Assembly: GCA_002917775.1 (NCBI GenBank)
Contig: KZ627150.1
Coordinates: 346,284 to 410,283, forward strand
Direction of reading: 5' to 3'
Source: Glaciozyma antarctica PI12
Lineage: Eukaryota; Basidiomycota; Microbotryomycetes; Kriegeriales; Camptobasidiaceae
Length of the DNA stretch: 64,000 nt
Both the position numbers and the translations under genes were made by a program. The number at the start of each line of letters is the position of its first letter. Positions within the stretch are counted from its first letter, which is position 1. The notes beneath the pieces were generated by a model. The model had not been told where the DNA came from, searched no databases, and saw only the letters and a list, made by a program, of their open reading frames with translations. This document shows positions 1 to 64,000 of this stretch, piece by piece.

Positions 1-381
1 CGCCCTTCACTTCGTCGCGCTACTCCCGCCGCCCCTCGACCCAAGACACCTCCCCCGCCACCTCTCCCACCGAATCACACTTCTCCCTCCCTCCTATCTC
101 TCCTCATCAACCCCGCGAGATCCGACCCCTCCCCTTCCCCCCGCCAGCTTCGAACTCGCGCGTCGACGTACGCCATAGTCGAAACGAAGGACGCCGTCGA
201 TGGGGCGGAGAACAAGTCACCTTCGAGCAGGAGCTCCTCTGCTGCGCGCTGCTTTGCTGGGGAGGAGACTGGCGTCCTTCTTCAGGCGTGGTTGAGCGGG
301 GATTACTACCCCGAGGCGACGAGCGTCGATGAGAATAAGAAGAAGAAGGAGACTTGGATTTCAAAGATACAGATACGGTGA
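1..381 (+). CDS. 3' end of an unknown gene (partial, enters from the left edge)
   Basis: A reading frame is open from base 1 to a TGA at 379-381, about 126 codons. The first half is Pro/Ser/Arg-rich and looks disordered. The last 40 codons are better mixed, with an acidic/aromatic patch (LLQAWLSGDYYPEA) followed by a lysine run (NKKKKETWISKIQIR). I do not recognise the protein. The call rests only on the open frame and the change in composition toward a plausible C-terminus. An intron could lie inside the segment, and competing frames are also open in this GC-rich stretch, so confidence is low. Confidence 0.35.
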   Translation, partial: RPSLRRATPAAPRPKTPPPPPLPPNHTSPSLLSLLINPARSDPSPSPRQLRTRASTYAIVETKDAVDGAENKSPSSRSSSAARCFAGEETGVLLQAWLSGDYYPEATSVDENKKKKETWISKIQIR

Positions 382-1001
382 TTTAGCTCCACCTTCCTCA
401 ATCGTGCAGAGCTGACGATGGGAGCAGGTTCGCGAACCGGAGGCATCGTGCGAAGGGATCGGAGAAGCAGAGAATCGCTTCTGCCGCACTTCGCTTGGGG
501 ATTGTGGCGACTGTTTGAGATCTTATGGGTGAGCATTCCTCGCCGGTTGCTCGTGGAGAACGCTTGCTAAAGCCGTATCGACCAGCAGAGCAGATTTCGC
601 GGTGTGTGCGGTTGTTGTTGCTCGTTGGTTCGCTGGACGGACCCCAGGCTCGTGTAGCTCTGGCTCTCGTTCGTTTTAGATGGAGTTGCGATAGTGTGAA
701 TGCTGTCGACGTGTGTTGGGGTTGCCCGGAATTCAGTGCGATGCGGACCTTGCGAAGGAGAGCAGTTGGTGCGAGTTTTTCGTGCTTCGCTCTCTTCTCT
801 CGCACACGGTTAGCTCGAATAGCTTTGTTCAATCACCGAAAGAGGTGCGCCTTGTTCTAAAGGAGCAGAGCTGCAGCAAGGTGTTTCAAGCGAGAAGGGT
901 TGCCTCGCGACGCAAGGGGTGCGAAAGCACAAGGGGTTTCTCTCTCTGCCTCCTTCTTTCCCGCCCAAATCACTTTCCACTCAAAGACTATCCGCACAGT
1001 A
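382..1001. other. intergenic, no gene seen
   Basis: About 620 bases between the stop of the left-edge gene and the first ATG of the next. Short open frames occur on both strands but none has a recognisable domain or an intron pattern like that of the neighbouring genes. It probably holds the 3' end of the left gene and the promoter and leader of the 1002 gene. Confidence 0.5.
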
Positions 1002-2023
1002 ATGCAGTCCAGCACGCCCGATCCCAAGCCCTCTCCCCCCAAGGCCGAGCGCAAGAGCAGCAGTGGGTTCTCCGCCTCCTCGCCCAAGTTCGGTTTCCAA
1101 CCCTTCCCGCTCGCAGTGTCGTCGTTCTTCCAGAAGACTAAGGATCTCGCGCACGACTTTATGCACAAGGAGAAGAGGAGGAGCGGCGACCAGGCGACTC
1201 AGGGACAGCACGCGGGGAGCACTGCGCACGAGCCGGCGGTTCAGGGGGCTGGGCACGATGGATTTGGGAAGAATCACTACGAGAGTGGGGTGGTGGGGAG
1301 ACAGGAGGGGGCGGAGTCGATGTGAGTGCGAGTGAGGGGGAGCGAGGGAGGAGCGAGCTGATTTGAGACGGTGCGAGCAGGGGAGGGTCCCCGACGATTG
1401 CTGAGATGAGGCCTACTGAGGGAGAGTAAGTTTTTTTTTTTCTTGGATTCCACGAAGGCTGGAGCTGATGCTGGCGGTCCGCAGGGAGATTCCCATCGCC
1501 GCCGGGCACTTGGAGACTCCTGGCGCTGTCGGCGGTACCGAGGCGTTCGTCCTCCGTCCTTCGCCACTCGATTCTCTACTGAACAACCGCTCTTCCAGAC
1601 CTACCACCGCCACTCCGACCGAAATGTCGACCCCCATTACCGGTGCGGAGAGCGGCGAACCAGGCTTCGTTTCGCAAGTCAACAAGGAGCTCGATTCCAA
1701 GTTTGGCGAAGGGAGTGGAGGCCAGCCCGCTTCGACGGCTGGATCTGGCGAGCCCAAGTGCGTTCTTTTTCGCTCGCTCTCCGAAAAATTCACTGACGAC
1801 TTTCGCAGGCGCGTCGGCAGGGAGAACTCGGGACACAAGCACAGCGAGGGAGCTGGCTTGTACCGCGGTGATCCGGCGTGCGTCTCTAGCTATTTCAGGC
1901 TCACTACCGCATGCTGACTTGTCTCGCAGATTTGAGGGAGAGGGCGTCGCTGAGACGGGAGGAGTCAACATCCCTCACGCCGCTCAGGCTTCGGCTCACG
2001 GTGGGACTGGGTTCAGCCCGTGA
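1002..2023 (+). CDS. unknown small protein, five exons, 266 aa
   Basis: Reconstructed exons are 1002-1321, 1381-1425, 1485-1757, 1809-1877 and 1930-2023, separated by introns of 51-59 nt that all start with GT and end in CAG. The four junctions keep one frame throughout and give 266 residues ending in GGTGFSP. The N-terminus is Ser/Pro/Lys-rich (KPSPPKAERKSSSG). It is followed by FGFQPFPLAVSSFFQKTK, the only hydrophobic or amphipathic stretch. The rest is Gly/Glu/Ser-rich and probably disordered (GRENSGHKHSEGAGLYRGDP). No domain is recognised. The ATG at 1002 was preferred over an in-frame ATG at 900 because it begins the compositionally consistent protein. An internal ATG at 1624 could start a 98-residue short form. 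Confidence 0.6.
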
Positions 2024-2274
2024 AGGGATGTCGTGGGAGGGAGTTCGTTGTAGCTTGTTTGTTTTCTTCGGTTGGAATAATCGCGATTCGTTTGGTTGTT
2101 TAATCGTCCTCCGCGAGAGAAAGAATCGGAGAAGAGAAAGGGGGGATTTGAAAGTTTGGGCCCAACCTCGTTCTTTTGAGAAGTTTGACCCTCCTGGCTC
2201 GTCCTGGCTGAGCAAGGTGACGACAACGACAGCTCTTCACCGCACCCGCGCCCTCCAGCTAGGGGACAGCAAGG

Positions 2275-4588
2275 ATGTCCGACTTCCCAGCCGACGAATC
2301 CAACCCGTTCAGCGAAGAAGGCTTTGAATCTCCCTCCGCCTCATTCGTACTCAACGACCCCGCCTCAGTCCCTCTCCCCGACTCGCACTACCCGACGGAG
2401 GAGGAGCAACAGGCGAACGAAGCTAGGCAGGCGCAGGTGGAGGCGGAGAAGGAGCGCGCTGAGAAGCAGAGGAGGGTGTCGGTCGAGTCGGAGAGGCCGC
2501 CGAGAGATGCGATTCAGGTGAGTGGGAGCTTGTTGAGCTGGTCGCGGTGGACGCGCGAGTTGCTGTAGGTAGAGGAGGAGGACTGGCAGTAGGAGTGATT
2601 GGGATAGGCGCTGGAAGGGAGGACGGCACAGGAAGCTGCGTCTGGTGTCGACCTCGCTTCGCAGCTATGCCTGCACTCCTAAGCTGCAGAGAACGGAGCG
2701 ACCCTCGTGTGTATTGGTGGAAGCGCGAAGTGCTTACGGCGCACTCTTCGCCTAGTGAAGAGGGCGTCTTGGCCACCTCTGCGACAGCCTCCTCACGAGG
2801 ATCCAGCTTCGAGGAATGACGCATATGTTCAGCTGAGCGGGGCTCTTCCTCAGCACACTCAGGCGGACGCGAAGGAGATATGGTTGACCGTCCCGGAAGA
2901 CCTGTGCCTTTCAGGCCCTTCGACCTTATTCTGCGAGCGACCTCTCACCGTTCGCGGCACCCCCAACTCAGCAGCCCCCTCTCGCAACACGCACTTACTA
3001 CCTCTCTCCCTTTACCAGATTGTTGACGCACTCAAGACCAGCGAAGGTGCCAGCGCAAGCTACATCGTCTACTGCATCCGATTCGAGGTCCGCCCCTCCT
3101 TCGCAACCTCCTGCTCTCCACTAAGCTCGCTCCTACAGAACCAAGAAGCGCGCCGACGGTACTCGGACTTCTACTCCCTCCGCCAAGCCCTCTGTTCCCT
3201 CCACCCCTGCTACATCGTCCCCCCTCTCCCGCCTAAGAACTAAGAACTCCTCCTACGCCATCGCGGGCGGCAACCCCTCGAAAGCGAAAGAGGACGCCGC
3301 GCTCGTCAGTCGTCGTCGTCGGATGCTGAGCGTCTTCCTCAACCGCGTACTAGGGCACAAAGTTCTCGGCGTCGATCGGACGTTCAGGCGATTCCTCGAG
3401 CCCGGAGTCCCCTGGTCCGAGGTCCTCCACTCCCCGCCCGTCACGCTCGTACCGAAGAACCCTCTTCGCGCACCAGCGTCAGACCCTACCTCCTCAGCCC
3501 TCGGCGCCCTATTCGCCTCTCTCCCCCTTCCAGCATCGTCAGCACCGCTACAGAACCCCGATCAGAGGTTCCTTGACAGCGAGGCGTTTACGCAAAAGTT
3601 CTCTAGTCACCTCAGTGGGTCGTTGGAGAAGGTGAATTTGATGAAGATGAAGAGGTGGACGGAGACGGCGGGGGATTGGGGGGAGATGGGAGGAGGGATG
3701 AATGGGTTTGCGTTGAGGATGGGAGAGGAGGGGAATGGGGGATTGGAGGAGGCGACGGAGAAAGTGGGGATGGCGGTTGATGGAGGGTACACGAGTACGA
3801 ACGCGATGGTGAGTTTCGCTATCGCTTAGGCCGAGCGTCGCTAACGAGATTCGCAGCTTCAAGCTTGGGAACGCACTTTCACCGAACCTCTCGCCGAGTA
3901 CACCCAGTTCAGCGCCATCATCAAGTCCCTCCTCAAGTACCGCCATATGAAGCACCTCCAATACGAGATGACGCGCGAGCTGCTCGAATCCAAGCGCGGC
4001 GCCCTCGAAGAGCTCGAGCGGAGCGAACTCGAGGCTCAGCGGCTCGAGAAGGCGCTTGAGCGCGTGAGGATTGTTGGAGAGGATGGAGGGACGGAGAGGG
4101 CTATCGTGGAGCCTGTGGTGCCGAGTGCGCCGGTTGTGAGGAGGAGTGGGGGAGGGCTGTTGGGAGCGTTGAGTCATACGTTCCATGGGATCGTGGACGT
4201 TGATCCCGAGTCGACGAGGAGGAACTCGATTGGCAAGACGAGGGAGTCGATTAATGAGGTGCGTCTTGCCTTTGCTTCGTCGCTGTCGCTGGGTGCAGCT
4301 GACGAGGGGTTGAACAGCTCGACGAGGCGCTCAAGGCTCTCACTGCCGACCTCAAGTTTGCTTCGCAGACGATTCAGGCCGACCTCGATCGGTTCCAACG
4401 GCAGAAGGTCTCGGATATCAAGGACGATGTGCCTTGATTTCGCAAAGTTCCATCGCGAGTGGGCTGCAAAGGTGCGTTCCCTTATCGTTGTTTCGGGAGA
4501 GAAACGGAGCTGATGAAGTTTGCGTGGGAAGAATCTGGCGCTGTGGGAGGAGGCGAAGGCGGCTATCGAGGCGATTGAGACGGACTAG
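2275..4588 (+). CDS. PX-BAR sorting nexin, Snx41/Atg20-like, frame interrupted
   Basis: Sorting nexins of this family bind PtdIns3P on endosomes through a PX domain and dimerise through a BAR domain; Snx41 and Atg20 work in endosomal recycling and selective autophagy. The N-terminus (MSDFPADESNPFSEEGFESP) is acidic. The PX part runs from IVDALKTSEGASASYIV through EARRRYSDFYSLRQAL to IVPPLPPKN. The BAR part includes YTQFSAIIKSLLKYRHMKH and ends KNLALWEEAKAAIEAIETD. Introns are seen at 2518-3019 (unusually long), near 3087-3139, near 3810-3856, near 4258-4317 and near 4472-4530. Two breaks interrupt the frame. A 7-base tandem duplication (taagaac, 3234-3240 and 3241-3247) creates a TAA straight after PPKN. 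A one-base excess near 4424-4427 leads to a TGA at 4435. On both sides the protein is family-like, so this is a sequence error or a recent lesion. Confidence 0.8.
3234..3247 (+). repeat. 7-bp tandem duplication inside the sorting nexin gene
   Basis: The heptamer taagaac occurs twice head to tail. With one copy the frame reads PPKNSSYAIAGGNPSK, which fits the family after the PX proline motif. With two copies the frame meets TAA immediately. Confidence 0.85.
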
Positions 4589-4944
4589 GGCGCGTTCAGG
4601 GTTGGATTGGGGTGTAGAGGAGGAAGACTGAGTACCTTGTAATCCGCTCGACAGAGCTCTCGTTATGCACTCTCAGACCTCAGCCGCTGCGAGCAGTTGC
4701 ACCCCTTCGACGACGTCGCATATTAACAACAAGATCCATTCCTCGAGCATCCCTCCTCTGGCCTAAGCTCATCCTCCTGCCAACCTCCCCTCCTCCATCC
4801 CTCGTATCCGTCCGCTCGTATCCACCTCCCCCGTCCCAGTCGTCCGTAGCTCCCTCCACACTGCTCGCAACCGAATATTGAGGATCGGTTGCGCCATAGG
4901 ATCGGGGAGGGACGACGCAGCGGGTTTGGGATCTGTGTACGCGA
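4589..4944. other. convergent intergenic region with 9-bp inverted repeat
   Basis: This 356-base stretch lies between two converging stop codons. It contains a perfect inverted repeat of 9 bp (4866-4874 CGCAACCGA, 4885-4893 TCGGTTGCG) around a 10-base loop. In this position it could form a hairpin in either 3' UTR. No coding frame is supported. Confidence 0.6.
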
Positions 4945-5713
4945 TTAGTCGGGGGTACTCGAGCGAAGTGGATGGGACGGACCGTCGGCGTCGGAGTCTT
5001 CGTCTTCCCAGGGCTCGTCTTCGCCTAGTAAGGCGCTGTACCCGACTCCATCGGGAGAGTGGGAGGTGCTCTCGCCGTACGCGATGATGACGAGGAGGAA
5101 CTGGAGGACCACTATTACGCCGTCCAGCAGCAAGAGATGCGTCTTACTAGGCGTGTGCTCTGTTCTCGATCAGCTCACCTCCCTCCAGAGAACAAGAGAG
5201 AGACTCACCCTGTCCTACAAAGTCCAGCATCAACCCCCTCCCCGCCCAGCCCTTCCCCTTGGTCCCCCTGCTCCCATCTATCGCATGCACGAATACGTTC
5301 CCAGCGTTGAGCAACGCCCACGCAGAGAGGAAGAACCGCAGTGTCCTGCCGGGGTGGACGTGGCGTGGGGAGGCGAACTGGACTTGGGAGGCTAGGCGGA
5401 GGATGAGGGTGAGGACTGCGAGCGGAGGTTAGGGCTGTGCGTGAGAGGAGAGGGAGGACGTACGGTGAGAGGGGGAGAGGAGGTAGGAGAGGACGAAGAG
5501 AGCGTAGAGAGTATGGTCGAGGGCGTGAAGGAGCTCGAGCCGGTGGAAGGGAGGGGGCGAGGGAGACAGGATGGATGGAGGAGGACCGGCGTCGGTCGCG
5601 GAGCTGGAGGAGAGGCTCTGGAGCGAACGGCGGGTGCTTCTGGATGAGGCCTTGGAGGGGAAGGAGACGGTTGGAGGGCAAGCGAATCGGCGAAGGCGCG
5701 AAGGCGTTCGTCC
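4945..5713 (-). CDS. DUF1746-family membrane protein, start not found
   Basis: Three exons on the minus strand are supported: 5464-5713 (5' limit unresolved), 5209-5415 and 4945-5159, joined by introns of 48 and 49 nt. The product has a hydrophobic segment (LDHTLYALFVLSYLLSP), then VLTLILRLASQVQF, the motif GRGLMLDFVGQ, and a final hydrophobic helix (LLLLDGVIVVLQFLLVIIA) followed by an acidic tail with the repeated pattern DED. The order of helices, the DFVGQ motif and the length fit the fungal DUF1746 family, which is not well understood. In the coding frame there is a TGA at 5714-5716 and no ATG before the first helix, so either an upstream exon overlaps the divergent Scm3 gene or the start is damaged. 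Confidence 0.6.
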
Positions 5714-5761
5714 TCAACTCTCCTTCCCTCCACCACTCAACCGAGTACAACCAACCACGAG

Positions 5762-7746
5762 ATGAGCACGGCCTTCAACCCAGCCAAGCTTCTTCCACTC
5801 CCCTTCCAGCTGCAGGAAGCCGCGCCAACTGCATCCACCTCGCGTCTCTCTCCTTCCCCGCCAAAAAAAGCGACGCGTCGAGGAACTACGCGGACGAAAG
5901 GCGGCGTCCCCTTGGGCTACAAAGACTGCTAGGTGAGTGTGCGCTGCTCAATCACGGTGGGGAGCGGGGGGAGGGGAGGTGCATCACAGGCACCTTCTGG
6001 CGCGGGGTGGCAGCTGCTCCCTCGCGCGCTCCCTTCACCTCAGGTTTCTACCTAGAACGAGCCAAGCTAATACGCGCTATCCCCAGTCCACGCTCTCGCT
6101 CCCTCTCCGTCTCCCCTGCCAAAACTCCAGTCGACCCAGACGCCATCCACCTCGCTTCGCGTCAAGAATCCGCCTTAGACCTCCGCCATGCCTGGGACTC
6201 TATCTTCCAGCGACACGGTTCCCTCGCACCTACTTCAGCGCATAGCAGCGGGACGCGCGCGCTGCCGGTGGACGAGGACGACATTATCGACTTGGGGACA
6301 ATGGAGGTCGTGGTCGACCGAGGAGTGCTGAGGAACTCGCGTCCAGGGAGCTATGCGATTGGAAGGTTCTCTCTACCTGGGACGAGGGCACGAAGAGGTT
6401 ATGAGGAGGACGAGGGGGATCGGGCGCCGTGGGAGGATGGCGAGGAGAGCGAGGAGGACGTGATGGGCTGCTGGGGGGACAGGGAGGGACAGCCGAGCGT
6501 GCAGTTTCGGGAGGATAGGCGAAGGCAGAGGGAGGAGGAGCGGGATTTGAAGGAGTTCTTGGAGGAGAACAGGAGGGTCGAGGGAGGGCCGGCGGAGGAG
6601 AGTGGGAGCGAGAGCGAGGAGGTCGGGAGGAGGGGGAACGAGCTGCTGCAGGTGAAAGAGAGGGACGACGAGCACGATTCGAGCGACGACGAGATGGCTA
6701 TCGGACCCTCGCCACCGAAGCGGATCGCGGTCGCAGCGCCGGTCTCACCTCCCTGCTCTCGCTCTCCTCCCGCCCGAGGCACCAACCCCCCCTCGCCCAC
6801 TAAAGTCCTCCGCACAGCCGTCTCCTCCTTCGAAATCTCCACCTCTCCGCCCAAATCGTCCTCGTCTCCACTCAAACGACGCACCTCTCCTCACTCCCGC
6901 CGACCTGTCCCACCCCAGCGCGAACTTCACAGAACCACCTCTTTCTCCCTCGTCATTCCCACCCGTCGCAGCACCCGCGCCTCCTCCGCCTTCCCCCTCA
7001 CCTCCCCCACGAAAAAACCACCTTCGCCACTCGCCCTCCCTCCTCGGCGTCAGTTCGTAAGGGCGGATAACCTCGATGCGGACCCTGCGGACCTGATGGG
7101 GCCCGAGGAGATGTCCTTTGAGATGCTGGAGCAGCTGCTCGACGGCTCAGATACGGAGGACCGGCTCGCCGTCGGGGGAAAGCGAAAAAATGGAGAGACG
7201 GGGTTGAGCACGCCGCCGGTTTCGAAGAGGGGTGTGGCGGCGGGGAGCGCTGGGAAGGGGCGGGAAGTGGAGGAGGAGGAAAGCGAGGACGAGCTCGATA
7301 GTCTTTCGCCAGCGAGGAGGGATACCTCCCCTGCGAAGTCGTCCCGCTCCTCGCCCCCGAAACCTCTCTCCTCACCTTCGAAACCTCTCTCCTCAGCCCC
7401 GAAACGCTTCTCCTCGCCTTCGAAACGCGCTTCGTCTCCCACCAAACCCCAAACCCGCGCCTCCTCGCCTCTCAAACTCTCCTCCCCTTCCAAACCCACC
7501 CTCTCCTCCCCTCTCAGCCGTACCACCTCCTTCCCGCGTATCTCTCCAGAGCTGGGTATGCCGATGACGCCACCTCCTTCGAGGGGGTATTCGAAGGGAC
7601 CTCGATCGTTGGGGAGTGGGAGGAAGGGAGAAGGGAGAGAGGGGTTGAGGAGCGGGGAGAGTGAGGGGATGCTGTGTGGGGTGCATGGGGGAGTAGGGAG
7701 GGTGGAGAGTGGGGAGGAGAGCGAGGACGAGTTGATGTTGCGATAG
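5762..7746 (+). CDS. scm3: Scm3/HJURP-like centromere histone chaperone
   Basis: Scm3 proteins escort the centromeric H3 variant (CENP-A/Cse4) to kinetochores. The diagnostic region is in the second exon: LRHAWDSIFQRHG, a spacer, then DEDDIIDLGTMEVVVDRGVL, which matches the family pattern of a W-x-SIF helix followed by an acidic D-IDL-x-T-x-E-VVD segment. Downstream are an acidic coiled region, Pro/Ser-rich stretches and an array of SP-x-K motifs (about 7320-7515), often found in DNA- or CDK-linked proteins. Exon 1 is 5762-about 5931 (MSTAFNPAKLLPLPFQLQE); exon 2 starts at 6087. At the junction the donor is preceded by TAG (5930-5932). The reading frames on the two sides fit only if the exon ends one base before the visible GTGAGT, so there is an extra base or an odd splice. 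The protein ends with ESEDELMLR. Confidence 0.7.
7320..7520 (+). repeat. degenerate SSP-x-K coding repeat in the Scm3-like gene
   Basis: About nine imperfect copies of a 21-30 base unit encode Ser-Ser-Pro-x-Lys/Arg-x-x-Ser (for example SSPSKPLSSAPKRFSS). The unit is visible at DNA level as repeated cctctctcctc...tcgaaa blocks. Similar S/T-P-x-K arrays bind the minor groove of AT-rich DNA in some histones and are CDK sites; the role here is inference. Confidence 0.6.
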
Positions 7747-7799
7747 TGGAATGGAGTCGGTCCGCAGAGGAGCGCGTTGGTCCTTCTGCCTGCTTTGCT

Positions 7800-8797
7800 C
7801 TCAAGTTACAGCTTTGAACGACAATTATTACCGATGCGAAAGCGGAAGATACCACTCGATCCATCGCAGCCAACAACTCTGCCGCCACCGCAGCGAAATG
7901 TGGCATCTCCCCCTTCGCAACTCGCTCCACCACATCCTGGTACGCCGATCCGCCCTTCACCGCCTTCCAGTTTTTCTCCGCATACGCAATCTCCATCCTC
8001 CTCACTTCCTCGTAGCACTTCGATACGTCGCCAAAGACCTCGTACGCCACGAAATACGGGCGAAGGGCCATTTTGAGTGCTTTGAGCGCGAGGGCGGAAA
8101 GGGTGTCGAGTTCGAGGAGGTGGGCGAGGCGGTATACGGATTTAGGTGAGGAAGGAAGTGGGAGGAAGGTAGATTTAAGGCGAGCGGTGGAGAGGAGGGA
8201 GCGCTGTTTGGCGCGAGGGGAGAAGATGGGGGCGGAGGAGGTGTGCGAAGTCGTAAGACCTGCGAAGGTGATCTTGCCCGTGTAGAGCCAGTGGATCACG
8301 GCGGCTTAGGTCGTGAAGGCAGATCTTGTGACGACGATTTGGTGGAAGGGGAAGTCGCAGGATGGGAGTTCGACCTTGCCTCCGTCGAGAGGTTTCGAGG
8401 ACAGCAAGTCCCCCTCGTCGACCGAATCGTCGAACGTCGCCTCTTGTTCCTCCAACGAGAGCGCTCCGTCGGCAGCTTCTGCAGCTGAGACGACGCCTTG
8501 GTGCTCTCGGCGAATTCGGAACTCAGGAGCGTCGCAAAGTAGGAAGACGCTTCGCGGAGGGTCGTCGAGTTGGGTCAGAGCTCCAGATCTTGCCTCCCAG
8601 CTCGCGGAAAGAGGAATCGTACGTCGTTGGGGTGCTTCGAGTGCATCAGTCGAGCTGTTGACGTTGGATTCAGTCCTCTTCGCTGTCCGAGCCAAGGAGA
8701 GGAGCCAACCTGCGAGGCGAGACAACCGGTCCTCGTTCGGCGCCGCTGCGGCTTGCGGTCCCAGGTTGAAAGCTTCTTGTTGATCCGTAGCTTTCAC
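7800..8797 (-). pseudogene. decayed BTB/POZ-domain gene
   Basis: Clear BTB-fold coding is found on the minus strand but spread over two frames. One frame gives HSKHPNDVRFLFPRAG and LREASSYFATLLSSEFAES, the conserved first half of the fold. After a frame change between about 8430 and 8490 the other gives ATFDDSVDE, FPFHQIVVTRSAFTT, VIHWLYTGKITFAG and SVYRLAHLLELDTLSALAL, the second half and the following helical region. A TGA (8575-8577) sits where the family usually has Trp and a TAA (8306-8308) where it has Tyr. With two stops and a shift this is best called a pseudogene. Basidiomycete yeasts of this group carry many BTB paralogues, so loss of one is plausible. The 3' limit is uncertain: the last frame stays open into the antisense of the Scm3-like gene. 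Confidence 0.7.
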
Positions 8798-9106
8798 TGT
8801 GATCGAGGTGAGGAAGGGACTGGGGACAGGCAGCTGCGACGAACCACTGGCAGGGGAAGGAACTTGAGCAGATCCAGCGATTGGTACAGATTAAAAGGGG
8901 ATGCGGCTCGGGCCAGAGCTGCCAAAGGAGAACAGAGAGTTTGTGGCCATGCCGGGGAGAGCAGGGCCAGGAGGAGGAGAGGAAGGAGGAAGGGAGAGTC
9001 CGCGAAGCTGGCGGGACCCAGAATCGCGTCGGCCGAAATTAATTCATTTCTTTCTCGTGCGCTCCCAACTTGGAGACCTTCTACTCTCCACTCCCTTCCT
9101 GAAGCG
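8798..9106. other. intergenic, promoter side of the kinesin gene
   Basis: 309 bases between the BTB relic and the kinesin ATG. It includes a short C/T-rich segment (9050-9105) just before the ATG, which would suit a leader. No gene, TATA box or repeat was seen. Confidence 0.4.
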
Positions 9107-12100
9107 ATGTCGTCCTCCAGGCCAGCACGAACACCTCGCTCAACAGCCATCCCAGCCCCATCCGCCCCTGCAACTCGCTCGCGGAAGCCCATCGCCGCCG
9201 TAGACGCTCCGCCAACAACAACCCGCAAGGCCGTCTGGAACGGAAGCGCAACCGACGCAGCTCCCACCAAGGCCACTCGCACCGCTCCCAAATCAGCCGT
9301 CAAGCCGCTCTGGGGCTCCAGCAAGGTCAACATCGAGCAGGACTCGACCCCCGCTCGGACTCACAACAACGCGACGGCGCGCAAGCTCCCCACCGCGCCG
9401 CCGACGGTCAAGGCTGCTGCCGTGGTTCCTGAGCCTCTCAGGACAAGCGCTGGTGATTCGGAGACCGACACGAGGACGGCGGTGGACTTTGAGAAGCGTG
9501 GAGTGGATGGGTATGACCCGACTCGCGAGCCAATCCATGTGCGTTCCTCGCTGTTTGTTGGGATAGGAAGAAGCGCTAGCTCACACTGGAAGCAACAGGC
9601 CTACCTACGAATCCGACCACGACCTCGCCACGCGCCTTCCGCTCCCAACTACCTTCAAGTTCTCAACACGAGCGAAGTTCTTATGGCTCCTCCCGTCGTA
9701 CGTTCTCCCCTTCCTATTCTTGAACCGCTGCTAATCGAAAGTCAGGACCACCGCCACAACCCCACCTCGACCTCCTCCTTCTTCAGCGCGCCCCTCCTCC
9801 GCTCCGCCCTCCCCTCCGACCCGCAATCCCTCGGGACAGTCTACAAGTTCACGCGCGTCTTCTCCCCCGCCGCCCTTCCCACCATCGACACTCAGGCGTC
9901 CTTCTTCCGCGAGACGACTCTCCCGCTCGTGCACGACTTTCTGGCGGGACAGAACTGCCTCCTTTATGCGTACGGCACGTCGGGGAGCGGCAAGACGCAC
10001 ACCGTGCAGGGTGGGGAGGGGGAGATGGCAGGGTTGCTTCCGAGGGTCATGGATGTTGTCTGGAGGAGCTTGGAGGGAAAGGAGAGCAAGAGTCTCGTGA
10101 GTCGTGGTGCTTCCGCTCGATATTTTGTACTGACGATTCGTACCAGCTACGTCCTTCGAGGCTCGCAGGAGTCGAAATGACGCCACCTTCGATGAGAATT
10201 GCGGTGGATGGAAGGAGGGCGCCTATGAGCTCTACGCCGACGAGGGGAGCGACGGGACTCGGGATTCAGCAGTCGTCGCTGGACGAGATCTTAAGGAAGT
10301 CGTTTGCGCAGAACGACTCTGCCGACGTGCCAGATGGTGCGAACTGTTCCTTCTTGCTCGCGATCCTGTACTAACGATGGTTAATAGCGGTTCCTGTCGA
10401 CGATGTCTACGAGTACTCCGTTTGGGTCTCCTGTGCGTCCTTTCGCGCTTTCATCTCATTCCCCCATCTGACCAACACTCCGCAGACGCCGAGATCTACA
10501 ACGAGAAGATATACGACCTCCTCGAGTCGCCTCTTCCCCAACCCCCATCCTCTGCCTCCTCACAGACCTCCTCCGTCTTCCACGCCGGACTTGGACTCCT
10601 CGGCGTCGGTGGGATCAAGGCCAAGCTCAACAAGAGCTTCCAGACTGTCAAGCGGACCGCGCTGAGCCTCAAGCACGACACCAATGCTGGGAACAAGTAC
10701 GTGGCGGGAATGCGCGAGATTCGCGTTCACAGCGCCGCTGTTCGTCCTTTTCTCTCTTCCTCCTCAAAACTCACTGACGCAAATGGGGCACATAGGAAGC
10801 TCGAGCAGTCCTCGACAAGGGCCAGGCACACCGTCGCGTCTTCTCCACCCTCGCCAACCGCGCTTCCTCCCGCTCGCACTCCATCTTTACGATCAAGATC
10901 ATTCGGATCCTCAAGGGCGCCGACCCAGAGGACGCCGCTTTGGCCACGACGAGCAGGTTCAGCATTGTCGATTTGGCGGGGAGCGAGAGGCTCGTCAACA
11001 CGGGAGCTTCGGGTGCGTCGTGCTTCGTTTGTGCGCCTGAGTAGAAGCTGATGCGTCGCGCGAGTAGGTGATCGACTAAAGGAGGCGGGGAACATCAACA
11101 CCTCGCTCATGGCGCTCGGGCAATGCATGGAAGTTCTTCGCAAGAATCAGGAGCTTGAGAAGGGTCGCAAAGTGCGTCCTCCCTCACGCCTTCGTGTTCT
11201 CACTAACGTCCCACCTCGCATAGCCCGCCATCGTCCCCTTCCGCCACTCGAAGCTCACAGAGCTCTTCCAGTCCTTCTTCGTCGGCGACGGCAAAGTCGT
11301 CATGATCGTCAACGTTAACCCGTTCGAAACGGGCTTTGACGAGAACTCGCATGTCATGAGGTTCTCGGCGGTCGCGAAGGGGCTCATGACGATCAAGAAC
11401 AACGTTCCGGTACCGGTGTTGGCGATGCCTGTGGCGCCTGTCGTCAAGGAGCCGAGGTTGGTGAGGCTGTCGATGATTGATGGAGGGGAGGAGGAGGATG
11501 TGATTTATGAGGGTGCGTGCTTGCTTTCCTTCGAGCTTAGCAGAGCTTTGCTGACCGCGTTACGTGTGCAGAAGAGGACGCCGAGGTGGACGACGACGAC
11601 GAGGAGGACGAGTTCGTCAAGGCTCTGCTCGAGGAGCTCAGCGTGATGAGAACCGCCGTGAGCTCTCTCACTTCTCACCCCCCTTATCCCTCGCTGACGA
11701 AGTCACTCGACAGCTCTATCAAGCGGAGATGCAGGTCGTCATGGTCGAATCGCAGACCAAGTCTCGCGTCGCGCAGGAATACGAGGCGAAGCTGCTGGCT
11801 ATGGAGCGTCACTTTCAGGAGCGACTTCGCGAGCAGGTAAGCAGCTCGACCCTGCCTCTCCTGGTCAACGCTGATCCTCGGCACAGGCGCGCGAAGCGGA
11901 GGCGAAGCTCGACGCCAAGCTCGACATCCTCACTCGCCTGCACGCGGCTCGCGCGCAATCTCCGACGCCGTCGACGGTGTACGACGATTCGGACGAGGAG
12001 GGGGAGAGCGAGGAGGAGGAGAGTGAGGAAGAGGTTGAGCGACTACTGCTGGACGAAGACGAGGAGGGGGAGTCGCTCGTCGAGACGTCTTTGACGCTTG

Positions 12101-12854
12101 AGGTACGTAAGAGTAGTTCTGGCGATGGGGTCAAGCTGATGAGTGATTGCAGATTGAGGATTCTCCTGCGGCGTTGGCGGCGGTGAGAACGAGCGATCGC
12201 GCTGCTCCTGGCGATGTCGAATCGCCCCTCCCAGCATCGAAGATGGCCGTCCCCATGCTCGGAGCCGACGTCGACGAGGAGGAGGAGGACGAGAGCGACC
12301 TCGAGGAGGATGACGAGAACGAGGAGGGCGATTCGGAGGAGTTCGACGTTCCCATTCAAGGCGAGTCGGAGGAGGAGGAGGCCGAATCGGACGACTATGT
12401 CGAGGAGGACGACGAGGTTTCGGAGGACGACTACGCTCCTGCCCCTCGCGCTTCGACCGCTGGACACAAGGCGCGAGGATCCGCCGCGTCGACCAAGTCC
12501 AAGGCGAAGAAGGTCGCTCCGACTAGCCCGGAGTACGAGGTCCTCGTCGAGATCCAGTCGAAGGCGAAGAAGACGATCGTGCGCGCGCCCGTCGAGGTGG
12601 AGGAGGAAATGGCGCTGGACAAGTCGATCGTGATCCGTCCTGGAGCGAGCAAGAAGCCGAAGAGGTTCGTTGACTGGCGAGCGAAGTTGGGACGTGTTGC
12701 TGACGCTCGACCGGTTCGCAGGAAGCTCGGCGGACACAAGATTAAGGACGTCGAGGACCTCGATCTCATTACCGATACCTTCTCCCCCATCGTCGTCCCG
12801 ACGACCAAGCCGCTCACCAAGTCGGCGAGCATTCGCTCGCTCAGCAGGCGCTGA
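9107..12854 (+). CDS. kinesin-6-like motor protein
   Basis: Kinesins of this class act on antiparallel spindle microtubules. After a basic disordered N-terminus of about 140 residues (MSSSRPARTPRSTAIP) the motor begins at AYLRIRPRPRH. The P-loop is YAYGTSGSGKTHTVQGG, switch I is NRASSRSHSIF and switch II is VDLAGSE, all intact. Kinesin-6 features are the LLPRVMDVVW segment and a long insertion after YAEIYNEKIYDLLE (about 10530-10700). The C-terminal half has a short coiled coil (LYQAEMQVVMVESQTKSRV) and strongly acidic tracts (about 11990-12430), and it ends with a basic tail (SASIRSLSRR). About nine short introns, all GT-AG, keep the frame. The ATG at 9107 opens the exon that continues into the motor. 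Klp9/MKLP2-type function is inferred from these features only. Confidence 0.85.
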
Positions 12855-13105
12855 ACGCCTTCGTCGCTGCATCCCCTTCCTTCCCTTCGCTTTCCGTATT
12901 CCCCTCCCCTTTGATCTGTATCGTTACTGTCAGCAATGCATCTATATCGTTGCTCCTTTCTCAAAGCAATCCGACGAGCGCAGGCAGCACTTCGCCGGGG
13001 GAGAGCAGCTGGCGAGGGGAGCTTCCGCCGCCGCTCAGAGTTCGAACGCCCACGAAACCGAGTGTATAAATCCGCTCTTCGCTACATTTTGACTATCATC
13101 CACCA

Positions 13106-15370
13106 CTACTCCTCGCTCTTGACTCCCACAAACCGCACCGCCCTGTCCACGCCCGCCACGACGACCTCTCCTCCCTCCCACTTCACCGCCGTCAACTCTC
13201 CAGCATTCTCCTCCCTCACCAACAGCTCCTCCCACGTCTTGTTCTGGTAAACCCTCAAATCCGTCCCCGCGGCAGCAAGGAACTGAGCGCTCTCGTCCCA
13301 CGCAAGCGCATGGACGACCGAGTCCTCGTTCAACTCGATCGAATGCGAGTTGGTCAACTTCCTCAGGTCCCAGATCTTGACCTGTCGACTCGAAAGTGCC
13401 GACGAAGCGAGCGTGTAACCGTTCTCGCTGAACGCCAGGTCGGTGATCGCTGCTCCTCCGTTCTCCGAGTGCCCGGGGAACGTAGCGGCGCACGCGCCGG
13501 TGACGGTATCGAAGACCCTAACGAGGGAGTCCGAGGATCCGACGGCTAGGATCGCACCGTCAGGGTGGAAGGCGATGGCGGTGAGGGAGGTTCCTTCGGC
13601 GGCGTCGGCAGGGAGGGAGACGGTGAGGAGGGTCTCGGGCTTGTCGGTTCCGAGGTCGTGGATCGACCAGGTTCCATCGGAGGAGGCGGAGGCGACAAGG
13701 GAGTGCGAGGGGTGGAGGGAGAGGGCGTTAACTTCTCCGCCGGTGGAGAGGTTGCCAGACGCGCCGTAGACGGTCTTGTTACCGTTGGGAGTCCAGACGC
13801 GGACAGACTTGTCGAGGGAGGAGGAGACGAGGAAAGTGGGGAGGGATTCGGCGGTGAGGAGGGGGGAGGCGAGGACGGCGGTAACCTTCTTCGTGTGGCC
13901 CTTGAGCGACGAGAGGATCTTGCTAGTCGTGCGGTCGTACACCTGAACGACCTTGTCGTTTCTGCCGGAGACACGTTAGCGAGGCTGAGGGAGATGAGTG
14001 AGAGGATTGAACGAACCCGCCGGTGACGATAAGGGAGCCCGACTTGGCAAGGTCGAGAGCAGCGATTCCAGGAGGCTTGGTGCCGTGAAGGCTCGTGATG
14101 GCGGCCGTCTGGACGTAGTTCTTGAGCTCGGCAGGCTTGACGTACTCGGGCGCGACCTTGCGCTTCTTGCGCGTCGCCGAGAGGCTTTCGTCGAGGCATC
14201 GTCAGTGTGTGCGGGACAGAGAAGGATGAAGGAACGCACCTCTTCGTGGTGTCCTCGACGCGCTTCTTGGCGTCACCAGACAGACCCTCGACAGCAGCGG
14301 CCTCAATCTCCATCTCGACGTCCTGAGGAGCAGTCGAGAACGCAGGTCCCAAAGTCGCCTGGACCGATGCCAAAGCCCTGCGCGCACGAAACCATCAGCT
14401 TCAGTCCACCCTGCACTCCCATGGTATAACTCACTCCCTAGCCTCATCACGCTCCCGGCTAATGCGCGCAAGAACCCTCATAGCGGCATCCTCCTTGTAA
14501 AGCGCATGACTGAGCTCCTGGCGTAGCTCGGCGCCCGACCGACGGAGCTCGAGGCACTCGAGCATGGTCGCGTCCCATTCGGCTTGAAGGACGTGGAGGA
14601 GGGAGGGGACCGAGGTGAAGGTCGGGGGGCGGGGAGGGGCAGAGGGCGTCGAAGGAGCTGTTGAGGGAGGTTGTTAGTGAGTGGGCTTGTGTTGGCTGGA
14701 ATGAGGCGGATGCGATGCAGATCAGCGCCCTTCACACTGGAATGCAGAGCGAATGTCAACTCGCTCAGCAGCTTGCAGCGTGGCGCTCGACTGTCTCGTC
14801 GAAACAGCGTGATGAGGCGAGAGGGAGGGAGGGGACGGGTACCGAGACCCGCTACTCTCACAGCGTCGCGCTGCAATCGGATCCTCGAACACTAGCAGAC
14901 CCCACGCTAGCTAGGCTCGCGCAGGGCCTGACCATAGAGGACGAGACGGCGCAGCGTGACTGCCTCGTGTATCCTTCGCCTTCGAGTGCCCCCTACTCGA
15001 CGTCGTAGCCACCTTCAGTAGTCCACTACGCTCCATCCTTCTCCTCCCCTCTTGCCCACCCCTGTCGGCCCCTCCCTACGCCGCCATCCTCCCGTCCTCC
15101 AACCTCGCCAAACGAGGCAAGCCCACTCACCAGTCTTGATCTCGACGAGGTCCTCCTCCTTGAGGGTGTCGCCAGTGATGGGGTCCTTTCCCTCGTTGTC
15201 GCGGAGGTACTTGAGAACGAGGTCCTTCTCGTAGACGTGACCTGACTTTGTCGAGAGGACTGGGTGGAGGGGCGCTTGACCTGAGATGGCGCAAAAGAGT
15301 GACACTGCGTGCGAGTAGGCGAGTGGTTAGCGCAGTCCTCGCTTGATTCTAGCTCGAAGGTGTGCTCACT
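13106..15370 (-). CDS. prp19: Prp19, U-box/WD40 pre-mRNA processing factor
   Basis: Prp19 is the E3 ligase and scaffold of the NineTeen complex that activates the spliceosome. The N-terminal U-box reads SLFCAISGQAPLHPVLS, GHVYEKDLVLKYL and DPITGDTLKEEDLVEIKT. The central tetramerisation/Cwf-binding region includes PSLLHVLQAEWDATMLE and LRQELSHALYKEDAAMRVL. The C-terminus is a WD40 propeller starting near NDKVVQVYD and ending VKSEE (stop at 13106). The second coding exon begins at 15304 with TG, directly after a CAG acceptor. The only consistent start is an A at 15370 just before a GTGAGC donor, so the ATG is split by a 65-nt intron (15305-15369). The next intron (about 14660-15131, roughly 470 nt) is much longer than usual here. 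It is divergent from nop58. Confidence 0.92.
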
Positions 15371-15661
15371 CGTCTGGCTTGAACTAAGGGGAGGATGTGC
15401 GGAAGGAGCAGCGAGAGCGCCGTAGGGCGAAGACCAGAAATTCGAATAGATTATTAGTGTTAAGTGATGTTATCCTCCCCGAATTGAATTAATTGAAAAC
15501 TTCGCGCTCGTCGCTGAGTTTGCTCTCCTTTGGTGTTCCTGCAAGCTCAGCATCTTCAAGGCCAACTCTTACCAAGCGTAGCTAATCCCCTCCGCCAGCT
15601 CAACTCTCGCCCCGTCCCCCTTCCTCCGCCAACTCCCCCTCCCCCCAAAAGACCAGCCGCC
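15371..15661. promoter_or_regulatory. bidirectional promoter region of prp19 and nop58
   Basis: 291 bases separate the two divergent start codons. The middle (about 15430-15500) is distinctly AT-rich for this genome (attattagtgttaagtgatg, attgaattaattgaaaac), as expected of a nucleosome-poor shared promoter. Transcription start sites cannot be read from the sequence. Confidence 0.5.
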
Positions 15662-18196
15662 ATGCTCGTCCTCTTCGAATCCGCCGTCGGACTCTGCTTG
15701 TTCAAGATCAAGGACGGCAAGCTCGATGACAAGGAGCTCTACAAGCAGTTTGATACTCCCGAGGCCGCCAACAACCTGTAAGTCGGAGGCGTCAAGCGAA
15801 GTGCAGCGGGCAAAGGGAGGCGCGAGGGAGGCTGGGAAGAGAGCTGGGTTAGGGAGCGAGGGATGGGAGGCAGCCCTGGGGAGGAAGGCAGGGGAGGGGC
15901 AGAGGAGATGACGCTTGGCGGCGGTAGCTATGGAGGTGCTTGTGTGCGGCTGAGTGCCGTGCGGAGCCCTGCCATTAGCTCTCTTCAACTCGTCTTCTTC
16001 CTTGCTTGAGCAGGCGTGACGAGGGACGAGAGACGACGGGCACCACACTGGCTGCACAACGGCGTACTGTTCGAGCTCTTGCTTGTATTTGTGGCCGCCG
16101 TGGCGTACAATTTGAGGTCGTCGTCGAAGAACGCAGCCAAGGTCACTGTCTCGCCTCGCTCTGCCTTCCCGGCGACCGCTGCAGCAGGAATGGAGGAACC
16201 TGTCCTTGCTGTCCTGTTGCTAGGTCCTGCCCATTGGGGGTAGCCGCAGTTTCTCTAACCGTGCTTTGTGCAACAGCGACGTCTCCATAGTTGCATTCGC
16301 TGACTTCTCCTCTCCCATCCAGCGTCAAGCTCCAGGCCATCCACCGCTTCACCTCTACCGCCGCCGCCGTCGAGGACATCACCTCGATCGGAGAGGGCAA
16401 GGTCTCCAAGTCCCTCAAGGAGTTCCTCCGCACCGAGATCAGCGAGAACAAGAAGTTCAAGAACGAGAAGCTCGCCGTCTCCGACACCAAGCTCGGTTCG
16501 TCCTTTCCCCTTTCCTTTACGTAACGAGCGACGCTTACGGTGGGATCACAGCTGGTGCGATCGCCAAGAAGCTCTCCCTCGCCGTCGTCTCCGACTCGTC
16601 CGTCAACGACCTCTACCGTGGAATCCGCACCCAGCTCGCCTCCCTCCTCAACGACATCGACCCCAAGGATATCAGCACCATGGAGCTCGGTCTTGCTCAC
16701 TCCATCTCTCGGTTCGTCTTTCGTAGCTTCTCCTCGCTGGCAAGCGCTGACGGGTTCGTGTTCGCAGCTACAAGCTCAAGTTCTCCCCCGACAAGGTCGA
16801 CACCATGATCGTTCAGGCCATCGCTGACGACGATGACCTTGACAAGGAGATCAACATCTACTCCATGCGTGTGAAGGTGCGTCTCCCCGCGCTTGCTGTC
16901 GTCTCGAGCAGGACCTAACGCTCCGCTTCTACGCTCGCAGGAGTGGTACGGATGGCACTTCCCCGAAATGGCCAAGATCATTTCCGAGAACATCACCTAC
17001 GCCAAGGTCGTCAAGGCCATGGGTGCGTCTCGCTCGGCCTTCGCTTCGTGGCGACCTCGCTAACGATTCTCTCGACGCAGGCTTCCGCACCAACTACAAC
17101 ACGACCGACTTCTCGTCTATCCTCCCCGAGGAGCTCGAGGAGACTCTCAAGGCCGCCGCTGCCATCTCCATGGGAACCGAGATCTCCGACTCGGATCTCA
17201 TCCACATCCACCTCCTCACCGACCAGGTCATCTCGATCACCCAGTACCGCACCGAGCTCTACGAGTACCTCCGCAACCGCATGACGGCCATCGCGCCCAA
17301 CCTCACCGCGCTCGTCGGAGAGCTCGTCGGAGCCCGCCTTATCGCCCACGCTGGATCCCTTCTCAACCTCGCCAAGCACCCCGCCTCGACCGTCCAGATC
17401 CTCGGAGCCGAGAAGGCCCTCTTCCGCGCCCTCAAGACGAAGCACGATACCCCCAAGTACGGACTCATCTTCCACGCCTCCCTCGTCGGTCAGGCACCAC
17501 AAAAGCTCAAGGGAAAGGTACGTTCTCCCTCTCCCGTCTCTGCTGAGCCACGCTGACGAAATGAGCGCAGATGGCTCGCATGGTCGCGACCAAGGCAGCC
17601 CTCTCGATCCGTCTCGACGCCCTCGCCGACGCCGACTCCAAGTCCTCCCTCGACTCGGCGACTATCGGCCTCGAATCCCGCGCCAAGCTCGAGACGCGTC
17701 TCCGTCTCCTCGAGCAAGGAATGGGTCACACGAGCCTTCGCTCGATTGGAAAGGCGCACGATAGCAAGGCGGGCGCGCAGAAGAAGTTTGAGATGACGGG
17801 CACTGGCGCGAGCTACAATGATGCGGCCGATACGCTCGTTCCTACGGGCGTCAAGGTTGAGGAGGTCGAGGTGGAGGCGAAGAAGGTGAAGAAGGAGAAG
17901 AAGAGGAAGGCCGAGGAGGAGGAGGGAGATGTTTCGATGGCCGTTGATGGGGAGGAGGATGTGCGTTCTCTCTCTCTCTCGCTCTCGTCGTGCGTACTGA
18001 CTTTTTGGGCGCGCAGGAGGAGGCAGCGAAGAAGGCTAAGAAGGCCGCGAAGAAGGAGGCGAAGCGACTTGCCGCTCTCGCCGCCGAGGGAGGAGACGAG
18101 GAGCTCGTGTCACCGACGAAGGATAAGAAGGAGAAGAAGAGCAAGCGGAAGGCCGAGAGCGATGATGAGGGTGCCGTCAAGAAGGCGAGGAGTTAG
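15662..18196 (+). CDS. nop58: Nop58, box C/D snoRNP core protein
   Basis: Nop58 assembles box C/D snoRNPs in the nucleolus for rRNA 2'-O-methylation. Exon 1 (15662-15777) codes [20 protein letters not shown]. The protein continues [15 protein letters not shown], the NOSIC-type segment [17 protein letters not shown], and the Nop domain with [33 protein letters not shown] and [13 protein letters not shown]. It ends with a lysine/glutamate tail ([15 protein letters not shown]) typical of Nop56/58. The GTKTALF-type motif, here [11 protein letters not shown], fits Nop58 better than Nop56. Intron 1 (15778-16322, 545 nt) is ten times longer than the other introns (about 50-70 nt). I looked for C/D boxes in it and found no convincing pair. 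Seven or so introns, all in frame. Confidence 0.93.
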
Positions 18197-18594
18197 CGAG
18201 GGAATCTGTTATCGATTGTGCTCGTATTTTACCGATGCGTATTGGTTCGAGAGAGGTTGCGGCGCCTTCAAGTCCTGTGCTGTCGATGCGGCGAGGGTTG
18301 GGGAACGTCGGCGAGGTGAGCGAGGGGCGAAGCAGTTGGACGTCGTCGCTGCGAAGTTCGCCCTCGTTCCTCCCTCCCGCCCTCTCGCTGCGCCAGCTCA
18401 GAGGAGCGTCGCAGCCTAGGCTGGGAAGGAACGCCGAAGCTGAGGACGAGGACGGAATGCGCTGGGGGGCGGTGAGGACGAGGTGCGAAATGCATGCGAG
18501 AGTTGCGAACTGTGGGCGAGCGAGCGAGCGTCGGTCAGTGGTCGCTTCAGGACTTGGGATGGACGCACGAGCTGATAAAAACGACGACAGGAGC
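18197..18594. other. convergent intergenic region, no gene seen
   Basis: 398 bases between the stops of nop58 (+) and the PolX gene (-). It must hold both 3' UTRs. No domain, repeat or RNA gene recognised. Confidence 0.5.
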
Positions 18595-20159
18595 TCAGGG
18601 ATCTGCGTTGCGAAGCTCGGGAGCTGTGAGGGCAGCTTCGTCAGCCTCGTTCTCCTCTCGCAGAGGGCGAACCAACTCACGGATCCAAGGGAGCTTCAGT
18701 GCTCGAAAGACGTCTTCCTCCATCACCGTCGGCACGAGCTCGTTCGTACCTCTCTTCCTCAGGCCTCCTGAGTCGAATTTGTATCCTCTGTTCCTCATCA
18801 GCTTCCACCCACGCAGAAGCGAGAGAAAAGGTGCTCACAACATCTCGGCGTGCGTTCTCAGATCTCGCTCGAACTGCGTACTTCCCGACCACCCTACGAC
18901 GGCAGCACCGTACGAGCTCCAACGCGTGACGATCAAGTCGACACGGCGGTAGATGTCGCGCGGACGAGTGGTCGAGTTGGCAGGATGCTTGAAGATGACG
19001 AGAGCTTTGTCGAGCGCGTCGAGGACGGACGCGGGGCGGTTCTCGTCGGTCGTTCGGAGGGAGGCGCAGTTCGTTTGCGAGAGGACGCCGCCGGGAGGGA
19101 TGAGGCCTGCGAGGGGGTGGGAGGTGATGATTTAGCGAGGAGCGAGAGGAATGCTGGACGGTGGTGCGCACCTTTGGCTTGAAGACGCTTGACGAGGCGG
19201 TCGAGGACTAATAGCTCCTTGCCGTCTTCGTGGGGGTACGTAATGAGAAGATCTACGTCGTTGGAGCCCTTCTTCCCGCGACGGTAGCTGCGACGACGAG
19301 GTCAGCGGAAGAGGGGCGAGAGCGAGCGCGAGCAGCCTACCCGCCGCAGAGAACCGTATGCGCGCCTTCCTCGACGCGATCGAGCTGAAGACGAATGAAG
19401 TTGGCGACGCTTTCGACTTCCTCGGGAGTCATACTGCAGAGATGCGTCAGTGGGGCTTTGCGAGAGGGAGACAACAGTGCGGACGGGAGGTTGATGTCTT
19501 CATGGTACTTGAAAGCCTGCTCGTACCTTCCCGTTGTTCGCAGGTCGTCGAGGCTTCGAATTCCTTCGTTGTAGAGCTTGTTTGCAGAGTTGTACCCTGG
19601 AAAGACGTGGAGAGAATGATCAGCCCTCCCTCTCGAGCGTACGGGAGTGAGCGAGCAAGGGACTCACCGACACCATGAACCTTCATCAGCTCAGCCCTTA
19701 TCTTCAACCCAGGCTCGTCCCGCTTCTCCCCTGAGCAGCTCCGAGATCAGCCTGTGCGTCGCGGCGTCCGAATCGCAAAGCCACTCACTCGCAACCGCGA
19801 TCTGTCCAGTGCGCAAGAACTCTCCGATGAGTTGTCCAATCTTGGGGCCAATCTTGTTAATCGCTTCCGCCTCCGCTTGCGTCATGATTCGGTGAGGACA
19901 GCCGACGAGTGCGCTCGCGGCAGTGGCGTACGCGATGGAGTCTTTCATTTGAGTGCCGAATTCGATGAAGCGCGACTTTCTTATCAGGGCAATCTCGTCG
20001 ACGATGTCTGTACGACGTGTTAGGGTGCGGAATAGACCGCAGCAAGCTGGGGACGAAGGAGCTCAACGAGCTCAACGCACCTTGATTGATACAGGGTCTC
20101 GGAGACTCGCGGAAGCAGGAGAGATGGGGCACGTCCTTGAAGCGCTGAAGATGAGCCAT
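18595..20159 (-). CDS. family X DNA polymerase (Pol beta/lambda/Pol4 type)
   Basis: Family X polymerases fill short gaps in base-excision repair and end joining. From the N-terminus: MAHLQRFKDVPHL; the helix-hairpin-helix lyase part (AINKIGPKIGQLIGEFLRTG); a second HhH (MKVHGVGESLA... IRSLDDLRTTG); the nucleotidyltransferase signature YRRGKKGSNDVDLLITYP with the metal-binding aspartates; VDLIVTRWSSYGAAVVGW carrying the third; SGSTQFERDLR; and a thumb/C-terminus ending RNADP. No BRCT domain is visible, so it is closer in layout to Pol beta than to full Pol lambda. The ATG at 20159 is preceded by CAG and could in principle be internal to an upstream exon. Introns are short and in frame. It converges with nop58. 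Confidence 0.85.
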
Positions 20160-20552
20160 CTGTTCAGCTGTAGAAGCAGTAGGAGAGCGCCGGAGAAGGG
20201 GAGGGTGTGGTTAAGGAGAAAGGAGAAGAAGCGGCCGAGGGCAACTTGCTCGAGCCTGGCGAAGTGTCGCTAGTGCCTCCGTGGATTAGAGCACCCACTC
20301 TACTCCTCGGACTTTCGCGCTGGAGAGCTGGTGAGAGCTCTTGAGTAGCTCCACAACGTCTTGTACGAGATCGCTCTGTTGAAAGATCTGAGGGGGAGAA
20401 GGGGAGAGGGGCGAGTGTATGTAAACCTTGAGCATTCCTCTCCCAGATTGATTGCCTTTCCTTCTCTCCCTCCCTCCTCTCTCCCACGCGAAAGACCTTC
20501 TCTCAACTCTCCACAGCCATCACAGCGAACATCCACCAGCCCTCCACCTCCC
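20160..20552. promoter_or_regulatory. bidirectional promoter region
   Basis: 393 bases between the divergent start codons of the PolX gene and the 20553 gene. The right half is C/T-rich on the + strand (tttccttctctccctccctcc at about 20457-20480), as often seen in leaders of highly GC-rich yeasts. No TATA box seen. Confidence 0.4.
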
Positions 20553-22842
20553 ATGCCGGAGAACTCGTCACCTCAACGACCCCTCGAGGAGTCTCCTCCG
20601 CCTCCAAGGATCAGGGTCGTCTCTTCCCCGCGCCCCCTCCCCCGCGAAATCGCTCTCCCCCCTTCCCGCGTCCTCTCCTCTACCCTTACTCCTCTCCCGC
20701 CACGCCACACCTTCCCGCCCCTCCCGCAGCCAAAGATCTACCTGGCCTCCTATCCCACCGTCCCACCTCGCGCGACGAGGAGGGACCTCCGACCAGTCGT
20801 CGAGAAGAAGCACAAATCTAAGCTGAGCAACCTCAAATGGCTGAAGAACAACGTCCAAAGCCTGGCGAAGGCCGGGACCAACCTGACGAAGAAGGCGGCG
20901 ACCATCGTGCAGAAGAAGGCGTTGTCTCTGGTGAAGAAGGCGGCGGTCAAGAACGCCGCCGGGACCGCGGAGGAGTCGAGCAAGGAGCTGGATTTCAAGG
21001 GGATGCGGTACGCGGCACCGGAGGAGTCCGACTGGGAGGAGGAGGGAGAGCGAGGGAACCAAGTGGTGATTGGGAGCGGGACCTTCGTGGGAGGCTCGAC
21101 AGTGGAGGATTTTTCCCCCTTTCGAAGCTCGATGATGCAGCCACGAACCGCAGGCAAAACGAGAAAGTTTTTGAGCGGATCGCGCAAGAGTGCGTCGTTC
21201 CCTTCCCTTTACTCGCGTTCGCTGCTGACCTCGCTCTACAGGTCGCATCCCCCGCCCCTCCGACGCTGCCGCAGGCCCCTCCACCAGTCCTCTCACGCCT
21301 CAGCCCCCTCAAACGTCCCAACCTCGTCGTTCGTCCGGAGCCGCTCAACTCGGGACCTCCGGAGCCTCGCTGCGACGCTCCTCGGCGGTCTCCCCCCGGC
21401 ATCGCTCGTCTGGACGACATCTCCCCTCCAAGTCGTCCGGGATCCCCCTCCCGCGAAAGGTCTTCCGCGCCGCATCTCCAAGGAAGCCAGTTTTCAGGCT
21501 CTCGCCCAGGAGCGAGCAAGCCTTGAAGTACAGCGCCACGAGTATCCACCGTGGTCGGCCAAACGCCTTCCCTCCCTCGAACCGCGCTCCGTCTCTCTCC
21601 CCTCGCCACTCGCCACTCGCTTCGACGTCGCACCTCTCCCCAGCAACCTCGGTCGCTCCCACCTTCGAATCAAGCAGCCCAGCTCAGGATCCGAACGACC
21701 TCACCTCCTCCTCCTCGCCACTCACTCCCCTCCCTCGGCCTTCGCAACCCCACGTGACCTCCTTCCCCTCGCGCATCCCCCTCCCGACTCTCGAACCCAT
21801 GACTCCCCTCGCAGCTCTCGACTCGCCCATTCCCTACGCATCGCCCTTCACTCCCTCCCCTACCCCGACCTCGCGCACTCGCCCTCCTCGCACTCTTCAA
21901 TCCCTTCCTCGAAGGCTGCGAGAGCTTTCCCCTACCCCTTCGGTCGATTCGGAGAGGACCGTCATGGCTTCGAGGAGCTGTGAATCGATCGTGGAGTACG
22001 CAGTGGACGAGCGCTCGTTGGATGGCCAGCACGGAGACGATCGTCGCTCGTCGCGCGGGGAGGGTTTCGGCGAGGAGGAGGAGATCGACGAGAACCCCTT
22101 CCTCGGCGACGGGCGATTCCAGGACAGTCCTTGGGAGCACTTCGGTCGCACTTTCATGTTGGAAAGTGACGAAGTGGGACAACAGATGGGAGCGGGCGAC
22201 GAAGCGGCGTGGTTCGACGAGCAGGAGGACGAGACGGTTTTCCAGGCGGTTCGCGTCGTCGTTCAGCCCGGGAGGACGACGCCCTCGCTTCTCAGCTTTA
22301 GCGACGCACGCCTTTCGCCCGTTCGCGAGGACGAGGACAGGAGCGAGCAGTACGAGGACGCGGAGGAGCCCGAGGAGGTGTACTTCTGCGCGCCGCTCAA
22401 CATTCGCTCCGACCCTCATACGATGGAGCGAGCTGAGACGGTCACGCACGACGACCACCAGCCGAGCGAGGAATCCTTTCCATGGCCGCCCCTCAACATT
22501 TCCCGCAGGACGACAAACCAGCCGCAGGGCCCTCCTCGCGCGAGCGACACCTACATTCCTCACCCCACCCTCGCTCCCGCCAACTTTGCCCTCCCCCTCT
22601 CGACCATTCCCTCCCTCCCTCCTACGATCACCACACGCGCTTGTCGTCCCCTCCCTCCTCTCCCTACCACCTCTCGCGCGACCAAGTCGTCTCGCCCTCC
22701 TCTTTCCGCGATTGACCTTCCCTCGCACTCTTCCTCGTCGTCACTCGCTGGATGGATCGAGATCTCGATGAAGAGCGTTAGAGAGGGAGAAGTGGTGCAG
22801 GCGGAGGGGGAGGAGAACGTCCCGCTTGCGAGCGGACGCTGA
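20553..22842 (+). CDS. unknown 745-aa largely disordered protein
   Basis: Two exons, 20553-21189 and 21242-22842, with a 52-nt GT-CAG intron, give 745 residues. The protein is Pro/Ser/Arg-rich almost throughout. One ordered-looking element at about residues 112-137 has three spaced KKA blocks (TKKAATIVQKKALSLVKKAA), predicted to be a basic amphipathic helix. A short conserved-looking acidic segment, IDENPFLGDGRFQDSPWEHFGRTF when read in parts (IDENPFL, DSPWEHFGRTF), lies near residue 505. The C-terminus includes SLAGWIEISMKSVREGE. No catalytic domain is recognised. The KKA helix suggests membrane or nucleic-acid binding, but that is inference. Confidence 0.75.
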
Positions 22843-23024
22843 GGTGGTTTCCGAAGGTTGATTTGCTGTTTCGCTCGTTTTAGTCATTTTGCATTTACCC
22901 TCTACCAGTCGCAGCTACGCAACCCATATCTAGATTTATCATAACGAGGTCGCCATTCCGAGAGAAGTGGAGAAGTGAGAGCGAGCAGAGGAGCGCCAGA
23001 GTTCGGCGTCGAAAGCTCGTCGAG

Positions 23025-26000
23025 TTACTGCAAGTCCAGCTCGTCTACATCACCCACATCGTACCCCTTCTCCTTCTCCACCAACCTCACAATCTTCGGC
23101 TGCTCCTCCTTCTCCTCCAATCCCGCAACCGTCCCCGTCCGCTGCACCGTCGGTCCCAGCTTAAGCTGCGAGTCTCCCAATCGCTCGCTGACGGCAAGAT
23201 TCTGGCTCACGGCGAGCGCTTTGAGGAGAGAAACTTCGTGGCGAGTGTGGAGGGAGCGACAGAGGGAACGACTGAGGAAGGGGGAGAGGAGGGCGAGGGG
23301 CCATTGCGATGGGAGGAGCGGGAGGACCTAGAAAGCCGAGTCAGTCGCAGTTGCGAGGAGAAGAACGAGGACCGCACGTCGAGAGTATTGAGATGAATAG
23401 CTTGCGTCTCGAGGATCGCCGTGACTTGCTCCTTCCGCCCCTTGAGTCCCTCGCTGCCGTCTTCTGCATCCCCTGCTCGGCCAACGAGGCACATCTCGAC
23501 TAGCAGCCTCGCGAGCCCCGCCTTCCGCTCCTCGTCGCCCTCCTTCTTCGCTGAAGAGGGCTTCTTCGTTCGAGGAAGGGGGAGGGAGAGTCGTGCGGCG
23601 GCTGAGGAGATGTCGGAGGCGATGAGAGGGTCGCCTGATTGGTGGCAGTAGGTTTCGGAGGACGTGAGGTCTTGAAGCGAGTGAAGGAGGAGGGAGAGTG
23701 CCTGGCGATCGAGTCGAAGCTGAGAGGAAAGTATTAGGACAGACTAGCACAGGGATGAGAATTGGGACTCACCTTGCCGTACACCAAAGCTCGCTCAAGC
23801 GTCAACCCTCGCAAGCCCTTGACCTCCATCTCCTCGAGATCTCGCTTCGTTCCAGTAGTGTCGTAGTTCGACGACGTTGCGAGGAAGAGTATCGTCTTGA
23901 GGCGAACGCGGTCGAACGTCGCATGGGGAGAGTCGGCGGCGAAACGCGATGCGAGGAAGAAGAGGAAGGACGGTGGCGACGAAAGTGCTGAGCCTACCAG
24001 CTCTTGGTAAGCAAGTTCTGCGCACGACTGGTCAGCAAACGCGACGAAGAGCAGAGGGAGCGGTGCGAACCTTGGTCAAGGAGGTGCGCCTTCGTTGATG
24101 GATCAGCGAGCAGCTCGCCGAGTCGGTCAATGTACCGCTTGACGAGATCGGCATGCAGTCGAGAATCCTGCCAGGCAAAATCAGCAGCTGATAGCCGAGG
24201 AAAAGGTACGGTCACTCACCGTATCTCGCATCTGCAGCACCGTGCTCTCGAGGAAGAGGTCCGCAGCATCGACGTCGACCGCGCGGATCTTGCTGAAGAG
24301 GTCTCGGGTGTCGAAAGTGAGCGTTTGGCGGGGGTCAGTGAAGAGCTACGCGGAAAAGAGTCAGCGCCGGCCTTGTTACAGCGAGGCGGAGAGGAAGACG
24401 TACTTTCAGCCCAAGTGCGATATCTCGCTGTAGAAGCCAGATGCCGTACTTCTCGACCATTCGAGCATCCTTCAGCGGCCAAAGCAAGTCAAAGATACCC
24501 TGCGCTCCCGCCGTGTACCTCTCATCGACGTACGTCCCCTCCACGATCCTGCGAGCCTCAATCAGTCCTTCTCCCCAAGAACCGGCGAACCAGAACTCAC
24601 TTCGTCCAGATCTCCAACGCCTTGCTGACCTCCCCTCGCTTGAGCTGAATCTCCGCGAGGACCTGGTACAGCCCCGATTCGAGTAGCGTCGGTTCGACTT
24701 GCTGCACGACACAATCGTTCGGGCCTTCGAGCACCTTGAGCAGATCCGTCGTTCGTCCCTCCTCCGCCAGCAACCGCACGAGCGTCGTATCTACCACCTA
24801 CTCAACGCATCAGCTCTCGCCAACTCCCGAGCAGCGAAGGAGCGCACCATATCAACCTTCCGAGAATCACCTGCGCCACCTTGCTCGTCACCTCCGCCCC
24901 GCCGTCTCTCGCGCCACTTGATGAGGTACCCTCGCGCGCGATCTCTCGCCGTCGTCGCCAGCATCGCGCGGAGCTCCATCGTCGGTGAAGCAGATTCGAC
25001 GCTGGGCTTGATGTGAGGCGAGTAGTTACGATTCAGGTTGGCCATGACTGCACAATCGAATTAGCTTTTCGTCATAGCGAGGAGGAAGGAAGGCACGCAC
25101 TATATTCGTCGGCAGTCTTCCCCTCGCGCACGTCCGCCTGGGCTCCTCGACAAACCGCAACCTCCTCGTCGGGACCAAAAAGGGGGTCGCGCAAGTCCGG
25201 GAACAGCCTCACGACCAGCCGAGGATCGCAGCCTGATCGCAGGAAGAGGTCGAAGGCGTCCTGAAAGAGCGTGTTGACGAGGAGGAGGTACGCAGCTCGG
25301 AGGTAGACGTAAGCGACTTCGAGATTCTGCTCTCGCTGCATCAGTTCTACTCGTTTGCGCGAAGACGAGGCGACTCACTGGCTTCCCGTCCTCAGAACTC
25401 TCGACCTGCCCTGCCAGCGCCACCGCATCCTCCACCCTCCCCTTCTCCATCAGCGCATCCGCCTGCGCCACGAGCGTCAAAGGCGCGAGCGCGTACAGCC
25501 CGTTCTTTCCAACCAGCAACGTCCTCGCTCTCGTCCCCTTCCCCTTCCCCTCCCTCTCCACCGACGAGCTCGACGTCTCCCTCCTCTTCGTCGGCGTCCT
25601 CGGCGGCTCCGACGAGAGTGCGGCGGGCCTCGAGAGGGCGATGTAGATTGGTTCGAGCTTGTGCGCGCCTGTTGCGTGACCGACTTCGAGGCCTGCCCAG
25701 CTTCGGACGAGCGAGCGGGGTTCGAGGGAGAGAGGCGAAGGGGAGGAAGAGATGGGGAGGTGGATGACTTGAACGATCTCTTGCGTGTGGATTGAGTGCA
25801 CTTCGAGGGTGTTGTTGTGCAGGAGGGCCAGGACGTAGGGCGGGTCGACGGCTGCGCAGTTGCGGATTAGCGGAGGGACGGAGGGAGGGCGAGCGAGAGA
25901 CGTACTAAGGCTGCGCAGGTTGGAGCCCCATTCGAGCGTCCCACGACAGGGTTCGCCTTGTTCGGTGACGAAAACGCCGAGCGTCGTGCCTGCCGTGTGG

Positions 26001-27214
26001 CTCGCGATGAGGAACTCGTTCGTCCCTACGCAGGCGACTGCAGGGCGTTGACGAGGATCGATGCCGCCTGGAGGAAAAGGAGTGAATGAGGTTGAAGAAG
26101 AGGAGAGAGGGCGGGAATCGAGGTTTGGGCTCTGCGGAGAGTTAGCAATGATGCGAGGAGAGTAGGGGAGGAGGGAACGGACTTGAGAGATGGGGAGGAG
26201 GGGAGTCGCGATGGCGGCATTCAGGTCGACAATGGAGTAGTTCTCGGCATCGGCGATACAGACGTGGCCTCGACGAAAGACGGAGATGAGGGCGCCACCG
26301 CGGAGAGGAAGGTCCTGAGGCAAGGTCAGCAACTATGAACACGAGGAGAAGGAACCACTGACCTTGGTAGATGTCACGCCATCTTTCGTCACTTGTAGAA
26401 GATGAACCGTACGCCTTTTGATTGCGCACACGTGCATCACGTCGGGAGTCCCTCCTCCAGCGAGCTCATCCTCGTCTAGCGAGAACGTCGTAACTCCCTT
26501 CATCGCCGGAAACGAGTGCACCGATAGAGGAACCAGTAATGGGAGAGAATGGAACGTCAAGAGGCCCTCTGGATGTGCGCGCGTCAGCAGGGAACGCCGC
26601 GACGAGAACTGGAGGACGCAAACGCACCAGACAGGATGACAGCCTTGCCCAACCGCTCCAGCAGTGCTATCCGGTCTGCAGCCTTCCTTCCCTGCGTAAC
26701 CATGACCTCCTCCACCAGGTCGAGCGCTGCAATCTGCCCAGGACCCAGCCGTTAGCTCCGCGTCAGCACGCCCGCGTCCACGCAACGCACCTCTCTAGGT
26801 AGCCCAGGGCTCGTCGGCGTCCTCCTCCCGCTCATAGGTGACCCCACGTCTGGACTCCTGCTCCCATCCCGTGCCATCCCTCGTCGTCCCTCCACTACAG
26901 CAGGCGACACGACCTCGTAGATCCTCACGCGCCCATCGCTCCCTCCAACCCAGACCTTCTCCCCGCTCGCTTCCACGCTCCGCACGCTCGTCACGCTTGC
27001 CTCCTCGTAGCGGTACTGCCGTTCCACCACCAGCCACATTCGATACGAGCTGGCCAAGGCGGCCGAGAGAACCGGAGCTGGGAGGGGAGCCGAAGGTGCC
27101 TTTGGTAGGAGAGGATGGGAGGGACGGAGGGGAGAGGGGGAAGACGGGAGAGATTAAGGAGTGCAGGGAGAAGGGCGGGAGCTCGAGCGGGTGGAGAGGC
27201 GTGCTGGTTGACAT
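23025..27214 (-). CDS. vps39: Vps39/Vam6, HOPS tethering subunit
   Basis: Vps39 links the HOPS complex to Rab7/Ypt7 at the vacuole. It begins MSTSTPLHPLELPPFSLHSL, followed by a CNH-type propeller (VWVGGSDGRVRIYEV, GVTTFSLDEDELAGG, ISVFRRGHVCIAD, VACVGTNEFLIAS). The middle domain has YVYLRAAYLLLVNTLFQDAF and DPRLVVRLFPDLRDP (Vps39_1). The helical repeats include VDTTLVRLLAEEGRTTDLL. The C-terminal Vps39_2 region is VLPLLPSQWPLALLSPFLSR, and the protein ends DVGDVDELDLQ. About eleven short introns. Between the N-terminal 20 or so residues and the propeller the frame changes by one base near 27090-27160. A 46-nt GT-AG segment there would restore it, but its donor (GTCTTC) is unlike the others here, so either an odd intron or a small frame error is present. 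Confidence 0.88.
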
Positions 27215-27523
27215 CGTCAGCTCCTTGGGGTCGTGCCGGCTCCGTTCGAGAAAGGGACGGCCGTTATCGGTCTTGCTCCTTTTAAGGCGGTCGCGTGCAG
27301 ACGGTAGAGTATCTGAGGGTGGGCAAACGCCCGCGTTGGGACTCTGTGCTGGCGGCGAGAGGGGGACGAGTTTGAGATCGGAGAGGGGTGCGGTGCTCTA
27401 CTTAACGTCTTCCACCCACGACACAGCTCTGCTTGTAGTTACGCAGGCAGCACTCTGATTACACCAGGAAGCGTTATGCCTTCACCGTTTTTTTTTTACG
27501 AGCTCCACCTCACCGACCCTTCC
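27215..27523. other. intergenic, promoter side of vps39
   Basis: 309 bases between the vps39 ATG and the 3' limit of the next minus-strand relic. It includes a run of ten T at about 27487-27497. No gene seen. Confidence 0.4.
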
Positions 27524-28527
27524 TCAGTCCTCCGTGCGCACCGACATCCATCCGAACCCCGTCTGCGCCCTCGTTCCCCTCAAAGTCGATCCAGCTCCCG
27601 AGCTCCCCTCCGCTTCGCCGAACTTGGGCTTCGGAAGGTGAAGCGCGAAGAGGTCGTAGTCCCTCAGCGGCTTTCGCAGCCTACGCTCCTTCTCCTTCGC
27701 CTCATTCTTCGCCTCTCCGAAGCTCTCGTCCGCGTCCACGTCCACTGCGCGTGCATCCTTCTCGTTCCTGAGATTGCGCAATTTGGTTGCGAGGAGGGTG
27801 TGGGTCGCTTCGGCGGCGGAGACGGAAGGGCTGATGTTCAATGGGAGGGTTATAGGCCGGAAGAGCTGGTTTCAAGGCGTGTAGGAGGAAGGGGAGACGA
27901 CGTGAGGGGTGGGAAGGACGAGGCCGTACGAGGAGAGGAGAGGAACGAGGAGTTGGAGCTGCGAGGGGACGAAGGTGATCAGCGATCCTCCTCCCTCATC
28001 GACATCGACACGTTACCAGAGCCCCTTCGCAATGCGGAAGATTTGCCACTCACCGTATCGCCGTCGTAGCTGCTTTCCCCGACCATCTCTTGCCTAAGCC
28101 CTTCGCACGCCTCGCATCCATCCTCGGAATGCTCGTTCAGCTCCTTGAACAACCAGCTCTTCCTCTTCACCCATTCTTTCTCCCCCATCATATGAATACC
28201 ATCGTCTTCCCACCCGTGAGCGATGTGCTCGCAAGAGACCATCTCCCGAAACGCTCGCTGCTCGTCCTTGACGAGGAGGTCCCGCAGTTCGTCGCGAATG
28301 AGGGAGTGGACTTCGGCCGGGAGGCGGGAGATGCTGGGAGCGCTATTCGAGGGATTGTTGGACCGAAGTGTGCCGTGCGCGCTCCTCAGGCGAACGATGT
28401 CGAGGGCGAGGAAGTTCTGCTGGAGAGCGCTGAACGCTCGAGCGGCCTGGTCGAGGCTGTGGGCGCGGATGTGGCAGCCGTAGACGATCTTGCGCTGCAG
28501 TGGAATGTGTGGCTAGTCGGACGGCAT
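27524..28527 (-). pseudogene. decayed gene for an unknown protein
   Basis: On the minus strand a well-formed protein frame reads IPLQRKIVYGCHIRAHSLDQ, FSALQQNFLALDIVRLRS, LPAEVHSLIRDELRDLLVKD, HIAHGWEDDGIHMMGEKEW and EDGCEACEGLRQEM. After an intron near 27963-28052 it continues LQLLVPLLSSYGLVLPTPHV, LFRPITLPLNISPSVSAAEA and LATKLRNLRNEKDARAV. An ATG at 28525-28527 starts the frame, but a TAG follows four codons later (28513-28515), and a TGA (27872-27874) interrupts exon 2. The LPAEVHSLIRDEL segment resembles the start of an F-box-like helix, but I do not recognise the family. Two stops in a frame that otherwise looks strongly coding make it a pseudogene or an erroneous sequence. Confidence 0.55.
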
Positions 28528-29097
28528 CGCTTGAGTTGAAAGCTGGGCGGTGGGGGAGAGGGAAAGGAGGAAAAGGGCGCGGGCATCAAGTCCAGCGGTT
28601 TCCGCGGAGTTCGCTTGAAGCTGCCCAAAGTGGGTTCCTCCTAGTTCCTCTCTTCCTCCGTCTTCGACCTGCTCTTCTCGAAACACTGCTCCTTCGCCTT
28701 CGCACTCGTCCCACGAGCTGTGGTGCTAGCGAGCCCTGCCTTCGGTCGCCCTCGAAGCTCGAAGCGCTGGGAGGACCTCTGAGCTCTCGAAGATGACAAG
28801 GGAAGCCCTACACAAGTCTCGCAGAGTTGCTTAGCTCTTCTCCAAGGGTGATCGAACATTCCTGCATGGGGAGACTTTGTTCACTGTTCGCCTCGCTTCA
28901 AGCTCGCCCGCGGCCGATTCACCGATCTGCTCTCCTCCCTCAAGGTGTAGTCGATGCAAGCCAAGGAATTGCTTTCCCGATTCCCCAGCGTGCTTCAGCT
29001 TTCAGCTGAGTCCCTTCATCTCTCGAGCGAGCCGGAATCTGGGCGGCGACTGAGCTGCCCGTGATTCGATCTCGCCAGGCCTTCTCTTCAACCCACC
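28528..29097. other. intergenic, no gene seen
   Basis: 570 bases between the minus-strand relic and the hydroxylase ATG. Several short frames are open but none shows a domain. It presumably holds the promoter and leader of the 29098 gene; a C/T-rich stretch lies just before the ATG. Confidence 0.45.
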
Positions 29098-30570
29098 ATG
29101 TCTTCCAGCATCTCCACCATGTCCTCCCGCTCCCAATCACCAGCAACCTCCATCGATGAGCCCTTCACCGAAGTCAAACAGACGCGACAGGCGAAAGATT
29201 GGCGCCCAAAGTCGACGTTCTATCGCAAGCCGCGCAAGGACATGACTTGGATGGAGAAGCTCGTGATGCGGGGCAAGATGAGCGAGGAGTATCATACGTG
29301 GAAGCCGGATGCGGACAGGGGACCGATACCGTCGCATTCGACGCTGGGAGAGCATCTTTGGATTCTTCCGAGGGCGTTGGCGGCGCAGGTGCTTCAGCAG
29401 CTTTCCTACTGGGTCTTTCCTAGTGCGTAGTCGCTACTCGTTCTTTGAAAGAGTGCTGATGGATTTCACAGACTACAAGTGGCCGATCTGGTTGGCCTTC
29501 CCCATCTACCTCCTTTGTCTCGCCGAGTTCGCTCTCGCTGCTGTGAGATCCTTTCGCCCCGCGTCAAGACTGAACTAATCGATACCTTCCAGCTCAAACG
29601 ATTCGACCGGTACGCGCTGATTTATGGAACGCTCGACGAGAAGGAATGTGGTCGCGATCGCATTCCAGACGGGGCAGTTCAGCAGCTCGCTGTGCGTCTC
29701 CTCCCTTCAAATCGTGTCGCCCATTCTTCACTGACTGTCTTCTAACTCTCACAGATTGGGTTTCTTTCGTTCATGATCGCTCGCAACAGCGGCGAGTTTG
29801 TTCTCAAGTGGGATCAAAACGAGTCGCCTATCTCGGCCTTCAGCTGGACGACTCCCATCCGCATGTTCCTCTGGCTCATTACGCTTGATTACTTCTTTTA
29901 CGTCTACCGCAAGTCGTTCTCAAAGATCTATCACGCCAATACAAGCTGACCTTTCGCTGTAGACCGAAGCTGCCACGAGATCGACTTCCTCTGGCACATC
30001 CACCAGAAGCACCACTCTACCAAGGTTTGTCTTTCCTTTCCCTCCAAATCACATTCACTTGCTAAATTAAGCGCGTACAGCACCCCTCTCCCGTCCTTTC
30101 CATCCTCGCCGACGGCTACCAAGAAATCCTCGAAATCGCTCTCATCCCCTTGTGTGCGACCCTGCTCGTTCCTATGAACTTTCACGAGCTCCAACTCATG
30201 GTCTGCTACTGCGCCTACGTCGAGATCTTCGTAAGTACCCACCCAACGAGCTGCAGTGTGAGCTCGTTCATTCACTTCGCTGACTTACCCTCGTTCCTGC
30301 AGGGCCACACGGGCATCAGAGCAGACTGGGCTCTTCCCATTACGGGTCCTATCCTTCGCTGGGTTGGCATGGAGCTCATCATTGAAGACCACGATCTTGT
30401 ACGCGGAGCTTCGTACTCGATTGTTCGCTCGCTGATGCGTCACTCGACAGCACCATCGCTATGGCAAGTCAGGTCGGAACTACGGCAAGCAGAGTAGGGT
30501 TTGGGACGTTATTTTCGGTACCACTACTTCTCGCGAGGAGATGAAGGGGATGAAGGGGCATTATGAGTAG
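29098..30570 (+). CDS. fatty acid hydroxylase superfamily enzyme (sterol-desaturase-like)
   Basis: These are membrane di-iron enzymes that hydroxylate or desaturate lipids or sterols in the ER. After a hydrophilic N-terminus (MSSSISTMSSRSQSPATS) there are hydrophobic helices (WPIWLAFPIYLLCLAEFALAA, in parts, and RMFLWLITLDYFFYVY). The histidine boxes are HRSCH, HQKHH (in LWHIHQKHHSTKHPSP), HTG in FGHTGIRADWALP, and DHDLHHRYG near the end. All are intact. The protein ends KGMKGHYE. Exons are joined by six or so short introns. One (29909-29964) has a GC donor (GCAAGT) with a normal GCTGAC branch and TAG acceptor; splicing it restores the HRSCH box. The substrate cannot be named from the sequence. 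An upstream, in-frame second ATG (29119) is an alternative start. Confidence 0.82.
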
Positions 30571-30830
30571 CGAGGGAGGAATGGGGTTCATTTTTCTGAA
30601 GCTCGTCGCCTCTCCGAACCGTTCCAGCCTATTTTACTCTGTATCGTTGGTATCCCGCTATGCTTTACCAGATAGCCGCTGCCTTGCCCTCGAAGGAGAA
30701 GGAAAAGAGAAAGAAGACCTCCTGTCTTCCGCTTCTCCGTCGCCGAACCCGGAGCGCCCAGTTGAGCCGGACCAGGTCTGTCTCTCAAGTCGTCGCACTC
30801 CCCAGCACCTCCTCAAGACTCTTCAAGGCA

Positions 30831-31428
30831 ATGGCTTTGTACCTTCATTCCTCCCTCTGAAGCGCACTCCAAGACTGACCCCGCCGACCCTCCTCAAAAG
30901 CGTCCTCATCGTCCACCTCCAAGTCAAGCCCGAGGGCGTCGACCCCGTCAAGGCCAAGCTCGTTCGTCCCTCCCTACTCTCCTCGAGCGCGTCTAACCCT
31001 GCTTCCGCAGAGCGAGTTCGCCGCAGCGTACAGGAAGGACGAGGGAACTCTGGGCTGGTGAGCATTGGCGCTCTCTCTCTCTCAGTCTCTCTGGCTGACG
31101 CGGGAGTAGGTACGTTCACCAGGACGCGAAGGATCCTACCAAGTTTGCGATCGTGGAGCGCTACGTCTCTCCCAAGTGTGCGTTGTCCTCCTCACCTGTT
31201 CTCACTCCCAGCTGACTCCTTGCGCGCAGCTCTCAAGGCCCACACCGGTTCGTTCCTCCTCCCCCTCCTACCCCCTAGAAACCTTGACTGACTCAAAGTT
31301 CGATCGCAGCAAACCCTGTTTACGCGGCGTTTGGACCTTTCGTTCAGCCGTACCTCGTTGCGGCGCCTCAGATTCTGCGCTACAACGAGCTCCCCGTTGG
31401 CGTACCCAACTTTGAGTCGAAGCTCTGA
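30831..31428 (+). CDS. ABM-fold putative monooxygenase, 106 aa
   Basis: The small antibiotic-biosynthesis-monooxygenase (ABM, YgiN/quinol monooxygenase-like) fold is a dimeric alpha+beta barrel. The reconstructed protein is 106 residues: MAFVLIVHLQVKPEGVDPVK, SEFAAAYRKDEGTLGWYVHQ, DPTKFAIVERYVSPKSLKAH, then PVYAAFGPFVQPYLV and a C-terminus ending NFESKL. The pattern of an early beta strand, W-x-VHQD, the F-x-I-x-E-x-Y core and the conserved AH is typical. The first coding exon is only 8 nt (30831-30838, ATGGCTTT), followed by a 62-nt intron with a CTGACC branch. The frame is open further upstream without this intron, but then the start and the V-L-I-V-H-L strand are not joined to an ATG. Four further introns follow. 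Activity is not proven by the sequence. Confidence 0.78.
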
Positions 31429-31562
31429 GCGCAATACCATCCCCCTTTACCCGCAAGCCTCTCCTGCGCTTTCCCCCTGCTCGTTCTCCTCGTTCGTCTC
31501 CAAAGCCCGCTCACCCTGCCCTCAACCCTCTGTCCAAGATCCAACAAACCCCTCAATTTCCT

Positions 31563-33406
31563 CTAAGCCTTCCTCCCTCTAACCTTCCTCGCAACCCACC
31601 ACCCCACCCACCCAACCCCCACCACCGCCCCCGCCGCCCTCAGCACCACCGCGACCACCAGCGCCCTCCTAACCGCACTATAGTAAGCTCCCAAACTCAT
31701 GCCAGCCCAATTGACTCGAGGATCTACGCCCGTTTGTAGCGAGGAGGGAGAGTGGCGGGAGAGGGAGAGGAGACGACGGTATCGCCAGCCGAAGAGGTAG
31801 ATGAGGAAATTGATATCGGGGTACGCTGTGCTCTGCGTCAGAATTCTGCGGAAAAAGGGAGGCAGGGGGAGAAGGACGTACAGAATCGAGGGAAGATACT
31901 AGCCATACTAGGTCCCACCGAGCGGCCTGTAGTGGGAAGAGGCACGTCGAGAGAAGTGACGGCGTGCGGGTACGTGCTGAGATCCTTCTCAGCCGTTTGG
32001 AGGGGTGGGAGCGACATGCTCGAGAGGAGGTCGAGAGTCATGCCGAGGGTTAGGCCCCAGAGCTTGAGGTCGGGACGCGTGCCGTCGGCGCTGAGAGGGG
32101 TGAATTGACCGAGAGCAACCGGATCGTTGGGAAGGAGGACGCAGCTGTGATAAGGATTAGGCTGGGATCGGAAGCGGGGAGGCAGGACGAACCGGAAGTG
32201 CATCGAGCCGACGAGGAGGCGCAATGCGTGTCGCGCGAGAGGGGATCGAGGAGCGAGTCTGCGAGATCGTCAATCCTCGCGTGCGGAGAGCGAAACTGCG
32301 AGAGAACGTACCGGGAGCTGATGTCGATACCTACGACGCCGTAGTTGGCCTGAGGAGCGTGGAGCAGCTCGATAGGGATCCAGTGCGCCGACGCGACTTC
32401 GGATTCCTGAAGCTCGGGAACCGGGGTGTGCGGGGAAGTGTGGAGGAAGACTGCGGGTAGAGTCAGCGGGATTCGTAGGAATGGAGCAGAGGGACGTACC
32501 GAAGGGCGACAGGATCATGAGGAGTCGCTTGCCGAGCGAGGTCGTGATCTCGCGGTCGTCGAGCTGGCCGACTGCCAACCACTCCTTCTCCGCCAAATCA
32601 AGCCCAACCTCTGCAAACACAAAATTAGTTTCCTCTCACTCCAAACGGCCTTGACGAACGCACCCTCCCAAGTCTCCCGCATAGCCGTGTACCGTCCATC
32701 CTCATCCTCGGGCTCTTGCCGCCCTCCAGGGAACGCAATGTGGCCACTCCATTTATCCGTCGCCCGACTCGCTCGCTTGATGAACAAGATCTCTGCCGTC
32801 GTCCCCGGCGCCTGAACCCAGGGTTGGGCAAAGAACTCCGCGAGCTGTGTAGGGACAGAGGGGGTTGTGGGGAGGGTGAGGGAGGGAGAAGGAGAGGCGG
32901 GAGAGGGTGAGGAAGGGGGAGAGGGGGAGGGGGATGGAACTGGCGAGAGGCGAGGAGGAGGATGGGGAGGTGGTGGAGGAAGCGGGGGAGGTCGTAGGGC
33001 TGCTCGAGGGGCGGAGGCGGATAACTGGCAGAGGGACGTTAGCGGGACGTTCTTGGAGATTTGTGCACTGCGAGGTGTCGGAGGACTTGGTGCGCTCCCT
33101 CGAGAGTAACCGAGTCGCTGTCAACACGCTCCCCCAATCGCCCGCAATCGCGTTCACGCTGGCCGACCCTCCCTCTCCCTGCCCAACCACCAGCAGGAGC
33201 CAGCTCATAAACTCCTCTACGTTCCCCCGCACTCGTTCCACATCACCCCGGACCGAAGGGGAATTAGCCTCACTGATGGCGACGGAAGCGCGACGAGACG
33301 CTGGGTTGCCAGGTGCCACAGTGGGAGAGCTGATCAGTCGAGGCTTTTGGGCGTTGACGGAGAGAAGAGCGTGTAGTAGGCGAGCTGGTGTTGAAGGCGG
33401 AGGCAT
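31563..33406 (-). CDS. Nudix hydrolase (CoA/8-oxo-dNTP pyrophosphatase type)
   Basis: The Nudix box is complete across a splice: GGRQEPEDEDGRYTAMRETW joined to EVGLDL, matching GX5EX7REUXEEXGU. It is preceded by WVQAPGTTAEILFIKRASR and followed by ISTSLGKRLLMILSPF-like and PELQESEVASAHWIPIELLH segments, as in the Pcd1/NUDT7-8 group. The N-terminus MPPPSTPARLLHALLSVNAQ leads to RRASVAI joined to IIRLRPSSS over a long intron (about 33024-33263). A C-terminal hydrophobic segment (ALVVAVVLRAAGAVVGVGWV) suggests a membrane anchor, unusual for the family. Between about 32880 and 33010 the Pro/Ser-rich linker changes frame once. An intron ending in CAG just before LAEFFAQPWVQ is probable, but its donor could not be fixed. 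The stop is at 31563-31565. Confidence 0.8.
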
Positions 33407-33539
33407 CGTGAGGTGGTGGAGAGAGGGAGAGTCAGGAGCGAGTCGGGTGGGGAGAATCAACCCGCGAGCTTGTCCATTGTCTGGCTCTTCTTCCACCACT
33501 CAGCTGCCAAAGCTTCAGCAGTCACAAGTAGCTAGGGCT

Positions 33540-35764
33540 ATGAGATCTCTAGTTGCCCGACCCGCCGGAGGAGCCACTGCGCAACCGAAACGCGTTCCAT
33601 CAACGACCAACATCCCAGCTCGCTCCCCTCCCAAAGCCGCCTCTCGCACCCTCCCTACAGCAACAAGCACCTCTTCTACTGTACCTGATCCGACTCGGAA
33701 AGCAGGCCGCGTGGTCCCGCCTTCAACCGTCAAGCGAGTCGGCCTCCTCAGCGCGTCGAACGCGACCAAAGCGGGAGCTGCTGGGGGAGCAGGAGGAAGC
33801 GCAGGAGGTGGTGGAGGGACGGATAGTGGGAGGAAGGTATCTCTGGTGAAGCAGGACGGAGGAGAGGGAGAGTTGGGGACGGTGGTGCGGCCTGCGAGGA
33901 CGTTGTTGTCGTCGGCTGCTGCGTCTGGTCTCAAAGCTCCTACGACTGTCACAGGAGGCAAGGGTGTGTTTGTTCCTTTCAGTCTAGCTAAGAAGCTCAC
34001 GGTACTACGAAACAGCTGCCCTCTCTCGCCCCAAGCCCGCCCTCGCTGCCTCCCGTCCCACGGCCTCGACCAGCACCCTCCCTCGCCGACTCCCTTCCGG
34101 CGCCCCAGCTCTCTCCGCCCGATCTGTCTCCGCCACCTCCGCCATCTCAGAGATCAGCTCCACTCCTCGCGCAGCCAAACCCGCCGCGATCGGCAGTCCA
34201 CGCACTCTCCGAGCTCAAACGACTCACCTCAGCTCAGCAGCCGCTGCTTCGGTCACGAGCACGGCAAGGAAAGTCGGAATGCAGCAAGTAATTTCCAGCG
34301 GGACCTTACCTGGGACAGCGCGCAAGGTCCCTGCGCCCCTCAAAGCCTCATCCGCCGCGTCGACCTCCGCAAAACCGATGAACCACACTAGCGCCCTCCG
34401 ACCTCAGACTAGCGCCCTCCGAATCTCCTACCACTTCCCGCCCAGCACCTCTCAAACGCAAATCCTCTGAGATCCCTACCGCTCGCGCCAAGAAGGCATC
34501 TGCGAGCGACTCGCTCGACGAGGGACAAACGATCCGGAGCGTGCGAAGCTTCGGGAGCGAGATGAGCGATCAGGGAATCGCCTCTGCTCTACGTGCGGGA
34601 AAGCCAGCGATAGGGAGGAAGGAGAATGCCTCTCCTGTGACATCGGAGATCCCAATCGCGCACGTCGTCGCTGCAGCACTGCCGAGGCCGGACGAAGAAG
34701 CGGGGAATGCGAGCTGGGAGACTATCGGACGACCTTTCTTACCCCTCTCTGACTCTCTTTCGACCCCGCCCAAGCTCCCCTCACGCGATGCGATGTCGTA
34801 CCTCTCTCCCACCTTCTCCCGGCCCTCCCCCTCCGACCTCATCTCCACCTCTCCCTTCGCCTCCTCGCCGCTCGCCTCCTCCTCTTCCCTAGCGACTCCT
34901 CGCCCCCGACCTCACCTAATCAAACGCTCAACGAGGGATTCGGCGTCGCTCGAGGAGATACTGAAGATGAGCCTTGCGAGCGCGAGGAAAGGGGATGAGG
35001 GGGAGTGGTTGTGTGATGAGGGGTTTAGTATCAGTATGCGGAGGGAGATGGAGGGGGTTGGGACGCCTTGGAAGAGGGGGAGGGGGAGGGGGAGTCTGGT
35101 GGAGGAGAGTGAGGGGGGTGCGGAAGGGGAATTGGAAGGCGGAGGAGGAAGGGATGAGCTAGGGAGGATGAGGGTGGAGCTGGAGGAGGAGAGGAGGAGG
35201 ATCAAGGAGGAGAAGAAGGAGTGGGAGGAGCGGAAAAGGGGGGAGGAGGAGGAGCGAAGGCGGCAGATAGAGGAGGCGATGGAGGAGAGGAGGAGTGAGC
35301 TTGAGGAGGAGGTGAAGCAGCGGTGCGAGGAGGCGGAGAGGGAGCGAGAAGCGTGGCGAATAGCGCAGAGGAGGGAGCGAGAGGAGCTGGATGCGGAGAG
35401 GAGCGGGTGGAAGAGCGGAACGCTGGTACGTCCTCGCTGCCGCTCTACATTCCGCGAGCTGATTTTGTCCTTTCCAGGCTGCGAATCTTGAGACTAAGGT
35501 ACTCTCGCGTCTCCTCTTTACGTCGTATTCGTCGCTCACCCTCGCGCTCGTCGCTAGACCGCAGATTCTCAACGGGTCGCGTCGCAACTCGTGCTCCTCC
35601 GTTCGCAGTCGGCTTTTGCGACGGCCAGCGCGTCGTGGAAGGAGGTTCTGAAGAGCATACAGGCGGAGAGGGAGGACTTGCGCCTCCTGAAGGATCTGTT
35701 GGGGACGTTGACCAAGGGCTTGGCCGAGGGGGGCGTGTTGGGTCGGAATGTGGAGACTGTTTAA
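33540..35764 (+). CDS. unknown disordered/coiled-coil protein
   Basis: The N-terminal half is Ala/Ser/Thr/Arg-rich (MRSLVARPAGGATAQPKRVP) and Gly-rich around 33780-33830. An intron at about 33966-34014 joins TVTGGK to ALSRPKPALAASRPT. The second half contains DEGEWLCDEGFSISMRREME and GVGTPWKRG, then a long charged coiled coil (RVELEEERRRIKEEKKEW and onward to about 35420). Two short introns follow, and the last exon ends LGTLTKGLAEGGVLGRNVETV. The frame changes by one base around a 21-bp tandem repeat (34387-34428). The protein before (ASSAASTSAKPMNHTS) and after (SPTTSRPAPLKRKSSEIP) looks coding, so a small error or an unseen splice is likely there. The short GVGTPWKRG block could be a binding motif. 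Function unknown. Confidence 0.65.
34387..34428 (+). repeat. 21-bp tandem repeat, two copies
   Basis: Two adjacent 21-base units share their first 15 bases exactly (actagcgccctccga) and differ in the last six. They lie in the coding region of the coiled-coil protein, at the point where its frame changes. Confidence 0.8.
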
Positions 35765-36164
35765 TTTGTTTGCGCCCGAAATCGCGAGGAGACTGCTGGG
35801 GTTGTGCTGGGATGCACCGTTTTTTTGGAGAGTCAAGCTACAAGGGAGAGGACGACCCTGTGCTTGATTATGAGCTGGATCAGGCTGGATCTTGAAGAGC
35901 GTTACTAAGACGAACCCAGTCGAGAATGGAACAGGCGCGTGGCGATTTGATCGACGCTCGGAACCGCGGAGTTTCCGTTTCGCTCGCTCGCTCCTTTTTG
36001 TTTTGTTCACTACTTCTTCATCTTCTTCTTCTTCTTTCTCGCGCGTACACCCCCACCAGGACTCTCCCCTCTCTATCCGGCACTTCTCTCAGTCTCTTCC
36101 ACGACTCACGCCAGTTCCGACGCTCCCCTCTCCTTCGACGTTCCCCTCGCCTTCTCACGGACCC
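35765..36164. other. intergenic with pyrimidine-rich leader
   Basis: 400 bases between the coiled-coil gene and the chitin deacetylase. A tract of CTT repeats (about 36015-36040, ttcttcatcttcttcttctt) is followed by C/T-rich sequence up to the ATG. This looks like a promoter or 5' leader. No gene or TATA box seen. Confidence 0.45.
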
Positions 36165-38093
36165 ATGGTTTCCAGCCTAAGCCTCTCCATCGCCTTCCTC
36201 TCCCTCCCTCTCCTTTCCCTCGCCCACCGCGCCGAGAACCCTCAAATCGGCCTCCTCCGAAGACAGGAAACGACGCGCGCGGCCAGGCCAACAGCCGCGA
36301 GCGAGGCGGCGGCGACACCCACGAGGAGGAGGACGAGCGCGGCAGCAGCGGCGACGACGGCTCTCGTAGTTCCTGTGGGCTCAGCGCCTGTTCCTCTGGC
36401 GGTTACGTACGCTGCTGGCTCAGTCTCGCCTGTCAGGGGAGCTCCAGTGTTGCCCGACTGTACGTGTCTCAGATTCCCCATTTCTCTTTTTGGCTGTGCT
36501 TTGCTTGGCCGGCGGAGTTCCTTTCTTTGGGGGGATCTTTGGAGGGACAGAGGAGAGCTTTCGAGGAGGAAGCTGGGAGGGAACGCAGCGTATCTGGTGT
36601 TGCTGTTGAACCGCGCCTGACTCTCCTTCGCAGACCAATTGATCAACCCGGCCGACTACCGACCGCCTCGACCGCCTACCTCCTGGTGGACTCAGCAGAG
36701 ATGCTCCAGTGGATCTCCGAGATTGACATGGACAACAGTGAGTGCCTTTCCTCCTTCGGTCCGTCGCGTGCAAGACCGAAGCTAACGACCTTTCGTCGGA
36801 AGTTCCGAACATTGCCCCTACCGAGCTCGGAGGCTGCCAGAACGCGTCGAACGCGGCGGCGATTGCCAATGCGGGAGCGGATGGGACCTGCTGGTGGACT
36901 TGCGGTGAGCAATCATTGCTGTGAGCGCGTCTTCGGAGCTCCGCTGATTCTGAAAACGCAGGGGGCTGCACGCGGGATTCGGATGTTACGTTCTGCCCGA
37001 CCAAGAGCACCTGGGGTCTTTCATTCGACGATGGGCCGGCTCCTTCGACGCCCAAGCTCCTCGCCTACCTCGCCACTCAGAACCTGCTTTCGACGTTCTT
37101 CGTAGTTGGGTCTCGCGTCGTCGCGTCGCCGCAGATTCTTCAGTCCACTTACATGGCTGGCCATCGTGCGTGCTTCGCCTACTTTTCGTGAACGCATGCT
37201 TATTTTTTTCGTCGCAGAAATCTCGGTCCACACCTGGTCTCACCCTCTATTGTGCGTAGAGTAGAGTACCTTTGCGAAGCGGGGGTTGCGCTGACGCCTT
37301 TTCCTTTCACAGGACGACGCTCAGCAATGAGGCAATCATCGCTGAACTCGCTTGGTCCAAGGCGGTCCTCAAGGCCGTGACGGGAGTTACCCCCAACGTA
37401 CGCTCCTCGATCTCGCGCGGCGAATCACGCTGACTTGCTTCCCATCTTCATCAGACCATGCGCCCTCCTTACGGCGACATTGACGACAGGTTCGTTCCCG
37501 ACAATACTACTCAAACGCGTCCCGAAGCTTACCTGCGCTCGCAGGGTTCGCTACATCTCCCAAGCCCTCGGCCTCACGCCCATTATTTGGACCACCGTCG
37601 ACGGAAACTCGTACGACACGGAAGATTGGCGAGTCACGGCGGGTGTTGCGCCTGCCCAGGTTGTCCTAGACGATTTCGAGCGCATCATCAACGCCAGCGC
37701 CACCCTCGATACAGGCTTCATCGTCCTCGCTCACGACCTGCACCCTACGACCGTCGATCTCGCCAGTACGTTCGGTCTTTTCCTCGAATTCTCTCCCTCG
37801 CTAACACGAGCGCAGTCGATTACGTCCTCCCCCAAGCCATGGCGTTCACTCCCGCCCTCACTCTCGAGCCTATCATCACCTGCCTCGGGCAAGATTTGAG
37901 CCAGGCGTACATCGAGACGTACGTGCGGGACACGACGATCGTCGGCTTCGTCAACGAGACGACTCCGGGCGTCACGCAGGTCAGGCAATCTGACATCGCG
38001 GCGGAGCCGGCGACGACGAAGGATTCGGCGGGAGGAAGGTTGGCGTGCGCGGGATGGGGAGCGCTGGTGGCGCTTGGGGCGGCGATGTTGTAG
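36165..38093 (+). CDS. chitin deacetylase, secreted, probably GPI-anchored
   Basis: CE4 deacetylases convert chitin to chitosan in basidiomycete cell walls. The start MVSSLSLSIAFLSLPLLSLA is a signal peptide. The catalytic motifs are all present: SFDDGP (catalytic base and metal), HTWSH (metal), RPPYGD, a W-bearing segment (IIWTTVDGNSYDTEDW) and IVLAHDLH. The C-terminus is Ser/Thr/Gly followed by a hydrophobic tail (ACAGWGALVALGAAML), suiting a GPI signal. About eight short introns. In the second exon (about 36640-36720) the frame of DYQLINPADY does not run into that of AEMLQWISEIDMDN; a one-base deletion or unseen small exon in a C-rich stretch is the simplest reading. Ser/Thr/Ala-rich N-terminal region probably O-glycosylated. 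Function confident, intactness less so. Confidence 0.85.
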
Positions 38094-38188
38094 AACTCGC
38101 TTATTTTTGGATTTCAGTCTGGACACGTTTGTGTAGATACCCCCCACCTCCAAACGTTCCTCTCGCTATCGAGGACATTGCTCGCGAA

Positions 38189-39915
38189 TCATCTCGTCGT
38201 TGCATTTCCCAAAGATCCATTCGACGCAAGCCCGAGCACCTCCTCTACCCTCTGCAACCCAACCACGAGCGCCGGTCTAGCAATCGAGAATGTAAGTCGA
38301 AAGAATCCTGCCTCCTTGATAAAGTACGAGAACCCTGCGAAGGATCAGCGCCCTTCTCCTCGCCTACATCCTTCAGAACGACTCACCAGGTCCGAGATAT
38401 ACTCCCGCGTCCACGAACCGCTCCAACAGCGCCACCTCCTTCGTTTTCCCATCTCCCTCGCCCCCGAGGAATCTTCGCAAGTCGATCACGACGAAATGAC
38501 CGGCGTTCGCCGGGCGGTACGGGATGTCGTGCGAGCGCAGCCAGCTCGTGGCGAAGTTGTAGGCTTCGGCGAGGCGGGTGCGGTTGAGAGTGAGGTAGGA
38601 GGGGAGTTCGGGAGAGGTGAGGAGGGCGGACCAGAGGGCGTCCTGCGCGCGGCGTCAGTGCTGATTGTGGGAAAGGGAAGGGGGACGTACGGCGGGTGAA
38701 CCGATCTTCATAGAGATTCCAGCGGTCGCGCAGAGGGCTCCGGAGAGGCGCGGGTTGTGTTGGATGACGGCGACGCCGATGCGAAAGCCGTTGCTGCCAA
38801 AGTCTTTCGACATGCCGTAGAGCTGGATGATGCGTGCGGGATCGCAGGGAACGTCGAGAGAGAGGATGGAGGTGAATGGGGTTTGCGGGATGAGGTCTGC
38901 GAGGTATTAGCGAGGAGTGCGGAGGAGGAGTTTCGCGACGTACCTGAGGAGTAGACGGACTGAGCGTAAATCTCGTCGACGATGAGGTACAGGTCCCATC
39001 GCTCGGCAAAGCGAGCATATTCCAGCAGCACGTTCTCCTCGTAACAGAATCCTGCAAAGACCGCATCATCAGCTCCGCACTATCCACCTCCCACAAGCTC
39101 TCCCACTCACCGAGCGGGTTCGATGGATTAGTAACCACCACCGCTCTCACCAGCGGCTCTCCTGTCCCCTCCCTCCGCTTCATCTCCACTTCCAACGCCC
39201 TCACCTCCTCCAAGCTCCCCTCCAACCCCTCCCCAATCTCGACCCCAACGATCCCCACCCCGCTTCTCCGTCCAAAATCTTCCGGAAACGCATTGTAAAA
39301 CGGCGTTGGGAGGATGAACGCTTCTCCGGCATCGCAGAGGACGGCGGAGAGCTGGTCGAGCAGGTGCGTGAGCCCGTTGGCCGTGGCGATGTGGGAGGGG
39401 AGGACGGGAGTCAGCGGGTTGAGGTAGCTGGCGTAGTAGTTTCCTAGAGCTGCAAAAAGGCGCTGTGAACCGAGCAGGGAGTCGCCTCGGGTGGGTGTCA
39501 GAGGGGAGAGCCGAGGAGAGGAAGGAGGAGCGCACCATAGGTGAAGTCGGCAGAACCGAGATGTAGGCTCCGCTCGAAGAATGCCGTGAGCCAGTCGTGG
39601 CATAGCGACTGTGGAGTTGATCGTCAGCTCCTGCGTGGCCTTCCTTCCTCCCTGAGGCGTACGTTCTCTGCGAGGCCGCAACACACTACGCCTTTGCGGG
39701 CGCGTTAGCTCCCGAACTCCCGCGCCAACGGCCGCTGCTAACCTTCAGGATTCGAGAGAGAGTACTAAGGAAGTCATTGGCTGTGCTGTTCGCGCGTCCT
39801 TGAAGCGGGAGCGCACCTGCGAGCTAAAGACTCGGAAGAGCGCCTTGCCGAGAACGTTCGTCTTCCCCTCTCCGACCAGGTCCTCTGCTCGCTTGGAGAG
39901 ATGGAGCTCAGCCAT
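38189..39915 (-). CDS. PLP-dependent class I/II aminotransferase, ACC-synthase-like
   Basis: Fold type I enzymes of this group transfer amino groups or form ACC-like products. The protein starts MAELHLSKRAEDLVGEGKTN at an ATG (39913-39915). Family features are YGSQRLFAALGNYYASYLNP, ANGLTHLLDQLSAVLCDAGE, ILPTPFYNAF, VVVTNPSNPLG, LIVDEIYAQSVY and the PLP lysine in QLYGMSKDFGSNGFRIGV. The substrate carboxylate Arg is probably in FFRLTFSIARPALVV near the end, and it ends NGSLGNATTR. The SKDFGSNGFRIG context and NPSNPLG fit ACC synthase-like fungal aminotransferases better than aspartate or kynurenine ones. About seven short introns, frame unbroken. It is followed on the same strand by no partner gene; lig1 lies upstream by 224 bases. 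Confidence 0.85.
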
Positions 39916-40138
39916 CTGAACTGAACTCAAGGAGGTCGAGGACGTAGACGTAGAGGAGGGCGGCGACAACGAAGGAGGGAAGGAGCAAGCCGAGACATTA
40001 TCCTCCTGTCCCTCGACTCCTTCCTTCGATTCTCTAATGACCTTCCAGAGCTGCCTGATCTCTCAAGCTAAACACAGCGAGTACGACTATTACCACAGAG
40101 AACTAGTCAAGCAAATAAAATAGACTTGCAAAGCTCCT

Positions 40139-43100
40139 TCACCAAAACCCGCCCTCGTCGTCGTCCTTCTTCCCCTTCCCCTTCGGAGCGGTCGTCGCTT
40201 GACGACGGTACGCGTCCGCAACCTGCGTAGATCCATCCAGTCAGTTACATCGAAAGCAGAAGCGGAAACAAACGCACAAACTCTCCATCCGTCGCGTCCT
40301 CGGGCGCCTTGTCGTCGCGAACTCGAAGGAAGCGAGGGAAGCGAAGCGAGATTCCACGTCCGTCGTCGCACTGTACCGGTCGACCAGTGAGCGACGTTCG
40401 TAAGAAGGTAATAGGGGACTCACCAAACCGATCCCAGCGGTGTAGATCGGACTCAAGCTGAGATCCGCAGCGAGGACCTCCCAAACGACCTTGGGCTCGA
40501 ACCATACGTCCGGCGGCGAGTAGGACCCCCCGGAAGGGACTTCGTAATCGCTGGGCTTGATGTTGGGATCGCGAAGGTGCGGCTGGAGAGCTTCAAAGTG
40601 GCTCTTGAGGTCTTCGTCGCTGAAGCCGGTGCCGATCTTGCAGATCGCTTGGTACCCTTCGCCGTCGTGGTCCTTGCAAGCGAGGTGGAACGCCCCGTAG
40701 ACGTTAAGACGTTTGCCCTTGCCGTGATCTGCGCCGATGACAACGAGGTCGAAAGAGTCTCCGACGCCGGCGAGGTAGTCCTTCTTGAGCTGTGCCAGGG
40801 GACTCGCGTCAGTTCCTCGACTTTCGACGGATAGAAGGTCAAGCACACCTTGAGCCAGTTGACACTGCGCCTCGAAGGCTCGTAACTGGCGCCCTCGCCC
40901 TCGAGCATCTTGACCATCAACCCCTCGCAGCCGTCCTTGATGCTCTTGTCGAGGAAGATCTGGATCGCCTCGACGCTCGTCGCATCCTCGGACATGGCGA
41001 ACGCAAACTCTCCCTCGACGGGCTGGAGCGTCTCGTGCAGAAGCTCGCGACGCCTTTCGAGGTTCTCCTCGAGCAGAGGCTATCGAGAAGAGGATTAGCG
41101 GGGCGGAGGCCGGGAAAGTGAGTACTACAAACCTTGCCGTTGAGGTAGAGGAGGTCGAATGCGAAGAGGTGGACCTTGACCTTGATGTCCTCGGCCTTAA
41201 CGTCCTTTCGCTTCCTGCGACTGAGGTCCTGGAACGGCAAGAGTCGCTTGTCATCCGGCTCCCAGGCGACGGCTTCGCAGTCGATAACGAACGACTTGAC
41301 TCCCTCCTTGATGCACTGTCGGACGGACGTCAGGAATGTGCGGGGAACGAGAAGGTGAAGGCGCACTCGAGGCAGCTGCTCGACAAGATCGGGGTACTTG
41401 ACGCTCATGTCTTCCGAGTTACGACTGAAGACCTTGATCGAGCCATCCTCGAGAAAGTGGACCTGGGAGCAAGAAGTGAGCAAAGGCGGCGCGAAGTTCA
41501 GCACGACTACTCACCTGAGCACGCTCTCCATCGTACTTGTACTCGCACGTAAACTTCTTGCCCTCGAAGCGGTCGAGGACCTCGGTGATAGCCTTTGTAG
41601 GCTTTGCGAGCATGGGCTTGAGAGGTACGCCTGCGCCAGAATCATCAGCGCGGGCTCAACGGCGGTGACGGAGACGGACCAGGCGTGAGGAAGCACGACT
41701 CCTTGAGCTTGTGAACTCCCTTCTCGAGGAGAACAGGAATCACGACGTCGTAAGAAGGCAGCTCCCTGCGGCGCGAAGTCGCATCAGCACGCCGAAGTGG
41801 AGAAATCACGAACGACGCACGAAAAGACCGCCTTGACGATTTCGGCCCCTTCCTCAAGCTCGCCCTTCATCCTCTCCTTGGACAGCTTCTTCCCCTCCTT
41901 CAACGCCGCAGCCGTCACCGCTGCATGCGCGAGCGACACAAGGACCTGCGCCGCGCATCAGCTTCCGTCCTTACGCTGCTCCTCGCAAAGACTCACAGTC
42001 TTCTCAGCGAGTCCGATGCGAAGCTTGCCCTCGAGACTGCGAATGAGGAACCTGGTCTCGGAGCCGCCGCACGCTGCGAGAAGCTTGTTGATGAGACCGA
42101 CCTTCCTCGATTGAGCCTGCACCCGAGTTCAGCACCACGCCGCGGAAAGAGACGAACGTGACTCACTGCGTCGCCTGAAACCTTTGCGATGTCCCTGAGA
42201 GTCATAAACACGCTCGATATGGTAAGCTGCTTCGGCTGGAAGAGCGTTTGTTGCTTGTTCCTCGACGTCTGCGGAGGGCGGTCAGCGACGTGGAGGACGA
42301 GAAGGGACGAGGGACAAACCTGTGCTACAGAACCAAGGTCCCCCGCTTTCTTGTAGTCTGCCTTGATATCCGCTGGTTTCCTACCCGTACTGAGACCGAT
42401 AGCCTTCATCAGGAACGCCTCCGCGACTCCAAGCTTCAGCGATTCGTAGGCGGGGCAAAGCTGCGGCGAGAGTACATGAGAAGAGACCTTCGTAGAAGCT
42501 TTATGAACGCTCACCGAGTTGATGCAGAGGTATACGACTTTGAGGAGGTCGTCGGGCGTCTTCTGGATGACTTCGACGAGGAACTGGGTGAGGAAGGCCG
42601 AGATTTCGAGACGCTTGGTCGTTTGAGAGATGAGATCAAACGTGTCGGTGAGAGCTTGGTAGGGAACGCTGTGACAGGTGTGGAGTCAGTGATCAGCCTG
42701 GAGAGGACATGCGAAAGAGCACGTACGGAGCTCCGGCCTTCCAGTCGACCCTGTCCTTCGCGCCTTTCGCAGGAGTAGCCTTGCGGGTGAAGATATCGGC
42801 TCTGCAGTCCAATTTTTAGCTCCCCCAGCCAGTGTTCGTAACCAACTGAACGCCACGCACAGTTGTCCAGCAGCCTCGTCGTCCTCCTCATTACTCTCGC
42901 TGTCCTCTGCCTCCTCCGCCGGCTCCTGCTTCTTCTCCGGCTCAACGCTCTCCGCCTTCCCCTTCCCCTTCTCCGCCATCTTCGCCTTCCCGCTCGAGCT
43001 CGCCGCTGGCACCTCCTTGGGCTGTGGCTTGGGCTTGGGCGCGAAGAACGAGGAGACGGGCGGCTTCTGGTCGGCGACAGGGGCGGCCTTCGCCTTAGGA

Positions 43101-43615
43101 GACGGAGCCGTAAAGCGCTCCTTGCTGAGGGAGGGAGTCGGCGCCTTCTTGATCACTGGCGAAGTAGGGTGAGCTGGCAACGCTTGAGCGGCGCGTGAGG
43201 AAGGTACGCGACGAACCTGGTTCGGCGGCGGGGGTAGAGTCCTTCTTGGGCTTCTTCGCAGAGGAGCTAGCTTTAGGAGCAGCTTCCTCATCCTCGTCCG
43301 ACGAGACGGCGACGGTGCGGCGCTTCTTCGGCCTCACTGCGAGACGAGGCGAGGTATCAGCTAGGCCCTCCCTCCTTCCTCCCTGCAAGACTCACCAGCC
43401 TGAACGGCTTCCTCGTCCTCGTCCTCTCCCCCACTAAGCACGACCACCTCCGCCTCCGCGTCGTCCACCTGCATCTCGTCGCCATCGTTCGCCGCCGGGT
43501 CCGCCTTCTTTAACATGGCGCCTAGAGTCTGCTGGCGGGGTGGTTGCTGCTTGCCTAGGAACTTGCTGAGATCACCTTGAGTGGGCGGAGGTTCAACGTA
43601 GGATTTCGGAGGCAT
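40139..43615 (-). CDS. lig1: ATP-dependent DNA ligase I
   Basis: DNA ligase I joins Okazaki fragments and finishes excision repair. The disordered N-terminus begins [20 protein letters not shown], with PIP-box-like QGDLSKFL and QTLGAML for PCNA binding, acidic patches and a basic NLS-like [13 protein letters not shown]. The DNA-binding domain includes [19 protein letters not shown] and [20 protein letters not shown]. The adenylation motif I is [13 protein letters not shown] with the catalytic Lys; further motifs are [29 protein letters not shown] and [19 protein letters not shown]. The OB domain has [20 protein letters not shown]. It ends DDDEGGFW. About fifteen short introns. The frame is unbroken. 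The start ATG (43613-43615) lies 228 bases from the mms19 stop. Confidence 0.93.
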
Positions 43616-43842
43616 TGGGTCGAAGGCAAGCTGCGCGCGTCGACGACGCGACTTGGGATTCGCTCTGGCGCCCCGGCTGCGATCGTCCTTCAATTCGTGA
43701 GAAGAACCTAGGTGGGGCTGTTTTCAAGAGTATCCAAGAGGTCGATTGCTACACACACCAGAACCTGAGGCGTACCCTGGCCAGACCGCTCGTGAGGAGC
43801 TCTCCTATTAGCTCTCCTCGCTCCTCCTCGATCCCCTCCCTT

Positions 43843-46800
43843 CTACGACCCTCCGCCAGAATAAAGAAACCTGCAACACAAACCGTCATTAGCTCAGCCT
43901 CGCAGCAGCCTAGAAAAGGACCGACGCACCACCTGCTCCTGCAATCCACCGCTGCCCTTCTCACATCCCGCCTGGGGTCGTCGACGGCCTGACCGAGCTG
44001 CTTGAGGACCGTCGCCTTCTGCGGGTGCAAGACGGTATATGGGATATGCGCCGGAAGGACGCCCAAGAAGCCGAGCGAGGCAATCCTCAGTTTCTGCACA
44101 TCGAAACCACGTCGTCAACATCAGAAGTTGAGAAGAACGAGCGAGACGTACGACGGCGCCTTTGGCGTTCGAGACGTTGACGAGGATCCCGCGAAGCACT
44201 TTGGATACGATGCTGGCGATTGAGGTCTCCATCTCCTTGGGAACGTCCTTGGCGAGCGTGCCGAGGGTCTCGATGACATTGGCGCGGAGGGCGGGGTCGG
44301 GGAGGTCGAGGGAGGTGATAAGGAGAGGAAGAAGCTGGAGAATCGATTCGTTAGCGTGCCTTTGAGGAAGAGGAGTGGCAGACGGACCTTGGGGAGTTCG
44401 GTGAGAGACATCTGTTTCGGGATGTGCTGGAGGAGGCACGAGAGAGCGATGAGGAAGACGGCCTGATCGGCGCCTGTTGATCCCTTGTGACCGCTGACAA
44501 GCTTGGGAAGAAGGAACGCAAAGAACCGCTGCTTGTAGAGTAGCTGCAAGACGGAAACAGCGTCAGTCTACCCGCTCTCGCACAATCGGAGCGAAGAACC
44601 CGCACCCGGATGACAGCAAAGTTCTCCTTGGACAGCACGCGATCTCCCTCGTCCGCAATCACTCCCAGCGCGGCAGCAGCGTCGCGTCCGAGAATGGGAT
44701 CGTGGAAGAGCTCGAGGATCTTCTCGACCGCCTCGTACCCTCGCTGGCCGGAACGCACGACGAGACCCTTCGCCACCTGAAAGACTCGAAGTTAGTTGAT
44801 GTACGATAGAGGGATGGAGAAGGGAACGTACCCATGCCCAGGCTCGCAACGCTGCTCTCCGTGACGCTTCCGACTTGGAGGAGTCGACGACGCATTCGTT
44901 CCAGAAAGCCGGGAGAGCCTCAGTGAAGAACTCGGGGATGTCTGCGAGAGGAGCGATCAGCGGCTTGGCAGAAGTGAGGAGGCAGCTGGAAGGACGAACC
45001 CGGTGACCGCTTGTTGACCTTCGCACCGATGAGGTGGAGCATAGCCGAAAGTTGCGCCTCGTTCGTGGCTGATTGGCAGCGGAGGAGAGCATTGCGCAGG
45101 AAGCTCGAAACGTCGGCTGCGCTGAGGGTGATCGTCGGGCGCATAGCGAGAATTGCGGCGGAGAAGAGGACAACGGTGTCTTGTTGAGCTGATGAGCTCT
45201 CCGGCTGAAGTCCATGGTGAGTTTGTGCGCTCAGTGGAATCAAGGTAGAAGAACGCACAACCAGAGGTCGGAAAGGCAGCTCCCCAGCTTGCTTGGCCAG
45301 CTCGCCGAGCAAGTGCGTCAAAGCGCCATCCTGGAACGCCGAGTTGACCGCAAACGAGAAAGCCGATTGACGTCTGCACCAATCCAACTCATCAGCCCAC
45401 TTCTTCGTGCAAGATTCGACGTCCACTCACCCAACGTCGAGCTTCTGAATAACGAGCGTGATGACCTTGCCAGCATCGACCAACAGCCTCCGATCCTTCG
45501 CCACCTCGCCCTCGTCCATCGCCTGAAGCGTCGGCAAGATAAAGATAGCCAGAATCCTCGGCACGAGCTTCTCGATGTACTTTGGCAGATCCGTATGCCC
45601 CGCGTCTCCCTTCGCCTTGAGAACCGCGCGCATCGTCGACAAAAGATGATGCGCATACAGCGTATTCCGATCCTGCACCTCCTTCTCCGCAAAGTACATC
45701 CCGCAGACGCCTTCGAGCCGTGCGAGGAGGCGAAGGGTGAGGATTTCGAAGAGGTCGGGATGGACGCACAGCGCCGCGAGGGCGGAGAGCGCACGGCGGT
45801 ACGCTGCGTTTTCCGCGCTGTCGGTTGCGGGGGCTTCGGAGGGGAGGGCGGAGAAGAGAATCGGCAGGGTCGATCCTTCGATGATGCGAGGGTGGAGCTT
45901 AGAGATGACGACGAGGCCTTCGAGCGCCGAATCGTACTGCTCCTCGCCTTCGGGCTCCGTAAGGACGTCGTTGATCGCGCTGACGACGTAGCCGACTTCT
46001 TGGGGTGAGAGGAACCCCTTGATCTTGACGAGGTTGACGAGGCCTTCGAGGGCGGGAGGGCGAGAGGTCGGTGATCGCGAACCCGACGTGAAGACGGAGA
46101 GGAGGTCGTCCCGGAAGGGCTCGAGGGGAGATGCGCCGTCAAGGTGGGACAGCGAGGGAGGCGTAAAGGTTGGGTTGGCGGAAGGAGCAAAGGTGGAGGC
46201 TGGGGGAGGTGGAGGCGAGAGGGAGGCGAGGAGAGCCGTGACGGCGATGAGGACGGGGGCGCGGAGTGAGCCTTCGTCGGGGTTCTTGTAGAGGGAGAGA
46301 AGTTGAGGAAAGGCGAGCGCAAGAGTGTAGTGCGCGAGGCGATCTGAAGAGCGCGCGTCAGTTCAGCCCCCTGTAGCGAACGATAGGCGTACTTGAGCTG
46401 GTAATCAAGGCCGCCAGGATCCGTGCGGCAGGCTTCGCATTGCTCTTGTCTGGCTCTCGCAGCTCGTCCAACGAGTTCGCGACGACCTTGACCGCGACGC
46501 CCTGAATCTCGCCCGACTGGATTTCGGCCGTCGCCTCAATCGGCATCTCGTCGTCCTCATCGACCGTCTGAAGCTTCGCGACTTCGGTAGGATCGATATC
46601 GGGATAGAGCGTCGAAAACAGACCCTGGAAGGTCGTGAGAGCAAGCTCCATCGTGTCGGGGTCGGTGGCGTGGAAGACCTGGCGGTGTAGCGTCAGGTAC
46701 TGCGGGATGGAGAGGGCGCAGACGCTTACCTCGATACTCAGAGCCTCGGAGAACCTCCCAGCCCAACTTCCGCAAGCAACCGCACCGTAAATAGGAAAGC

Positions 46801-48034
46801 ATGCCGTCAAAGCTTGGAGAGTTTGGCGCTGTTCGCATTGTTCGTCAGCTCGCCCTCATCTCGGGGACTCACGAGAACGAACCTTGGCTTTCTCGCTTGC
46901 CGCCTGCATCTTGTCGAGGAAAAGAGGTAGTGCCAGAGCTCCGAACTTTGGAGTCGCGGCCAGACAGTTCCTGCGAAGCTCTTCAGGTCAGCCTTTGCAC
47001 GGCTCGCTGGGCAGCGAGAGACGCACCGGAGCGCGCTGACTAGCTCGTCACTCGTAATACCGTAGGGATCGTCCGGAGGTGGCGTAAAGGTAATGGGGAA
47101 GTAGCAAAAGGTGATATCGAACAGATCCTGGCGCACGAGCAGCGAATCAGCTCCTTCGTCCCCTCCTCAAAGCTCTCGACAGGACTCACCTCCACGTTCG
47201 CCCCAATCTCAAACTCGACGAGCATGACGCGAACAATGCTGAAACTGAGCATAAGGTTTCTTGGGTCCTTCTCTCCCTCCGCAAGCGCACAGTAGCCCGA
47301 GATGAACTCTTTCCCAAGGCGCTTGAGTGCTGGGCGAGAGCGAGACATGAGGGCGTCCAGGAGAGTGTACACGGTAAACCGAGTGGACTGAGGGAAGGTG
47401 GGGAGCTTGATGGATGAGAAGATACTGGGGAGCGAGGAGGAATCAGCTCGGAGATGCCTCGAGGCTGGCACGGAAGCGCGTACCCGCGAGTGACCTCCAT
47501 CCCTTCGCCAACGCCAAAGTTGGGAGACTCGGTGAGCGCCGTCAGCGCTGTCACGCACGAGAGCATTGAGGTAAGGTCCGCTAGCTTGCTCGTGAAGAAC
47601 GTTACGAGCGTCTTGGCTGCGCAAGGCGAGCAGGTCGTCAGCTCCCTCAACCCACAGCTCGTCATAGAAGCACGCACTGCTCTGACGATCCAGCGAGCTC
47701 TTATCGGTTGCTCCCACCACGGCCGCCAGTAGTCCCACACCTGCGTCCCCACGATCGGGTCAGCTCTCTCGACTCCGGCGCTCCCTCCCTCAGACTCACC
47801 TCGCGCCCGCAGCTCGTCCGTCTCGCTCATCAAAGTCTCCCCCAGCTCCTTGACAATCTCCAGCAGTCGGCATTCCTTGGCAGCGAGTCCTGGAGAAGCT
47901 GTCAGCGTACAGAAAACGGGAGGAGGTGGGGGGGAAGCCGCACGAGAGGCGAGTTGGGCGGGGATGTCCGAGGTCGCTAGTGTTGATTCCTCGAGGGTGG
48001 TGTACGATCGTACTAGAGCTGAGAGTGTCGCCAT
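43843..48034 (-). CDS. mms19: MMS19, cytosolic Fe-S assembly targeting factor
   Basis: MMS19 (Met18) is a HEAT-repeat scaffold of the CIA complex that delivers Fe-S clusters to DNA polymerases, XPD and other repair enzymes. It begins MATLSALVRSYTTLEESTLA and has the N-terminal family segments LEIVKELGETLMSETDELRA, FYDELWVEGADDLLALR, ALTALTESPNFGVGEGMEV, FPQSTRFTVYTLLDALMSRS and DLFDITFCYFPITFTPPPDD (in parts). The middle and C-terminal HEAT repeats include VALAHVISALPPSVL-like helices and end VDDPRRDVRRAAVDCRSRWF. The stop TAG is at 43843-43845. More than fifteen short introns. The N-terminal FCYFPITFTPPPDDPYGI block is the most diagnostic of MMS19. Divergent from ubc7 with 109 bases between start codons. 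Confidence 0.9.
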
Positions 48035-48143
48035 ACTCTGGCCGAGGTTGAGGGAGAAGGCCAACCCGCGAACGCACGGCAGGAGACGACTTGCTCCCTC
48101 TCTTCCTCCTGACCCCACCCCCGACGACCCTTTGCGAGCCTAA
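48035..48143. promoter_or_regulatory. very short divergent promoter of mms19 and ubc7
   Basis: Only 109 bases separate the two start codons, so the two promoters and leaders must overlap. No TATA box is seen in this GC-rich segment. Confidence 0.55.
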
Positions 48144-49133
48144 ATGAACAACCCCCGCGCCAACGCATCCACCGCTCTCAAGCGGCTCATGACTGAGGTT
48201 TGTCGCCCCTCCGTCCAGCTCACTCCTGTCGCCTTCGCGTGGCTCCAGGACGGCCCTCTCGAGACCACCGCTGACGCCCCGCTCTCAGTACAAGCAGCTC
48301 ACCGCGTCCGAGAACGAGGACAGCATGTTCACCGCTGGTGCGCCCCTTCCCATCTTCAAACGCCGCGCCAGCTCATTGATCATCTTCAGGCCCTGTCTCC
48401 GAGACCGACTTCTTCACCTGGTCCTGCCTGATCTCTGGACCCTCTGATACGCCTTTCGAAGGAGGAGTGTTTGAGGCAGAGCTGAAGTTCCCGCGAGACT
48501 ACCCCCTCAGTCCGCCCAAGGTGCGAACCCGTGTGCTGGCTCGGTCGGAGGAGAGGAGCTGATGGCGTTCTACGACTCCCAGATGAAGTTCAACCCGCCG
48601 TTGTTCCACCCCAACAGTGCGTTCCCTGCTGCTGCGCTGTTCTCCAGAGCTGATACGCGCCGCGTGAGCAGTCTACGCGTCCGGAGACGTCTGCATTTCG
48701 ATCTTGCACGCGCCTGGGGATGATCCGAACTCGTACGAGTCTGCGAGCGAGAGGTACGTTTGTTGTAGTGCTTCATTCAATAATGGCTGACGAGGCCGCT
48801 GCTCTGAAGGTGGAGCCCGGTGCAGAGCGTGGAGAAGATCCTGTTGAGCGTTATCTCGATGCTTGCCGGTGAGTCTCCTTTCCCTTTCTGGAAGCGTGAT
48901 GGATTCAGGAGGTGGATACAGAGGACACTAGAGGACGAGCAGCTGATTAATTCCCGCGCAGAGCCCAACATCGAGTCCGGAGCGAACATCGACGCCTGCG
49001 TACGCTTTCGACCTCCTACCACGCCTTTCCCCGGCTCACGTCTCTCCCCATTTGCAGAAGGTCTTCAGGGACAACCGCGAGCAGTACGATGAGATCGTGC
49101 GCAACCACGTGAGGCAGCAGCTCGACATCTGAG
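48144..49133 (+). CDS. ubc7: Ubc7/UBE2G2-like E2 ubiquitin-conjugating enzyme
   Basis: Ubc7 is the E2 of ER-associated degradation. The protein is [70 protein letters not shown], then the active site [20 protein letters not shown] with catalytic Cys, [19 protein letters not shown], and a C-terminus ending VRQQLDI. The acidic insertion after the catalytic Cys ([13 protein letters not shown]) distinguishes the Ubc7/UBE2G group from most E2s. About 165 residues, the normal length. Six short introns; one splice is inside the Asn-Ile of HPNI. Intact. Confidence 0.93.
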
Positions 49134-49651
49134 GGCGGGGGCGACGGAGCGTGCTTGAGGAGCCAGCTTGGGAGAAGCCGACGATGGAGCAGCTACGCAG
49201 GGCTGTATAGGAGGGTGTAAGCTTAAGCATCGACCATCATTTTCACCGACTCTGCTTCGGACTGATGAGAGCTTGCGATACTCGCTCGACACCAACGACT
49301 CCACTTCGAAATTATCCAAAGGCTCCGCGACGCTCGTGCAGTAAGCATGGTGAAGAACTGGCCCCTCTTTCGCGCCAATCCCTGCAACGTCGATCCTGCT
49401 GAGCTACGAATCGAAGAAGGGAAGCACGCAGTGGTCGCGGAGAGGGTGCTGCTCCCGCCGCCAGAGAAGCGTCGCGCTCGGGCAGCTTTCATTAGAGCTG
49501 TCAGTCGGATAAGAAGCAGTCCCTGGTAGGTAGCGAGCAGTGTGTCTAACGAGGTCGTGGCGAGAGAGAGAGGACGAAGACGCCGCGAACTGGCTCTCTT
49601 GGCCCTGTACCGCCTTCGACCCTCTGCCACGAAGCGTCCTTGGTGCCTACA
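49134..49651. other. intergenic, one weak small frame
   Basis: 518 bases between ubc7 and the RRM gene. The only notable frame is the one listed separately at 49347. Otherwise nothing seen. Confidence 0.4.
49347..49529 (+). CDS. possible small unknown protein or exon, 60 aa
   Basis: An ATG-started frame of 60 codons reads MVKNWPLFRANPCNVDPAEL and continues with a charged, Arg-rich end (EKRRARAAFIRAVSRIRSSP). Upstream of the ATG the same frame stays coding-like (HFEIIQRLRDARAVS) back to about 49262 with no ATG. Either a small gene begins upstream through an unseen exon or this is a gene fragment. No family recognised; chance cannot be ruled out. Confidence 0.25.
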   Translation: MVKNWPLFRANPCNVDPAELRIEEGKHAVVAERVLLPPPEKRRARAAFIRAVSRIRSSPW

Positions 49652-50505
49652 ATGAGCTTGGAAGCAACAGTAAGAGCACCCAGCTGCATCCAAGCCGCAT
49701 GCCAGCTCACGCTTCTTCCCCCACCGCGTAGAAGACCGTCTACGTCGGAGGCTTCTCGAACGACACCGTACGCCCTCCAGCGACCAGGAAGCAACAGGCA
49801 GCTAACCACTCCTACAGAACGCTCAACTTATTCACGCCGCCTTCGTTCCTTTCGGTGATATTGTCGACCTCCAGCTCCCCGCCGACCCATCCCACCGTAC
49901 GCCGCCCCTCTCTGCTCGTGCCTCAGTAGCTAACCCAGCGTCCTACAGAAAACCCTCATCGTGGATTTGCTTTCGTCTCGTACAACAACCGGACGAGTGC
50001 GTTGGACGCCGTGGACAACATGCACCGGAACGTCCTCCCTGGACCGTCGAACGCAGCTCGCGTGCTCAAGGTCAACATGGCCAAGCCACCGAAGGGACAG
50101 GCTGTTAGTGGGAGTAATAGGGCCAGTGAGTCTTTCTTCTTGAGCTGGAGAGGCAGCCTAGGGCGTGAGAGGGCAGCGGGAGGCGGGACGGTCTTTGCTG
50201 CTCGAGGTGGAGGCTGCGAAGCGCTGGCGAGGGAGGCCCAGCTGGAGACTTTGTGGGTGTCTTAAAAGACCCAGCTAGGCCAGGACGGGGTGGCGAGAAG
50301 GTAGCGCGAACAGACGAGCTCCTGCTGCTCGCTTGCCCGCCGTACCGAGGACTCACCGGGCTTGCTTCGAGCTCTCGAACTGCTACTGACTCCTTCCCTC
50401 CTCGCAGTTTGGACCGACGAGTCGTGGCTTCTCGAGCATGGGCAAGCGCCAGTGGGGGAACAGGCAGTTGGGACTGAGGGAGCGTCGGAGGCGATGGAGA
50501 GCTAG
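49652..50505 (+). CDS. RRM protein related to cyclophilin-E N-terminal domain
   Basis: Reconstructed exons start with 49652-49669 (MSLEAT) and 49732-49767. The RRM is KTVYVGGFSNDT (RNP2 VYVGGF), NAQLIHAAFVPFGDIVDLQL, then HRGFAFVSYNNRTSALDAVD (RNP1 RGFAFVSY) and ARVLKVNMAKPPKGQ. After it come a short linker and IWTDESWLLEHG. The IHAAFVPFGDI-x-D-x-Q-x-P pattern and the V/IW-x-D-x-x-WL tail match the RRM half of PPIE/CYP33-like proteins, spliceosome components. No cyclophilin domain follows: the frame ends in EASEAMES at 50505. It may be an RRM-only relative. Introns short, frame intact. Confidence 0.8.
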
Positions 50506-50684
50506 GAGGGAGGACACAGCAAGGCGAAGCTCGTACGATGGCCGAAGGATGTAACGTGTATGAATGTGTATGCAGCGGGGGAGATGAATTGCGGTGTACG
50601 AGCGGGGTGCGATGGATGGATGGGAGGAAGGGGTGCGGGAGCGGCTTGCGAGCGAACTCTGCGAAGTCGCTCCTGCGTACGGTC

Positions 50685-52952
50685 CTAGCAGCCGTAGTAG
50701 CGACTACCATAGTCGCCCAATCCCGGCGTGATCGCAAACACCTGCTTGCTTCTCATCAGCTCTGCTCGCCCCCTGCTCTCTTCGCACTCACCTTCTTCGG
50801 CCCCTGCTCTCCCTCCCTGCGTCTCCCCGTCGACTTGTCCTCCGAACGCTTGGGATAAGGATCCGTCGGCCACACCCACCGCTCCTCGAGTCCATCATCC
50901 ACCGCACTGCTGACGATTCGTACGTCCGGGAACGCTCTTCGCAGCGCCCAGATGCCGCCGACGCGCGAGACGAGCATGCAGCAGAAGATGATGTGGGATT
51001 CGGGGACGCCGTGGTCGAGAAGGACGCGAACAGCCATGAGCGCTGCGGCACCCTGAGAGAGAAACGTCAGCGACTGCGAAGGCGGGGGAGCGAGCGAACT
51101 CACGGTGCCGATCTGCGAATCGAGGAGGAGGACGAAAGATTCCGCGGCGCTCTCCTTTGATAGTGTAATAATCTCGGGCAGCTCGACGTGGTAGAGGAGC
51201 GGCTCGCCGTTCTTGCAGCTCTGGATCAGGACTGACCCGACTGCGACGTCGCGGAGCACTCTTCGCAAGCCCTTCTCCAACGACGCGCCCGACCGAAGGA
51301 TCGAGACGCCGCAGAGATGGCCAGCGTCGATGGCGAGCTCTTTCCCTATGCAGGGGAGGTGCGTGGCTGTCATGATGGGTTTTGGGCGCGTGGGGAGGAG
51401 AGTGAGGGCGTGTTCGATGACGAGAGTCGAAAGGCGGTTGGCGTGGAAGATGAAGTCGAAGATGGACGTCGTTCGGTCTCGTAGAATAGTTTGAATGCCC
51501 TGCGAAACAGCAAGTCAGTACGAGCTGCGACGGGACGACTGGAAAGCACGCACGCGAATCTGAGAAGACTGCTCCAGCGCGAAGACCGTATCAGGCAGCC
51601 CGATCTCTGCACAATGCGAAGCTCCTCCGTTGCCAAGGCTCAGTGTCGCCGGATCCACGTTCGCTTTGAAGAGCTCCGTCCTGAGTTCATGCTTCCGCTC
51701 GTCGAGTTGCTGCCGAATGTGATTGACGATGAGGTCGACGGCGATCTCGTTGTTCATACCGGGAACGATTACGTCGGCGTAGCGAGATGTGGGGAGGATA
51801 AAGTTGTCGAAGCTCGGTTTGACGAAGCGAAGGTACTGATCAAGACTGCGAGAGGTGAGCGCGAGTCGACAACGAAAGCAGGAGAACGGCTTACATGCCA
51901 GCGGGATCGCGGGCTCGTTCGACCACATCTCGGCGAAGACGACGTGCGAGCATGATGTCTGAATCGCACTACGGGATGCGTGAGGAGGTGAAGGGCGAAT
52001 GAGAACCGAGGAACGAACCTGGACGAAAATCTTGAGATCGAGAAGGTCGCGAACTTGAGCGTCGTGAAGGACAAATAGCCCCTCGACTAAAAATCAAAGT
52101 GTTAGCAGCGATACCGCAGCGACCAGCGAGATGCTCACTGATCACGACCCCGGCGCCGTACAGATACGACGTCTCGAGAGTGCGCTGATGCAAGACGAAG
52201 GAGTAGTTGGGGATCTGAACGGATCGAGAGGCTTTGAGGTCGATTAGGCATTGTCGCAGAAGCTCGTAGTCGAAAGATCCTGGACTATCGAAGTCTGCGA
52301 AGGAAGCTGATCAGCTCGAGGTCGAGGGTGGTAAAGGCAAAGACTGACCATGCTCGTTTTTGAACGCCCGCTTTGATTGCTCGGGAGTTAGACTGTTGTA
52401 AAAGGAGTCCTGGCTGATCACAAGGACCCAAGGGACCTGAGCGAACGCCGGCTGTGAGCGAAGGTAGAAGCTGCGAGGAGAGACCACGTACGGCCAGCCT
52501 CTTGAGGATCTCTGCGGAGCCTGATTAGCGAAGCTCTGAGATTATTTAAGCAGTTCCGAACCTTGAGCTACACGAGTCTGAGAGAAGAGGGGAGCAGTGA
52601 GTCTCGAGGCGCAAGAGAGAGAAGCGAGTCGCGCACCTTGCCGCTGCGATGCGAGGTCAGCCCGGGATCTCGCGAGCAGTCTCTCGAAGAGCGGCTTACC
52701 TAGCACTCCCACCACTGATTCCAATCAGGTACGCGCTCAGAGGAGTCCCATCTGAAGCACCACCAGTTGAGAGTCAGCTCCTGTCCTCTCCTCTTCCTCA
52801 GCTCCTCCCCTCCTCACCAGTTCGGTACCACGGCGAGCGTCTGCGCCAATGGGGGGGGGGGGGGGAGGATCAGCTCCTGTTCCTGGCCCGTACGAGCGCG
52901 TTGGCCGCCCTCTCGCCCCGCGCAAGACCTTCCGCCTCGAAGCTCCGTCCAT
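50685..52952 (-). CDS. urk1: uridine kinase fused to UPRT-like domain
   Basis: Uridine-cytidine kinase phosphorylates uridine in pyrimidine salvage; eukaryotic forms carry a C-terminal uracil phosphoribosyltransferase-like domain. The kinase part is YLIGISGGSASGKTRVAQEI (P-loop), VLVISQDSFYNSLTPEQSKR, DFDSPGSFDYELLRQCL, VVIVEGLFVLHDAQVRDLLD, MLARRLRRDVVERARDPAG and KPSFDNFILPTSRYADVIVP. The UPRT-like part has ILRDRTTSIFDFIFHANRL, LCGVSILRSGASLEKGLRR, LLLDSQIGTGAAALMAVRVL and ITPGLGDYGSRYYGC. The 5' exons are very small: 52894-52952 (59 nt), 52818-52840 (23), 52700-52751 (52), 52637-52643 (7), 52562-52577 (16), 52492-52511 (20). The phases agree at every junction, and all introns are GT-AG. 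The Ser-Gly-Lys of the P-loop is made by the 7-nt exon. Intact. Confidence 0.9.
52851..52865 (-). repeat. 15-base G/C homopolymer in a urk1 intron
   Basis: Fifteen G on the + strand, so fifteen C on the sense strand of urk1, located in intron 1 between a GCTGAT branch motif and the CAG acceptor. It would serve as an all-C pyrimidine tract. Run length may be inexact in the assembly. Confidence 0.75.
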
Positions 52953-54403
52953 CCCGCCTCCGGCTCCACTCGACTGCGTGCGAACGCGCTGAGCTTACCC
53001 TGCTTCCGTGAGGATCGTGTTCTTCGGCACCATACGCGCTGAGGTCGTGGTGGTGAGTAGGAGCAAAGATCGACCGGTCACGCGGCGTCGCGAAGGAAGG
53101 CCAAGAAGACGTTCGGCCGAAGAGCTCTCTTCTCCTACTCCACAACCTGCTCAACAGCCGTTCTCCCTGAGCTGCTCAAGAGCTTAGCCTGGTCATCGCG
53201 CCGCCAGAGCTTGCGAGGCCTCAATCGCGTCTGCTCCGAGACTCTCCTTCGCCGCCGGTTCATTCTGCGCGTGGTGACTCGGTCTGATCGTGCGAGGGAG
53301 CTTCCCCCGAGTCGTGAAGCTGCTCGTGTTCTTCTCTTGGGCACAGAGCAATTCAGGGCAGAGGTTACCGCGCTGGAGGAACGACGGGGCGTGCTCTCGC
53401 AGGGTGGAGATCTGCTTCCTCTGCGCCACTGCGATTCAATTTGCTGTGCGTAGCTCTGGAATCCAGGTGCTTAAGCCTCTTGGGCCAGCGATCTGTTCGC
53501 AAGCGCGTTCATCTCAACCCCTCGGACTTCCTCACCTCGTGCGTCCTGCACGACCTCCGCCACTGCGCCCACGACCTCTGCTTTCCCATGTTTCTTCCAC
53601 TCTACGTCCAGTGTAGCAACTCTAGTTCCGTGCTTCTCTGCACTTAGTTTCTGGCCAGCCACGCTCGGCGCCGAAACGAACGACGCTCTTCTTCATCCCC
53701 CTCTCGCGTGTTAGCCCGTGCTCGCTTCTGCTTGTTTCATGTACTGAATGTGGTACTAGCTGCGCCCTTCCCTCAACAACGTTTAGCTACTCTCTTCACT
53801 CGAATCAACCGCTCGCTTCTCAACCCCTTTCTTGCAAGATCGTCCTTCCTCGGCACGCAGAAGAACGCTGCGACGCAGAGGCAAAGCTGGGAATTACACC
53901 TCAAGGACTCGAATGAGGAATACCAGGCTCGATGAAGAGGGATTATCAAGCTGAGGAGAAGAGGTCGACGAGGCAGCGTGTGCGAAGGGCAAGATCATTC
54001 GCTGGAGCTCCGGCAGGCACGAGCTGAGCTGTAGCTTCGAGCCAGCTGCTTTTGAATTGGTTTACAGAGGCTGCACGGGCTATAAAAGCTCGTACTCTCG
54101 AATAGATCTGGTGCTGAGAGCTTGAGATTGCGAACCTGCGAAGCCAAGGAGCGCCCTCGGCCTCGACTGTTTCTCTCCATTTCCTCTGTTCGTTGCAGCA
54201 GCGGACTGTTGGCTGAATTATATCACGCTACTTCCTTTCCCCTTGCAGAGAGATCTGACGAGGAACGCGGGAGAGGAAGTCGGTCACGAGAGAACGCAAA
54301 AGAGAGTGACGTCCTCACTTTCTTGTCCTCGAGATCCTGTGCGACGAGAGGCTTTGATCCCAGACGACGAGTCACCTCGAGAAGCACCAGCAACGCCACC
54401 GCC
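52953..54403. other. long non-coding interval with TATA box
   Basis: 1451 bases, the longest gap in the window. Short frames are open on both strands but none has a domain or matching intron pattern. The right end holds a good TATA element and a roughly 290-base leader for the GRAM-VASt gene. The left end holds the urk1 promoter. The middle (53440-53700) is pyrimidine-rich on the + strand. It may hold a long regulatory region or an unrecognised non-coding RNA. Confidence 0.5.
54079..54087 (+). promoter_or_regulatory. TATA box upstream of the GRAM-VASt gene
   Basis: The sequence ggctataaaagctcg contains a consensus TATAAAA. The segment about 30 bases downstream (54110) would be the transcription start, leaving a leader of about 290 bases before the ATG at 54404. 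Confidence 0.55.
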
Positions 54404-56773
54404 ATGGGACTCTTCAGCAAGAAGACGGACGACACCTCCAGCTCCACCTCCCCCGCCTCCCCCGTCTCTTCGGACAAGTCGGACCCCTCCCGCCCCTCAA
54501 GCCTCACCTCCTCCACCTCCTCCACCTCCTCTCCCAAAGTCACCATCTCAGGTGCTCTCACCTCCGGCGAACGCGGTCTCGGCGCCCAAGGAGCTCAGTC
54601 GCTCGCGGCGGTCCAGGACGGGCGGACGGAGGGCGTCGTAGGTTCCGCGCGGGGTGAGGCGCCCGAGGTGGTCTTCAATGCCTCTGCGGAGAAGCCTAAG
54701 CGGCTGTCTCTCCTCAAGCGCGCTACGGCGGGGACTGCTACGCCGGAGGATGAGGAGGAGCTCGAGGGGTCCGGAGCGGTTAGTCTCGTTGCGCCGAGGG
54801 GGATTACGGAGGGTGATGTTTCGGCTGTCGAGGTGGAGAAGGAGGATAGGAAAGTGGATACGAAGGGGAGGAACGTACCGACGAGCTGGGTGGGAGGGAC
54901 TTCGGTCGGGGATAGCTTGTCGGCTTCGATCAAGGAACGAGTGCTCGAGGAGTGCGATCCGTCGCCCAAGACGAGTAACGAGAAGTTCCACAAGCTCTTC
55001 CCGCAGATCCCGGAGGAGGACGAGCTCATCGAAGGTGCGTTGCTCTCTCGTCGCAGGCTGTCCTCGCTGACGACTTGCTTCGGGCTAGACTACCGCTGCG
55101 CTCTCCAGCGCGAGATCCTCGTCTCAGGTCGACTCTACGTATCAGAGAACCACCTCGCCTTCCGCGCCAACATCCTCGGTCCGTCCCCCCTTCCGCTCCT
55201 CGCCACCTCCACTAACTCCCTCACAGGCTGGGAAACCACTACCGTAATCCCCTGGTCCGAAGTCACCGCGATCGAGAAGGGCAACACGGCCCTCGTCCTC
55301 CCCAACGCTCTCGACATTTGTACCCCGAACGGCAAAAACACCTTCACCTCCCTCTTCGCACGCGACGCGACGTACGCCCTCCTCGTCGCCGTCTGGCGAC
55401 ATGCGCACCCCGAGCACGCGCGGGACGATTCGAGGAGCGTGAAGAGCAGTGATGTGATGAGTTACGAGGACGATGCGGGGGAGAAGAAACGGTTCAAATT
55501 CCGTCCGCGCTTGCCTGCGATCTTGAGGAAGAGGGACAGCGGGAGTGAGAGTGAGGGAGAGGAGTTGACGGAGGCGCAGAAGGTCGTCAAGGAGACGAGA
55601 AGGGGGCATCCGGAGACCAAGTATGAGGGAGAGGAGTTTGCGAATGTGGCGGGGGAGTTTGGGCTGCCGACGAGTCCGGCGAAGGCGTACGGGCTCATGT
55701 TTCGTGATGAGGAGTTCTTGAAGGTGTTTTGGGAGGAGAATCAGAAGCTCAAGGGTGAGTTTGTTCGTTCGATTTTGTGGGAGAAAGGAGGCTGATGGAG
55801 CGTGCAGATATGAAGGTCGGCGAGTGGAGGAAGGAGGGCGAGCAGGAGGAGCGAGAGATGACCTACATCAAGCCTCTTCACGCGTCAATGGGACCCAAGG
55901 TGCGATTTCTCTCTCGCTTCGGCGGTCCTCGCGAGCATGGCTAACGTGCGAATTCGAGCAGGAGACGCTGTGCGAAGTTGAGGATGTGACGGAGAAGGTC
56001 GACCCAGAGTCTTGGATCGCCGTGCGCACGACCACGCATACGCCTGTGCGTGCTTTGACTGTGTCGATGGGGAGGAGAGCTGATGCGGAAGTGCAGGACG
56101 TTCCTTCCGGAGCAGGCTTCTTCGTCAAAACTCGCACGGTCTTTACCTGGAGCGTGATGGGTGGGACCAAGGTTAAGATTACGACCGAGGTCGAGTGGAC
56201 GAAGGCGAGTCGTCTCTCTTCGTTGCCAGGAAGGTCGCTGATCTTTCGCACGAACGCAGGTCAATCGCATGCTCAAGGGAATCATCGAGCGAAGCTGCCT
56301 CGACGGACAGAAGACGTATTCGAACGACGTCGAAGCCGCTGTTCGAGCTCACATCGCCGAGCACCAGGACGAATTCATGGTCGCCGGCGCCGAGGAGGAG
56401 GAGGTCAAGGCCGAAGTCGCTCCCGCTCCCTCACTCCTCTTGACCCTCACCTCCTTCCTCCCCTCCCCGATCATCGTCCTCTCCGTCATCGTCGTCATCC
56501 TCCTCTTTTACCAACTTCTTTACGCTCATGGCGATGAGGCAGCAAGCTCGGGCGGCGCATCAACTCAGGATTGGCAGTCCGGACGAGGTGGCGAGTGCGG
56601 TCGGGCGAATTTTGAGCAAGTTTAAGGAGGTGCACGGAGCGAAGGCTGGGAGGGAGAATGCGGAGAGATTTGGGAGGAGTGTGAGGGAGGTTGCTGGATT
56701 GGCTGCTGTGGTTGAACGGCAGGTGAAGGAGCTCAACGACCGAATGGCTGGCTTGGTAGCCTCGCCGTCGTAG
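54404..56773 (+). CDS. GRAM-VASt membrane protein (Lam/Ysp2-type sterol transfer)
   Basis: Lam/Ysp2 proteins sit at ER contact sites and move sterol through a StART-like VASt domain. The N-terminus (MGLFSKKTDDTSSSTSP) is Ser/Thr/Pro-rich. The GRAM domain is FHKLFPQIPEEDELIE, YRCALQREILVSGRLYVSEN, HLAFRANI, GWETTTVIPWSEVTAIEKG. The VASt domain has PTSPAKAYGLMFRDEEFLKV, EREMTYIKPLHASMGPK, FVKTRTVFTWSVMGGTKVKI. One membrane helix follows (PIIVLSVIVVILLFYQLLYA). Just after it, near 56500-56530, the coding frame changes by one base: the continuation QLRIGSPDEVASAVGRIL and the coil ending MAGLVASPS (stop 56771-56773) is in another frame, while the original frame ends at 56625. A one-base excess is the simplest explanation. 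About six short introns. Confidence 0.82.
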
Positions 56774-56966
56774 TTTTGTAGTCTTTGTTTACTTTTTGCT
56801 TACTTTTTGTAATTCGACTGTACTGTTCTAAGTACGGACACCGATCGAAACTTGCCAAGGCAGATCCATCGCCCCACTCCTCTCCTCTCCTCATCTCCCT
56901 TCGACACCCACACCACAGCTCATCCTCAAGCAGCTCCAACCCCGCCGAAGCTACAACCGAACAGCG

Positions 56967-59900
56967 ATGGCGCCCGACGTCCCTACCATCGTCACTTCGA
57001 CGGACAACTCGCGACCCTCGACTCCTCCCAACACCAACACCGGCGCCACCACTCTTTCCCCCATCACCCCTCCTCCCACCTTCTCCATCTCCCCAGCAGC
57101 GGACGACGACTCTAGCTCTCCGACGGGCCCCTCGCTTTCGATCCCGGGCACTTCTCCTAACTCTCGCGGGACGGCTCAGGGCGGAAGTGACGCACCTCCT
57201 AGCCCCGACGGCAGTTTCGTCGCTGGAACTACGCTAGGATTGAGGGATAACAACGATGTGAGTGGCGTCTCTTTCTCTCTGTGCCGTTTCGAGGGAGGCG
57301 GGTCGCGCGTAAGACGGTTTTTATAGTTGGCGTTTACAAGCGGGAAGCTGAGGACCGCAGTTGGATCATCGCCTGAAGGGCTATGCGCACAGCTGTTCGG
57401 CTCTCCTGTCAACGATGTCGAGCAAGCAGCTTCGGGGGCGTTGGTGGCCTTGGCACCTCGCGACGTTCGAGTTTTGGGTACAGGGGCCTGAGTACGACGG
57501 GAGCTGCTAGGCCATCGAGCTAGCGGTGTCAGGCGCTACGGTGGCGTGTAGTGCATCGGACGTACATGGATCGTTTCGCCCGACAAAGGCCCGTCCGCCG
57601 CTCGTCGCAGGACCCACGTTTCTCGAGGATCTGCGCTGACCTCTTGTTCTCCTCTCCCCTGAGCAGCCTGACGCCAAGCGCGCTCAACACGAGCTCAGCT
57701 ACGCCCCATCCTCCACCACCGCCACCTCGGACGACGGCATGATGAGCGAGAAGGGCAAGCACGTCCGTCGACCTTCCGGTGCCGTCTCCTTCACCTCGAC
57801 CATCCCCGACGGCGCCTCACCCACCTCCGGCGGCGACATCGAGAAGGGCGAGACGTCCGTCGAGGAGGAAGCCGCTCCCGCGCCGCGCAAGTGGCTAGGC
57901 ATCTTCCCCCGCGCGCCCAAGAAGGATCTCGGTCCCATCGTCAAGCCCGATCCCTCGCCCGAGGAGATGGCCCCGTTCAACACCGCCCTCACTCCTTCGG
58001 CGCTCTACAGCATCTACGACCCCAAGAGCTACCACCAGCTCGCCAGCATGGGAGGCACGGCGGCGGTCCTCGATGGACTTCGGACGGACCCCAAGACGGG
58101 CTTGTCGGATGCGCAGAGCGAGATCCCGCTTAGCGAGCGCAACAGGGTCTACGGCACGAACCGCGTCGCGCAACGCCCCGGGAAATCGTTCCTCATGCTC
58201 TGTTGGATGGCTTACCAGGACAAGGTCCTCGTAAGTCCCTTCGATCCTCCTTCGCAGAGCTCGAGCTGAGCTAACTTTTCCACTCGGCGCGCAGTTCATT
58301 CTCTCCATCGCCGCCGTCGTCTCCCTCGCTCTCGGACTCTACCAAGATATCGGCACGCCTCCGGAGCAGTTCGAATCCACCCGCTGCCCCCCGACCAACC
58401 TCTGCACGGCGCCTCAAGTCGACTGGGTCGAGGGAGTAGCCATCACCGTCGCCATCGCCATCGTCGTCCTCGTCGGAGCCGTCAACGATTACCAGAAGGA
58501 GCGCCAGTTCCGCAAGCTCAACGCCCAGAAAGAGGAGCGCAACGTTAAGTGCATCCGGGACGGCAGCGAACGCCTCATGAGCGTCTACGACGTCGTCGTC
58601 GGTGATATCCTCATCGTCGAGCCTGGAGAGATCCTCCCCGTCGATGGAATCTTCCTCCAAGGTCACAACGTTCGCTGCGACGAGAGTGGAGCGACGGGAG
58701 AGAGCGATGCGGTCAAGAAGGCGCCTTTCGAGGAGCTTAACGGTAGCGAGCGGGGCAAGACGGACTGCTTCCTCCTCAGTGGATCCAAGGTCCTCGAGGG
58801 AGTCGGAACCTACGTCGTCACTGGAGTAGGAGAGCACTCGTTCCACGGCAAGATCATGATGTGTGAGTTTGCGTTTTCAGCACCAGTCGTTGAGGATTCA
58901 GAGCTGATGTATGTCCGGTTTCAACAGCTCTTCGCGGAGACGCGGAGGAGACTCCTCTCCAGCTCAAGCTCAACTCTCTCGCCGAACTCATCGCCAAGCT
59001 CGGTTCCGCCGCTGGTCTCACGCTCTTCAGCGCACTCAGTGCGTTTTCGCGCCCCCTCTCCCCTTCGTGCAGCAGCTGACGGCCAGCTATCTTCGCAGTG
59101 ATCAAGTTCTTCGTCGCGCTAAGCACCAACCCCGACAGGACCGCGAACGAGAAGGCGCAGAACTTCATCCAGATCCTCATTATTTCCGTCACCGTTGTCG
59201 TTGTCGCCGTTCCCGAAGGTGCGTTCCTGTTCGGTGCTCACTCGAACCGCAGCTAACGAGTAACAACGCGCAGGACTCCCGCTCGCCGTCACTCTCGCCC
59301 TCGCTTTCGCCACCCGTCGCATGACCAAGCAGAACCTCCTCGTCCGCGTCCTAGGCGCCTGCGAAACCATGGCCAACGCTACCGTCATCTGCACCGACAA
59401 GACCGGTACGCTCACCCAGAACAAGATGTCGGTCGTCGCAGGCGCCATCGGAGTCCACCTCAAGTTCGCCGACCGTCTCGCCGAGAACGCCGCTCGCTCG
59501 AACGCGAACGACGATGTCGACGCCGACAAGGAAGCTCCCGGACCTCGAACCGGCCGTACCGACTTCTCGACCGACATGAAGGACATCAACCAGCACCTCA
59601 ACCCTGCCCTCATCACGCTTCTCAACGACTCGATCGCGATCAACTCGACTGCGTTCGAAGGTACCGACGAGCACGGCGAGGTCGGAGGATTCGTCGGCAG
59701 CAAGACGGAGACGGCGCTTCTCTGGTTCGCGAAGAACCTCGGCTGGAGCGACTACAAGGCGACGCGCGAGGGAGCCACGATCGTTCACATGATTCCGTTC
59801 AGTTCGGAGCGCAAGGCAATGGGAGTTGTCATCAAGCTCCCGAGTGGAGCCCACCGCCTTCTGCTCAAGGGAGCTTCCGAAGTCCTCGCCAAGATCTGCA

Positions 59901-62328
59901 ACCGCCACGTCGTCGTCTCGGAGAACTACGTGCCTGGATCCAGCACCGACACGGAGACGATCGAGACCACCGAATTTACCAACGAGACGCGTTCCAACAT
60001 CTGTTCGTCCTTTCGTTCCGCCTGCCTTGCGAGTCCTTGCTGAAAAAGTGTCTCCTCAGCTCGCACCATCATCTTCTACGCCAACCAGTCCCTCCGTACC
60101 ATCGCCCTTTGCTCCCGCGACCTTCCTCGCTGGCCACCGCTCGGAGCTCAGCTCGACGATTCCGGAAACGTCGAATGGGCCGACCTCGCTCGCGATCTCA
60201 CTCTCGTCGCCGTCACCGCTATCGAGGACCCTCTTCGCGAGGGTGTCACGCAGGCCGTCGCTACTTGCCAGTCGGCCGGTGTCAGCGTCAAGATGTGCAC
60301 TGGGTGAGCTTGACCTTCGTCGCGCGATGCAAAGCGGCTTGCTGATGCCTCTTTTGCGCGCAGAGACAACGTCCTTACCGCGCGATCTATCGCCACTCAG
60401 TGCGGCATCTTCACCCCCGGAGGAGTCATTATGGAAGGCCCCGTCTTCCGCAAGCTCACCATCGCCGAACGCCACGAGATCGTCCCCCGTCTTCAAGTCC
60501 TCGCTCGTTCCTCCCCCGAGGACAAGAAGATCCTCGTCGAGCACCTCAAGAGCATGGGTGAGGTCGTTGGTGTTACCGGTGATGGAACGAACGATGGACC
60601 TGCGCTCAAGACTGCCAACGTTGGATTTTCGTAAGTCCTCTGTTCGCTTTTCGCTAGCGAGCTCGTACTGACGACTTTTGGTGATGCAGGATGGGTATCG
60701 CCGGTACCGAGGTCGCCAAGGAGGCGTCCGATATCATTCTCATGGACGACAACTTCTCCAGCATCGTCTCGGCCATCATGTGGGGTCGTTGCGTCAACGA
60801 TTCGGTCAAGAAGTTCCTCCAGTTCCAGATCTCGGTCGTAAGTCCCTTTCCTGCGCTACTTCGTCGACTGGGAGCGTCGCTGATCGATTCGTTCGGCGCA
60901 GAACATCACTGCCGTCTTTATCACCTTCATCTCGGCTGTCGCTTCGGACGACGAGTCCTCCGTCCTCACTGCCGTACAGCTTCTTTGGGTCAACCTCATC
61001 ATGGAGTGAGCTCACTTGCCGCCTCTTCATGCCACCAGCACGCACTGACTCGCTCTTTTCAGCACCTTCGCCGCCCTCGCTCTCGCCACCGATCCCGCCA
61101 CTCCCGAGTCACTCAAGCGCAAGCCGGATCGCAAGACTGCACCCCTCATCAGTGTCCAGATGTGGATGATGATCTTCGGGCAGGCCTTGTTCCAGATCAT
61201 CACCGCCCTCACGCTCCACTTTGCCGGCCACGCCATCTTCAACTTCAACTCGACCGACAACGCCATCAAGATTGATCAGGATAACGAGCTTAGCACGCTC
61301 GTTTTCAACACGTTCGTGTTCAGCCAGATCTGTGAGTTTGCTGCCGGAACCCGTCGAGTACACAGCTGACGACGCTTCGCAGTCAACATGTTCAACGCTC
61401 GTCGACTCGACAAGGGACTGAACGTCTTCGTCGGCGTTTTCAAGAACACGTACTTCCTTGTCATCTTCTGCATCAGTACGGTCCGCGAATCTCGTGCGCG
61501 TCGGCGTGGCTGACGCCTGTGCTCCTGCAGTGGTCGGAGGTCAGGCCCTCATCGTCTCGTTCGGTGGCGCCGCGTTCCAGGTCGTCAAGATCAGCGGTCG
61601 CGACTGGCTCATCAGTATCCTCCTCGGCGCCCTCGCCATGCCCCTCGCCATCATCATTCGCCTGCTTCCCACTCCGCCCTTCGAGAAGTTCATGATCCGC
61701 ATGCGGCTCTACCCCGACCTCAACGCCCCTCTGCCTACCGTCGACCCCGTCGCGGAGGAAAAGCAGTGGAACGAAGGTACGTCGTGCAGTCTCGAGCGCT
61801 CGCTGGAGCTTGAACTAACGAGACGGTTTCGATAGGTATCACCAAGGTCGTCGACAACCTCAACCTTTACGCCCAGATTCGCGGCGGTCGTCTTCGCAGC
61901 TCGAGCATCGTTCGCAAGTCAAGGAGCAAGCAGTTGGCCGAGCACGACATCCACCCCAGCGCTCTCAGTTCGTCGCAATCTTTTTCGTGCCGCCCATCGA
62001 CTAACCTCGCTCTCTTCGCAGTGGCGATGGTTCCTTCGCTCATCATGGGATCGATCGGAGCCGGCTGGAAGCCCTCGACTGGAACGCTCTCCGACCCCGC
62101 CGCCGACGATCCTTCGCGGTCCTCGGCACAGCTTTGGGCTGGAAACGTCCAAGTCCACCCCGAGACCGACGTGCGTTCATTCCTCCTCCCTCCTCTCGTA
62201 CCCGAAACTGACTGCTGTTCCGCTTGCAGAAAAACGACGCTCTCATGCAGCGTTTCAACGGGACGGCTGGGCACTCGCGGAAGCCCTCTGGAGCGACTTC
62301 GCTCGCCCCTCCCTCAGCAGAGCGATAG
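56967..62328 (+). CDS. pmc1: Pmc1, vacuolar/PMCA-type Ca2+-ATPase
   Basis: P2B-type ATPases pump Ca2+ into the vacuole. A long disordered cytosolic N-terminus ([20 protein letters not shown], about 200 residues) precedes the first helices ([37 protein letters not shown]). The actuator loop has [17 protein letters not shown]. Then come [20 protein letters not shown], the phosphorylation site [15 protein letters not shown], the nucleotide-binding [11 protein letters not shown], and the hinge [20 protein letters not shown]. The last helices include [20 protein letters not shown] and [20 protein letters not shown]. All catalytic residues are intact. Intron 1 (57258-57666, 409 nt) is long; the other eleven or so are short. 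It ends [13 protein letters not shown]. No clear C-terminal calmodulin site is seen. The ATG at 56967 is the first in frame. About 1400 residues. Confidence 0.94.
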
Positions 62329-62513
62329 ATCTTCCACCCTCGTTTCTCCTTCACCTTTTTGTCACCTACTACCGCACTTGCATGCACGGCTGCTGCTTTG
62401 TACCACTTAGTTGCTCTTTCTTTACGCGTAATTCGAAACTACTTCGCGCGAACAACAGAAGAGACAAGTCGACGTTCCGAATTGCGTTCGAGGTTCGCCT
62501 CCGACGCTTCACC

Positions 62514-64000
62514 ATGTCTGCGTCTCTGCTCGTACATCACGGCAAGCAGTACTACGACCTCTCCATCTTTCCTGGTCAGCTCGTCTTCCGTCGGCGAGGC
62601 GAGAGCACCGGAGGAGCGTCCCTTCCGGCGAACCTGGTGCTGGAGACGATCGCCTTCGTCAAGACGAGGCCGAGCTCGACCGCAGCTGGGGAAGCAGTCA
62701 CGCAAGTACTGGTAGTCTACCTCGTAGCCCAGCTCGACGAATTCCCGTCCGTTGCCTCCCTCTCCTTCACCACGTCGTCAGACTTCGCGGCGTTCTCAGC
62801 GGACCAGGCGGCTCTCAAGGCTCTTCTGCTCGCGCCCTTGCAAGGCCAGTCCGTGGACATCGTCATCAACGGAAGCGCTGGACGAGGACGAGCGAAGAGC
62901 TTCTTCCCGCGCGTCATCGAGCCCCTCCTCAAGCTCGCCGACCTCCCTTGCCGTAGTCATGCCACGACGGGCGTCGACGATGCTGGCCGGATCGGGAGGG
63001 ACAGCGTTATGAAAGCTCGTAAGGATGGCAGGAAGGCGATACTCGCGATCTTGGGGGGAGACGGGACGACGCACGAGCTCCTCAACGGCTTGCTGCTCGA
63101 CCAGTCTGGTGAGCTCGAGGACGCCAATGCAGCGGACTTGATTATCCTGTACGCTCCCAGATCGCACCGTTACACTTGGATCGAACTGATCAAGCCCGCA
63201 ACAGCCCCCTCGGAACGGCGAACGCCCTATTCTACCACCTCTTCCCTCCCGAATCCCCGTTAACGCCCACCGACTCCCCACTCGCCCTTCTATATTCCCT
63301 CCTCGCCTTCCTACGAGGCTCCTACACACTTCCCCTCCCTGTCGCTCTCAACACCCTCCCAGGCACTCCCATCTCCGTCATCACCTCGGTGGTCTCCTCC
63401 GCCGCCTTACATGCTTCGATCCTCTTCGACGCCGAAGAGCTTCGCGCTACGATCCCAGGCGTCGACCGATTCAAGGCCGCTGCGCACAAGAACGCTTCGA
63501 CATGGTGGCGAGGAACGCTCAGGCTCCTGCCGGAGGAATCCGTCGGCGTGCGGAGGTACGAATCCTCGTCGAAGACGCTCGAGACGATTCCTGGCGACGA
63601 CGCTTGGGTCAAGGTCGACTCGTCTTCCGGTACCGCGACGGTCGAGGGCCCCTTCTCCTACGTCGTCTCGTCCCTCGTCTCGCGATTCGAGTCCAACTTT
63701 ATCGTCGCTCCCCTCCGATCCCCCCTTTCTCCACTCGCTCCTTCGTCCTCCCCCTCCATCGACATCATCGTCATTCGTCCTTTGCGCGATATTGAGACGG
63801 CCAAGATGGTTGCGGAAGGGAAGCAAGAAGAAGCTGCGAAGGCGTTCGTTGCGAAGGTCTGGGGAATCATGGGAGGGATGTACAGCGGAGGCACACACGT
63901 CGACGCCGAATACGAGGATCAAAAGGTACCTATCATCGAGGTGTTCCGCTGCGGTGGATTTGTTTGGGAGCCTGTGAGTTCGTTCTCATCAGCCTCGATT
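62514..64000 (+). CDS. diacylglycerol/sphingoid-base lipid kinase (5' part)
   Basis: DAGK-catalytic lipid kinases include sphingosine kinases (Lcb4/5). The protein begins MSASLLVHHGKQYYDLSIFP, a family-like N-terminal beta region. The catalytic domain starts VDIVINGSAGRGRAKSFFPR, with the nucleotide motif ILAILGGDGTTHELLNGLLL. A 56-nt intron then joins ILPLGTANALFYHLFPPE. Further C2-C5 regions include WVKVDSSSGTATVEGPFSYV, FESNFIVAPLRSPLSPLA and SIDIIVIRPLRDIETAKMV, and the last exon seen ends FRCGGFVWEP before a GTGAGT donor at 63976. The GGDGT motif is intact. The usual SGDG is here GGDG, as in sphingosine/ceramide-type and some bacterial-like kinases. Substrate not certain. It runs off the right edge. 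Confidence 0.87.

Follow-up and report, generated by a model that had tools for sequence, protein, structure and literature searches.

The window analysed here, a 64,000-nucleotide stretch of Glaciozyma antarctica PI12 contig KZ627150.1, carries on its minus strand a gene that codes for a predicted uridine kinase of the Urk1/UCKL1 type, with kinase and UPRTase domains. The joined frame comprises 1,569 nt and ends in a stop codon at 50685; it includes the first six exons traced in a preliminary description of the locus and eight exons beyond them, separated by 13 introns of 49-66 nt each, all of the GT-AG type. Residues 36-219 of the model match PF00485 (PRK/uridine kinase; E 1.9e-51) and residues 280-475, in the C-terminal part, match PF14681 (UPRTase; E 1.4e-42), which bears out the earlier naming of the gene as a uridine kinase. 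Among solved structures, the predicted protein is closest to uridine-cytidine kinase 2 (E 3.1e-54), followed by uridine-cytidine kinase 1 (E 1.5e-53), and the joined frame contains an intact Walker A motif, GGSASGKT. The protein is identical at 211 of 463 aligned positions to human UCKL1; the sequences of this reference and of yeast Urk1 are taken here to be correct. The gene product resembles the other Urk1/UCKL1-type uridine kinases in its combination of a kinase domain with a C-terminal UPRTase domain, and nothing unusual was seen in the protein, whereas the exon structure is finely divided. The gene and its 5' coding exons, numbered as in the preliminary description, are the following:

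50685..52952, minus strand: uridine kinase gene (Urk1/UCKL1 type), 14-exon coding span, 522 aa (exon chain and profile matches)
52999..53033, minus strand: alternative first coding exon, 35 nt; not decisive (donor, codon and shuffle tests)
52894..52952, minus strand: exon 1 of the preliminary description, 59 nt; doubtful, may fall inside intron 1 (chain script; donor, codon and shuffle tests)
52818..52840, minus strand: exon 2, 23 nt (exon-chain script, spliced alignment to UCKL1)
52700..52751, minus strand: exon 3, 52 nt, coding for LIGISGGSA plus bases 1 and 2 of the Ser codon that follows (chain script, UCK2 and UCKL1 alignments)
52637..52643, minus strand: exon 4, 7 nt, completing Ser and coding for Gly-Lys of Walker A (chain, alignments, shuffles)
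52562..52577, minus strand: exon 5, 16 nt, beginning with the Walker A Thr (chain, UCK2 and UCKL1 alignments)
52492..52511, minus strand: exon 6, 20 nt (chain, UCK2 and UCKL1 alignments)
52349..52436, minus strand: exon 7, 88 nt, VPWVLVISQDSFY... (14-exon model, UCK2 and UCKL1 alignments)

The coding start had been described as a chain of six exons of 59, 23, 52, 7, 16 and 20 nt. The exons of 23, 52, 7, 16 and 20 nt are confirmed by the present analysis, while the 59-nt first exon is not. In the six-exon chain, introns 1-5 are 53, 66, 56, 59 and 50 nt long, and intron 6, which precedes exon 7, has 55 nt. As had been stated, GT follows each of the six exons, CAG precedes exons 2-6, and the phases sum correctly in a script check; a branch-like CTNAY motif, earlier noted for most of the introns, lies 14-35 nt from the 3' splice site in all 13 introns of the 14-exon model. 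Internal coding exons of less than 30 nt (23, 7, 16 and 20 nt) are flanked here by GT-AG introns of 50-66 nt, and the DNA sequence bears out the micro-exons from exon 2 on.

Support for these junctions comes from spliced alignment. A program written for this analysis, with the letters of the human UCK2 protein as its sole input, returned exons of 32 (partial), 7, 16, 20, 88, 156, 68, 74 and 145 (partial) nt; these junctions are those of the model built by hand. The Urk1 and UCKL1 sequences both gave the 7-, 16- and 20-nt exons, and UCKL1 also gave those of 23 and 52 nt; towards the 3' end, the two alignments divide some exons in other ways than the hand model, and those divisions are not trusted. 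As a null model, the 263 nt between exons 3 and 7 were shuffled with dinucleotides kept. With the more distant UCK2 reference, which carries a 7-residue insertion in this region, 3 of 2,000 shuffles reached the observed score, as might be expected if the chain were an artefact, pieced together from numerous GT and AG sites in looking for a P-loop. However, with the N-terminus of the closer UCKL1 as reference none of 10,000 shuffles did so (observed 144.1, best shuffle 136.7), GKT or GKS arising by chance in 60 of the 10,000 shuffled chains. The remainder of the gene codes for a conserved enzyme that is intact, the locus showed no second sequence from which the P-loop could come, and a chance origin of the chain has next to no probability. 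A stwintron, an intron with a second intron inserted into one of its splice signals, was also considered and was rejected, as the intervening 7, 16 and 20 nt code for residues that match UCK2.

Two further observations concern the acceptors of this region. On the minus strand, a run of 15 C at 52851-52865 lies between a CTGAT motif and the acceptor of exon 2, and it may represent the pyrimidine tract of the latter. A CAG that precedes the exon 7 acceptor by 15 nt (52437-52451, minus strand) is a possible alternative 3' splice site, the use of which would add five in-frame residues, PAFAQ.

For the first coding exon, two candidates were compared using splice-site weights; the weights were derived from 26 other gene models, some of them doubtful, which together supply 130 introns of the genome. 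The donor of the 59-nt exon, CTCGTACGG, falls at the 5th percentile of these introns, and its codons score -0.33 bits each, against 0.15 to 0.71 for the 26 gene models, which were also the training set. The 35-nt exon (MVPKNTILTEAG, joined to RSPWY) shares the phase of exon 2 across an intron of 158 nt, its donor ranks at the 23rd percentile, and it scores +0.57 bits per codon; the codon test is noisy, since exons 2-3 themselves score -0.26 bits per codon. The product obtained through the 35-nt exon reads TILTEAGRSPWYRTDG, to be compared with TIYTKGRPPWYNEHG of UCKL1. The choice of the aligner depends on the gap cost: the 59-nt exon is selected at a cost of 11 and the 35-nt exon at a cost of 8, and 6.4% and 2.2%, respectively, of 3,000 shuffles score equally high for homology of exon 1. 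Judged from these scores, the putative 35-nt first exon is somewhat better supported than the 59-nt one, and further exons upstream of the 5' end are possible.

The frequency of such exons was surveyed in 26 other conserved gene models, namely 22 small-GTPase loci (22 of L002-L030) and four others (L086-L089). The small-GTPase set was obtained by taking 30 loci, eight of which were dropped because they duplicated genes already in the set. The 53 hits included at least two more genes for which there was no locus; chaperonin and proteasome loci (L032-L085) were left out for want of references. The reference proteins of the survey are presumed to be accurate. Two of the four non-GTPase regions, intended as actin and beta-tubulin, contain more divergent members of these families. 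Before the removal of doubtful exons, the 26 models comprised 109 internal exons with a median of 90 nt, among which 10 are of 15 nt or less, 21 of 27 nt or less and 34 of 51 nt or less; the median of their 135 introns is 62 nt. For each of the 23 internal exons of up to 30 nt, the surroundings were shuffled 200 times, and an exon was accepted if no more than two shuffles were as good. Eighteen exons passed, six of them of 15 nt or less, including narrow passes for a 7-nt exon of L018 (1 of 200 shuffles) and a 19-nt exon of L005 (2 of 200). The five that failed have 5 nt (L005), 27 nt (L018), 5 and 11 nt (L030) and 5 nt (L087).

The characterization of such a row as unusual for a compact yeast gene was not sustained: supported exons of up to 30 nt are spread over 10 of the 26 other models, although, with 22 of the models from one family and with presumed reference sequences, this shows how common they are among these genes and not a whole-genome rate. 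The shortest accepted exon, of 5 nt (TAACC), lies just past the P-loop lysine of a RAB11-like gene, and none of 200 shuffles scored as high. A CDC42-like gene, L013, has a row of four exons of 27, 12, 17 and 13 nt, longer than that of the uridine kinase, and adjoining exons of 9 and 25 nt are present in a RAN-like gene (L024). The first two cases, together with a paralogue of the second, are located as follows:

G000:C4:690788-694063, minus strand: RAB11-like gene L003, 5-nt internal exon
G000:C11:894629-897808 and G000:C3:731107-734304, minus strand: CDC42-like paralogues L013 and L012, respectively, gene models

L012 and L013 have introns in common at coding nucleotides 48 and 104, and L013 only has two extra introns between them; judging from these gene models, the pair offers a picture of how micro-exons could originate by intron gain or loss.

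The short exons are concentrated at the 5' end of the coding sequence. After the five exons that failed the shuffle test had been dropped, exons of up to 30 nt accounted for 16 of the 51 internal exons with a start within coding bases 1-150, versus 2 of the 53 with a later start (Fisher P 1.9e-4), and exon length increases with position in the coding sequence (Spearman 0.39); the P-values for position are optimistic because the surveyed genes are related. This concentration suggests that introns are biased towards the 5' end. An intron lies within eight codons of the P-loop lysine in 13 of 23 GTPase models; two of the 23 have one precisely at the boundary of GK and S/T, the position also found in the uridine kinase. 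P-loop codons may resemble a proto-splice site.

Exons of similar size have been described in other fungi. Comparison with cDNA demonstrated 22 exons in bglA of Rhodotorula minuta, 10 of them shorter than 30 bp and the shortest of 6 bp, with introns of 55-69 bp, and a shortest exon of 5 bp in bglA of Sirobasidium magnum, so that cDNA-based exons of 5-6 bp are on record for two basidiomycetous yeasts; three micro-exons occur in bglA of Hamamotoa singularis and none in that of Sterigmatomyces elviae, and the authors termed micro-exons a putatively common feature of basidiomycetous yeast genes (PMC9142197). The R. minuta gene resembles the uridine kinase gene in having micro-exons between short introns, but the bglA genes belong to the GH1 glycosidase family (PMC9142197) and are without a P-loop. 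P450 genes of Phanerochaete chrysosporium, likewise a basidiomycete, have small introns (45-55 bp) and micro-exons with a shortest of 6 bp, but they form a multigene family of a filamentous fungus, for which alternative splicing was suggested by the authors (PMC1184071). As regards intron density, 5.2 introns per gene were reported for R. taiwanensis (PMC5766836) and about 6 for R. mucilaginosa, where the shortest predicted CDS segment has 3 bp (PMC6476726). In the literature search, no listed paper mentioned the exon structure of this particular uridine kinase gene, and the terms micro-exon, intron definition and exon definition are absent from PMC11913375.

The preliminary description had further proposed that the 7-nt exon, as the source of Ser-Gly-Lys of the P-loop, could be skipped in a regulated manner and act as an on/off switch. 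The exon is indeed the source of these residues, and its omission destroys the P-loop and leads to a stop at codon 48 in the frame of that description. A micro-exon switch has been published for Xlr2 of Trichoderma virens, also located in a fungal coding region; however, inclusion in Xlr2 varies with glucose and both forms are functional (PMC11121469), whereas single skips destroy the frame of the uridine kinase. For micro-exons of length 3n, skipping usually leaves a usable frame (PMC11121469); none of the lengths 7, 16 and 20 is a multiple of 3. Skipped singly, exons 4, 5 and 6 leave no usable frame, the stops falling at codons 48, 60 and 82, respectively, in the same frame, and six of the seven ways to omit one or more of them give stops at codons 48-82. 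The sole in-frame omission, that of exons 5 and 6 together, costs 12 residues including the P-loop Thr. Cassette exons are moreover rare in fungi, with a fraction of 0.02 in Cryptococcus neoformans (PMC2397502). The analysis of frame and splice signals in the sequence gave no positive sign of regulated skipping, and a switch of this kind is extremely improbable.

Among splice variants in fungi, intron retention predominates: in the fungi and protists surveyed, retained introns were 37 times more frequent than cassette exons (PMC2397502). Retention of any one of introns 1-6 leads to a stop at codons 34-107 in the frame of the preliminary description, and introns 1, 2 and 5 have weak donors, at the 5th, 8th and 15th percentile, so that inefficient splicing is possible there. 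Poor splicing of the 5' introns could cause early stops and mRNA decay, the splicing efficiency setting the level of the salvage enzyme. Yet most introns would be expected to give early stops if retained, the sequence analysis revealed no sign of regulation, and similar 5' micro-exons are present in unrelated housekeeping genes; dosage control by splicing is unlikely.

The reading that we favour, with considerable confidence, is that the 7-, 16- and 20-nt exons are constitutive micro-exons, separated by ordinary spliceosomal introns that are recognised by intron definition, within a 5'-biased architecture produced by intron gain and loss. The 5' coding end of the sole PRK-family gene found in the genome appears to be cut by many ordinary introns of about 50-66 nt, each of which is most likely recognised as one unit. 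Intron definition was inferred for ascomycetes, basidiomycetes and zygomycetes (PMC2397502), and the presence of CTNAY in all 13 short introns fits recognition across the intron, in which case exon size would be of little importance. Since introns only 7 nt apart could hardly hold two spliceosomes at once, removal is probably sequential: on the steric grounds of the 7- and 16-nt spacing, introns 3, 4 and 5 would be taken out one by one, each ligation extending the upstream exon, and the micro-exons would be included constitutively. The row appears to be part of the 5'-biased micro-exon architecture found in other genes of the genome, probably arising from intron gain and loss and not from selection for a switch. 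As tiny exons occur in many other genes and are known in related yeasts, this looks like ordinary gene architecture of an already known kind, and the uridine kinase looks like a further real case of it and not a demonstrated switch. These results do not show a new regulatory system; what they add is a case, checked by homology, of micro-exons in a compact yeast genome.

A wider proposition can be attached to the same genes, namely that across the lineage, genes for nucleotide-binding proteins, with the uridine kinase and the CDC42-, RAB11- and RAN-like genes as joint examples, are regularly fragmented at the 5' end into micro-exons, so that the failure of one junction would abolish the protein at or before its active site and serve as a splicing-fidelity checkpoint on dosage. 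We consider this very unlikely.

The fine division of the gene also affects its detection. A six-frame search of the whole genome with PF00485 scored the uridine kinase locus only, with the proviso that a paralogue as finely split could escape an exon-by-exon search, and a 24-base pattern for an uninterrupted P-loop, itself uninformative, was without a match. Even at the uridine kinase locus the six-frame family search matched profile positions 61-117 only and missed the P-loop, which is a warning for annotation: as the survey suggests that a fair share of the conserved genes here have micro-exons, N-terminal motifs may be missing from proteins predicted for related yeasts.
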